From: Treponema sp.
GTDB taxonomy: Bacteria > Spirochaetota > Spirochaetia > Treponematales > Treponemataceae
Direction: 5' to 3'
NCBI GenBank assembly: GCA_018385395.1
Contig: JAHBAD010000114.1
Span: 1 to 42,465, forward strand
Length of the DNA stretch: 42,465 nucleotides
Shown here: piece by piece, positions 1 to 42,465 of the stretch
Layout of the letters: each line of letters begins with the position of its first letter
How positions within the stretch are numbered: the stretch's first letter is position 1
Notes under the pieces: model-generated
Told to the model about the DNA's origin: nothing
The model's database searches: none
What the model saw: only the letters and a program-made list of their open reading frames with translations
Translations under genes and position numbers: made by a program

Positions 1-234
<234 letters not shown>

Positions 235-336
235 TATTATTGATTCCGTTCATAATCCTTTGTAACGTTTTTCCATATGAAGAAGCGGTGCTTCAGAAAT
301 GAACTTACCGTTACTTCTGATAAACCTTGAATAAAA

Positions 337-448
337 TGCCGGTGACCATAGCGGAGAGGCAATACCCGTTCCCATTCCGAACACGGAAGTCAAGCTCTCT
401 TGCGTCGATGATACTGCCCTTTGGCGGGAAAGTAGATAGTTGCCGGCT
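337..448 (+). rRNA. rrf: 5S ribosomal RNA
   Basis: It follows the 23S gene after about 100 nt of spacer with no tRNA between. The conserved loop CCATTCCGAACACGGAAGTC lies near 372-392, and the ends pair to form helix I (GCCGG at 338-342 with CCGGC at 443-447). At about 111 nt it is slightly shorter than the usual 115-120 nt. A T-run begins directly after the closing helix. Confidence 0.93.
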
Positions 449-486
449 TTTTATATTTAACCGGCATAGCCGGCTAAATATAAAAA
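448..486. repeat. AT-rich inverted repeat after 5S rRNA
   Basis: TTTTTATATTTA (448-459) plus CCGGC (461-465) faces GCCGG (469-473) plus TAAATATAAAAA (475-486), with one mismatched position and a 3-nt loop. It directly follows 5S and probably contributes to termination of the rRNA operon, since the first arm is a T-run placed right after the 5S closing helix. This role is inferred from position. Confidence 0.6.
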
Positions 487-575
487 CTGTCATCTTGAGA
501 CTTTCCGCTTCACTTTCTCCGAAAGCGGATCACTTCACGTACATACATTTTTCTTTATAAATAAGCGGGAAATTG

Positions 576-774
576 ATGCACAAGCCGCAGAATGCGGCGA
601 CTTAAATAATTTCCTCTCATGCAAACGGCGCGAAGCGACGTATGCGCAAGCCGCAGAATGCGGCGACTTAAATAATTTCCTTACAGCAAAGGACAGCAGT
701 AAAACTTGTGAACGGCTGGCCTATGCACAAGCCGCAGAATGCGGCGACTTAAATAATTTCCTCTCATGCAAACG
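576..774. repeat. three-copy palindromic (REP-like) direct repeat
   Basis: A 39-bp unit occurs at 576-614, 642-680 and 723-761. Copies differ by at most one base. Each contains the perfect hairpin GCCGCA-GAA-TGCGGC followed by GACTTAAATAATTTCC. Copies 1 and 3 extend further with the same TCTCATGCAAACG. The spacers are 27 and 42 bp and unrelated, there is no adjacent cas gene, and the unit is palindromic, so this is an extragenic palindromic repeat cluster rather than a CRISPR. The 449-1097 stretch around it has no convincing protein gene. Confidence 0.8.
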
Positions 775-814
775 ACGAAGCGAACAGAGTTGGCTGAGGT
801 CGTATATACCGAGC

Positions 815-850
815 GACGGCTATGCCGTCAAAATGCTCGAAGAGCATTTT
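815..850. repeat. pair of adjacent perfect hairpins
   Basis: GACGGC-TAT-GCCGTC (815-829) is followed at once by AAAATGCTC-GAA-GAGCATTTT (830-850). Both stems are perfect. They lie between the REP-like cluster and a terminator and probably belong to the same repeat-rich, non-coding landscape. No function can be assigned. Confidence 0.6.
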
Positions 851-891
851 GAGCGAGGGAAGTGAGGAGCCCCTGCGACGAACTGCCGGCT

Positions 892-920
892 CGGCGGGGA
901 ACCCGCCGTTTCTTTTTTTA
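892..920 (+). terminator. rho-independent terminator
   Basis: CGGCGGG (892-898), a GAA loop, CCCGCCG (902-908), then a T-rich tail with seven consecutive T. It would stop plus-strand read-through from the rRNA/repeat region before the small-RNA unit that follows. Confidence 0.75.
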
Positions 921-937
921 TTTTAAAACAAATTTTC

Positions 938-966
938 TTGACTTCTCGTAAGTCTTGGTACATACT
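938..966 (+). promoter_or_regulatory. predicted promoter of small RNA unit
   Basis: TTGACT (938-943) is separated by 17 nt from CATACT (961-966), a plausible sigma70-type pair. A TATATT at 966-971 is an alternative -10 with poor spacing. No plus-strand open reading frame with a start and ribosome site follows, so the product is probably RNA. Confidence 0.45.
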
Positions 967-972
967 ATATTC

Positions 973-1088
973 ATAAGGTGCTAGTGCATCTGTGGCAGAA
1001 AAGGCGGGTATTGTTAATTCCGTCCTCTCTCTGATCCAATTAGAACAGGCAGGTAAATCCACAAGGCGGATACCTGCCTATTTTTTTG
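973..1088 (+). ncRNA. candidate small non-coding RNA
   Basis: The roughly 115-nt interval lies between a predicted promoter and a strong intrinsic terminator and holds no convincing ORF. I looked for the SRP RNA tetraloop region, the tmRNA tag, the RNase P core and T-box or glycine aptamer motifs and did not find them. Its identity is therefore unknown. An independent transcription unit is supported only by the promoter and terminator geometry. It points toward the 3' end of the minus-strand nuclease gene. Confidence 0.4.
1047..1087 (+). terminator. strong rho-independent terminator
   Basis: AGGCAGGTA (1047-1055) pairs perfectly with TACCTGCCT (1071-1079), followed by A and seven T. The T-run exists only on the plus strand, so it serves a plus-strand transcript and is not the terminator of the convergent minus-strand nuclease gene that ends at 1098. 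Confidence 0.8.
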
Positions 1089-1097
1089 TCTAACTAT

Positions 1098-2135
1098 CTA
1101 TTTCCAACCTTCCAGTGATGTATTTGCTTCGATTTTATTTTCAAGTGTGTCATCAAGGAGATGGAAGAAATCAAGGTTTGTACGGCGTTCAATTTCATCA
1201 ACTGAAACTGCGTAATCCCAGAAAGTATCAGGGCATTTATTGTTTGGAAGAATAAAACCTATAGCTTTTAGGGAATCTCCGTCGGGGGCCAGAAGGGCTT
1301 TGTAATAATATTCAGGAACTGAAACCTGGTTCGGACCGATGGAGTCATATTCTGTTGCAGGTTTCTCAAAGACTGGTCCTGTTACTACGTAAACTTTTCC
1401 GTAGTCTTCAGCCCATTTACGGACCTGTCCTTCCAGGTACTGCCAGATTTCCCGGTTCAATCCAGGTGCCTGGGGGCTCATGTTACTTAGGTAGAAAGAT
1501 TCGCTCATTGCTTCTTCAGAAAAAGAGAAATCTGCGGCAGGAGCCAGGTGACCGCGATCGTAACCGCTTTTTTTATAGTCGGCAAGAGAGGCGGACCCTG
1601 TTGTAATTTCAGGATCCGGGCGAAAATCATTTCCGCGGGATGCATTTTTTACAAGCTCTTCTTTTTCAAGGCAGTATGCTGCCCATTCTGCCTGTTCATA
1701 ACTTTCTCTGTAGCAGATGACGAAGTTCCCGAACCTGCGTATCTGATGGTCTTGGGCAGTTCCTGTTTTTGAGGCGGCACAAAGAGGAAGTTCAAGGTTT
1801 TCTTCCACTAAGACAGGTGGTGAGGAGGAGTAATTTGTCTCAAAACTTGTTTTTCTGACTTCAATATCATTGGTTTTGGAATCTGATGCATTTTGTGTTT
1901 TCGGCTCAGAAACTGGTTGAGGTGGACATACTTCATTTAATACTTCCAGGGCAACTGTTTGAATCTGTTCGCGGGTTTCGTGAACTTTTTCCGTTGTCGC
2001 ATTCTGAGTCTTTGTTTTTATTGAACAGTAATCAACTGCAAAAATAACAGCAATGATAATCAAAGCGGTTAAAATAAGTTTCAGGATTAATGAAAATGAA
2101 AGTTTTACTGATTTATTTTTTTGTTTTGCGGACAT
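1098..2135 (-). CDS. membrane-anchored DNA/RNA non-specific endonuclease (NUC1/EndoG family)
   Basis: A 345-aa protein of the beta-beta-alpha metal nuclease family, which cuts DNA and RNA using one divalent metal and a histidine general base. The catalytic signature DRGHLAPAADF is visible at about residue 193, followed by the family's FYLSNMSPQ and LNREIWQYLE blocks, where the metal-binding asparagine lies. The N-terminus is short and basic, then has one hydrophobic segment (about residues 12-30) that reads as an uncleaved signal anchor. A Ser/Thr/Glu-rich linker of about 90 residues follows before the nuclease domain, so the enzyme probably acts in the periplasm or outside, for nutrient scavenging or degradation of incoming DNA. 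No Shine-Dalgarno is seen; TATAAT lies 7 nt before the ATG. Function is family-based and confident; substrate preference is unknown. Confidence 0.9.
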   Translation of the reverse strand: MSAKQKNKSVKLSFSLILKLILTALIIIAVIFAVDYCSIKTKTQNATTEKVHETREQIQTVALEVLNEVCPPQPVSEPKTQNASDSKTNDIEVRKTSFETNYSSSPPVLVEENLELPLCAASKTGTAQDHQIRRFGNFVICYRESYEQAEWAAYCLEKEELVKNASRGNDFRPDPEITTGSASLADYKKSGYDRGHLAPAADFSFSEEAMSESFYLSNMSPQAPGLNREIWQYLEGQVRKWAEDYGKVYVVTGPVFEKPATEYDSIGPNQVSVPEYYYKALLAPDGDSLKAIGFILPNNKCPDTFWDYAVSVDEIERRTNLDFFHLLDDTLENKIEANTSLEGWK

Positions 2136-2142
2136 AGAGAAA

Positions 2143-2148
2143 ATTATA
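2143..2148 (-). promoter_or_regulatory. -10 box 7 nt before nuclease ATG
   Basis: On the minus strand a perfect TATAAT ends 7 nt before the start codon. A transcript starting at the usual 6-8 nt downstream would begin at or next to the ATG, giving a leaderless mRNA. No clear -35 is present and no ribosome-binding site could fit. Confidence 0.55.
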
Positions 2149-2205
2149 CCATATTCCGAAAAAATCCTTATAGAAAAAACGTTTTATCAAAGTTAATATG
2201 TGACC

Positions 2206-3771
2206 ATGAACAAAACTATTTTGAATCCTATTCTTCCGGGATTTTATCCCGATCCAACAGCATGTTGTGTAGACGGAGTTTATTACGTTGTAAACTCTTC
2301 TTTTGTATATTTCCCGGGGCTTCCTGTTTTCAAAAGTACAGATCTCTGTAACTGGGAACAGATTGGTAACGTAATTGACCGCCCTGAGCAGATGACATTC
2401 CTGAATCAGAGTACAAGCCGCGGGCTTTTTGCTCCTTGTATCCGTTATTCAAACGGAACTTTCTATTGTATTTGTACAAATGTTGATGCAGGCGGAAACT
2501 TCTTTGTAACAGCAAAAGATCCTGCAGGTCCATGGTCAAACCCTGTATTCATGCCAAAAGCAGACGGAATTGACCCTTCATTCTTCTTTGATGATGACGG
2601 GACTTGCTGGTATGTAGGAACTCATCCGGCTCCTGAAGGCTGCAAATACAATGGTAACTGGGAAATCTATATTCAGAAAGTAAATCTTGAAAACGGTGAC
2701 CTTGAAGGTGAACCAAAAGGAATCTGGCGTGGAGCTCTTAAAGACTGTATCTGGCCTGAAGGTCCCCATATCTACAAAATCAACGGATGGTATTACCTTC
2801 TCCACGCCGAAGGCGGTACAGGTCCTGAACACGCAGTAATGGTTGCACGTACAAAATCCCTTGATGAACCATTTGTTGGAAAACCTGCAAACCCGATTTT
2901 AACACACCGTCACCTTGGTATGGGAGCTGACATTGTTTATGTTGGACATGCAGATCTTTTTGAAGATAAGAACGGAAAATGGTGGCTGGTTCTTCTGGCA
3001 AGCCGTCCTTACTCAAACGATGGAAACAGACCTCGTTTCTGCAATATGGGACGCGAAACATTCATGGTTCCTGTTATGTGGGAAGATGAATGGCCATGGG
3101 CAAGCTGGCAGACTGGTCTTGTAGAAAAAGAATATGACACAGACGGAAACGTTCTCCGCCGTTACGATGCAAAGCTTGAAAAGAAGCTTCCAGCTCGTAA
3201 AACAGTATTCACAAAACCTGAACTGGATTACGAATGGATTTCTTTAAGAAATCGTAATCCTGAAAAAGTATTTATTAAAGACAATGCTCTGGTTCTTAAG
3301 GGGGCTGAAGATCTTGGAAGCTTGAAGGAAGCAAGCTTTGTTGCCCGCCGACAGATTGACTTCTCCTACTATGCTGAAGTGATTATGGATGCGGAACTTC
3401 CAAATGACGGAAATGCCGCAGGTCTTTCTTGTTTCCAGAATGAAGATTTCTTCTATAATCTGCAGGTTGTAAATAAAGGCGGAAAACTTGTTGTACAGGT
3501 TCTTCTCCGTGAAAAGGGTGAATATAAAGTTCTGGCAGAAAAAGCACTTCCTGAAGCAGACCCTGTTCCGACAGAAGTTGCAGGATTTACTTTGAGCGTT
3601 TCACAGAATCTTCAGAACCTTAGTTTTTACTGTAACGGAGAACTGATTCTTGCCGACGCAGATGCTTCCATGCTTTCTGTAGAAAAAGCAGGCGGTTTTG
3701 TTGGAACTGTAATCGGTATGTTCGCTTCTGGCGAAGGTGCCGAAGGAAGATTCAAGAGTTTTGAAATGTAA
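2206..3771 (+). CDS. glycoside hydrolase family 43 beta-xylosidase/alpha-L-arabinofuranosidase
   Basis: The 521-aa enzyme has the two-domain plan of GH43 xylosidases: a five-bladed propeller (about residues 5-310) and a C-terminal beta-sandwich (about 320-520). The three catalytic acids are visible: the base Asp16 in FYPDP, the pKa-modulating Asp123 in GIDPSFFFDDDG, and the acid Glu185 in WPEGPHIYK. No signal peptide is present, so it should act in the cytoplasm on imported xylo- or arabino-oligosaccharides. It is a single gene with no neighbouring sugar transporter. I chose the ATG at 2206 rather than the GTG two codons earlier because the conserved N-terminus starts right there. There is no Shine-Dalgarno, but TAATAT lies 6 nt upstream. 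Xylosidase versus arabinofuranosidase specificity cannot be decided from sequence alone. Confidence 0.92.
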   Translation: MNKTILNPILPGFYPDPTACCVDGVYYVVNSSFVYFPGLPVFKSTDLCNWEQIGNVIDRPEQMTFLNQSTSRGLFAPCIRYSNGTFYCICTNVDAGGNFFVTAKDPAGPWSNPVFMPKADGIDPSFFFDDDGTCWYVGTHPAPEGCKYNGNWEIYIQKVNLENGDLEGEPKGIWRGALKDCIWPEGPHIYKINGWYYLLHAEGGTGPEHAVMVARTKSLDEPFVGKPANPILTHRHLGMGADIVYVGHADLFEDKNGKWWLVLLASRPYSNDGNRPRFCNMGRETFMVPVMWEDEWPWASWQTGLVEKEYDTDGNVLRRYDAKLEKKLPARKTVFTKPELDYEWISLRNRNPEKVFIKDNALVLKGAEDLGSLKEASFVARRQIDFSYYAEVIMDAELPNDGNAAGLSCFQNEDFFYNLQVVNKGGKLVVQVLLREKGEYKVLAEKALPEADPVPTEVAGFTLSVSQNLQNLSFYCNGELILADADASMLSVEKAGGFVGTVIGMFASGEGAEGRFKSFEM

Positions 3772-3800
3772 AATATTCGACTGCAAAGTCCGGCCGGATG

Positions 3801-3837
3801 AAAAGACTGTGTCAGAAAATGATGCAGTCTTTTTTTT
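3801..3837 (+). terminator. terminator of GH43 gene
   Basis: AAAAGACTG (3801-3809) pairs with CAGTCTTTT (3825-3833), loop 15 nt, followed by a T-run to 3837. It sits 30 nt after the GH43 stop codon. Confidence 0.8.
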
Positions 3838-3852
3838 ATGTTGGAATGGGGT

Positions 3853-3858
3853 TATAAT
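3853..3858 (+). promoter_or_regulatory. -10 box upstream of omptin gene
   Basis: A perfect TATAAT lies shortly after the GH43 terminator and 36 nt before the small upstream ORF at 3894. The -35 position falls in the terminator's T-tract and is not well conserved. Confidence 0.45.
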
Positions 3859-3893
3859 TAAAATTCAAAAAAAGGAAAAAGGTGAGTAAAATA

Positions 3894-3947
3894 ATGGAAA
3901 AAAGAAGGAAGAACACTTCCTCTGTAAAGTTTCCTGAGAAAAATTGA
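3894..3947 (+). CDS. possible 17-residue leader peptide upstream of omptin
   Basis: A short ORF reads MEKRRKNTSSVKFPEKN and ends with TGA one base before the omptin ATG (TGA-G-ATG). It has a better ribosome-binding site (AAGGTGAG about 7 nt before its ATG) than the omptin gene itself, which has only weak GAG within the uORF end. The arrangement fits translational coupling or a leader peptide. The peptide is basic and has no recognisable domain. It may also be chance, so confidence is low. Confidence 0.35.
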   Translation: MEKRRKNTSSVKFPEKN

Positions 3948-3948
3948 G

Positions 3949-4896
3949 ATGAAAAAGATATTTTTTACTATTTTTAGTTTTGTTTTCTCATTTGGGTTAT
4001 TTGCAGGGGAGAAATTTGAGATAAGCATTACCCCGGAAGTGGGAATGTATTTCGGACAGATCAGGGAGCATGTTTTTGACTTTGATGGAACAGAAAGATA
4101 TTTAATGAGCCGTCTGGATTGGGATATTGATCCTATGCCTTTTTGTGGAATAAAAGTTGATCTGGATGTTTTTAAGCATCTGGAAATAAATGCTGATGGA
4201 CGTATTGGGTATACAGGCCGTTGTGGACAGATGCAGGATTATGACTGGATGGGAAGTGATAAAACAAAGAATACTCATTATTCCTGGCATGAAAATTACC
4301 TGGAAAATTATGTTGCATTTTCGACTCAAATAGGATGGAAAATAAACCTGAAGGAAGGTGCTTTATTAACGCCATCATTGATGATTCGAGGAGAGAACTT
4401 TTATTTTAGTGGATGGAATGGTTATTCTCAATATGCCTGGGATAATAAAGTTGAATATTGGCATGAAGATTTGTTGAAAAAGGATATGACGGGAAATGTA
4501 ATTTCTTATAGACAAAATCGGTTTTTTGGAGATGTTGGTTGGAATCTGTCGGTTCCTGTAACTTCACATTTTATGTTTTCATATTCTTTCTTTTTGGGCA
4601 TATATCATTATATTACAGGACATGATTTTCATAATCTTCGAGAAGATGAATTTCTGGATGTTATTTATGGATATGGTTTGAGTGAAGTCATATTTGATAT
4701 GAATTTAACTTATAAAATTAATAAGAATAATATATTTGATTTTAAAATAGCAATGCAAGAAGTTCCGCTGTTGATTGGTGATACTTATCAGAAAAAATTT
4801 GATAGAAACTGGAGTGACGGAGATATGTTCAAAAACGGTGGAGGCGCTTCTTCAACAATTTATTCCCTTGGGGTAAATTATACCTTAAAGTTCTAG
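3949..4896 (+). CDS. omptin-family outer-membrane protease (OmpT-like beta-barrel)
   Basis: The 315-aa protein has a clear signal peptide (MKKIFFTIFSFVFSFGLFAG) and a beta-barrel pattern ending in an aromatic residue (YTLKF). It matches omptins from memory along its length: MSRLDWDIDPMPFCGIKVDL corresponds to the OmpT SQLDWKF region, CGQMQDYDWMGS to OmpT NMVDQDWMDS, and GHDFHNL to OmpT NDEHYD. This places the four catalytic residues at Asp97, Asp99, Asp226 and His228, with nearly the same spacing as OmpT Asp83/85 and Asp210/His212. At the OmpT LPS-binding site (Tyr134, Glu136, Arg138) the alignment reads Arg, Glu149, Phe151, so two contacts seem lost. The gene is visibly more AT-rich than its neighbours, with many TTA, ATA and AAT codons, which suggests transfer. 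Family assignment is from motif recall, not a search. Confidence 0.8.
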   Translation: MKKIFFTIFSFVFSFGLFAGEKFEISITPEVGMYFGQIREHVFDFDGTERYLMSRLDWDIDPMPFCGIKVDLDVFKHLEINADGRIGYTGRCGQMQDYDWMGSDKTKNTHYSWHENYLENYVAFSTQIGWKINLKEGALLTPSLMIRGENFYFSGWNGYSQYAWDNKVEYWHEDLLKKDMTGNVISYRQNRFFGDVGWNLSVPVTSHFMFSYSFFLGIYHYITGHDFHNLREDEFLDVIYGYGLSEVIFDMNLTYKINKNNIFDFKIAMQEVPLLIGDTYQKKFDRNWSDGDMFKNGGGASSTIYSLGVNYTLKF

Positions 4897-4907
4897 TTTT
4901 TTTGGGG

Positions 4908-4990
4908 TCCGGGGTATCCCCGGAGAAGGGGTAGCGGACATGCAACAAAGCGGAGCGAGTTGCATGGGAGCGAGGGGAAGGCTTTCCCCT
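4908..4990. repeat. cluster of three hairpins between convergent genes
   Basis: Three perfect 7-bp stems follow one another: TCCGGGG/CCCCGGA (4908-4924), ATGCAAC/GTTGCAT (4940-4965) and AGGGGAA/TTCCCCT (4973-4990). The block fills the gap between the omptin gene and the convergent DTW gene. It resembles an extragenic palindromic repeat unit and could act as a two-way terminator, although only the plus-side entry has a long T-run, and that lies before the first stem. Confidence 0.6.
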
Positions 4991-4991
4991 A

Positions 4992-5681
4992 CTAAAAATC
5001 AGGAATATCCCGGAGCTTTGAATATTTTGCGTCTTTCTGATGTACGTTTGGACGGAGTCCCAGGATGCGTTCGTTTTCTGCCTGAAGCTGGAATTTTATC
5101 ATGGCTTTAAAAGCGTCCATCATCGGTTCAGGATTGACGTTTTTGTCTGTAATGCCGTTATCCTGGAATTCTTTTATGAGGTAATAGCAGCTTTCCACCG
5201 TAGAAATATATTCCGGCTCAGGTTCTTTTTTGAAAGTATAAATTGAACGATAGTCACCGTAAAAAGAAAGGCGAGGAAGGTTCAGCAGGAAAGGATTGTG
5301 CTGGATCATTTTTTTTGCGCACCACCAGGTGGAATCCAGAATGATAGGAAGGGGAATGCGGCCCTTCAGTGTTTCTTTGAAACCTTCTTTTTTTGCGGTC
5401 CAGGCTTCGGGACCAGGAAACATCATCATAGGAAAATAGCGGTGATCGTGAAGAAGTTCCTGAAGCCGTTTGTTTTCGGCAAAATCTAAGCCCATGATTA
5501 TTTCGCAGCCTGTAAGAGAGATGCGGGCAATGTGTCCGGTGCCTGTGCGGTTTTTCTTTGCTTCTTTTGGATGCATCAGGAGTACGAATTTGATGCCTGA
5601 ATCCATTTCTTTTGTGTATGAGCAAAGGCAGCAGGCCTTTGGTTTGAAACAATTGTAACAAAATTCTGCCATAAATTTCAT
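4992..5681 (-). CDS. DTW-domain protein, tRNA-uridine aminocarboxypropyltransferase
   Basis: The 229-aa protein belongs to the DTW family (E. coli YfiP/TapT and related), which transfers the 3-amino-3-carboxypropyl group from S-adenosylmethionine to uridine in tRNA (acp3U). Visible signatures are the N-terminal cysteine cluster CYNCFKPKACCLC (residues 8-20), probably zinc binding, the HPKEAKKNRTGTGHIAR block (about 37-53), the name-giving motif as DSTW at 116-119, and ISTVES near 160-165. Length is normal for the family. It is transcribed alone, convergent with the omptin gene. Its upstream region meets the divergent glycine-riboswitch promoter. No obvious Shine-Dalgarno precedes the ATG. The tRNA target in this organism is not shown by sequence. 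Confidence 0.88.
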   Translation of the reverse strand: MKFMAEFCYNCFKPKACCLCSYTKEMDSGIKFVLLMHPKEAKKNRTGTGHIARISLTGCEIIMGLDFAENKRLQELLHDHRYFPMMMFPGPEAWTAKKEGFKETLKGRIPLPIILDSTWWCAKKMIQHNPFLLNLPRLSFYGDYRSIYTFKKEPEPEYISTVESCYYLIKEFQDNGITDKNVNPEPMMDAFKAMIKFQLQAENERILGLRPNVHQKDAKYSKLRDIPDF

Positions 5682-5700
5682 TTTAACGGATTTTCTGAAC

Positions 5701-5729
5701 TTTTCATATGTATAACCTTATGTTATACT
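5701..5729 (+). promoter_or_regulatory. predicted promoter of glycine-riboswitch transcript
   Basis: TTTTCA (5701-5706), 17-nt spacer, TATACT (5724-5729). A start near 5736 would place the first riboswitch hairpin at the very 5' end of the RNA. Confidence 0.6.
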
Positions 5730-5732
5730 TTA

Positions 5733-5911
5733 AGAGATGTCGTGCAACGTGTTTTGTTTCGGCATCTCTCTGGAGAGTTCCTGCAATGAGGCAGGGCGCC
5801 GAAGGGTTAATGCGATTAGCGCAAATATCTCAGGCAAAGCGGACAGAAGAAAATCACACTGTTCTGTATAAATCACTTTTCAGAGAGCCGCAAAACGGCT
5901 CTTATTTTTTT
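5733..5911 (+). ncRNA. glycine riboswitch, single aptamer with 5' hairpin and terminator
   Basis: The leader of the symporter gene carries glycine-aptamer signatures: TGGAGAG (5771-5777), GCGCCGAAGGGTTAA (about 5796-5810) and ATCTCAGGCAAAGCGGACAGA (about 5827-5847). Only one full aptamer is present. A preceding hairpin (AGAGATG 5733-5739 with GCATCTCT 5762-5769) occupies the place of a first aptamer and fits the described singlet type with a reduced upstream 'ghost' aptamer. The expression platform ends in an intrinsic terminator (5884-5911), which is followed by the symporter ribosome site. Control at transcription termination is thus likely; whether glycine turns the gene off or on cannot be fixed without folding both states. 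Confidence 0.93.
5884..5911 (+). terminator. riboswitch expression-platform terminator
   Basis: AGAGCCG (5884-5890), 5-nt loop, CGGCTCT (5896-5902), then TATTTTTTT. The stem is perfect and lies 20 nt before the AGGAAGGAA ribosome site of the symporter gene. Confidence 0.85.
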
Positions 5912-5933
5912 AACTTGCAGGAAGGAATCAATA

Positions 5934-7361
5934 ATGTTTGATCAGATTCTGAACTCAATTGATGACATTGTTTGGGGAATCCCTACAATTGCTCTTATTC
6001 TTGTAACAGGTCTTGTTGTTACAATCGCTTCTCGCGGAATCCAGTTTACAAAACTGGGCCGCGCTTTCAAAGGTATCTTCAAGAAGAATGAAGGTGAAGG
6101 TGAACTTTCAGGTTTTGCTGCTCTGTGTACTGCTCTGTCAGCAACAATCGGTACAGGTAACATCGTTGGTGTTGCAACAGCTATTGCAGCCGGTGGTCCT
6201 GGAGCTCTTTTCTGGATGTGGCTTGCTGCTATTCTTGGTACTGCTACAAAATATGCTGAATGTATGCTTGCTATTAAATACCGTGAAGTAGCTGATGATG
6301 GTCATATTATTGGTGGACCATTCTACACAATCGAAAAAGGTATGGGTCCAAAATGGAAGTGGCTTGCAATCCTTTTCGCTCTCTTCGGGGTTCTGGCAGG
6401 TCTTCTTGGTATTGGTACAATGACACAGATTAACGGTATTACTTCTGCCGTAAACAATGCATTCGACCCAAACAATGCTCACATTGCATTCTCAATTGGT
6501 TCTAACGCTTACTCATGGTCAACAGTTATTGCAGGTACAATTGTAACAATCTGTGTTGCTCTGGTAGTTCTTGGTGGTCTTAAACGTATTTCTAAAGTTG
6601 CAGAAAAAGTTGTTCCAGCTATGGCTGTTATCTACGTATTCCTTGGAGTTTCAATTGTTATTATGAACGCTACAAAAATCCCTGCTGCATTTGCTCTTAT
6701 CTTCAAATCAGCATTCGGTTACAAAGCAATGGCTGGTGGTGCTGCAGGTTTCGTTTTGAAACAGGTTACAGACTCAATGCAGAAAGGTATTGCTCGTGGT
6801 ATTTTCTCTAACGAAGCAGGTCTCGGTTCTGCTCCAATCGCAGCAGCTCCAGTACAGACAACAGAACCTGTTGAACAGGGGCTTGTAAACATGACAGGTA
6901 CAATTATTGATACTCTTATCATCTGTACAATGACAGGGCTTGCAATCGTAATTGGTGGTATGGAAGGTGGTCTCTGGACAAACCCACAGGATCTTAAGGG
7001 TGTAGCTCTTACAGCTTACTCTTTCAACAAAGTACTTGGTGGTGACGGTCAATCAGTACAGTTCCTCCTGGTTCTCTGTCTGTCATTCTTTGCATTTACA
7101 ACTATTCTTGGATGGGACTACTACTCTGAAAAATGTCTTGAATACATTGCAAAAGGAAACATGAAAGTCGTTATGGTTTTCCGCTGGATTTTCATTATTG
7201 CTGTTGCAATCGGACCTTACTTCACAGTAAACGCAGTATTCACAATCGCTGATATTTTCAACGGTCTTATGGCTATTCCTAACTGTATCTCACTCATCGT
7301 TCTTTGCGGCGTAGTAAATAAGATGACAAAAGAATACTTCAACAAGTATCCGACACTCTAA
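5934..7361 (+). CDS. AGCS-family alanine/glycine:cation symporter
   Basis: The 475-aa integral membrane protein is of the AGCS (SSF-unrelated, AgcS/DagA) family, which imports alanine or glycine with sodium. The signature TALSATIGTGNIVGVATAI (about 67-85), followed by GPGALFWMWLAAILGTATKYAE, is characteristic, and GIFSNEAGLGSAPIAAA (about 288-304) is the second conserved block. About ten to eleven hydrophobic segments are visible. A strong ribosome site AGGAAGGAA precedes the ATG, and the gene is controlled by a glycine riboswitch, which points to glycine as a physiological substrate. The stop codon TAA falls at the edge of a short AATTGATAATTGACAATT repeat. A long-stem terminator follows. 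Confidence 0.95.
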   Translation: MFDQILNSIDDIVWGIPTIALILVTGLVVTIASRGIQFTKLGRAFKGIFKKNEGEGELSGFAALCTALSATIGTGNIVGVATAIAAGGPGALFWMWLAAILGTATKYAECMLAIKYREVADDGHIIGGPFYTIEKGMGPKWKWLAILFALFGVLAGLLGIGTMTQINGITSAVNNAFDPNNAHIAFSIGSNAYSWSTVIAGTIVTICVALVVLGGLKRISKVAEKVVPAMAVIYVFLGVSIVIMNATKIPAAFALIFKSAFGYKAMAGGAAGFVLKQVTDSMQKGIARGIFSNEAGLGSAPIAAAPVQTTEPVEQGLVNMTGTIIDTLIICTMTGLAIVIGGMEGGLWTNPQDLKGVALTAYSFNKVLGGDGQSVQFLLVLCLSFFAFTTILGWDYYSEKCLEYIAKGNMKVVMVFRWIFIIAVAIGPYFTVNAVFTIADIFNGLMAIPNCISLIVLCGVVNKMTKEYFNKYPTL

Positions 7362-7379
7362 TTGATAATTGACAATTAG
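7360..7379. repeat. solo ATTGATAATTGACAATT repeat
   Basis: AATTGATAATTGACAATTAG begins inside the symporter stop codon. The same kind of sequence (CAATTGATAATGGACAAT and CAATTGTCAACTGTCAATT) occurs inside the ABC-F gene near 9197-9300. It belongs to a short dispersed palindromic family that I recognise as common in several host-associated bacterial genomes. Confidence 0.5.
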
Positions 7380-7393
7380 ATTTTTGTAAGTGA

Positions 7394-7438
7394 AAAGACC
7401 GCTGTACGGAAATGTTTCTGTATAAGCGGTCTTTTTTT
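7394..7438 (+). terminator. terminator of symporter gene
   Basis: AAAGACCGCT (7394-7403) pairs with AGCGGTCTTT (7425-7434). An inner stem ACGGAAA/TTTCTGT extends the helix, and the T-run reaches 7438. The T-run merges with the start of the 87-bp dispersed repeat. Confidence 0.9.
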
Positions 7439-7519
7439 ATTTTGGGTATATGCTGGTCAGATACCCAAAAAACGGCTGAGTCAAGGCCTTGAGCGAAGCG
7501 TGCCTTGACCGGTCGTATT
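7433..7519. repeat. 87-bp dispersed double-hairpin repeat, copy A
   Basis: This segment is 86/87 identical to 18762-18848 (the only difference is at 7475 versus 18804). It contains two hairpins: TTTTGGGTAT/ATACCCAAAA with an 11-nt loop, and GTCAAGGC/GCCTTGAC flanked by partially complementary GGCTGA and CGGTC. It starts on the T-tract of the symporter terminator. No ORF is inside. It is probably a miniature or REP-type mobile repeat. Confidence 0.85.
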
Positions 7520-7571
7520 ACCTTTGTGTTCTTTATGTTCTTTGTGGCTAAAAATAATATTAAATTTCTGA

Positions 7572-7577
7572 TATAAT
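7572..7577 (+). promoter_or_regulatory. -10 box 8 nt before ABC-F ATG
   Basis: A perfect TATAAT ends 8 nt before the ATG at 7586. No Shine-Dalgarno can be found in the intervening GAACATCT. It is one of several genes in the window with this arrangement. Confidence 0.55.
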
Positions 7578-7585
7578 GAACATCT

Positions 7586-9535
7586 ATGGCATTTGTACAG
7601 TTTTCAAAAGTGTCGCTGGCATTCGGTGACCGTGACATTCTTAAAGAAGTTTCAGTAAACCTGCAGGCAGGAACAAAAGCAGCCTTAACCGGGGCAAACG
7701 GAACCGGAAAATCTACACTTATTAAAGTAATGGCTGGGCTTATGCAGCCGGATTCGGGTAACCGTGTGGCTCAAAAAGATGCCCGCATAGCATATCTTCC
7801 TCAGTCAGGTCTTACTCACAAAGGCTGCACTCTTAAAGAAGAAGCAGACAAGGCTTTTCAGTTTGGTTATGAAATGCAGGAAAAAATTGATGAGCTTGGT
7901 GAACGTTTAAAGACAAATGCCACAGATGCAATTATTGAAGAACAGAGCCGTCTTATTCAGGTCCTGGATGATTCCGGCTGGCACCGCCGCGAAGCAACAG
8001 CAGAAAGTGTTCTTATTGGTCTTGGCTTTTCACGTGAAGATTTTGGCCGCAACACAGAAGAGTTTTCCGGCGGCTGGCAGATGCGCATTGCTCTGGCAAA
8101 AGCCCTTATGCAGAATCCTGACATTCTTTTATTGGACGAACCTACAAACTACCTGGACCTGGAAGCCCGAAACTGGCTCGAAGGCTTTTTGAAAGATTTT
8201 CAGGGCGGCTTCCTTCTTGTTTCCCATGACCGTTATTTCCTTGATGTAACAATCAACGAAGTTTACGAACTTTTCAACGGCGAACTTAAGCAGTACAGGG
8301 GAAACTTTACTCATTACGAAAAGGTTCGCCAACAGGAACTGGTTACCCTGATGCATGAATACGAAAAACAGCAGGAAGAAATTGCACATCTTCAGGAATT
8401 TATTGACCGCTTCCGTTACAAGGCAACTAAAGCCGTGGCAGCTCAGGAACGAATAAAAATGCTTGATAAAATTATGGAGCATAAGATTGAAATCCCTGAA
8501 TCCTTGAAAAAAATCCACTTTAAGTTTCCGGCCGCTCCTCATGCAGGACGCCTTGTTCTGCGCCTGAACGGCATTACAAAAAGTTATGACGGGAAAGAAA
8601 AAATCCTTGATAATCTGGAACTGACTCTTGAAAACGGCGAGCGTCTTGTTGTTGCAGGACGAAACGGTGCCGGTAAATCAACTTTGCTCAGAATTATTGC
8701 AGGGCAGGATCCGAATTTTACAGGTGAAGTTGTTCCAGGAGCTGGCGTTCAGATGGGGTACTTCAGCCAGGATAACGCGGAAAAAATCAAAGGCAGCATG
8801 ACTATTCTGGACTATCTGGAAAGTGAAGCTCCCCTTGAACTTATTCCAAAGCTCCGCGATATGCTTGGTGCATTCCTTTTCCGGGGCGACGATGTTTACA
8901 AGTCTCTGGACGTCCTTTCCGGTGGAGAAAAAAGCCGCGTAGCGCTTCTGTTACTTCTGCTTAAACCAATCAATCTTCTTATTCTTGACGAACCAACCAA
9001 CCACCTTGATATGCATTCGAAGGATGTACTTCTTCAGGCCATGATGGATTTTGGCGGAACTGTAATTTTCGTTTCCCATGACCGTGGTTTTATTGAAGGG
9101 GCTGCAACAAAGGTTCTGGAATTGAAGCATGGGGAATACAAATATTTTCCCGGGGACTATAAATATTACATTGAACAGATTGAAAAAATTGAAAATGGAC
9201 AATTGATAATGGACAATAAGGTTTCTGCAGCAGGAAAAAATCCTGGTAAATCTGAAATCGTTAATAATTCTCAATTGTCAACTGTCAATTCTCAATTATC
9301 CTGGGAAGAACAGAAAAAACTGGAAGCTGCAAAACGCAAGAAAGAAAAAGCTCTTACTGAATGCGAAAACAAGATTTCAGAGCTTGAAGAACAGAAAGCC
9401 GAATACGAAAATCAGATGGGAAACCCGGAAGTTTACTCAAACGGCGAAAAAGCAAAGGCTGTTCAGGCAAAAATAGAAGAACTGGCTTCTCAGATTGCCG
9501 AATGGGAAGAAAAATGGGCTGAACTTGCCGAGTAA
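7586..9535 (+). CDS. ABC-F family ATP-binding protein (translation factor/Uup-like)
   Basis: The 649-aa protein has two ABC domains and no membrane segments, the layout of ABC-F proteins that act on the ribosome. The first ABC has Walker A GANGTGKS at 36-43 and signature FSGGWQMRIALAKAL with Walker B ILLLDEPTNYLDL. An ABC-F linker rich in charged helices (about 245-305) follows, then the second ABC with Walker A GRNGAGKS (about 360), signature LSGGEKSRVALLL and LLILDEPTNHLDM. The C-terminus (about 575-649) is a Lys/Glu-rich coiled coil, as in Uup and related members. Between the second ABC and the coiled coil lies a palindromic repeat insertion (residues about 535-572). The subgroup (Uup, EttA or resistance type) is not certain; the coiled coil favours Uup-like. 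ClpP follows 40 bp later. Confidence 0.93.
   Translation: MAFVQFSKVSLAFGDRDILKEVSVNLQAGTKAALTGANGTGKSTLIKVMAGLMQPDSGNRVAQKDARIAYLPQSGLTHKGCTLKEEADKAFQFGYEMQEKIDELGERLKTNATDAIIEEQSRLIQVLDDSGWHRREATAESVLIGLGFSREDFGRNTEEFSGGWQMRIALAKALMQNPDILLLDEPTNYLDLEARNWLEGFLKDFQGGFLLVSHDRYFLDVTINEVYELFNGELKQYRGNFTHYEKVRQQELVTLMHEYEKQQEEIAHLQEFIDRFRYKATKAVAAQERIKMLDKIMEHKIEIPESLKKIHFKFPAAPHAGRLVLRLNGITKSYDGKEKILDNLELTLENGERLVVAGRNGAGKSTLLRIIAGQDPNFTGEVVPGAGVQMGYFSQDNAEKIKGSMTILDYLESEAPLELIPKLRDMLGAFLFRGDDVYKSLDVLSGGEKSRVALLLLLLKPINLLILDEPTNHLDMHSKDVLLQAMMDFGGTVIFVSHDRGFIEGAATKVLELKHGEYKYFPGDYKYYIEQIEKIENGQLIMDNKVSAAGKNPGKSEIVNNSQLSTVNSQLSWEEQKKLEAAKRKKEKALTECENKISELEEQKAEYENQMGNPEVYSNGEKAKAVQAKIEELASQIAEWEEKWAELAE
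9188..9301. repeat. in-frame palindromic repeat insertion inside ABC-F gene
   Basis: The left arm AATGGACAATTGATAATGG (from about 9193) and the right arm AATTCTCAATTGTCAACTGT and following (9265-9300) are imperfect inverted copies of the same ACAATTGA-type unit. They bracket about 60 bp of non-repeat sequence. The reading frame is open through the element, adding about 38 residues (for example NNSQLSTVNSQLS) in the linker before the coiled coil. Confidence 0.65.
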
Positions 9536-9575
9536 TAAATAGAATAATTGGAAAATTTTTGGTATATTATATAGT

Positions 9576-10181
9576 ATGAACAAAATCTATTTTGACGAAG
9601 AAGAAGCAAAAAAAGATCAGGCTCCAAAAATGCCTGATTCTATTACTGAAAAATTCATGAAAACCCGCCAGATTATTCTTTCTGGCGAAATCAACAAAGA
9701 ACTGGCAGAAAAAATCGTAAGCCAGCTTCTGGTTCTTGAAGCAGATGATGCTGAAAAACCTATTTATATGTACATTGACTCACCTGGCGGCGACGTAGAT
9801 GCCGGATTTGCTATTTTTGATACAATCCGTTTCATCAGCTGTCCTGTTGTACTGGTAGGAATGGGCCTTATTGCCTCTGCCGCAACTCTGGTGCTCCTTG
9901 CAGTTCCAAAAGAAATGCGTGTAGGACTTCCAAACAGCCGTTACCTTATTCACCAGCCAATGAGCGGAATGCGCGGTGTTGCAACAGATATTGAAATTCA
10001 TGCAAAAGAACTGGAAAAAACACGTGCAAAACTGAACAAAATCATTGCAGATGAAACAGGTACTCCCCTTGATCAGGTAGCAAAGGACACAGACCGTGAC
10101 TACTGGCTCGATGCTGAAGACTCAGTAAAATACGGACTTATCAGTAAGGTTGTAACAAAACGTACTGATCTTCCTAAATAA
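9576..10181 (+). CDS. clpP: ATP-dependent Clp protease proteolytic subunit-like serine peptidase
   Basis: The 201-aa protein has the ClpP fold signatures YIDSPGGDVDAGFAIFDTI (67-84) and the catalytic triad Ser101 (in GLIASAATLVLLA), His126 (YLIHQP) and Asp175 (TDRDYWL). ClpP forms a 14-mer chamber that degrades proteins unfolded by ClpX or ClpA/C. The stretch around the catalytic serine (GMGLIASAAT) differs from the common GMAASMGAFL, so this is a divergent paralogue type rather than the textbook housekeeping copy. No clpX follows. The gene has no Shine-Dalgarno; TATATT lies 7 nt before the ATG. It is followed after only 5 bp by the UPF0158-GNAT gene, so they are probably co-transcribed. Confidence 0.9.
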   Translation: MNKIYFDEEEAKKDQAPKMPDSITEKFMKTRQIILSGEINKELAEKIVSQLLVLEADDAEKPIYMYIDSPGGDVDAGFAIFDTIRFISCPVVLVGMGLIASAATLVLLAVPKEMRVGLPNSRYLIHQPMSGMRGVATDIEIHAKELEKTRAKLNKIIADETGTPLDQVAKDTDRDYWLDAEDSVKYGLISKVVTKRTDLPK

Positions 10182-10186
10182 GAATC

Positions 10187-11086
10187 ATGACATTTGAACT
10201 TTCTGACAGCCTTAAAACTGACCTGCTCAAAGCTCTTGAAAATCAGGAACAGTCCTTTGTGATTGATGCTGAAAAAGGTTCTTTAATTGAGTCAGATGCT
10301 GCGGAAAGTTTGTGTGATGAAGATAAATTTTACAGTATACCGGAATGGACTTCAGAGAATGGATTCCGCCTTCGACAGGATTTTGCAGAAGGGATTCGTT
10401 CTCCTTTGGTTCATGACGAACTTATGGAAGTGCTTCGTTCCGGGAGAGGGGTGTTCAGAAATTTCAGAAACGTTGTAAAGTCGTACCCTGAAGCAGATAA
10501 GCTCTGGCACAAATATAGAAACCAGAAACTGCTTGAATTTATTACAGAGTGGTACAATTCCTTGCGTGAAGTCTGGGGGCTTGAAAAACTGGATCAGATA
10601 CCCGAATCAGATGATATGCTGGTTCACGATGATTTTTCTTTTGAAGAATACGATCCAAAGTTTAATGAAGAAATCAGACAGAATTTGTACGCAATTTTAG
10701 ACGGAAGTAACGACAACCTGCCTGCTGAGGTTAATTCAGCTTTTCAACAGATGTGGCAGAACCGCTTTAAATCTGACTGTCAGAGTGAACAGAGTGGTTT
10801 TATCTGTCATTCTTTATCTGATGAGTTTGCAGGATGTATTTTAGTTAAACCCGTTTGTGACGACCGGAAAAATGTCATTTTAGTAACAAATTTTTTTGTT
10901 TCCGCTCGTTTTCGCGGACTTGGAATTGGAACAGAATTAATTTCCATGTGTGTTTCTTCCCTGAAATCCGACGAAGAAAAATGGCTTTTAATGCCGAACA
11001 TTATTATTCCCGAAGCAATCAGACCTTTGCTCGTCAGAACAGGTTTTGTACAGGTTGATTTCGGATTTTTATTAAAAATTAATTAG
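10187..11086 (+). CDS. UPF0158 domain fused to GNAT acetyltransferase
   Basis: The 299-aa protein seems to be built of two parts. Residues about 1-140 resemble UPF0158 proteins: FYSIPEWTSENGFRLRQDFA, then LHDEL-like LVHDELMEVLRSGRGVFRNF and DKLWHKYRNQKLLEFITEWY. Residues about 200-299 look like the second half of a GNAT N-acetyltransferase: GCILVKPV, then the acetyl-CoA loop FRGLGIGTELISMCVSSL (motif R-x-x-G-x-G), and LLVRTGFVQVDFGF at the end. An acidic linker separates them. Substrate is unknown; UPF0158 has no assigned biochemical role. It starts 5 bp after clpP and is 19 bp before an RNA-binding protein gene with a good ribosome site. Domain calls are from motif recall. Confidence 0.7.
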   Translation: MTFELSDSLKTDLLKALENQEQSFVIDAEKGSLIESDAAESLCDEDKFYSIPEWTSENGFRLRQDFAEGIRSPLVHDELMEVLRSGRGVFRNFRNVVKSYPEADKLWHKYRNQKLLEFITEWYNSLREVWGLEKLDQIPESDDMLVHDDFSFEEYDPKFNEEIRQNLYAILDGSNDNLPAEVNSAFQQMWQNRFKSDCQSEQSGFICHSLSDEFAGCILVKPVCDDRKNVILVTNFFVSARFRGLGIGTELISMCVSSLKSDEEKWLLMPNIIIPEAIRPLLVRTGFVQVDFGFLLKIN

Positions 11087-11105
11087 AAAATTTAAGAGGA
11101 TTATT

Positions 11106-11840
11106 ATGTACAACAACAAAAGAAATTTTGAAGTGAATGAAGAACAGACTGCAGCTTTTCTTGAAAATGCAGTAAACAACGTTAGAGCCGATGTTGATAT
11201 CGACTCTCTTGCCGAACTTGTAAAACTTTTCAAAAAGAACGTTCCTTTTTCACTGAGAAAATACGTTGCTGCTTACCTGCTTCGTGAAGCACTTAAACAT
11301 GATCATTCATTCCGCCCAAACCGTTTTGACCGCAATGACAAAAACCGTAACAAAAAAATTGAGCCACGTGAAAATGTACGTGAAGAAAATAAAAAAGTTG
11401 TAAAAGCTGCAGAAACAACAGCTGAAGCTCCTCAAGCCGCAGAAGAACGTCAGCCTCATCCGCGTATAGAAATCCCAGAAGATCAGTCTACAACAATTTT
11501 TATCAGCATTGGACGTAACCGCCGTGTATTCCCACGGGATCTGGTAAGCCTTCTTATCAATGTTGGCGGTCTGGGCCGTGAACGCATCGGAAATATCAAA
11601 ATCCTGGCAAACTATTCTTTTGTTCAGCTTTATTCAGAAGACACAGAAAAAGCAATTGCCGCTCTCAACGATTACGAATACCGTGGACGCAAACTTTCAG
11701 TAAATCTTTCACGCCAGAAGGGTGAAGCTTCTGATGAAGCAGTAGAAGCTCAGTCTGAAGAAGAAGCTATGAGTGCAGAAGATGCAGCAGCACTTGCCGC
11801 TGCAGAAAGAGCTGCAACAAACGAACCTTTCGGTAACTAA
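11106..11840 (+). CDS. free-standing DbpA-type RNA-binding domain protein
   Basis: The 244-aa protein has an N-terminal helical part (about 1-65), a Lys/Arg/Glu-rich disordered linker (about 70-125), and a C-terminal domain (about 130-205) like the RNA-binding domain at the end of DbpA/CsdA DEAD-box helicases: TIFISIGRNRRVFPRDLVSL, then IGNIKILANYSFVQLYSED and YRGRKLSVNLSRQ. No helicase core is present. The tail is acidic and alanine-rich. A good ribosome site AAGAGGA precedes the ATG. The stop codon overlaps the next start by one base (TAATG), so the downstream hydrolase is translationally coupled. It probably binds structured RNA, perhaps rRNA, but the target is not shown. Confidence 0.8.
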   Translation: MYNNKRNFEVNEEQTAAFLENAVNNVRADVDIDSLAELVKLFKKNVPFSLRKYVAAYLLREALKHDHSFRPNRFDRNDKNRNKKIEPRENVREENKKVVKAAETTAEAPQAAEERQPHPRIEIPEDQSTTIFISIGRNRRVFPRDLVSLLINVGGLGRERIGNIKILANYSFVQLYSEDTEKAIAALNDYEYRGRKLSVNLSRQKGEASDEAVEAQSEEEAMSAEDAAALAAAERAATNEPFGN

Positions 11841-12442
11841 TGGAAATTAAATGCATACAGACAGGCGTTTTCAGGGTTAATACATATATTGTTCCTGTGG
11901 AAGGAAACAAGGTTTTTGTAGTAGACCCGGCCGCCTGTGCTTTTTCGGGTGATGAAAATAAAATCACCCTTTACCTTGAAAAAAATCACCTGGAATGTGT
12001 TGCAATTCTCCTGACGCACTGTCATTTTGACCACATTTCAGGAATCCTCCCAATAAAACAGAAATTTCCCAACGCAAAAATCGCAGTTTCTGCAATAGAT
12101 GCGCCAGAAATCGGTTACGGTATGATAAATAAATCCTGTCTTCGTGGAATGGGCCTTGAAGATCTTGCCGAAACATTAATGAACCAGCCAAAGCCAGACA
12201 CTCTTCTTCTCGAAGGTGACGATTTTTACGGCTGGAAAGTAATGATTACTCCGGGACATACTTCCGGTTGTCTCTGCCTTTATAATAAAACTGAAAAGAA
12301 GCTCATTTCAGGAGATACTCTGTTTTTTAATGGTTACGGCCGCACTGATCTTCCAACCGGAAGCGACAAAGAAATGGCTGAAAGTCTTGAACGACTCCGC
12401 CGCGAAGTTCCATTTGACGCCGACCTTTATCCGGGGCATTAA
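11840..12442 (+). CDS. metallo-beta-lactamase-fold hydrolase (glyoxalase II-like)
   Basis: The 200-aa protein carries the full set of two-metal ligands: His60, His62, Asp64 and His65 in THCHFDH, His in TPGHTSG, Asp in SGDTLF, and a last His in YPGH. This is the small GloB/YcbL-type hydrolase, acting on thioesters such as S-lactoylglutathione-like compounds, but the substrate is not fixed. Its start overlaps the previous stop (TAATG). The protein ends exactly at the final metal ligand, His200. Homologues usually continue PGHG-x-x-T for ten or more residues. Downstream, the sequence could read GRALSWP in another frame, so the C-terminus may be cut short by a small insertion. All metal ligands are kept, so activity is possible. 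Confidence 0.85.
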   Translation: MEIKCIQTGVFRVNTYIVPVEGNKVFVVDPAACAFSGDENKITLYLEKNHLECVAILLTHCHFDHISGILPIKQKFPNAKIAVSAIDAPEIGYGMINKSCLRGMGLEDLAETLMNQPKPDTLLLEGDDFYGWKVMITPGHTSGCLCLYNKTEKKLISGDTLFFNGYGRTDLPTGSDKEMAESLERLRREVPFDADLYPGH

Positions 12443-12465
12443 TGGCGGCAGGGCTTTAAGCTGGC

Positions 12466-13959
12466 CTAGTCGCTGGTGTTCTGCAGCATGTCCAGGCGGG
12501 AAAGACGTTCCTTGTCAGGTGTGATGCAGAGATTCTTTTCCTGGGTTGGAATAACAAGCCCTTTAGGTCCGTTCTTTGCACGGCGCAGATATTTTACCTT
12601 TGTATAATACAAATCTGTTTTCCCCGTATTGCGGGCTTTTGAATAGTAAACTGCAAGGTTTGCCGCATCAAGAAGAATGTCCAGGGGGATTGTCTTGTCT
12701 TTCTTGTGCTTGATGAAAACGTATCCGCCAGGAAAGTCACGCACGTGAAGCCACATGTCTTCGCCGCGAACATGGCGGCGTAAAAGCTCGTCGTTTTCGT
12801 TTGCATCGCGGCCAACCAGTATGTACCATCCGTTTACTGTGTAGTCCAGGCCAGGATGTGTTTTTTTCTGCTGCTGAACCGGTTTTGAGTCGTGGCGGAG
12901 CATCTGTTCGATTTTTACAGGATTCTGTTCCTTCTGCATTGCTTCGTACTGGCTCTTAAGTTTTTCTATCTGGCGTTTTGAAATTTCAATGTCATGTTCC
13001 AGTTGTTCTGAACCGCTTACGGCTTTTTTGTACTGAGTGTAATATTTTTCAGCATTTTCATGGGCTGAAAGTTTCGGGTCAATCATGATGCTGACGGTTT
13101 TTCCGGTTTCATAGTCTTCACATTCCAGATGGCGGGAAGAGCCGTCAATTAAGTGGCCGTAGGCCAGGATAAGGTCGCCTGTGTGCTTCATCTGGTCAGC
13201 GTTTTTGAAGGAGGAAAGTTTGTTTTCAAGATTTGCTAAAGCCGCTTCGCGTTTTGAAAGATTTGTATTGAACCATTTTTCAGCTTTTTCAAGAAGTGCT
13301 TCACGGGAAAGAGCTGCCCCGTGTTCACTGTAATAGGCGTCAATGAATTCATTAAACGATCGATACGCTTTCTCATTCTGAATATTTTTCCCGTTCGCAG
13401 AAGATTTGCTCTCATCACCTTCAATTGTGCATTGTGAATTGTGCATTGTGAATTGTCTTACCGGCCATTTGTCTTTTATGTCGAATTTTGTCATGTCTGC
13501 AACTGGTTCCGGGAATACTTCGCCTGTCATTTCATTTTTGTTGGGACGGCGGTACATGGAATCAAGAATTACATTGTTTTTGTCGCAGAGAATAACATTT
13601 GCAGCATTATTCCAGAGTCTTATATATAGGACGAATTCTTCTTCTGCATTGGAAATTTCCATTTTGACAACGCGTTCAAGGCCAATCTGTTCGGCAGAAT
13701 TAATGCGGCAGCCTTTAATTCTTGACCGGAGAAATTCCATAAAACGGAGCGGTTTTTCGTTTTTTGTGATTTTACGGCGGACTTCGCAGATGCGGCAGGC
13801 GTCATGAGCCGTACAGATGAAAACGGTTTTTGCGCCGCCTTCCTTATATGTATATAAAGCCAGGGAATCGTAGCCCGGCTGGATAATATCCTGAATAAAG
13901 CTCCCTTTAAGGTTTAATTCCTGGAGAATAAGATTGATTTCGTTACAATTTAAAGACAT
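12466..13959 (-). CDS. NFACT/RqcH-like protein (ribosome quality control, fibronectin-binding-protein A family)
   Basis: The 497-aa protein has the NFACT plan: an N-terminal NFACT-N region (about 1-165), a coiled-coil middle (about 225-360, for example LENKLSSFKNADQMKHTGDL and QIEKLKSQYEAMQKE), and a C-terminal NFACT-R domain (about 370-490) with GLDYTVNGWYILVGRDANEND, MWLHVRDFPGGYVFIK and KYLRRAKNGPKGLV. In Bacillus RqcH binds stalled 50S subunits and adds alanine tails; older names for the family are fibronectin-binding proteins. Residues about 168-180 come from a palindromic repeat insertion. The ATG lacks a Shine-Dalgarno; TATGCT lies 6 nt upstream, on the terminator T-tract of tRNA-Pro. 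Whether it is a true RqcH depends on residues I could not align. Confidence 0.85.
   Translation of the reverse strand: MSLNCNEINLILQELNLKGSFIQDIIQPGYDSLALYTYKEGGAKTVFICTAHDACRICEVRRKITKNEKPLRFMEFLRSRIKGCRINSAEQIGLERVVKMEISNAEEEFVLYIRLWNNAANVILCDKNNVILDSMYRRPNKNEMTGEVFPEPVADMTKFDIKDKWPVRQFTMHNSQCTIEGDESKSSANGKNIQNEKAYRSFNEFIDAYYSEHGAALSREALLEKAEKWFNTNLSKREAALANLENKLSSFKNADQMKHTGDLILAYGHLIDGSSRHLECEDYETGKTVSIMIDPKLSAHENAEKYYTQYKKAVSGSEQLEHDIEISKRQIEKLKSQYEAMQKEQNPVKIEQMLRHDSKPVQQQKKTHPGLDYTVNGWYILVGRDANENDELLRRHVRGEDMWLHVRDFPGGYVFIKHKKDKTIPLDILLDAANLAVYYSKARNTGKTDLYYTKVKYLRRAKNGPKGLVIPTQEKNLCITPDKERLSRLDMLQNTSD
13422..13456. repeat. in-frame repeat insertion inside NFACT gene
   Basis: A 14-bp unit (TTGTGCATTGTGAA) is repeated in tandem and followed by TTGTC. 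In the coding strand it reads ACAATTCACAATGCACAATT and gives the peptide QFTMHNSQCTIE at residues about 168-180, between the NFACT-N domain and the helical region. The period is not a multiple of three, yet the frame remains open. Confidence 0.65.
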
Positions 13960-13970
13960 GTTTTAAGCAT

Positions 13971-14001
13971 AAAAAAAGCACCTGCATAATGCAAGTGCTT
14001 T
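13971..14001 (-). terminator. terminator of tRNA-Pro
   Basis: On the minus strand AAAGCACTTGC pairs with GCAGGTGCTTT (one G-U pair), loop ATTAT, followed by seven T. It lies 9 nt after the tRNA-Pro 3' end. The tail merges with the -10-like TATGCT of the NFACT gene. Confidence 0.85.
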
Positions 14002-14009
14002 TACTCTTT

Positions 14010-14082
14010 TCGGGTAAACTGGATTCGAACCAGCGACCCCAACGTCCCGAACGTTGTGCGCTACCAGCTGCGCTATTACCCG
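14010..14082 (-). tRNA. tRNA-Pro (anticodon CGG)
   Basis: The minus strand folds as a 73-nt cloverleaf: acceptor CGGGTAA/TTACCCG, D stem GCGC/GCGC, anticodon stem CAACG/CGTTG with loop TTCGGGA (anticodon CGG), T arm with TTCGAAT, and discriminator A. CCA is not encoded. It has its own terminator and lies downstream of tRNA-Asp, from which it is separated by another terminator. Confidence 0.97.
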
Positions 14083-14097
14083 TAACAAGTGTTCGCT

Positions 14098-14125
14098 GCA
14101 AAGTTCTTCCCATGTAAAACTTTGC
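14098..14125. repeat. inverted repeat between the two tRNA genes
   Basis: GCAAAGTT (14098-14105) and AACTTTGC (14118-14125) form a perfect 8-bp stem, and outer GTGTTCGC (from 14089) and GCGAAACAC (to about 14147) could extend it with an internal loop. It lies 16 bp upstream of tRNA-Pro in the minus direction. It may be a processing or regulatory structure or a remnant; no clear promoter for tRNA-Pro is visible here. Confidence 0.4.
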
Positions 14126-14147
14126 CATTATTAAATGTGCGAAACAC

Positions 14148-14179
14148 AAAAAAAAGGCCTTCCGATTAAGGAAGGCTTT
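14148..14179 (-). terminator. terminator of tRNA-Asp
   Basis: On the minus strand AGCCTTCC pairs with GGAAGGCC-type sequence (plus-strand arms 14156-14163 and 14170-14177, loop 6 nt), followed by eight to nine T. It lies directly after tRNA-Asp. Confidence 0.88.
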
Positions 14180-14182
14180 AGG

Positions 14183-14256
14183 CGCGAGTGAGGGGGCTCG
14201 AACCCCTGATCTCCGGCGTGACAGGCCAGCGCGATAACCAGCTTCGCTACACCCGC
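14183..14256 (-). tRNA. tRNA-Asp (anticodon GTC)
   Basis: The minus strand gives a 74-nt cloverleaf: acceptor GCGGGTG/CACTCGC with one G-U pair, D stem GCGA/TCGC, anticodon stem CTGGC/GCCGG with loop CTGTCAC (anticodon GTC), T stem AGGGG/CCCCT with TTCGAGC, and discriminator G, an identity element for aspartate tRNAs. CCA is not encoded. A consensus promoter lies just upstream. Confidence 0.97.
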
Positions 14257-14268
14257 GTGATGTTTGAT

Positions 14269-14297
14269 AATATATATTAAATAAAAATTTATGTCAA
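14269..14297 (-). promoter_or_regulatory. consensus promoter of tRNA-Asp
   Basis: On the minus strand a perfect TTGACA (plus 14292-14297) is 17 nt from TATATT (plus 14269-14274). The expected start is about 5 nt upstream of the mature tRNA 5' end. It is one of the three best sigma70-type promoters in the window. Confidence 0.8.
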
Positions 14298-14438
14298 TCA
14301 CTGTAACTAAAAAAAGTGAAAAAAGATGAAAAAAATCTTTTTAGTGCCTATTATTTCCATTGTCTCTAAAATTCAATATAATTTATCGTAACCATTATTA
14401 ATCAATAACATTTTTTTTTAATGGTATCTTTCATATTT

Positions 14439-14444
14439 TATACT
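14439..14444 (+). promoter_or_regulatory. -10 box of the outer-membrane protein operon
   Basis: TATACT lies 22 nt before the ATG at 14467. The -35 region is T-rich and weak. Unlike the near-leaderless genes, there is room here for the clear ribosome site TAGGAG (14455-14460). Confidence 0.45.
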
Positions 14445-14466
14445 AGGAGAGATTAGGAGTTTTTAT

Positions 14467-15510
14467 ATGAAAAAGAAAATTTTTGCTGTTGCAGCAGTTT
14501 TAATGGCTGTAGCTGCAGTATCTGCCTATGCTCCGGCAACGGGCAGTGAAAGTCTTTTTGAACTTTCAAGTCCAAACGGAATGACTTATGCTTCATCCGT
14601 AACTGGTGGTGGAGTACCTTATGTTAATTCGGCATCAATTTCAGTTAATCCGGCTCTTACAGCAAAATCACAGCGTGTAGGATTAAATGCAGGGTATACA
14701 GCATTGATTACAAAGGGCGACAAGACAAAACTTGGATCAATGTTCCAGGCTGGTCTTATGGTTCCATTTAAGTGGGCTGTTGTTTCTGGTGAACTTTATG
14801 GAGCAATGCCAAATTCTCCTTCAATGACAATCGGTAACTCAATGATTCTTGAAACAGGTCTGTCAAAAGAGATTACAGAACATCTGGATGTAGGTCTTGG
14901 TGTAAACACTGGAGTAAGATGGGGCGGTTTTGCTGACTGGGGACTTTCTGCAAATCTTGGTTTCGTTTACGAAATGGGAAACCTTGGATTTATGAAAGAT
15001 TTCCGTTATGGGGTTTCAATCAACAATCTGGGAAAGAACTACGGTTCTACTGAAGAAAAAGATTTCCTTTCAAGCTATCCTGGATTCTGTACAATCCGTG
15101 CTGGTGCTTCGGGACTTTTCTTTGCAAATGATAATATTAAGATTGGTGGAAGTCTGGATCTTTCAACACCTTGTTTCTGTAATATGGTTATGGATACTGG
15201 TGTTCAGCTTACTCTTAAAGATATGCTTACAATCAGTGTTGCAGAAAAAATCAATCTTAAAGAAGCAATTAACGGAAATAAAAATTATATTCCATCAATT
15301 GGAATGCTTTTCACTTTCAAGTTCAATACAAACAATGAATATCTTGCAAGCCATGACTGGAGCGAAAGTGAAATGACAGTTGGAGCTGCTTATAAAAACA
15401 TTTACGAAAATGTTAATGCTGCTTCAATGGGCTGTGATCTTCGTCTTGGTCTTAAAGATGAAACACCACCTGTAATTCAGATCTGGTTCGATGAAGAAGA
15501 GGATGAATAG
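14467..15510 (+). CDS. FadL-like/UPF0164-type treponemal outer-membrane protein
   Basis: The 347-aa protein has a typical signal peptide (MKKKIFAVAAVLMAVAAVSAYA). The mature part is glycine- and aromatic-rich with alternating strands, and starts with an asparagine/serine-rich segment (SASISVNPALTAKSQRVGLNAGY) like the plug region of FadL-type barrels and of the T. pallidum UPF0164 family. This suggests an outer-membrane beta-barrel, perhaps a transporter for hydrophobic compounds, though the acidic tail (IWFDEEEDE) is not a classic barrel end. The next gene starts one base after its stop, so both are made together and the barrel may work with the large periplasmic/surface protein encoded next. 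Family call is moderate; barrel nature is fairly likely. Confidence 0.65.
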   Translation: MKKKIFAVAAVLMAVAAVSAYAPATGSESLFELSSPNGMTYASSVTGGGVPYVNSASISVNPALTAKSQRVGLNAGYTALITKGDKTKLGSMFQAGLMVPFKWAVVSGELYGAMPNSPSMTIGNSMILETGLSKEITEHLDVGLGVNTGVRWGGFADWGLSANLGFVYEMGNLGFMKDFRYGVSINNLGKNYGSTEEKDFLSSYPGFCTIRAGASGLFFANDNIKIGGSLDLSTPCFCNMVMDTGVQLTLKDMLTISVAEKINLKEAINGNKNYIPSIGMLFTFKFNTNNEYLASHDWSESEMTVGAAYKNIYENVNAASMGCDLRLGLKDETPPVIQIWFDEEEDE

Positions 15511-15511
15511 T

Positions 15512-18500
15512 ATGAAAAAATTAGTTTTATCTGCTCTTATTTTGACAACAGTTTTTTCTTCTGCTCTTTTTGCAGAAAAGAAACCAAAGTATATTTCGCC
15601 TAACAGCGACGGTGTTCAGGATGAACTTTCTATTCCGCTTCACATTACTGATAAACGCTATGTTGAATCATGGTCTCTCATCATTATGGATGAAAACCAC
15701 AACACTGTTCGTACAATCGGAAATAAAGTGGCTCTTCCTGAAAAAGTAGGATTCAAATCTTTTTTCAAACAGCTGGTAACTGTAAAGCAAGGCATTCCTG
15801 TTCCTGAAAGTGTTTCATGGAACGGTGCTCTTGATTCAGGTGAAACAGCTCCTGACGGAACTTACTACTATTACTTCACTGCAAAAGATGACAACGGAAA
15901 CGAAGGCCGCACAAAGGAATATGTTGTTGTTGTTGATACTGTTGCTCCTGATGTAGAAGTGGCTCAGCCAGGCGACAAGATTTTTGGTGAAGGCGCAAAA
16001 GCTTCATTTAAAATCCGCCAGAAAGGTTCTGCAGAAGACCAGTGGATTGGAACTTTCAAAAGTGCAGACGGAACTGTTGTGAAAACAGTTAAATGGGAAA
16101 ATGCAGAACCTGCAGAATTTAACTGGTACGGAACTGATGATATGGGTGCTCAGGTTGCAGACGGTGTTTATTCATACGAAATTACAGCAACTGACAGAGC
16201 CGGTAACAAAGCTCCATATACTACAATTCAGAATATCATCTATTCTGCTGAAAAACCTGCAACAAATATTTTCGTAGAAGGAAGCCGCTACTTCTCACCA
16301 AAAACAGAAAGCAGTCTTTCTTCTGTAACATTCAATGTTACAATTCCTGTTCCTGAACAGAAAAGCGGAAACAGTCTGACAGACTGGGCAGTTGTTATTT
16401 ACAACGACAAAGGAAATGCTGTTCGCACTTATAACAAAGCAAATGACGGGGATATTCCTCCATCATCAATTGTATTTGACGGAACAGATGGAAACGGAAA
16501 ACTTCTTCCTGATGGAAATTATCAGGCAAAAGTTTCAGCTGCTTATCTGAACGGATACGTTCCAGCAGTAATTTCTTCACCTGTAATCATTCTTGATACA
16601 GAAATGCCTGACATGAAATTTGTCGTTTCTGACAAAGTATTCGGTTCTGGAAACAAACGTTCAGTTGATATTTCTCTTGCTGTTACTTCTAGTACAGGTG
16701 CTCCAATTCCTTACTGGAAAGGTGCTGTGGTTTCTGCTGACGGAAAAACTGTAAAATCATTTGATTTTGGCGAATTCCCGCCAGAAAGTGTAACTTGGGC
16801 CGGTATTACAGATGACGGTACTCTTGCTCCAAAAGGTGACTATATGTTTGTCGTTTCTGCTGAAGATATGGCAGGAAATAAAGGTGTAAAAGCTCCTTCT
16901 TCAACATTTGCATTTGATACAACAGAAGCTTCTCTGCTTCTTGCTGCAAGTGATGCCGCATTCTCTCCTAACGGAGACAAAGTTCAGGATGTTATGACAT
17001 TCACACCGGTTTCAGGACAGGGTAACGATGTTACAAAATATGCATTCAAGATTCTTGATGCAAATGCAAATCCTGTTTATGAAAAATCAGAAAGCAAAAA
17101 GCTTCCTGCAACAATTACATGGAATGGTAAGACAACTGACGGAATCCTTTGTGCCGACGGTTCTTATTCTGCAGTACTGAACATTGAAACTGCTAACGGT
17201 TCATCTTCATCTGCTGCAACAGGTGCATTTGTCCTTGATACTGTAGCTCCGTCATTTATGGCTGAAACACAGTGGTCAGATTTCTCTCCTGACGGAGACG
17301 GAAATCAGGATACTGTTCCTGTTAAAGTTCTTGAATGTTCATCAGAAAAAGCATGGACTTGTGAAATCCGCGATTCAAAGAAGAATGCCGTTAAGAAGTT
17401 CACATGGAACGGACAGATCCGCGACTTTGAATGGGACGGTACAGACGAATCAGGAAATACAGCAGCTGACGGTGTTTACTCTATGAACTTCTCGGTTCGT
17501 GACGAAGCCGGAAACAGTTTCTCATCTGATATCAAAAATATCACTCTTGATAACCGTGAAACAAAGGTTTACCTCATTGCTGATAATGAAGGCATTTCTC
17601 CAAACGGTGACGGAGTTCTGGATAACCAGGGATTTGAAATCAAAACAACAGTTTCTGAAAATATCATTGGATGGAAATTCGATATCAGAAAAGAAGATGG
17701 AACTTCGGTTCGTTCATGGTCAGAAAAGGACCAGGCAAATCTTCCTGCCCGTATCACTTGGGACGGATACTCTGATGAAGGAACAATCTGCGAAGGAACA
17801 TTCACAGGTACTCTTTCTGTAGCTTACAAGAAGGGTAACCGTGTAAGCACAGTTTCTTCTCCATTCATCTGTACTGCAACAGCTCCTCTTCTGCGCGTTC
17901 AGACCGCTCCTGAATTCTTCAGTCCTGATAACGACGGTGTAGATGATGATCTGTTCATTAAACTTACTGGTACAACAATGACCAAAATCAAGAAATGGTC
18001 ATTTACAATTGATGATCCAAAAGGTCGTCCATTCTGGACAACAAGTGGAAAATCTCAGATTACTGAAAGAATGATCTGGGACGGTCTTTCTAACGTTCAG
18101 AAAAATGCAAACGGAAAAGCCGAAAGTGTTCAGTCAGCAATGGATTATCCATATACATTCACTGTAACTGATAACCTTGGAATGACTTCAACTGTAACAG
18201 GCGTTATCCCTGTTGATGTTCTGGTTATCCGCGAAGGCAATGTTCTTAAGATGGCTGTTCCTTCAATCATCTTCCTTTCTGACGCAGCAGAATTCCAGAA
18301 CGCACAGAAAGGTTTGACTCAGGAACAGGTAGACAAGAACCTGCTGGTTCTGAACCGTATTGCTGATATCCTTAAGAAATTCAAGGATTATAAAGTGACA
18401 ATCGTTGGACATGCAAACCGTACAACAGATAACCTGGAAGAAGAAACACAGGATAATCTGAGAGTATGGGGTCGTGCTCTGACTCCACTTTCTCTGGAAC

Positions 18501-18655
18501 GTGCAGATGCAATTAAGTCTTACCTTGTAAAGAAGGGTGTAAATGCTGCTAGTATCAGTACAGACGGAAAGGGTGGTACAGAACCTGTTGCTAATCCAAA
18601 AGATAAAGACAACAACTGGAAAAACCGCCGCGTAGAATTTATTCTTCAAAAATAG
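15512..18655 (+). CDS. large secreted Ig-repeat protein with C-terminal OmpA peptidoglycan-binding domain
   Basis: The 1047-aa protein has a signal peptide (MKKLVLSALILTTVFSSALFA). I chose the ATG at 15512 because the ATG at 15491 would put eight codons before the signal peptide and overlap the previous gene, whereas AGAGGATG lies properly spaced before 15512. The body is a string of about eight Ig-like units of the FlgD/CHU_C kind. Five of them begin with a calcium-loop-like motif: SPNSDGVQDEL (about residue 30), SPNGDKVQD, SPDGDGNQD, SPNGDGVLD and SPDNDGVDDD, and most end with W-G-DG and DGTY-type turns. The last 120 residues are an OmpA-like domain (VTIVGHANRTTD, LSLERADAIKSYL, NWKNRRVEFIL), which binds peptidoglycan. 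It probably spans from cell wall to the outer-membrane partner encoded upstream. Confidence 0.85.
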   Translation: MKKLVLSALILTTVFSSALFAEKKPKYISPNSDGVQDELSIPLHITDKRYVESWSLIIMDENHNTVRTIGNKVALPEKVGFKSFFKQLVTVKQGIPVPESVSWNGALDSGETAPDGTYYYYFTAKDDNGNEGRTKEYVVVVDTVAPDVEVAQPGDKIFGEGAKASFKIRQKGSAEDQWIGTFKSADGTVVKTVKWENAEPAEFNWYGTDDMGAQVADGVYSYEITATDRAGNKAPYTTIQNIIYSAEKPATNIFVEGSRYFSPKTESSLSSVTFNVTIPVPEQKSGNSLTDWAVVIYNDKGNAVRTYNKANDGDIPPSSIVFDGTDGNGKLLPDGNYQAKVSAAYLNGYVPAVISSPVIILDTEMPDMKFVVSDKVFGSGNKRSVDISLAVTSSTGAPIPYWKGAVVSADGKTVKSFDFGEFPPESVTWAGITDDGTLAPKGDYMFVVSAEDMAGNKGVKAPSSTFAFDTTEASLLLAASDAAFSPNGDKVQDVMTFTPVSGQGNDVTKYAFKILDANANPVYEKSESKKLPATITWNGKTTDGILCADGSYSAVLNIETANGSSSSAATGAFVLDTVAPSFMAETQWSDFSPDGDGNQDTVPVKVLECSSEKAWTCEIRDSKKNAVKKFTWNGQIRDFEWDGTDESGNTAADGVYSMNFSVRDEAGNSFSSDIKNITLDNRETKVYLIADNEGISPNGDGVLDNQGFEIKTTVSENIIGWKFDIRKEDGTSVRSWSEKDQANLPARITWDGYSDEGTICEGTFTGTLSVAYKKGNRVSTVSSPFICTATAPLLRVQTAPEFFSPDNDGVDDDLFIKLTGTTMTKIKKWSFTIDDPKGRPFWTTSGKSQITERMIWDGLSNVQKNANGKAESVQSAMDYPYTFTVTDNLGMTSTVTGVIPVDVLVIREGNVLKMAVPSIIFLSDAAEFQNAQKGLTQEQVDKNLLVLNRIADILKKFKDYKVTIVGHANRTTDNLEEETQDNLRVWGRALTPLSLERADAIKSYLVKKGVNAASISTDGKGGTEPVANPKDKDNNWKNRRVEFILQK

Positions 18656-18658
18656 TCG

Positions 18659-18740
18659 TAAGTCAGATATCCCTGTCTGCCTTACTCTGCGAGTTTGCTA
18701 CCTGCAGATGCTCGGTTCAACGTAAACTCGCTTGTATCTT
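18659..18740 (+). other. structured RNA segment after the OmpA-domain gene
   Basis: Two further hairpins precede the terminator. GTAAGTCAGA/TCTGCCTTAC (about 18659-18686) has one mismatch, and GCGAGTTT/AAACTCGC (about 18689-18732) has a 28-nt loop. This is more structure than a simple 3' end needs. It may be a stable 3'-UTR, a processed 3'-derived small RNA, or a decayed repeat. No known RNA family was recognised. Confidence 0.4.
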
Positions 18741-18767
18741 GCCACCCGTCCCTGGGTGGCATTTTTT
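18741..18767 (+). terminator. terminator of the outer-membrane protein operon
   Basis: GCCACCC (18741-18747) pairs with GGGTGGC (18754-18760), loop 6 nt, then A and six T. The 87-bp repeat copy B starts on this T-tract. Confidence 0.9.
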
Positions 18768-18848
18768 ATTTTGGGTATATGCTGGTCAGATACCCAAAAA
18801 ACGACTGAGTCAAGGCCTTGAGCGAAGCGTGCCTTGACCGGTCGTATT
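18762..18848. repeat. 87-bp dispersed double-hairpin repeat, copy B
   Basis: 86/87 identity with 7433-7519. Like copy A, it begins on the T-run of an intrinsic terminator and ends shortly before the -10 region of the next gene. The two copies are in the same orientation relative to transcription. No flanking target duplication is obvious beyond the shared T-rich sequence. Confidence 0.85.
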
Positions 18849-18897
18849 TAACGCTGTCTTCATGGGGCTCTATATTCCACCCTTTTCTAAAATTCAT

Positions 18898-18903
18898 TAT
18901 AAT
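18898..18903 (+). promoter_or_regulatory. -10 box 6 nt before purL ATG
   Basis: A perfect TATAAT is followed by AACTTT and then the purL ATG at 18910. It supports 18910 as the start rather than the upstream in-frame ATG at 18862, which would place this promoter inside the coding region. Confidence 0.6.
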
Positions 18904-18909
18904 AACTTT

Positions 18910-21900
18910 ATGTATCGTTTTTATATTGAAAGAAAGGAAGGTTTCCGCGTAGAAGCCAACCGTATTTATTCTGAAATCAATAGTTTTTTGGGAATTTCGG
19001 GCGTTACTGAAGTTCGTTATCTGAACCGCTACGACATTGAAAATGTAAGTGATGATGTGGCAAAAATTGCTGCAACACGTATTTTCAGTGAACCACAGAG
19101 CGACTTCTGTGCAGCAGAAGAACTGGATATGACCGGATATACTTCAATCATCTGGGAATATCTTCCAGGTCAGTACGATCAGCGTGCCGACAGTGCAGAA
19201 CAGTGTCTTCTTATTCTCCGTGCCGGTCTTGCCGGACAGGTTAAGGTTGGAACAGAAAAACCAATCGTACGCTGCGGAAAAATCGTTCTTCTTAAAGGTG
19301 ATGTAACCCCTGCTGATGTAGAGAAAATCCAGAAATATCTTATCAACCCTGTAGATTCACGTCTTACAACAGCTGATAAGCCTGCTACTCTTAAAATGAG
19401 TCTTGAAACACCGGGTGACATTCCTGTTGTAGAAGGATTCCTTTCCTGGGATGAAAGCAAACTTCATGATTACCGTGAAAAAATGGGTCTTGCCATGGAT
19501 GATGCTGATGTTAAATTCCTTCAGGATTATTTCAAGACAGAAAACCGTGATCCGACCGAAACAGAAATCCGCGTTCTCGATACATACTGGTCTGACCACT
19601 GTCGTCATACAACTTTCAACACAATCCTTGATGATATCAAAATCGATGAAGGCGAAATGACAGCTCCGGTCTTTGCTTCTCTTGAAGAATATAAAAAACT
19701 CCGTGATGAACTTTACGGAGAAAGAGCAAAGAAAGGCGCCGCAAACGAAAAGCCGCTTACTCTTATGGATATGGCTTGTATCGGTGCAAAATATCTTAAG
19801 AAAACAGGCCATCTTGATGACATTGAACTTTCAGAAGAAATCAACGCCTGTTCTATTTACATTGATGTAGATGTAGCTGATTACACAAACGGTGTAGATG
19901 CTCAGAACGGAAAGGAACCTGAACATAAAACAGAACGCTGGCTCCTTCAGTTTAAAAACGAAACACATAACCATCCAACTGAAATTGAACCATTTGGTGG
20001 TGCCGCAACATGTATCGGTGGTGCAATCCGTGACCCGCTTTCAGGACGTGCATGGGTTTACCAGTCACTGCGCGTAACCGGTGCTGCAGACCCGACAGTA
20101 CCTTTAAGCGCAACACGCGAAGGAAAGCTTCCACAGATGAAGCTTACACGTGAAGCTGCTGCAGGTTTCTCTTCTTACGGTAACCAGATTGGTCTTACAA
20201 CAGGTCAGGTTTGCGAAATGTATCATCCTGGCTTTGAAGCAAAACGCATGGAACTTGGGGCAGTTATTGCTGCCGTTCCAGCTGACTGCGTAAAACGCGA
20301 AACTCCTGATGCAGGCGACTGCGTAGTGCTTGTTGGCGGTGGTACAGGCCGTGACGGTATTGGTGGTGCTACAGGTTCTTCTAAAGCTCACACAGTAAAA
20401 TCAGTTACTACAGCTGCTGCCGAAGTTCAGAAAGGTAACGCTGTTGAAGAAAGAAAAATACAGCGTTTCTTCCGTAACCGTGATGTTGCAAACATGATCC
20501 GCCGCTGTAACGACTTTGGTGCAGGTGGTGTTTCAGTTGCTGTTGGTGAATTAGCCCCTGGTCTGGACATCAACCTGGATGCAGTTCCTAAAAAGTATGA
20601 AGGTCTTAACGGTACAGAAATTGCAATTTCTGAAAGCCAGGAACGTATGGCAATTGTTGTACGCGAAAAAGACGTTCAGCGCCTTATTGACTATGCACAT
20701 GCAGAAAACCTTGATGCAACACTGATTGCAAAAGTAACAGATACAAACCGCCTGGTTATGAAATGGCGCGGAAAGAAAATCGTTGATATTTCACGTGAAT
20801 TCATCGATACAAACGGTGCTTACAGAAACGCCGAAGCTCACATCACCTGTCCTTCAAAAAACGATTCTCCACTGGCTATGCCTCTGGATGCTACAGCAAA
20901 AGTTCTTTCTGAAGCATGCTGCTGTGATAACAATCCAGACCAGAAGTTCGCAAAGATTCAGGAAGCCTGGTATACAAATATGAAGCAGCTGGCTACATGT
21001 TCACAGCGCGGTCTTTCAGAACGCTTCGACGGTTCTATCGGTGCAAGTTCAGTTCTGTTCCCATTTGGTGGAAAATATCAGGCAACTCCAGAAAGCGGAT
21101 GTGCTGCAAAGATTCCAGTAAACTCACCTTGTGAAACAGAAACAACTTCTCTTATGACATTCGGATACGATCCACGTATAGCACAGTGGTCACCATATCA
21201 CGGAGCACAGACTTCAGTTCTGTACTCACTGGCCCGTATCATTGCTCTTGGCGGTAACCCTGAAACCTGTCGCCTTACTTTCCAGGAATATTTTGAAAGA
21301 ACATCTTCTAAAGAAGCCTGGGGTAAACCTGCTGCAGCACTTCTTGGTGCCCTTACAGCACAGACTCAGATGAAGACTGCCTCTATTGGTGGTAAAGACT
21401 CAATGTCGGGAACATTCGGTGACATTACAGTTCCACCAACACTGGTTTCATTTGCCGTAACAATTGAAAACTGTAAGAATATTAACGGTGGTTCATTTAA
21501 ATCTGCAGGAAACAAAGTTTACTTTGTTCCACAGGTTTATACTTCAGCCCTTACTCCAGACTTTGCTGACTTCACAAAGAAATCAGAAGCTCTGTACGAA
21601 CTGAACAAGGCAGGAAAGCTTTCTGCAATGTATCCTGTAGGAGCCGGTGGTATTGCTGACTCACTTACAAAAATGGCATTCGGAAACAGAATCGGTGTTC
21701 AGATGACTGACATGATCGGTAAACAGCTTAAAGCTTCTGAACCAGTTCATTCTGAAATCCTTGAATCAAAGGGACACACTTGTGGAAGCTGGATGCTCTT
21801 CTGTCCACTTTACGGTGCATTGATCGTTGAAGTAAAACCAGAAAATGCAGCAGCATTTGAAGCTGCAATGGCTGGAAGTCTTCTTATTGGTGAAACAATT

Positions 21901-22965
21901 TCTGAACCTGAAATCCGCTTCAAGAAAGCAGTTATCAACCTTTGTGAAGCAGAAAAAGAATGGGAAAGTGTACTTGCAAAAGTATTCCCACCAATTGTTG
22001 AAGGAAAAGACAAAGCAGAAAACGTTCCTGAACTTCCTGAATTTGCAAAGGGTGTTCATAAGTCCCTTTCTGATATTCGAAAGAACCCAACATTCAATAT
22101 CGATACAAAAGCAAAGCCTCGCGTAATTCTTCCAGTATTCCCAGGCACTAACTGTGAGCTTGATATGGAACGTGCCTTTAAGCTTGCCGGAGCTGATACA
22201 AAAGTTCTGGTTATCAGAAACAAAACAGCTGATATGCTTGAAGAATCTCTTAAAGACTTTGAATCTGAACTTAAAAAGGCAAATATCCTTGCACTTTCAG
22301 GTGGATTCTCTGCCGGTGATGAGCCTGACGGATCTGCAAAATTCATTGCAAACATCCTGAAAGAAGGACGTATTTCTAACGAAGTAATGAACCTGATCAA
22401 GAACCGTGACGGTCTTATTCTTGGTATCTGTAACGGATTCCAGGCTCTTATCAAAACAGGTCTTGTTCCTTACGGTGAAATCCGCGAAATGGATGACACT
22501 TGTCCAACTCTGACATACAACAACATTGGTCGTCATATTTCTCGTATCGCACGTACAAGAATCGTTTCTGCTGCAACTCCTTGGGCAATGAACCCTTCTG
22601 TAATCGATGAAAGAAATACTCTTGTAGCTATTTCTCACGGCGAAGGACGCATTGTTGTAAGCGAAGACATGGCAAAACAGCTCTTTGCTAACGGTCAGGT
22701 ATTCACACAGTACGTAAACGAAAAGGGTGTTCCTGTAATGACAGAACCTGATAACCCTAACGGATCAGCTTACGCTATCGAAGGTCTTCTTAGCCCTGAC
22801 GGACGCGTACTTGGAAAGATGGGACACAACGAACGTTCTGTAGGAACTGGCATAAACGGATGTTCAGATGCTCTGTTCAAGAACGTTGCATATGATCCAA
22901 TGACAAATACTTGCGACAACAGTAATATGAACCTGTTCCGTGCAGGTGTATGCTACTTTAAGTAA
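18910..22965 (+). CDS. purL: phosphoribosylformylglycinamidine synthase, single-chain form
   Basis: The 1351-aa enzyme converts FGAR, ATP and glutamine to FGAM in purine synthesis. It combines in one chain the PurS-like N-terminus, the two AIRS-related catalytic halves, and the C-terminal glutamine amidotransferase. Visible marks are TYWSDHCRHTTF (about 231-242), the ATP-binding FKNETHNHPTEIEPFGGAAT (about 352-371), GAGGVSVAVGELAPG, SIGGKDSMSGTF, and the amidotransferase PVFPGTNCELDMERAF and GICNGFQALIKTG with nucleophile Cys1174 and a later SHGEGR His-Glu. Length matches the long bacterial PurL type. The start at 18910 is chosen because the upstream in-frame ATG lies before the promoter-like TATAAT and adds 16 unrelated residues. 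It is a single gene with its own terminator. Confidence 0.97.
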   Translation: MYRFYIERKEGFRVEANRIYSEINSFLGISGVTEVRYLNRYDIENVSDDVAKIAATRIFSEPQSDFCAAEELDMTGYTSIIWEYLPGQYDQRADSAEQCLLILRAGLAGQVKVGTEKPIVRCGKIVLLKGDVTPADVEKIQKYLINPVDSRLTTADKPATLKMSLETPGDIPVVEGFLSWDESKLHDYREKMGLAMDDADVKFLQDYFKTENRDPTETEIRVLDTYWSDHCRHTTFNTILDDIKIDEGEMTAPVFASLEEYKKLRDELYGERAKKGAANEKPLTLMDMACIGAKYLKKTGHLDDIELSEEINACSIYIDVDVADYTNGVDAQNGKEPEHKTERWLLQFKNETHNHPTEIEPFGGAATCIGGAIRDPLSGRAWVYQSLRVTGAADPTVPLSATREGKLPQMKLTREAAAGFSSYGNQIGLTTGQVCEMYHPGFEAKRMELGAVIAAVPADCVKRETPDAGDCVVLVGGGTGRDGIGGATGSSKAHTVKSVTTAAAEVQKGNAVEERKIQRFFRNRDVANMIRRCNDFGAGGVSVAVGELAPGLDINLDAVPKKYEGLNGTEIAISESQERMAIVVREKDVQRLIDYAHAENLDATLIAKVTDTNRLVMKWRGKKIVDISREFIDTNGAYRNAEAHITCPSKNDSPLAMPLDATAKVLSEACCCDNNPDQKFAKIQEAWYTNMKQLATCSQRGLSERFDGSIGASSVLFPFGGKYQATPESGCAAKIPVNSPCETETTSLMTFGYDPRIAQWSPYHGAQTSVLYSLARIIALGGNPETCRLTFQEYFERTSSKEAWGKPAAALLGALTAQTQMKTASIGGKDSMSGTFGDITVPPTLVSFAVTIENCKNINGGSFKSAGNKVYFVPQVYTSALTPDFADFTKKSEALYELNKAGKLSAMYPVGAGGIADSLTKMAFGNRIGVQMTDMIGKQLKASEPVHSEILESKGHTCGSWMLFCPLYGALIVEVKPENAAAFEAAMAGSLLIGETISEPEIRFKKAVINLCEAEKEWESVLAKVFPPIVEGKDKAENVPELPEFAKGVHKSLSDIRKNPTFNIDTKAKPRVILPVFPGTNCELDMERAFKLAGADTKVLVIRNKTADMLEESLKDFESELKKANILALSGGFSAGDEPDGSAKFIANILKEGRISNEVMNLIKNRDGLILGICNGFQALIKTGLVPYGEIREMDDTCPTLTYNNIGRHISRIARTRIVSAATPWAMNPSVIDERNTLVAISHGEGRIVVSEDMAKQLFANGQVFTQYVNEKGVPVMTEPDNPNGSAYAIEGLLSPDGRVLGKMGHNERSVGTGINGCSDALFKNVAYDPMTNTCDNSNMNLFRAGVCYFK

Positions 22966-22987
22966 TATTCTCACAAGGTTAAAATAG

Positions 22988-23034
22988 AAACGGCTTCTGC
23001 AAGAGATTTTCTTTTCTGCGGAAGCCGTTTTTTT
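22988..23034 (+). terminator. terminator of purL
   Basis: AAACGGCTTC (22988-22997) pairs with GAAGCCGTTT (23021-23030), extended by TGC/GCG-type inner pairs, and followed by eight T. It lies between the convergent purL and FAD dehydrogenase genes; the minus-strand side has only a short T-run, so it mainly serves purL. Confidence 0.88.
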
Positions 23035-23040
23035 TATTTT

Positions 23041-24699
23041 TTAGATTTTTTTACAGATGTTTTCGCCGTCCATAGCGGAACTTACAATCCCCCCTGAATA
23101 ACCGCTTCCTTCACCGCAAGGGTAAAGCCCCTTGAGTCCAGCACATTCAAGGGTTTCAGAGTCGCGGAGAATACGAACCGGTGTACTTGTACGGGTTTCC
23201 ATGGCTATCATAAGGGCTTTGTCGCAAACAAAGCCTTTCATGCTTTTGTCAAAGTTTAAGAAGCCCTGGCGAAGTCTGTCTGCAATTTGAGATGGAATCC
23301 ACTGGTCCAGGCGGGAAGAAACGATTCCCGGTGTGTAGCTTGTTTTTGGAAAACCTTCGGAAGCTTTACGGGCAATAAAATCTTTCATCATCTGTGCAGG
23401 TGCTTTCTGCAGGTCTCCTTGTTCTTTTGCAAGTTTTTCAAGGTGGTCGCGGAAGTAAAGGCCTGCAAGGGCAGGACAGCCTTCTTTTTTTGCACGGTCA
23501 ATAAATACAGGCGGAATATCTTCAGACCTTGTTTCGACAACGATGGCAGCATTGGACCAGAGACTGTTACGGTTTTTATTGCTCATACCGTTTACAACGA
23601 TTTCATCAGGACCGGTCTGGCTTGGAACAACGAATCCGCCCGGGCACATGCAGAAACTGTAAACCCCGCGTTCCTGAACCTGTGTGGTAAGGCGATATTC
23701 TGCAGCACCAAGATTGCCGGCTTTTGAAGTACCGGCTTTTCCGTGATACTGGATGGCGTCGATAATTTCCCGCGGGTGTTCAACGCGAACACCTACAGCA
23801 AAGGTTTTTGCTTCAAGAGAGGAAGGGCTGCATTTTGCAATCATTTTGTAAATGTCAGAAGCGCTGTGTCCTGTAGCAAGGACAACTGCGTCGCCGGTAA
23901 AAGTTTTTTCTTCGCCTGATTTTAAGTCCACTGCGCGAACGCCTGTGACTTTGTGGTGAGATCCTGAAATAAGTTCAGGATGACTTACCATTTGTTCAGG
24001 GGGAGTGGTGGCGTCGGAACAAATTAAGTCAGTGACTTTTGTATTAAAGTAAAACTCGCCGCCCAGTTCGATTATTTTATTCCTCATGTTTGTAATAATC
24101 TGTGGAAGAGCGTCAGTTCCGATATGAGGATGTGCATCTGTAAGGATTTTAGGATCGGCACCGAAGTTTACGAAAATCTTAAGGATTCTTGCAATGTTTC
24201 CGCGCTTGTTACTGCGTGTATAAAGTTTTCCGTCAGAGAAAGTTCCGGCACCGCCTTCGCCGAAACAGTAGTTTGAGTTTTCATCAACTGTCTGCTTTGT
24301 GGAAATAGCAGCAATAGAACGTTTTCTGTCTGTGGCAGCTTCTCCGCGTTCAATGATCACCGGTTTGATGCCTTTTTCAAGAAGTGTAAGTGCTCCAAAA
24401 AGCCCTGCGGGACCTGACCCTACAATAATGACTGTTTTATGTCCGTCTGCGTGCTTCCAGACAGGCAGTTTGTCTTCATTTTTTTCTGATATATCTTCTT
24501 TAATAAAAACGTTATACTTTATATGAAGTTTTAAGCCCCCGTGGCGGGCATCAACGGATTTTTTTTCCTGAACGTACTTTACGTCTTCTTTCTGGAAGTC
24601 GATATGCTTTGCGTTTAATTCACGGAAAATCAGCTTTTTGATTAAATCCTGATTGTTTTCCTGTTCGGGCTTTAAGGTTATTGAAACAAATGTCTTCAT
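23041..24699 (-). CDS. FAD-dependent dehydrogenase of the uncharacterised COG2509 type
   Basis: The 552-aa flavoprotein has an N-terminal extension of about 90 residues, then the dinucleotide-binding motif VIIVGSGPAGLFGALTLLEKG (about 91-111) with the acidic end of strand 2 in VIIERG. The family block YCFGEGGAGTFSDGKLYTRSNKRG follows at about 140-165, then GDAVVLATGHSASDIY, and a C-terminal FAD-contact segment GLKGLYPCGEGSGYSGGIVSSAMDG. Such proteins are widespread but without a known substrate. A palindromic repeat is inserted in frame at residues about 232-250 (VSHPELISGSHH) in a loop between two strands. No Shine-Dalgarno is seen; TATACT lies 10 nt before the ATG. It is a single gene divergent from the efflux operon. 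Confidence 0.88.
   Translation of the reverse strand: MKTFVSITLKPEQENNQDLIKKLIFRELNAKHIDFQKEDVKYVQEKKSVDARHGGLKLHIKYNVFIKEDISEKNEDKLPVWKHADGHKTVIIVGSGPAGLFGALTLLEKGIKPVIIERGEAATDRKRSIAAISTKQTVDENSNYCFGEGGAGTFSDGKLYTRSNKRGNIARILKIFVNFGADPKILTDAHPHIGTDALPQIITNMRNKIIELGGEFYFNTKVTDLICSDATTPPEQMVSHPELISGSHHKVTGVRAVDLKSGEEKTFTGDAVVLATGHSASDIYKMIAKCSPSSLEAKTFAVGVRVEHPREIIDAIQYHGKAGTSKAGNLGAAEYRLTTQVQERGVYSFCMCPGGFVVPSQTGPDEIVVNGMSNKNRNSLWSNAAIVVETRSEDIPPVFIDRAKKEGCPALAGLYFRDHLEKLAKEQGDLQKAPAQMMKDFIARKASEGFPKTSYTPGIVSSRLDQWIPSQIADRLRQGFLNFDKSMKGFVCDKALMIAMETRTSTPVRILRDSETLECAGLKGLYPCGEGSGYSGGIVSSAMDGENICKKI
23961..23981. repeat. in-frame palindrome inside FAD dehydrogenase gene
   Basis: ATCCTGAA (23961-23968), loop ATAAG, TTCAGGAT (23974-23981) form a perfect 8-bp stem. 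With flanking GAG and GAC it is the widely dispersed bacterial palindrome of the GATCCTGAA...TTCAGGATGAC type. The frame stays open across it, encoding SHPELISGS. A related CCCCTGAAC fragment lies nearby at about 23992-24003. Confidence 0.7.
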
Positions 24700-24709
24700 A
24701 ATAGAAGAG

Positions 24710-24715
24710 AGTATA
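24710..24715 (-). promoter_or_regulatory. -10 box 10 nt before FAD dehydrogenase ATG
   Basis: On the minus strand TATACT ends 10 nt before the ATG at 24699. Transcription would start within a few bases of the codon. No ribosome site is visible. Confidence 0.45.
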
Positions 24716-24746
24716 ACATTTTTTTAGTTTTTATAACTGTAATTTT

Positions 24747-24775
24747 TTGAACAATATTTTGTTAATTCTTATTAT
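24747..24775 (+). promoter_or_regulatory. promoter of the RND efflux operon
   Basis: TTGAAC (24747-24752), exact 17-nt spacer, TATTAT (24770-24775). The ATG at 24788 is only 12 nt from the -10, so the leader would be about 5 nt, too short for a ribosome site. Confidence 0.65.
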
Positions 24776-24787
24776 AGGTATTTAACA

Positions 24788-26068
24788 ATGAAGAAGCTTT
24801 TATCGATTTTGGTTTTATCGGTTCTTGCGACAGGTCTTTTTGCCGAAGAACTGACAGTTACAGTAGAACAGGCTGTTGAACTTGCCATGCAGAATAATAT
24901 TCAGGTTCATCAGGCTGAAAGAACACTTGCTCAAGCAGAACGTTCAAACAGAAATTCATGGAACTCGGCAAGTCCGAGTATAAGTGCCAGCACTTCTCTG
25001 CAGATTCCTCTTATGGAAAATGCAATGACAAAGTCAAAAGATATGTCCGTATCTGTTAGCGGAAGTGCAAGCCTTCGTCTTACACCGTCTCTTTATACAT
25101 CAATCCGTTCTGCAAAACTTCAGCTGGAACAGGGCGAAATCACTTATGAAGATGCTCTTCGTTCTGTAGAGCTTAATGTTAGAAAGATTTTTTACAGCCT
25201 GCTTCTTTCTGAGCAGACAATTGAAACTCAGAAACGCAGTATGGAAGCTGCAAAACGACAGTACGAAACAAACCTTGCAAAGTATAATCGCGGTCAGCTT
25301 TCGGAACTGGATCTGTTTACAAGCCAGGTAAACTACGAATCAAAAATGCCTGCTGTTGAAAGCCAGGAAAATCAGCTTGTAAACAGTATGGAAAGTTTCA
25401 AGCAGCTTTTGGGTGTAAATCGGGATGTTAAACTGAATCTTAAGGGAAGTCTTGAAGGATTCTCAAATTTTGATGAAGAGAAAGTTCAGGTTAATCTTTC
25501 TGAAATTTCAGCAATCAAAAAACTTGAAAAACAGATTGAATCAGCAGAGAACCAGCTTCTGGCAACAAGATTCGGGGCATACGGTCCTACTTTAAGTGCA
25601 AGTTACAGCATAGGTGCCGGGCAGACTTTGAAAGAAGGTCAGGAATTCAAGATGACAAATCATGCTGTTACACTTGGTGTTGCAATTCCTTTGGACGGAT
25701 ATCTTCCATGGTCTAACGGCGCTATGAGCATTGCAAATCAGAAAGACAGTCTTGCTTCACTTAAGGAAAACCTTGAAGCTCAGAAAAGAACAACACAACT
25801 TTCTATAGAAAACAGTCTTCGTACAATCCGTCAGGCAAAAAGCCAGTTGAAAAGTCTTGAAGCAACGGCAAATCTTGCACAGAAAACTTATGACCTTACA
25901 CAGATTGTATATAATCAGGGTTCCAGAGATTTAAACTCGCTTCGTAATGCAGAAGACAGTTTGATTTCTTCAAAGACTCAGCTTCAGAGTCAGAATTACA
26001 CACTGGTAAATGCAATTCTTGAACTTGAAAATACATTGGGCGTTCCTTTCGGCTCATTAACTAAATAG
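24788..26068 (+). CDS. TolC-family outer-membrane efflux protein
   Basis: The 426-aa protein has a signal peptide (MKKLLSILVLSVLATGLFA) followed by two related halves of long amphipathic helices rich in Gln, Glu and Ala (for example VEQAVELAMQNNIQVHQAERTLAQAERS near 25-52, and SLRTIRQAKSQLKSLEATANLAQKTYDLTQIVYNQGS near 345-385), the pattern of TolC/OMF channels. Three such chains form an outer-membrane barrel and periplasmic tunnel. It opens a four-gene operon with the matching adaptor and inner-membrane pump, so it should provide the exit duct for that pump. Length is normal for the family. The start is fixed by the signal peptide. Confidence 0.92.
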   Translation: MKKLLSILVLSVLATGLFAEELTVTVEQAVELAMQNNIQVHQAERTLAQAERSNRNSWNSASPSISASTSLQIPLMENAMTKSKDMSVSVSGSASLRLTPSLYTSIRSAKLQLEQGEITYEDALRSVELNVRKIFYSLLLSEQTIETQKRSMEAAKRQYETNLAKYNRGQLSELDLFTSQVNYESKMPAVESQENQLVNSMESFKQLLGVNRDVKLNLKGSLEGFSNFDEEKVQVNLSEISAIKKLEKQIESAENQLLATRFGAYGPTLSASYSIGAGQTLKEGQEFKMTNHAVTLGVAIPLDGYLPWSNGAMSIANQKDSLASLKENLEAQKRTTQLSIENSLRTIRQAKSQLKSLEATANLAQKTYDLTQIVYNQGSRDLNSLRNAEDSLISSKTQLQSQNYTLVNAILELENTLGVPFGSLTK

Positions 26069-26091
26069 AAAACAAAGAAGAGGAATATAAA

Positions 26092-27090
26092 ATGAAAAAA
26101 AGTATTAAGACTTTAGTAATTGTTCTGGTTATGCTGGTTCTCACAGCAGGAATCGTTTTCTTTTTAATGAATGGAAAAAATAAGAAAAAAGGCGGCTTTG
26201 GCGGAGGCTGGGCTGGCTTTGGCGGAGGTCAGACTTATTCCGTAAAAACATATGATGCAGAAAAATCTGTTCTTCATGATTATGTTATGACAAACGGTGA
26301 AGTTGAATGTAAGAACTCGGCTCAGGTTTTCCCTTCAATCGGCGGTAAGGTTGTTGAAGTAAAGGTTTCCCTTGGTTCAAAAGTTTCAAAAGGTGATGTG
26401 ATTGCAAAAATTGACCCTTCAACAGCAGGAAGCTATTATACTTTGTCTTCTGTAACAGCACCTATTTCGGGAAGTATTCTTCAGGCTCCAAGCAAAGTTG
26501 GTAACCAGGTTGCAGCAAATACTGTTATCACAACAATCGGTGATATTGAAAATCTTCAGTGTACAGCAAAAATCCCTGAACGCTTTGTTGCCGCTTTAAA
26601 GCCTGGACTTAAGGCTGAAGTAACTTTGGAAGCTTATCCGGAAGTTGTGTTCAAGGCTACTGTAAGAGATGTTTCTCCGGTTTTGGATTCTGCAACCCGT
26701 ACAAAATCAGTTGTGCTTGATTTTGATAAAATCGATGAAAGAATTAATGCAGGTATGTTTGCCCGCGTAAAACTTTATACAGTAGATCATACCGGGGAAC
26801 TTGTTGTTCCAGAAAAAGCTATTGTTACAAACAATGATGATAAATACATCTTTACAGTAAATGATGATGAAACAGTTACAAAAAATATGGTTACTGTTGG
26901 AAAATCAGTTGACGGTATGGTTCAGGTTCTTACAGGAATTAAAGCCGGAGATAAAGTTGTAAACGAAGGTATGCTTCAGCTTTACGACGGAGCAAAAATC
27001 CGTGATATTACAAATGGTATGCCTGCAGCTGATGAAAAGCCTGCTATGGGAGAAGGGAAGGGTGACTTTCCTGGAAACGGAGGCAAATAA
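26092..27090 (+). CDS. RND efflux periplasmic adaptor (membrane fusion protein)
   Basis: The 332-aa protein has an N-terminal membrane anchor (about residues 7-26), then an unusual glycine-rich stretch (GGFGGGWAGFGGG), and the barrel-sandwich/lipoyl and beta-barrel domains of HlyD/AcrA-type adaptors: GEVECKNSAQVFPSIGGKVVEVKVSLGSKVSKGDVIAKID, then SSVTAPISGSILQ, and GVKAGDKVV-like GIKAGDKVVNEG near the end. The helical hairpin between the lipoyl halves is almost absent, as in shorter adaptors. A good ribosome site (AAGAGGAAT) lies upstream, and the stop overlaps the pump start (TAATG). It joins the TolC channel to the RND pump. Confidence 0.93.
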   Translation: MKKSIKTLVIVLVMLVLTAGIVFFLMNGKNKKKGGFGGGWAGFGGGQTYSVKTYDAEKSVLHDYVMTNGEVECKNSAQVFPSIGGKVVEVKVSLGSKVSKGDVIAKIDPSTAGSYYTLSSVTAPISGSILQAPSKVGNQVAANTVITTIGDIENLQCTAKIPERFVAALKPGLKAEVTLEAYPEVVFKATVRDVSPVLDSATRTKSVVLDFDKIDERINAGMFARVKLYTVDHTGELVVPEKAIVTNNDDKYIFTVNDDETVTKNMVTVGKSVDGMVQVLTGIKAGDKVVNEGMLQLYDGAKIRDITNGMPAADEKPAMGEGKGDFPGNGGK

Positions 27091-30000
27091 TGAGTCTTTC
27101 CAGAAAAAATCTTGATCATCCGATTCTGGTGCTTATTGTTTTTGCAATTCTGTTTGCACTGGGAATCTTTACAATCAGAAATGTTGCAGTTGCTCTTATG
27201 CCTGAAACAGATAACCCGTATCTTATGGTTTCAACGTCCTATCCTAACGCAGGACCTGAATCTGTTGAAAAGACTGTAACTCAGCCAATCGAAAGTGCTC
27301 TGGTTTCTCTGAATAATCTGAAAAATATTTCATCTACCAGTTCAGAAGGAAGTTCTACAGTTTCTTTGGAATTCAACTATGGAACTGACCTTGATGAGGC
27401 GGTACAGGAGATCCGCGATAAACTTGACCGTGTAAAACGTATGCTTCCTGATAATGCTGGAACTCCTTCTATTATGCGTTTCGGTTCAAATACACAGCCG
27501 ATTATGCGTATTCTTGTTCGCGGTAACCGTTCCGTAAATGACCTTGCTCAGATTGCGGAAGATACAATCATTGACGTTCTTGAACAGGCTGACGGGGTTG
27601 GTGAAGCAAGTGTAATGGGTGGGCGCACAGCTCAGGTAAATGTTGAACTTGAACAGAACCGTATGAGTGCTTATGGTTTTACTGTAAGTCAGGTAATGGC
27701 GGCTCTTTCCAGACAGAACCTGGAACTTGGTGGCGGTAAAGTTGAAGACGGCGGCAGAAATTATGTTGTCCGTACAATGGGTGAATACACTTCTATTGAA
27801 GATATAAACAACGTTATTATTGCAACTATAAACGGATATCAGGTTCGCCTTCGTGATCTTGGAACTGCAACATTGGGCTATGCTGATTCAAACCGTGAAG
27901 CTTATATCAATGGTGAACCTGGTGTTTATATTTCTATTACAAAGCAGAGCGGTACAAACAGTGTAAATGTAGCAAATGCAGTTTACAAAAAAATTGATCA
28001 GGTAAAGAAAACTCTGCCTTCAGACATGACATTGGAAATTATTTCGGATGAAACTGAAGCAATCCGTGATACAATCAGCATCCTGATTGAATCTCTTGTT
28101 GAAGGGCTTGTTCTTGCTATTATCGTTCTGTTTGTTTTCCTTCAGAACTTTAAGAGTACTTTGATTATCGGTATTTCCATTCCGCTTTCAGTTGTTATTA
28201 CTCTTTTTGCCATGAGTATTTTCGGAATCACTCTGAACATGATGACTCTTACAGGTCTGATTCTTGGTATCGGTATGATTGTTGATGCTTCAATCGTTAT
28301 GATTGATAACATTTATGCTTACCGTCAGCGAGGTGCAAAAGCAAAGATTGCTGCTATTCTTGGTTCCCAGGAAATGGTTGCATCTGTTTTGTCTGGAAAC
28401 CTTACTACAATCTGTGTATTCATTCCGTTCCTTTTTTATATGGCAGACCTTGGGATGATGGGACAGATGTTCAAAGGAATCATCTTTACAATTGTAATTG
28501 CTCTTCTTTCGTCTCTGGCGGTTGCTGTATTCCTGGTTCCTGTCCTTGCCGGTAAATTCCTGCCACTTTCCAACAGACTGGAAAAGCCTGTAACAAATCC
28601 TGCTCTTAAAGCAATTTATGGCTTTTTTGAAATGATTATTCAAGCTATTACAAAAGGATATAAATGGCTTCTTACTCTCGCAATGAATAATCGTCTTATA
28701 ACAATTGTTGGAGCTGTATGTCTTCTGATTATTTCTCTGTCCCTTATTCCTACTATGCAGATTAATATGGGTGGCGGTGGTGGAGGAGATTCTTCTATTA
28801 CAGTGAACCTTACAATGCCTATTGGTACTCCACTGGAACAGACAAAGGAAGAAATCCTGAAAATGGAAGAAATCTGTAAGTCTGAACTTAGAGGTTATAA
28901 GAACATTTCAACAACAATTGGTGGAGGTCGCGGAAGCGGCGGTACAAACCGTGGTAATATAGAAGTTACAATCGATACTGATGATCCAAAAGCAATGACA
29001 GCTCAGGAAATGCAGAATGTTCTTCGCGGTCACTTTGCTGAATTTGCCGGCGGAAAATGGAACTTCCGCGCAGGCTGGGGCGGATCTATGTTCGGAAGCG
29101 ATTTTAATATTGCAATCCGTTCTGATGACCTGGAAGCGGCTATGAATGTTGCTGATCAGATTGCTGATGTTATTGACGGACTTCCTGAGTGTTCAGAACC
29201 AAGTATCAGCCTTGATAAAGGGCTTCCACAGGTTGAAATCGTAATTGATCGTGAACGAGCTTATCAGTTCGGAGTTGATGTAAATACAATCGCAAATGAA
29301 ATTAAATATGCTATCGACGGTGTTACAGCATCTGTGTATCGAAAAGGCGGTAAAGATTACAGTATCGTAATCCGCTACAAGCCTGAAGACCGTAAATCAC
29401 TTACAAACCTGGAAAATATTTATGTCCGTGGTAACGGCGGTATGGTAAGTGTTGCAAACTTTGCAAAAATTGAAAAAGGTCTGGGTCCTGTTTCAATCAG
29501 CCGCGAAAACCGTACTCGTATTATCCGTGTTACAGCTTCGAACCGTTCTGAACTGAATGCTAACGTAGTTGAAGAAAAAATTAAGGAAGGAATTGCAAAT
29601 ACATTCATTATTCCAGATGGAGTAACTGTAAGTTATGAAGGTTCATGGAATGATACAATGAATAATATGAAATTGTTCATGGGAATCATCATTATGGCGA
29701 TTCTCATGGTATTTGGTGTTATGGCTGCAACTTACGAATCTTTCAAGGCTCCATTCATCAACCTGGTGACAATTCCCTTCCTTATTATCGGGGTACTATT
29801 CCTGTTCAAACTGACAGGAACTCCAATCAGTATTATTTCCATGGTTGGTGTTGTAATGCTGGTCGGAATCGTTGTTAATAACGGTATTATTCTTGTAGAC
29901 TATACAAATCTGCTTCGGGCTCGCGGTATTCCTATGAAAGAAGCCTGTATTCAGGCTGGGGTTTCACGTCTTCGTCCTGTTCTTATGACAACTTTGACAA

Positions 30001-30224
30001 CAATCCTTGGTATGCTCCCTATGTGTTTTGCAACAGAAGGTATGTCAGCATTTGTTCAGCCTATTGGTATGGCAGTTGTCGGTGGTCTGACATCATCTAC
30101 TCTGGTAACACTTCTGGTAATTCCTGTAGTTTACAGCGTTGTTATGCGTTCAAAAAAAGACAAATCTCCTGAAGTAAAAGCCGTTTCTGATGATGCAGAT
30201 TCAAAAGGGGAGGGTGAAGAATAA
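27090..30224 (+). CDS. RND-family multidrug/solute efflux pump
   Basis: The 1044-aa inner-membrane transporter has the two-fold RND layout with twelve membrane segments and two large periplasmic loops. The first block (IRNVAVALMPETDNPYLMVSTSYPNAGPESVEKTV) is typical of the HAE-1-like group. In TM4 the sequence is GIGMIVDASIVMIDNIY: it keeps the first of the paired aspartates used by AcrB (Asp407) but has Ala in place of the second, as seen with VDNA/VDNS variants in many anaerobes. A GGGGGGDSS segment lies at the start of the second half. The substrate cannot be read from sequence; the neighbouring adaptor and TolC make a tripartite pump. The start overlaps the adaptor stop by one base, and the stop overlaps the next start. 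Confidence 0.95.
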   Translation: MSLSRKNLDHPILVLIVFAILFALGIFTIRNVAVALMPETDNPYLMVSTSYPNAGPESVEKTVTQPIESALVSLNNLKNISSTSSEGSSTVSLEFNYGTDLDEAVQEIRDKLDRVKRMLPDNAGTPSIMRFGSNTQPIMRILVRGNRSVNDLAQIAEDTIIDVLEQADGVGEASVMGGRTAQVNVELEQNRMSAYGFTVSQVMAALSRQNLELGGGKVEDGGRNYVVRTMGEYTSIEDINNVIIATINGYQVRLRDLGTATLGYADSNREAYINGEPGVYISITKQSGTNSVNVANAVYKKIDQVKKTLPSDMTLEIISDETEAIRDTISILIESLVEGLVLAIIVLFVFLQNFKSTLIIGISIPLSVVITLFAMSIFGITLNMMTLTGLILGIGMIVDASIVMIDNIYAYRQRGAKAKIAAILGSQEMVASVLSGNLTTICVFIPFLFYMADLGMMGQMFKGIIFTIVIALLSSLAVAVFLVPVLAGKFLPLSNRLEKPVTNPALKAIYGFFEMIIQAITKGYKWLLTLAMNNRLITIVGAVCLLIISLSLIPTMQINMGGGGGGDSSITVNLTMPIGTPLEQTKEEILKMEEICKSELRGYKNISTTIGGGRGSGGTNRGNIEVTIDTDDPKAMTAQEMQNVLRGHFAEFAGGKWNFRAGWGGSMFGSDFNIAIRSDDLEAAMNVADQIADVIDGLPECSEPSISLDKGLPQVEIVIDRERAYQFGVDVNTIANEIKYAIDGVTASVYRKGGKDYSIVIRYKPEDRKSLTNLENIYVRGNGGMVSVANFAKIEKGLGPVSISRENRTRIIRVTASNRSELNANVVEEKIKEGIANTFIIPDGVTVSYEGSWNDTMNNMKLFMGIIIMAILMVFGVMAATYESFKAPFINLVTIPFLIIGVLFLFKLTGTPISIISMVGVVMLVGIVVNNGIILVDYTNLLRARGIPMKEACIQAGVSRLRPVLMTTLTTILGMLPMCFATEGMSAFVQPIGMAVVGGLTSSTLVTLLVIPVVYSVVMRSKKDKSPEVKAVSDDADSKGEGEE

Positions 30225-30511
30225 TGGTTAGAATTGAAGTTATCGCAAATCAGTCAGTAGAAGATGATATTGTAGAAAAGTTTGAACATGAACTTCCAGA
30301 TCTGGAATATACAATTCTCCCTGAAGTTCACGGGAAAGGAAGAAATTCTCATAAGAATGGAAATAACATCTGGCCGGAAGAAAACTTTCTTCTTTTTTCT
30401 TATACAGATGAAGAAAATGCTAAGAAAATTAAGGAACTGGTAGAAACTGTAAGAAATCGTTTTCCTCGCGAAGGAATTTCGATTTTTGCTGTTCCTGCAT
30501 GTGAAATTTGA
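30224..30511 (+). CDS. small PII-like protein at the end of the RND operon
   Basis: The 95-aa soluble protein begins with MVRIEVIANQSVEDDIVEKFE and ends with VRNRFPREGISIFAVPACEI, a beta-alpha-beta-beta-alpha-beta pattern like PII/DUF3240-type ferredoxin-fold proteins. The middle (LPEVHGKGRNSHKNG) corresponds to the T-loop position. Its start overlaps the pump stop by one base (TAATG), so it is made in proportion to the pump. Small PII-like proteins next to RND metal pumps are known in other bacteria (DUF3240 near CusA-like genes); a role in sensing or modulating the pump is inference. It has no Cys/His-rich metal site except His30s HGKGRNSHK. Confidence 0.65.
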   Translation: MVRIEVIANQSVEDDIVEKFEHELPDLEYTILPEVHGKGRNSHKNGNNIWPEENFLLFSYTDEENAKKIKELVETVRNRFPREGISIFAVPACEI

Positions 30512-30594
30512 GTTAAGTTAGGAAATTGAAATTTAAAAGTAAATTCCCTTGAATTCATTTTTGAAATTCTATAAACTTATTAAACTATCTAGTT

Positions 30595-30640
30595 TATACT
30601 TTCCGGGGTGCTGACCGGAATTAAAATAGGAGAATAGGCG
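30595..30640 (+). promoter_or_regulatory. rpsL upstream region: -10 box, hairpin and ribosome site
   Basis: TATACT (30595-30600) is followed immediately by the dyad TTCCGG-N8-CCGGAA (30601-30620), then AGGAGAAT 7-14 nt before the rpsL ATG. If TATACT is the true -10, the left arm would be at or before the start site, so the dyad could be an operator rather than an RNA hairpin. No good -35 was found. Confidence 0.45.
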
Positions 30641-31015
30641 ATGCCTACAATTAATCAGTTAATCCGTCAGGGTCGTAAATCTGCAGCTAACAGAACAAAA
30701 GCTCCCGCACTTGAAAGCTGTCCGCAGAAACGTGGCGTTTGTACACGTGTAATGACTCAGACACCTAAAAAACCGAACTCAGCTCTTCGTAAGATTGCTC
30801 GTGTTCGCCTTTCAAATGGTACAGAAGTAACAGCTTACATTCCTGGTATTGGACACAACCTCCAGGAACACTCAGTTGTATTGGTTCGTGGTGGACGTGT
30901 AAAGGACCTTCCTGGTGTACGTTACCATATCATCCGTGGTACAAAAGATGCACTCGGTGTAGAAGACCGCAAACGTGGTCGTTCTAAGTACGGTGCTAAG
31001 AGACCTAAGGCATAA
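30641..31015 (+). CDS. rpsL: 30S ribosomal protein S12
   Basis: The 124-aa protein shows the unmistakable S12 sequence: [12 protein letters not shown] at the start, [21 protein letters not shown] with the streptomycin-site Lys, and [39 protein letters not shown] at the end. S12 lies at the decoding centre. The residues whose change gives streptomycin resistance (the Lys in TPKKPNS and the Lys in GRVKDLPG) are wild type. The rpsG gene follows after 15 bp with a GAGGAGG site. Confidence 0.99.
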
Positions 31016-31030
31016 TAGAGGAGGATTAAG

Positions 31031-31501
31031 ATGGGAAGACATAAGAAATCAATTAATCGTCCGCTCATGCCGGATGTACGCTACAACTCAAAAGTTGTTT
31101 CAAAGTTTGTTTGCCGCATGATGCTCGATGGTAAAAAAGAAACTTGTACAAAGATCATCTACGAAGCTATGGACAAACTTAAGGCTAAGACAGAAAAAGA
31201 TCCACTGGAAGTTCTGCTTAAGGCTCTGGAAAATGTAAAACCAATGGTTGAAGTTAAATCTCGCCGTGTTGGTGGTGCAACATACCAGGTTCCAGTAGAA
31301 ATCCGTGATACACGTCGCGAAGCACTTGCTATGCGCTGGATCATCGATGCTGCTCGCAGCCGCTCAGGTCATGGAATGGCCGATACTCTCGCTTCTGAAC
31401 TTTTGGATGCTTACAACAACACAGGTACAGCTTATAAGAAGAGAGAAGATACACACCGTATGGCTGAAGCTAACAAAGCTTTCGCTCACTTCAGATGGTA
31501 G
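31031..31501 (+). CDS. rpsG: 30S ribosomal protein S7
   Basis: The 156-aa protein is a full-length S7 (starts [31 protein letters not shown], ends [14 protein letters not shown]), which binds the 3' domain of 16S rRNA. It forms a two-gene unit with rpsL. In many bacteria fusA and tuf follow; here a terminator and an unrelated lipoprotein gene come instead, so the str operon is split. Confidence 0.99.
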
Positions 31502-31533
31502 TTTAAGCCTTATGGCTGCATAAACTTCATGGA

Positions 31534-31562
31534 AACGTCCGGTTTGACCGGGCGTTTTTTTT
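31534..31562 (+). terminator. terminator of rpsL-rpsG
   Basis: AACGTCCGGT (31534-31543), loop TTG, ACCGGGCGTT (31547-31556) with one G-T pair, and a T-run of eight. It separates the ribosomal genes from the macroglobulin gene. Confidence 0.9.
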
Positions 31563-31586
31563 GTTTAAATATAAATTGTTATTTGA

Positions 31587-31592
31587 TAAAAT
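31587..31592 (+). promoter_or_regulatory. -10-like box 6 nt before macroglobulin ATG
   Basis: TAAAAT is followed by GGCATT and the ATG at 31599. No Shine-Dalgarno is visible. It matches the near-leaderless pattern of other genes in the window. Confidence 0.45.
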
Positions 31593-31598
31593 GGCATT

Positions 31599-34500
31599 AT
31601 GAGAAAAGTATTATGCCTTTTGTTTATCAGTTTATCATTATTATTTATTACTGGTTGTCCTAAAGACAGTTCATCAAATTTAAAAATAACTGATGCTCAA
31701 GAAGAGAAAGTCTCTTCTGTTCCTGTTATTTCAACGAATGTTTCTATTAAAGATGCGGCTCACGCGGCATTCAGTCTGGATTATACTCCTGTGGAACCGG
31801 AACCTAAAAAGCCTGCCGGTAAAATCAATATGTCCGCAGGAACTTCGTCAGGTTCCTCTTCCGGAACTGAGAAAAATGAATCAGTAATTCCAGGTTTAAG
31901 GAAACTTGAAGATTACAAGACAAAATACTACACATCAAAACTTGTAGACGGCAAAAATAATTCGCCTGCTATGGATGAAAAAATGGATCCAGCTAAAGCT
32001 CCAAATGAGCCCTTTACCATTACAGACTGGGGACCAAACGGGGGCATCCCGGCTGATGTAAAATGTCCTTCTTTTTATGTTCTTTTTTCTGAACCCGTTA
32101 TTCCGTTAAAGGCTCTTGATGATCCAATGACTACAAGTGACATTATGGAAATTACACCAAAGCTTAAAGGTGTGTTCCGCTGGTATGGAACAAGTCTTTT
32201 AAGTTTTGACGCAACTGAAGCAGCAAATCCTCTTGAAACTTATACAATTAAAATCAGTGATAAAGTTACTTCTATGTATGGTAAAAAACTTGAAGGAGAA
32301 AAAACTTTTGTTACTGAAGCTCAGGAATTGAAAGTTGAAAATTTTTATCCGGGATTTTCATATAAACGTCTTTCTATGACCTGGTTTGATAAGGACGATG
32401 TTCCTTTTGAAGCCGCAAAGGAATGCCGTGTCACTTACAATTATGATGTCCAGGCTTCGCAGATACAGGAACTTTCAAATGTTACAGCTGGAATAAATAA
32501 AGTAACTTTCACAGTAACTCAGGAAACACCGGATACAGTAACATTTAATATTAATCTTCCGAAAAAGTTGAACGATTTTGATGAAATTAAAATTACTACT
32601 TTTCAGCCAAACAGTAAAAATGGAAACAGTTGTGTCATAAGATACAATGTATTGAAACCTTTCAAAGTAACCCGTGTGTCTGACGGTGAAACAAACAATC
32701 GTTATTCAAATCCAGTTTACATAAACTTCTCTCATATGGTTGATGAAAAAACTGTTTCTGGAAATATTTCTACAGTTCCGGAAATGGCTGTTACAAAAGA
32801 CAATATAAAAGTGACAGGAACTTCTGTTACAGTTTTCAATCTGCCGGTTACTTTTGGGGAAAAATATAAGATTTGTGTTGGAAGTGGTGTAAAAGATATT
32901 TATGGGCGTAGCCTTACAAAGGAAAGTGTTACAACTATTACGGTTCCAGATGCGGCAAGTGAAGTAAATTTTTCAAACCATGGAATGAAAATGCTTGAAT
33001 CAAATTTTCCGCACAAAATGGTTTTTGATTATCAGAATGTCCGTGAAGGTTCTTATTATAAACTTGCAAAAACAAAGCAGCCTTTTGAAGCTTATGAATA
33101 CACATTTGACAGCAATGAAGTGGTTGTAAATCTTGAGCGAGAACCAAAGAATACCCGACTGCTGGAATCTGTGGATTTTGATAAGGTTCTGGACGGAGAA
33201 AAAGGCTGGATTGCTTTTGAAGCAGATGTTAATTTGTGGAACCGTCATTCAGAAAAAACTTATAACCGAACAAACAATGTTACAGTTCAAGTAACAGATC
33301 TTGGTGTAACAGTTCGTTATGGTATAAATAAAATTGTTGCCTTTGTAACAAAGCTTTCTGATGGAAGTCCTGTTAAAGATGCCAAAGTGTTCTGGTTCAG
33401 CGAAGAAAACAGAAAAATCACTCTTGATACAATGATGAATGTCGCCGTTGCAAAAGGAACAACTGACGAAAACGGACTTGCTGTTATTGAGACTGATTTA
33501 AGGACAATCAAAGCTCCGGCAATTCTGATTGTAACTGATGATGATAAAGTGACTTTCAGACCTGACAGCCATAGTCCATGGAGAAACGGAATCTATAATA
33601 CTTCAAGTTATTATACGGCGGGTCAGTCAGAACAGCAGACTTTCCTGTTCTGTGACCGGGGACTTTATAAACCTGGTGAAACAATTTCGATTCGTGGAAT
33701 AGACCGCAATCTTCTGTTTGGCGAATATACTCCATGGGTTGGAAGCTATTCGGTTTCGTTGAAGGAAGATTCATGGTACAGACCAAAAACTATTTCTTCC
33801 ATTTCTGGAAAGACTTCTGAGTCGGGAGGGTTCAGCGGTACCTTTGTGATTCCTGAAGACCTTGAACCTGGTAATTATAAAATTGAATATATCCGGCAGG
33901 ATAAAAACAGCGGGAAAAGCATTACAGTAAACATTGCATACTTTGAACGTCTTAAGTTCCAGTCTTCTATTAGTATTCCAAATGTTCCTGTTACAACAGG
34001 AGACAGTGTTTCGGGAACTCTTTCTGCATCTTATCTTGCAGGCGGTGCTTTAAGCGGTGCAGAATACACAAGTTCATGGATAAGTGAACCATGGTATTTT
34101 AAAACAGCTGATGTTGAATTCAAAGGGTTCAGATTCGGACCCATTGATGCTAATGGCGGGCGAAATAATATAAGTGCCGACAGAGGTGCTCTTTCGCCTG
34201 ACGGCGAAGCAAAACTTTCTGTGACAGCAATGCCTGGTGAATTGAAAGGCGTTCCATACCGTTACAGAGTTTCAGCTGATGTTACTGACAGTTCAAATCA
34301 GAGCATTTCTACTCAGGCTGCAACAGTGGTGCATCCGGCTCTTTATTATATTGGTCTTGGAAAGCCTGCAGGACTTTCAGGATTTGCAAAAGCCGGACAG
34401 ACTCTTTCTTATCCGTATAAAGTGGCAGATCTTCAGGGGGTTGCTGTAAGCAAGGCAGATAATCCTGAAAAACTTATTTCGGCTCTTGCTGGCGAAAATA

Positions 34501-37500
34501 AAAATCTTTCTGTAACTTTAAGTCGTGAAGTCTGGACTCTTGTTCAGCAGAACGGTCTTTATGGTGGTGTTTATACACGCTATGAAAAAAGTGAAGAAGT
34601 TGAAGAAACAAAATCAATTCCTCTTTCAGCAGAAGGGAAAATTGAATTAACTCCAAAAAAAGTTGGAAACTATATTCTGAAGGTTGAAGGAGCTGATGTA
34701 AAAGGACGGCCTGTATTAAGTGAATACCGTTTCTTTGTTACAGGTAAAGGTTCTTATTCATGGAGACAGGATGATGCAACATCAATCCGCCTGACACCTG
34801 ACCAGAATAAATATAATCCTGGAGATACTGCTCACATCCTTATGGAAAGTACTCTGCCAAACGGAAACTATCTGATTACTGTTGAGCGCGAAGGAATTTT
34901 CACAGAAGAAATCAAACATTTTGAAGACGGTGTTGCAGTATTTGATGTTCCGGTCGCAAAAAATTATGTTCCGGTGGTTTATGTTTCAATTTCATCTTAT
35001 TCAATTCGTAATGGAGAACCGACACATAAATACGGTGAAGCAGACCTGGATAAACCAAAAGGATATTACGGTGTTACAGAGCTTTTTGTAGATCCTTACG
35101 TTAAAGCTTTCAGTATTGATGTTAAATCGGAAAAGACAGCTTATCGTCCTGGAGAAGAAGCTACAGTAACTCTGACTGCAACACGGGGTGGAAAACCTGT
35201 TCCAAACGCAGAACTTACACTTATGGCTGTTGACCGCGGTGTTCTGGATCTGATTAATTATCATGTTCCGAATCCAATTGAATTCTTCTATAATGCAGAT
35301 AAATTCCCTCTGCGCTGTTACGGGGGAGATTCCCGCGGCTACCTTATGGACCCTGTAACATATGAAGTAAAAAATCTTCAGGGAGGAGACGAAGGAGACG
35401 GAGACAAGCTTCAGGAAAGAAGTGATTTTAATCCGACTGCAGTATTTGAACCTGTTCTTGTAACAGATGAAAAAGGACAGGTAACCTGTAAGTTCAAATT
35501 GCCTGACACTCTTACAACTTATCGCGTTACAGCCTTTGGTGTTTGCGGAGACCTTCTTGCTCTTCAGGAAGATGAAATCGGAGTCAGAAATCCTGTGAAC
35601 GTTCAGCAGGTTTTGCCTCGCAGGCTTCGCGAACGTGATACAGCTGAACTTGGTGTGCTCCTTACAAACCTGGACAATGTGCCTCACAAAATGAAAGTCG
35701 CACTAGACCTGAATACTCCAGAGCAGAATGAAATTGCTTCTGAAGGCGGTCTTTCAAAACGTCCGGGTTCAGCATTTGTTGACGGGGCTCAAGAACATGA
35801 AGTGACAGTTCAGCCTGGTCAGAATGTTACAGTTTATTTTGACGCATCTGCAAAGAAAGCGGGTATTGTTAATGTTGTATTTACAGTAACTTCCGATGTT
35901 GTAAACGAGCGTATTACAGTTCCGCTTATTATAGAAAAGCCTTATCTTTACGAAACCTTTACCACAATCGGTACTGTAGGTTCTGATGAATCAACTGGAA
36001 GCCAGGCTATGATTATTCCGGATTCTGTTGATGATATGGGCGGTCTTACTGTAACACTTGATGCTACAAGACTTGGAACTCTTGGCGAATCTGTAAATTA
36101 CGTATTCAATTATCCTTACGGTTGTATGGAACAGCAGTCTTCAAGAATTCTTCCTCTGGTGATTTTTGAAGAATATATAGATGTGTTTGGCCTTGAAAAA
36201 GATCATCATATTGGAGACGTAAGAACTCTTGTTAAGAGCTATTTCAAGAAATGGAAAAATGTTCAGCATGCAAACGGTGGCTTCCCTTACTGGCCAGATG
36301 ACAGCAGGTTTGAAAGCTTCTATGTTTCACTGAGACTTGCTCATATTGCGGCTCTAGCAAAACAGCGGGGATATACAGATTCTGAAATTGCTTATGACGT
36401 AAGTAACCTGATGAGTTATCTTGAAAATCAGATTACAAATCCAAAATATCATTTCTCTGATTTTGAAACAGCCATGTATTATTATGTCCGTTCACTTTTA
36501 GGTATTGATGTAAGCAAATCGAAACTTGAAGGTCTGTACGCAAAAACAACTGATATTTCTGTAACTTCACTTGTGGGAATGACATATCTGAATATGAACG
36601 GAATGGAATCTGAACTTGCAGAAAAATGCCGTTCAAGAATCAGAACTTATATCAGACCGGGTACACGCGGACTTGATATTTCTCAGGATGCCCACTGGTA
36701 CACAAGCTGGTACAATACCAATGATGACCGTATGGCTCTGACACTTCAGTTCTTTGTTCAGATGGATAAAGATGATGAAATGGTAACACGACTTATCTGG
36801 AGCCTTCTTGAAAATCAGAAAGCCGGTTACTGGCAGAGTACAGCTACAACTGCAAAAGTTCTTGAAGCTATGTATACAGTAATAAAGGTTTCAGATCTTG
36901 ATAATTTGTATCAGAAAGCAAGAGGACTTATTGGGGGAAAAGAAATTGTCAGCGGAACATTTAAAGGTCCTGCTGCAAAACCTGTTACGGCTACAATTCC
37001 GTTTACAGATCCAAGAATCTCTTTGCTTGAAAAAGACAAGCTTCAGACTCTTGACTTTGAAAAAGAAGGAAACGGAAGTCTTTATTATACTGCAAGTTTG
37101 AAGTACGCAATTCCTTATGAAAATCAGGATGCCCGTGATGAAGGACTTGGGGTAACTTACGTTATTACAGATGTTTTGACAGGCGAAGAAATCAGACCGA
37201 AGTCAGGAACCTCTTTACTGGAACTTGAAAGTGGACGTGTATATTCTGCAAAGGTTAAGCTTTCTACAAGCCGGGACCGTCAGTTTATTGCTATGCGTGC
37301 GCCTGTTCCTTCCGGGGCTGAAATCCTTGATTCGACCTTTGTTACAAGTCCTGATGACAGTTATTCGGGAACAAGTTACGATGATGGAAATCATTATGAC
37401 TGGGGCCACTGGATGAGTAATCAGGCAATTTACGATAATGAAATTCAGTTCTTCTGGGATCGCTTCAGAAAAGGAAGTACAACAGCAGAATTTAAGTTCC

Positions 37501-37607
37501 GTGCGGTACGCCGCGGTGTATTCCCGGTTCCTCCTGTAACGGCTGAATGTATGTATGAACCTGAAGTGTTCGGCCGTACAAAGGGACTTCTGTACACAAT
37601 TAAATAA
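31599..37607 (+). CDS. alpha-2-macroglobulin family lipoprotein with thioester site
   Basis: The 2002-aa protein has a lipoprotein signal (LLFITGC, lipidated Cys20) and the domain order of bacterial alpha-2-macroglobulins: several MG domains, a bait-like region, a MG10-type segment with VTDEKGQVTCKFKLPDTLTTYRV, and the thioester domain with YGCMEQQSSR at Cys1509, the CxEQ motif that forms the internal thioester. The next domain (SLRLAHIAALAKQRGYTDSEIAYD and following) is the helical terpenoid-cyclase-like fold. Such proteins trap attacking proteases by covalent capture in the periplasm. The downstream PBP1C gene starts inside its stop codon (TAATG). This pairing is known from other bacteria and is thought to link protease defence to cell-wall repair. 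Confidence 0.95.
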   Translation: MRKVLCLLFISLSLLFITGCPKDSSSNLKITDAQEEKVSSVPVISTNVSIKDAAHAAFSLDYTPVEPEPKKPAGKINMSAGTSSGSSSGTEKNESVIPGLRKLEDYKTKYYTSKLVDGKNNSPAMDEKMDPAKAPNEPFTITDWGPNGGIPADVKCPSFYVLFSEPVIPLKALDDPMTTSDIMEITPKLKGVFRWYGTSLLSFDATEAANPLETYTIKISDKVTSMYGKKLEGEKTFVTEAQELKVENFYPGFSYKRLSMTWFDKDDVPFEAAKECRVTYNYDVQASQIQELSNVTAGINKVTFTVTQETPDTVTFNINLPKKLNDFDEIKITTFQPNSKNGNSCVIRYNVLKPFKVTRVSDGETNNRYSNPVYINFSHMVDEKTVSGNISTVPEMAVTKDNIKVTGTSVTVFNLPVTFGEKYKICVGSGVKDIYGRSLTKESVTTITVPDAASEVNFSNHGMKMLESNFPHKMVFDYQNVREGSYYKLAKTKQPFEAYEYTFDSNEVVVNLEREPKNTRLLESVDFDKVLDGEKGWIAFEADVNLWNRHSEKTYNRTNNVTVQVTDLGVTVRYGINKIVAFVTKLSDGSPVKDAKVFWFSEENRKITLDTMMNVAVAKGTTDENGLAVIETDLRTIKAPAILIVTDDDKVTFRPDSHSPWRNGIYNTSSYYTAGQSEQQTFLFCDRGLYKPGETISIRGIDRNLLFGEYTPWVGSYSVSLKEDSWYRPKTISSISGKTSESGGFSGTFVIPEDLEPGNYKIEYIRQDKNSGKSITVNIAYFERLKFQSSISIPNVPVTTGDSVSGTLSASYLAGGALSGAEYTSSWISEPWYFKTADVEFKGFRFGPIDANGGRNNISADRGALSPDGEAKLSVTAMPGELKGVPYRYRVSADVTDSSNQSISTQAATVVHPALYYIGLGKPAGLSGFAKAGQTLSYPYKVADLQGVAVSKADNPEKLISALAGENKNLSVTLSREVWTLVQQNGLYGGVYTRYEKSEEVEETKSIPLSAEGKIELTPKKVGNYILKVEGADVKGRPVLSEYRFFVTGKGSYSWRQDDATSIRLTPDQNKYNPGDTAHILMESTLPNGNYLITVEREGIFTEEIKHFEDGVAVFDVPVAKNYVPVVYVSISSYSIRNGEPTHKYGEADLDKPKGYYGVTELFVDPYVKAFSIDVKSEKTAYRPGEEATVTLTATRGGKPVPNAELTLMAVDRGVLDLINYHVPNPIEFFYNADKFPLRCYGGDSRGYLMDPVTYEVKNLQGGDEGDGDKLQERSDFNPTAVFEPVLVTDEKGQVTCKFKLPDTLTTYRVTAFGVCGDLLALQEDEIGVRNPVNVQQVLPRRLRERDTAELGVLLTNLDNVPHKMKVALDLNTPEQNEIASEGGLSKRPGSAFVDGAQEHEVTVQPGQNVTVYFDASAKKAGIVNVVFTVTSDVVNERITVPLIIEKPYLYETFTTIGTVGSDESTGSQAMIIPDSVDDMGGLTVTLDATRLGTLGESVNYVFNYPYGCMEQQSSRILPLVIFEEYIDVFGLEKDHHIGDVRTLVKSYFKKWKNVQHANGGFPYWPDDSRFESFYVSLRLAHIAALAKQRGYTDSEIAYDVSNLMSYLENQITNPKYHFSDFETAMYYYVRSLLGIDVSKSKLEGLYAKTTDISVTSLVGMTYLNMNGMESELAEKCRSRIRTYIRPGTRGLDISQDAHWYTSWYNTNDDRMALTLQFFVQMDKDDEMVTRLIWSLLENQKAGYWQSTATTAKVLEAMYTVIKVSDLDNLYQKARGLIGGKEIVSGTFKGPAAKPVTATIPFTDPRISLLEKDKLQTLDFEKEGNGSLYYTASLKYAIPYENQDARDEGLGVTYVITDVLTGEEIRPKSGTSLLELESGRVYSAKVKLSTSRDRQFIAMRAPVPSGAEILDSTFVTSPDDSYSGTSYDDGNHYDWGHWMSNQAIYDNEIQFFWDRFRKGSTTAEFKFRAVRRGVFPVPPVTAECMYEPEVFGRTKGLLYTIK

Positions 37608-39703
37608 TGAAAAAAATATTTATGGCGGCTGTCATTGTGATTAGTCCAATACTTGTCACAATGGCAGTTGTCCGTTTTTCGCCTTATAAAGGATTAAATC
37701 AAATCCAGTCTCAAAAAATCTCAACACGTATTTACGATGTAAACGGAGAACTTGTTCAGGTACTTGCTTTGGAAGAAGGGGTACGCCGTGAATTTACGGC
37801 TCTTGAAGATATGCCTCAAAATGTTATAGAAGCTTTTATTCAGGCAGAAGACAAGCGGTTTTATAAACATCATGGTGTCGATTTTCAGGCCATAATCAGG
37901 GCGGCTGGAACCAATGCAAAAGAGGGGCGTACCGTAAGCGGTGCATCCACAATTACTATGCAGCTTGCAAGAATTATTTCACCACGCCCAATAAGAAATA
38001 TATCTGCAAAAATTGCAGAGTCATGGAACGCTCTTAGACTTGAAAGCCGTCTTTCCAAAAAAGAGATTCTTGAGCTTTATTTAAATAATGTTCCCTTCGG
38101 TTTTAATACCGAAGGAGTAACTAGTGCTGCCCGCTATTTTTTTGGAAAGACAATTTACTCTTTAACTCAAAAAGAAATTGAAACTCTTGCAAAAATTCCG
38201 CGCCGTCCAAAGGCTTATGCTCATATAGCAGGAAAATATTCTTATCCCTTTGAACTTCCGCATTATGTGAACTGGTTGAAAAGTCAGGAAGGAACAGTAC
38301 TTTATGAGATGCCGGAAATTCATCTTTCAGTTTCCTTGTCAGTTCAAAAAAAATGTGAAGAGCTCCTTGGTTCCAGAACAGATATGTATGCTGATAACCG
38401 GCTTTCAAACGGTGCTGTTCTGGCGCTGGAAGTTGAAAACGGAAATGTTATTGCATGGGCTGGAAGTGCTTCTTTTACTGATGAAGAGCATTCAGGCCAG
38501 ATAGACGGCGTTCTGGTGCAGAATCAGCCGGGGTCAAGCATGAAGCCTTTTTTGTACGCTCTGGCTCTGGAACATGGCGTGAAACCCAATTCGGTTCTTC
38601 CTGACACTCCTATGGAATTTGGTTTTGATGAACTTTATGTACCTCAGAATTTTAACAACAGATACAATGGACCTGTCCGGTTCCGGGTAGCCCTTGCTTC
38701 AAGCCTTAATATTCCGGCAGTTTATCTTTTAAATGAAATAGGTCTTGAACCATACAAAAATAAACTGCTGGAGCTTGGTTTTGATTCTTTACAGAATCAG
38801 GACCCGGGACTTTCACTTGCCCTTGGAAGCGGAGAGATAAGTCTTTACGAATTAACACGGGCTTTTTCTGTCTTCCCGCGGGACGGCGTTTCGCTTGACG
38901 GTAAGCAGATTTATGAACCTGATACTGCAAGAATTATCTGCGATATTCTTTCCGATTCTGATGCACGTGCTTTGGGATTCGGCTATGCCAAAGTTTTTCA
39001 GACGTCATATGATTCTATGTTCAAAACAGGGACAGCAAATCAGTTCCAGAATATTACAGCCCTTGCGGCAAGCGGACGCTATGTTGTCGGTGTGTGGATG
39101 GGAAACTTTTCCGGGGAAACAATTGTTGGTAAAACAGGAAGTTCTATTCCTGCCGCCATTGCCCGCCAAGTTCTGGATATGCTTGAAAGTGACGGAAAAC
39201 CACAGAAAAAATTTAAAACTCCTGTAAACTATCAGAAGGTAAAAATCTGTTCTCTTTCAGGAATGCTGGCAGGTCCTTTCTGCGAAAATACAGTTTTTGA
39301 GTATATTCTAAAAACTTCGGCTTCAGACAAAGCCCGATCCGATGAAATCTGTAATTGGCATCAAAGTAAGACCGTAATTTATCCTGAAAAATATGCTTCC
39401 TGGTTTATTTTGAAAAACCGGCAGGGGACTCTGGACTATGGAAATGAGCCTTTAAAAATTATATCTCCACGTAATGGCAGCGTTTTTTATTTTGATGAAA
39501 GTTCAGGGTTGAAGGATTTTCAGAAACTGACAGTTGATGTTATGGGCGGGGAAAGTGATTTTTGCAGGATTTTTGTTGATGGTGAATATGCAGGCGAAAG
39601 CAGTCGACCTTTCATTTTCAGATTACCATTAACTCGCGGAAAGCATGTTCTGCAGGTTAGGTCTGGAAATGAAAGTGACAGTATTATGTTTACAGTTAAT
39701 TAA
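37607..39703 (+). CDS. pbpC: penicillin-binding protein 1C (bifunctional peptidoglycan synthase)
   Basis: The 698-aa protein has an N-terminal membrane anchor, a GT51 glycosyltransferase domain (catalytic Glu81 in IQAEDKRFYKHHGVD, then STITMQLARI and ELYLNNVPFG), and a transpeptidase domain with active-site Ser310 in PGSSMKPF and the KTG motif at Lys473 (KTGTANQ). The C-terminal 100 residues form the PBP1C-type extra domain. It polymerises and cross-links peptidoglycan. It is translationally coupled to the macroglobulin gene (TAATG). Its 3' end overlaps the convergent SPOR gene by 8 bp. Length is close to the family's usual 700-770 aa. Confidence 0.95.
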   Translation: MKKIFMAAVIVISPILVTMAVVRFSPYKGLNQIQSQKISTRIYDVNGELVQVLALEEGVRREFTALEDMPQNVIEAFIQAEDKRFYKHHGVDFQAIIRAAGTNAKEGRTVSGASTITMQLARIISPRPIRNISAKIAESWNALRLESRLSKKEILELYLNNVPFGFNTEGVTSAARYFFGKTIYSLTQKEIETLAKIPRRPKAYAHIAGKYSYPFELPHYVNWLKSQEGTVLYEMPEIHLSVSLSVQKKCEELLGSRTDMYADNRLSNGAVLALEVENGNVIAWAGSASFTDEEHSGQIDGVLVQNQPGSSMKPFLYALALEHGVKPNSVLPDTPMEFGFDELYVPQNFNNRYNGPVRFRVALASSLNIPAVYLLNEIGLEPYKNKLLELGFDSLQNQDPGLSLALGSGEISLYELTRAFSVFPRDGVSLDGKQIYEPDTARIICDILSDSDARALGFGYAKVFQTSYDSMFKTGTANQFQNITALAASGRYVVGVWMGNFSGETIVGKTGSSIPAAIARQVLDMLESDGKPQKKFKTPVNYQKVKICSLSGMLAGPFCENTVFEYILKTSASDKARSDEICNWHQSKTVIYPEKYASWFILKNRQGTLDYGNEPLKIISPRNGSVFYFDESSGLKDFQKLTVDVMGGESDFCRIFVDGEYAGESSRPFIFRLPLTRGKHVLQVRSGNESDSIMFTVN

Positions 39704-40682
39704 CCATATAACATTCGTAGCCGCTTGAACGTAAAGCATCTGCGGTGTTTTCATCTTTTGCATTTACAAAAACTGTGTAATAAACATTACCGCTGGCTTT
39801 TGTCTGTTTTTCAAAGTAGGCATCAAATCCTTTTTTCTTTAGCTCTTCAACAAGGTTGTTTGCATTGTCAGAGGAACTGAAAAGTCCAAGCTGCAGTTTT
39901 CCGGTTGATTCATCGTTTTTAGAACTTTCAGTGACGGTTAATTCTTTTGGTGTTTTAGGGGCATCTTTAAGAGTTCCTGTTTCTGCAACAGCTTCGCCAC
40001 TTTTTGGAACAAAATACCAGAATGGTGAAGGCAGAATCTGAGAGTCACCTTTTATAATTGCACATTCAGTTGTATCAGGAAACCTGAGTTTTATTTCATT
40101 TGCGTATGAACTTTCTCCTGTAATGTACCATAAAGTCAGAAGAATTGCCGGCTGAACATTTTTCATGGTGCTGACGTTGGCGTAAGCTTTAAGCAGTGCA
40201 ATGGGTTCTTCAAGGTCTTCTTTACTTTCAGCACGGCAAAGGGAACTCCATACTGAGTAAAGTTTGACATAGCTCTGGATCTTTGCATTTTTACTGGAGC
40301 GTACTGCACTGTTTAAATAACTGTCGGCACGGGAACAGTTTCCGCCGCTTAATGCACAGCGTACGGCATCAAGAACGAGCTGCTCGTTTGAACGTTCCGG
40401 CATATTTTCGGCGTCTGAAGCGGCAATTCCTGCGGCTGTAACGTAGGATTTCTCAGCAAGTTCATAAAGTCCCAGCATTTCCTGAAGGTTTCCGAGAAAT
40501 GCATATCCTGCACGTTTTTCTGCAGGCACAGTAAGTTTTTGCAGTTCTTCCATGAGAAATTCTGCACTTTCGTCTGCATTTTCCTTTTTAGTAGATTCAT
40601 TTACAAGTTCATAAGCTTTTTTTTCTGCAGTGAGAGAAAATGTCACACAGAAAAAAATCAAAAGAGCGAAACACTTTTTCAT
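39696..40682 (-). CDS. secreted protein with C-terminal SPOR domain
   Basis: The 328-aa protein has a signal peptide (MKKCFALLIFFCVTFSLTA), a helical repeat region that looks TPR-like (EKRAGYAFLGNLQEMLGLYELAEKSYVTAAGIAA, and further pairs to about 195), and a SPOR domain at 255-328 (LQLGLFSSSDNANNLVEELKKKGFDAYFEKQ, YYTVFVNAKDENTADALRSSGYECYMV). SPOR domains bind glycan strands lacking stem peptides at division sites. It ends convergent to pbpC with an 8-bp overlap. Its ATG overlaps the stop of the upstream LapA-like gene (ATGA), so the two are translationally coupled. Confidence 0.85.
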   Translation of the reverse strand: MKKCFALLIFFCVTFSLTAEKKAYELVNESTKKENADESAEFLMEELQKLTVPAEKRAGYAFLGNLQEMLGLYELAEKSYVTAAGIAASDAENMPERSNEQLVLDAVRCALSGGNCSRADSYLNSAVRSSKNAKIQSYVKLYSVWSSLCRAESKEDLEEPIALLKAYANVSTMKNVQPAILLTLWYITGESSYANEIKLRFPDTTECAIIKGDSQILPSPFWYFVPKSGEAVAETGTLKDAPKTPKELTVTESSKNDESTGKLQLGLFSSSDNANNLVEELKKKGFDAYFEKQTKASGNVYYTVFVNAKDENTADALRSSGYECYMVN

Positions 40683-41032
40683 TCTTTTACTTCTTCCACT
40701 GGTGCAATTGTATTGTTTTTTTCGATTTCTTCGGCTTTTTTCAAAAGAGATTTTTTCTGGTTCAGTTTGTTTTCTTTTCGAATCTTTCTTTCGACCTTTC
40801 TTACTCTTCGGTCTTCTCTGTCTGCATTTATTGATTTTGTAATTTTGATTACAAGAAGACAGATTAATGCGAAGGCAATACCTGCTGCAAAAGCAGAAAG
40901 AACAAGTACTGAAACTGGGATGTTTTCAAAAGTGTTGAAAAACCAGAAGGTGCAGTTGTTTCCAATGTTATTTCCAATGAAAAAAGCCATAAAAACAACA
41001 ATCAGAATTAAAATAATTAAGCCTGAAATCAT
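40679..41032 (-). CDS. LapA-domain small membrane protein
   Basis: The 117-aa protein has two membrane segments (about residues 2-20 and 42-65) separated by NNIGNNCTFWFFNTFENIPV, the typical plan of LapA (DUF1049) proteins, and a highly charged cytoplasmic tail. In E. coli LapA acts with LapB in LPS assembly; in an organism of this group the role may differ. A ribosome site AAGGATAA precedes the ATG. It is first in a two-gene unit with the SPOR protein. Confidence 0.75.
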   Translation of the reverse strand: MISGLIILILIVVFMAFFIGNNIGNNCTFWFFNTFENIPVSVLVLSAFAAGIAFALICLLVIKITKSINADREDRRVRKVERKIRKENKLNQKKSLLKKAEEIEKNNTIAPVEEVKE

Positions 41033-41143
41033 ATAGTTATCCTTATTTGTATATATATTAATATTTACGGAATAAAACCGCCTGTACTTAATATAGTTAA
41101 TTATTTGTTAGATTACAAATTTTGCTGAAACAAACCTCAAATA

Positions 41144-41186
41144 TCTCTAAAATTTACTTGACAAATTTTAGAGAAAATAGTATTTT
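41144..41186 (+). promoter_or_regulatory. strong promoter inside a 31-bp perfect palindrome (operator)
   Basis: TCTCTAAAATTT (41144-41155) and AAATTTTAGAGA (41163-41174) are perfectly complementary 12-bp arms around a 7-bp centre ACTTGAC. The consensus -35 TTGACA (41158-41163) lies in the centre, and TATTTT (41181-41186) follows after 17 nt. A dimeric repressor bound here would cover the -35. No regulator gene is in the window next to it. Confidence 0.7.
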
Positions 41187-41192
41187 ATATAC

Positions 41193-41290
41193 AAGCTTGT
41201 AAATAAGCTGATAAACTCTCTCCGATGTCCAGTTCGACTGGACGGCAAGGCTCCTGGTTGATGTTATCTTCTGGGGGTCTTGTTTTTTAA
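41193..41290 (+). ncRNA. candidate 100-nt leader or small RNA before ATP-grasp gene
   Basis: The interval after the palindromic promoter contains the perfect hairpin GTCCAGT-TCG-ACTGGAC (41227-41243) and then an intrinsic terminator (41246-41288). It has no ORF with a start and ribosome site. It may be an independent small RNA or a terminated leader (attenuator) of the ATP-grasp gene. I could not match it to a known riboswitch or housekeeping RNA. Confidence 0.5.
41246..41288 (+). terminator. intrinsic terminator of leader/small RNA
   Basis: CAAGGCTCCT (41246-41255) pairs with GGGGGTCTTG (41273-41282), ten pairs with three G-U, loop 17 nt, then six T. It lies 25 bp before the ATP-grasp ATG. 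Confidence 0.8.
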
Positions 41291-41301
41291 ACTTCCTCTG
41301 T

Positions 41302-41307
41302 TAAACT
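41302..41307 (+). promoter_or_regulatory. -10-like box 6 nt before ATP-grasp ATG
   Basis: TAAACT ends 6 nt before the ATG at 41314, with TTGTTT 16 nt upstream as a possible -35 on the terminator T-tract. No Shine-Dalgarno is present. The gene might thus be transcribed without passing the terminator. Confidence 0.4.
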
Positions 41308-41313
41308 TTATCT

Positions 41314-42465
41314 ATGGAAAAACTGGTCATTGCCGGTGCCTGCAGTGTATTCGGCCTTTCTGATATAAGAGCTTCTTTTGCTGAGCTTGGTTTTGATGTT
41401 TCTTTCGTAGATGCTCCTTTTATGGCTGGAATCAGGATCCATGAGTATCCAGAAACTGAAGAAATTACATATACAGCAGAGCTGTCGGAAAATGCAATTG
41501 CAGTCCCCTTGTCTGAATACTGGATTTCATATTGTAAAAAACACAGATGCTGCAGAATAGCTCAAAAAGCACTTGAGTGCTCAAGATCAAAGGCTTTTTT
41601 TTATAATCATCTTGAAAAATCCGGATTTGATTTTTCTGAAATATATAAGGATGAGAATTCTGCTGAAAAGGCACTGGAGAAAGGTAAAAAAATAATAGTA
41701 AAACCTATAGGTCTTCATTCAGGCTATGGAATAGAAATTCTGGATAAAAGTGGAAAAGAGAAATTATCTGAATATATTAAGCAGGCGGCAAATATAAAAA
41801 ACAGAACCTTACGCCTAATGGAAATAGAAAATACGGGTGTAATGCTTACAGAAGCTGTTGAAGGGCCTGAATATAGTGCTGATTGTTTTTATTTTAGGGG
41901 AAGGGTAAGTATAGTCCGTATTTGTCGAAAATTGATTACAGTAATAAATGACAAGCCTTGTTGTGCTGCTTACAGACTTCTTTCGCCAGAGGAAATCGAA
42001 TATAAAAGGTTTGAATCATATTTGAAAAACTGGACTGAATCTGTTTTTGAGAAAAGCGATATTTCTTATGCTCAATATGATTTTATTGATTCTTCTGACG
42101 GACGTGTTGTTCCCATAGATTTTGCAAGCAGAGTCGGAGGCGGTATTTCAGATCTTCTTATTGAAAGCGGAAAAAATCCTTATGCACTTTCAGTAAGCGG
42201 TATATCATTTTCTTTACCAAAGAATCTGTGCCAGTTTAGTTATCTTCCTGTAGTTTCAGGCTATGTGAAAAATGATGATTATCCTTTGAGAGACGGTAAA
42301 AAACGGGTTTTCAAGAAACGTGGTGATTATGTTATTTCAAACCCTTCCAGTGTGGGAAGTCGAATGGCACTTACTGTATCTACGGAAGAAAATGAATTTA
42401 CAGAAGAAACAGTCTCACAATTGCTTCTGGGCAAAGAATTTATCAGTCCTGATAAAATTAAATAA
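41314..42465 (+). CDS. ATP-grasp ligase-like enzyme
   Basis: The 383-aa protein is complete; its TAA is the last codon of the window. It has a pre-ATP-grasp N-terminal domain (MEKLVIAGACSVFGLSDIRASFAELGFDV), an ATP-binding segment with KPIGLHSGYGIEIL (about 131-144), the acid-containing LTEAVEGPEYSADCFYF (about 183-199), and the magnesium-binding end IDFASRVGGGISDLLIESG (about 265-283). These enzymes join a carboxylate to an amine or thiol with ATP, as in dipeptide ligases and carboxylases. The acceptor is not readable. The AT-rich codon use (many ATA, AAA, TTA) differs from the ribosomal and metabolic genes. It may be the first gene of a small biosynthetic cluster continuing beyond the window; that is inference. 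Confidence 0.78.
   Translation: MEKLVIAGACSVFGLSDIRASFAELGFDVSFVDAPFMAGIRIHEYPETEEITYTAELSENAIAVPLSEYWISYCKKHRCCRIAQKALECSRSKAFFYNHLEKSGFDFSEIYKDENSAEKALEKGKKIIVKPIGLHSGYGIEILDKSGKEKLSEYIKQAANIKNRTLRLMEIENTGVMLTEAVEGPEYSADCFYFRGRVSIVRICRKLITVINDKPCCAAYRLLSPEEIEYKRFESYLKNWTESVFEKSDISYAQYDFIDSSDGRVVPIDFASRVGGGISDLLIESGKNPYALSVSGISFSLPKNLCQFSYLPVVSGYVKNDDYPLRDGKKRVFKKRGDYVISNPSSVGSRMALTVSTEENEFTEETVSQLLLGKEFISPDKIK

Follow-up and report, generated by a model that had tools for sequence, protein, structure and literature searches.

A 315-residue open reading frame in the 42,465-nucleotide stretch of Treponema sp. DNA analysed here (the window; assembly GCA_018385395.1, contig JAHBAD010000114.1) encodes, with near certainty, a true omptin. 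We consider it probable that this protease comes from a long-established spirochaete lineage of omptins able to function without lipopolysaccharide (LPS) and that its specificity is shifted; its gene is held at a fixed site, and outside the active-site groove the protein diverges fast.

The search against the Pfam Omptin family (PF01278; MEROPS A26), whose failure the original prediction had named as the outcome that would speak against it, returned a match of 71.8 bits (E 6.3e-20; cut-off 22.6 bits) covering positions 4-282 of the 283-position profile; family searches show the gene to be single-copy in the window's genome. Among solved structures, Pla is the best match by sequence (E 5.5e-7), and the OmpT chain 7xw0 is matched as well. 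An AlphaFold2 model, for which the protein was aligned with relatives from named Treponema and a single one from Pseudomonas, predicts a ten-stranded outer-membrane beta-barrel (pLDDT 90, pTM 0.84). Its top structural matches are omptins only, with OmpT chain 1i78_B at Z 31.4 (2.2 Å over 281 residues) and Pla chain 2x4m_B at Z 31.2, and the nearest non-omptin fold, OpcA, reaches Z 19.2. Profile coverage and superposition thus bear out the expectation that the likeness to OmpT runs through the whole barrel. The family assignment as such is routine database knowledge. The features discussed below are collected in Table 1.

Table 1. Features of the omptin gene and its surroundings in the window; residues are numbered as in the window protein, and OmpT residues as in mature OmpT.
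Feature	Position	Strand	Evidence
GH43 gene, conserved left flank, proteins 94-97% identical across the five genomes	2200..3771	+	Pfam; identity comparison
Terminator-like hairpin between GH43 gene and omptin	3800..3834	+	Pattern scan: 15-pair stem followed by a run of T
3' tail (35 bases) of lost SstT-type symporter gene, deletion scar	3893..3927	+	blastn to G080 4968-5002; upstream alignment
Omptin-family outer-membrane protease gene, 315 aa	3949..4896	+	PF01278; AlphaFold2 model; fold match to OmpT/Pla
Predicted signal peptide, ~residues 1-20 (MKKIFF...GLFAG)	3949..4008	+	Sequence reading; model helix 2-18 precedes first strand
Glu40 = OmpT S1-pocket Glu27, invariant in 61/61 spirochaete omptins	4066..4068	+	Alignment
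Asp97 and Asp99 = OmpT Asp83/Asp85, outer end of strand 3	4237..4245	+	Alignments, model
His110 = OmpT Asp97 (S1' pocket); Asn/His in 58/61 spirochaete omptins	4276..4278	+	Alignment; role from PMC11410778
Ile146-Arg-Gly148-Glu-Asn150 = OmpT LPS-contact motif Tyr134-Gln-Glu136-Ser-Arg138 by alignment, unconserved	4384..4398	+	MAFFT, hhalign
Gly224 = OmpT S1-pocket Asp208	4618..4620	+	Alignment; role from PMC11410778
Asp226 and His228 = OmpT Asp210/His212, outer end of strand 7	4624..4632	+	Alignments, model
DTW-domain gene, right flank, 90-96% protein identity	4992..5681	-	Pfam; identity comparison

The alignments retain the complete catalytic tetrad named in the original prediction, Asp97, Asp99, Asp226 and His228, which corresponds to Asp83, Asp85, Asp210 and His212 of mature OmpT. 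In the model, both catalytic pairs sit at the outer ends of their strands on the same side of the barrel, which, with a global superposition to go by, is consistent with their facing each other across the groove. Across 61 spirochaete omptins, the positions of OmpT Glu27, Asp85, Ser99, Asp210 and His212 are invariant, and Asp83, and with it the tetrad, is kept in 59; in L049 and L055 this first catalytic Asp is replaced by Asn. Such invariance argues for retained catalysis, and we infer that the window omptin is proteolytically active. The specificity pocket has fared differently from that of OmpT, in which Glu27 and Asp208 belong to S1 and Asp97 to S1' (PMC11410778). Of these three acids the window protein retains the Glu alone; Asp208 is kept in 9 of the 61 spirochaete proteins and the S1' Asp97 in 1. 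The replacement of the second S1 acid and of the S1' acid by Gly224 and His110 probably weakens or shifts the dibasic preference of OmpT, and the cleavage preference of the window omptin is thus likely to differ from that of the E. coli enzyme.

The residues through which OmpT contacts LPS had been predicted to be altered here, and they are, although not in the way first read: the Arg, Glu and Phe originally assigned to Tyr134, Glu136 and Arg138 each lie one residue too far on, and two MAFFT alignments and hhalign agree on Ile146, Gly148 and Asn150. Over the full motif of the OmpT/Pla group (Tyr134, Glu136, Arg138, Arg175, Lys226), the window protein reads Ile, Gly, Asn, Asn and Tyr, and of the 61 spirochaete proteins, 1 retains Glu136 and 5 retain Arg138. 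The enterobacterial contact residues are likewise missing from the rhizobial omptins examined and from a Pseudomonas omptin. Rhizobial hosts carry LPS, so altered contact positions are not diagnostic of LPS dependence. OmpT mutants in which three or all five motif residues are changed also remain active and are still stimulated by LPS (PMC7356225), and in Pla, Arg138 matters (PMC3724046). We have therefore rejected the triad as evidence for LPS independence; the motif is a mark of one omptin branch and no test of a requirement for LPS.

The distribution of LPS genes is more informative. LpxC (PF03331) occurs in 110 of 393 genomes sampled from the phylum, all of them outside the window's class, Spirochaetia, whereas 99 of the 121 omptin-bearing genomes in the same sample fall inside it. 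None of these 99, the window's genome included, has LpxC; comparison of the two lists finds omptin and LpxC together in seven genomes, all outside Spirochaetia. Family searches of the window's genome (84% complete) gave no match to LpxC, LpxB or the Kdo-transferase domain PF04413, which departs from the LPS-making hosts of the OmpT/Pla group and agrees with the reported loss of Kdo2-lipid A genes in Spirochaetaceae (PMC3087551). The premise of a treponeme without classical LPS thus withstood the gene check that had been suggested for it. The literature presents rough LPS as a requirement of omptin proteases (PMC3724046). For a branch whose active site is preserved although its class is devoid of LPS, LPS-free activity is the best explanation. 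The proposal of an omptin freed from LPS accordingly draws its support from the 99 genomes and not from the contact residues. The window omptin is likely LPS-independent, possibly helped by another glycolipid.

A stronger version of that last point is that the enzyme still needs an LPS-like cofactor, a Treponema glycolipid that would attach to the barrel and switch it on in the way LPS activates OmpT. Treponemes do have other glycolipids, T. pallidum keeps an Lpt route that presumably exports a glycolipid (PMC8407342), and the absence of LpxC is compatible with another glycolipid in the role of LPS; at the columns of the OmpT LPS contacts, however, no basic or charged patch is conserved across the 61 sequences, and we regard an obligatory cofactor as rather unlikely. 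The other early proposal, that the gene was recently acquired from Proteobacteria by horizontal transfer, fared worse and appears to us very improbable indeed. Its starting point was correct, since the omptin has the lowest GC content of the 23 open reading frames in the window (0.334, z -3.9), and its codon fit is also the poorest (z -2.1). GC3, however, is ordinary (z -0.85), which places most of the AT-richness in the first and second codon positions, and throughout the genus omptin genes tend to be AT-richer than their flanks (by 3.5 GC points on average, against 9.4 in the window). Moreover, of 196 genomes of the genus 138 carry an omptin (73 of the 84 good ones), with Treponema bryantii among the carriers, the gene occupies the same site in four sister genomes, and in the tree a branch with support 97 separates 57 spirochaete omptins from nine proteobacterial ones (E. 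coli K-12, plasmids, L110). The view that omptins are mainly enterobacterial is true of the literature and not of the genomes. On sequence grounds, the spirochaete omptins are an old branch of the family, widespread in the genus and the phylum.

Some observations on individual omptins were made along the way. The same omptin protein is found in L056 (G457) and L090. The omptin of L032 (G394) reaches 277 bits against the Pfam profile, well ahead of every other one, perhaps because it belongs to the seed of that profile. Tandem pairs of divergent omptin genes occur in G097:C79, G019:C124, G129:C1 and G187:C42.

The window's genome and its four sisters (together G000, G070, G056, G029 and G080) share the gene order GH43, omptin, DTW, symporter, ABC-F, ClpP. 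In three of the five, a further gene, which we take to be an SstT-type symporter, lies intact between GH43 and omptin. Since the window retains the last 35 bases of this gene, the arrangement is inherited and the symporter has been lost here. The alignment with the sister genomes also disposes of a candidate leader peptide at 3894-3947, which is the tail of the lost gene. Directly after the omptin stop lies a GC-rich, palindrome-rich stretch (4905-4990), possibly of an intergenic repeat family; in G056 the omptin is followed by a similar stretch, in G029 and G080 by other GC-rich ones. Elsewhere in the window there are an 87-base direct repeat (7433-7519 and 18762-18848, 99% identical, 11 kb apart), by its look an intergenic dispersed element, and a 55-base repeat in three copies (80-100% identical) within 576-777. 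At 31599-39703, a bacterial alpha-2-macroglobulin gene (a protease trap of 2002 aa) adjoins one for a penicillin-binding protein (transglycosylase and BiPBP_C).

Within this conserved setting the omptin stands out by its divergence: a sister genome can have the same neighbours at high identity and an omptin only about one third identical. Over the five genomes, omptin protein identity is 28-50%, versus 94-97% for GH43, 90-96% for DTW and 93-98% for ClpP. The corresponding dN is 0.42-0.82 versus 0.01-0.07 for these three genes, and dS is 1.2-2.6 versus 0.15-1.4 for the flanks, the endonuclease left out. Less conserved neighbours are the nuclease (68-73%), g10187 (73-94%) and the G080 symporter (76-77%). 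Two outer-membrane controls do not show such divergence: TolC is 78-84% identical to the window's copy, and four genomes compared for the BamA barrel give 67-77%. The trimeric-autotransporter control (PF03895) gave no matches. At the DNA level, alignment ends, bar short stretches, with the GH43 gene and resumes at 4992 (4886 in G056). The change is not indiscriminate. All catalytic residues are among the 46 of 315 positions that are invariant in the five-genome alignment, and segment 93-118, which holds Asp97 and Asp99, is the best conserved of the segments measured (54%); selection thus appears to keep the protease site and to free the rest.

The same pattern recurs beyond these five genomes. 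For 39 genome pairs with DTW identity of at least 90%, omptin identity averages 47% (range 29-96). Among the best 30 loci of the genus, 16 have a common upstream gene and 18 a common downstream gene, presumably RluA-like and TlyC-like, respectively, as named from sequence features. At this second site, G168 and G003 have flanks 96% and 95% identical and omptins 56% identical, and G105 and G112 have flanks at 97% and 90% and omptins at 59%. The opposite case is seen in some clades, for example in G085 and G021, whose omptins are 96% identical. By comparison of sequences across these loci, fast divergence at a fixed site is general in the genus. It is worth noting that the omptin regions of L023, L025, L026 and L028 are 98-99% identical over 2.3-3.4 kb while their DTW proteins are 52-88% identical, a pattern that may mean either that the region has spread recently or that contigs were mis-binned, G098 being the main suspect.

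What drives this divergence can be read in several ways. A plausible cause would be that the protein is exposed at the surface and attacked by the host, phage or protozoa; omptin pairs have dN/dS below 1 and saturated dS, values that give no evidence of positive selection. It is also possible, although we lean against it, that the different omptins found at one site are whole alleles swapped in by recombination from other Treponema, rather than products of rapid change in place. The dS of the omptin exceeds that of most flanks, the DNA alignment breaks near the gene ends, and nearly identical omptin regions occur in some distantly related genomes. Furthermore, the nearest relative of G000 is G029 by GH43 and ABC-F, G070 by DTW and G056 by the omptin tree; given these conflicting affinities, local allele exchange probably contributes. 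Yet in the genus tree the omptins of the five syntenic loci group together as a single clade (SH-aLRT 94, not decisive), so that the donors would need to be close relatives, the divergence extends over all strands instead of falling into blocks, and dS is unreliable at such distances. Another account would have protease activity lost and the barrel turned into an adhesin or structural protein, with divergence as relaxed constraint. The freedom of most of the protein to change and the loss of pocket acids would fit, but relaxed constraint would not spare exactly the catalytic residues, nor leave the Asp97/Asp99 segment best conserved, and we hold loss of activity to be improbable. Change in place of a protease that is presumably surface-exposed and active, with some exchange of alleles, is the reading that we carry forward.

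Comparison with known systems sets the window omptin apart in several respects. OmpT of Escherichia coli (PDB 1I78) shares its ten-stranded barrel, four catalytic residues and S1 Glu27, but is 18-19% identical in structural searches, and has Asp208, Asp97 and Tyr134/Glu136/Arg138 where the window protein, from a host with no detected LPS pathway, has Gly, His and Ile/Gly/Asn. Pla of Yersinia pestis (PDB 2X4M, 2X55, 4DCB) has the same fold (Z 30-31) and catalytic residues and is the closest solved structure by sequence, yet it is 16-18% identical in structural searches, its activity is described as LPS-dependent (PMC3724046), and no evidence here speaks for plasminogen activation by the window omptin. 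Rhizobial omptins (for example from Mesorhizobium and Rhizobium leguminosarum plasmids) likewise combine a kept tetrad with the absence of the enterobacterial contact triad, but group with the other proteobacterial omptins, apart from the spirochaete ones. Omptins from other Treponema (T. bryantii, MAGs from rumen and gut) share the branch, the catalytic residues and the fixed-site divergence; most of the best 30 genus loci, however, lie between RluA-like and TlyC-like genes, and the window's between GH43 and DTW. In the literature searched, we found no description of Treponema omptins. C5N99_10335 of Treponema medium, a barrel whose I-TASSER model has OmpT as a structural analogue, was set aside as a precedent because of its size (~22-24 kDa, predicted 8-stranded) and OmpA-type top match (PMC7171239), and a Leptospira protein has been modelled as Pla-like (PMC5406399). 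The LPS-less setting, the altered pocket and the fixed-site divergence appear to be undescribed in that literature.

We propose a mode of action in which the Asp97/Asp99 and Asp226/His228 pairs of the ten-stranded barrel would face the outside, activate a water molecule and cut exposed peptides. The old spirochaete branch would perform this reaction in an outer membrane without lipopolysaccharide. With Glu40 kept and Gly224 and His110 in place of acids, a preference for dibasic sites would probably be weakened or shifted. The gene is inherited at its fixed chromosomal site while the protein, outside the active-site groove, changes much faster than its neighbours, most likely through its exposure at the cell surface. 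Its likely job would be to cut peptides in the gut, antimicrobial ones or others of host or microbial origin.

More broadly, and only tentatively, since we put it somewhat short of an even chance, Spirochaetia may possess an old omptin branch that cuts proteins free of LPS, which Treponema would maintain as a fixed-site hypervariable protease, its groove frozen and the identity of the rest between species ~30% against ~95% for the flanks, as host, phage or protozoa drive it in an arms race. An LPS-less branch with an intact active site lends itself naturally to asking whether omptins depend on LPS in essence or whether it is an enterobacterial add-on. For the treponemes of the gut, a common group that has received little study, a fast-diverging gene at a fixed site points to a surface factor under pressure.
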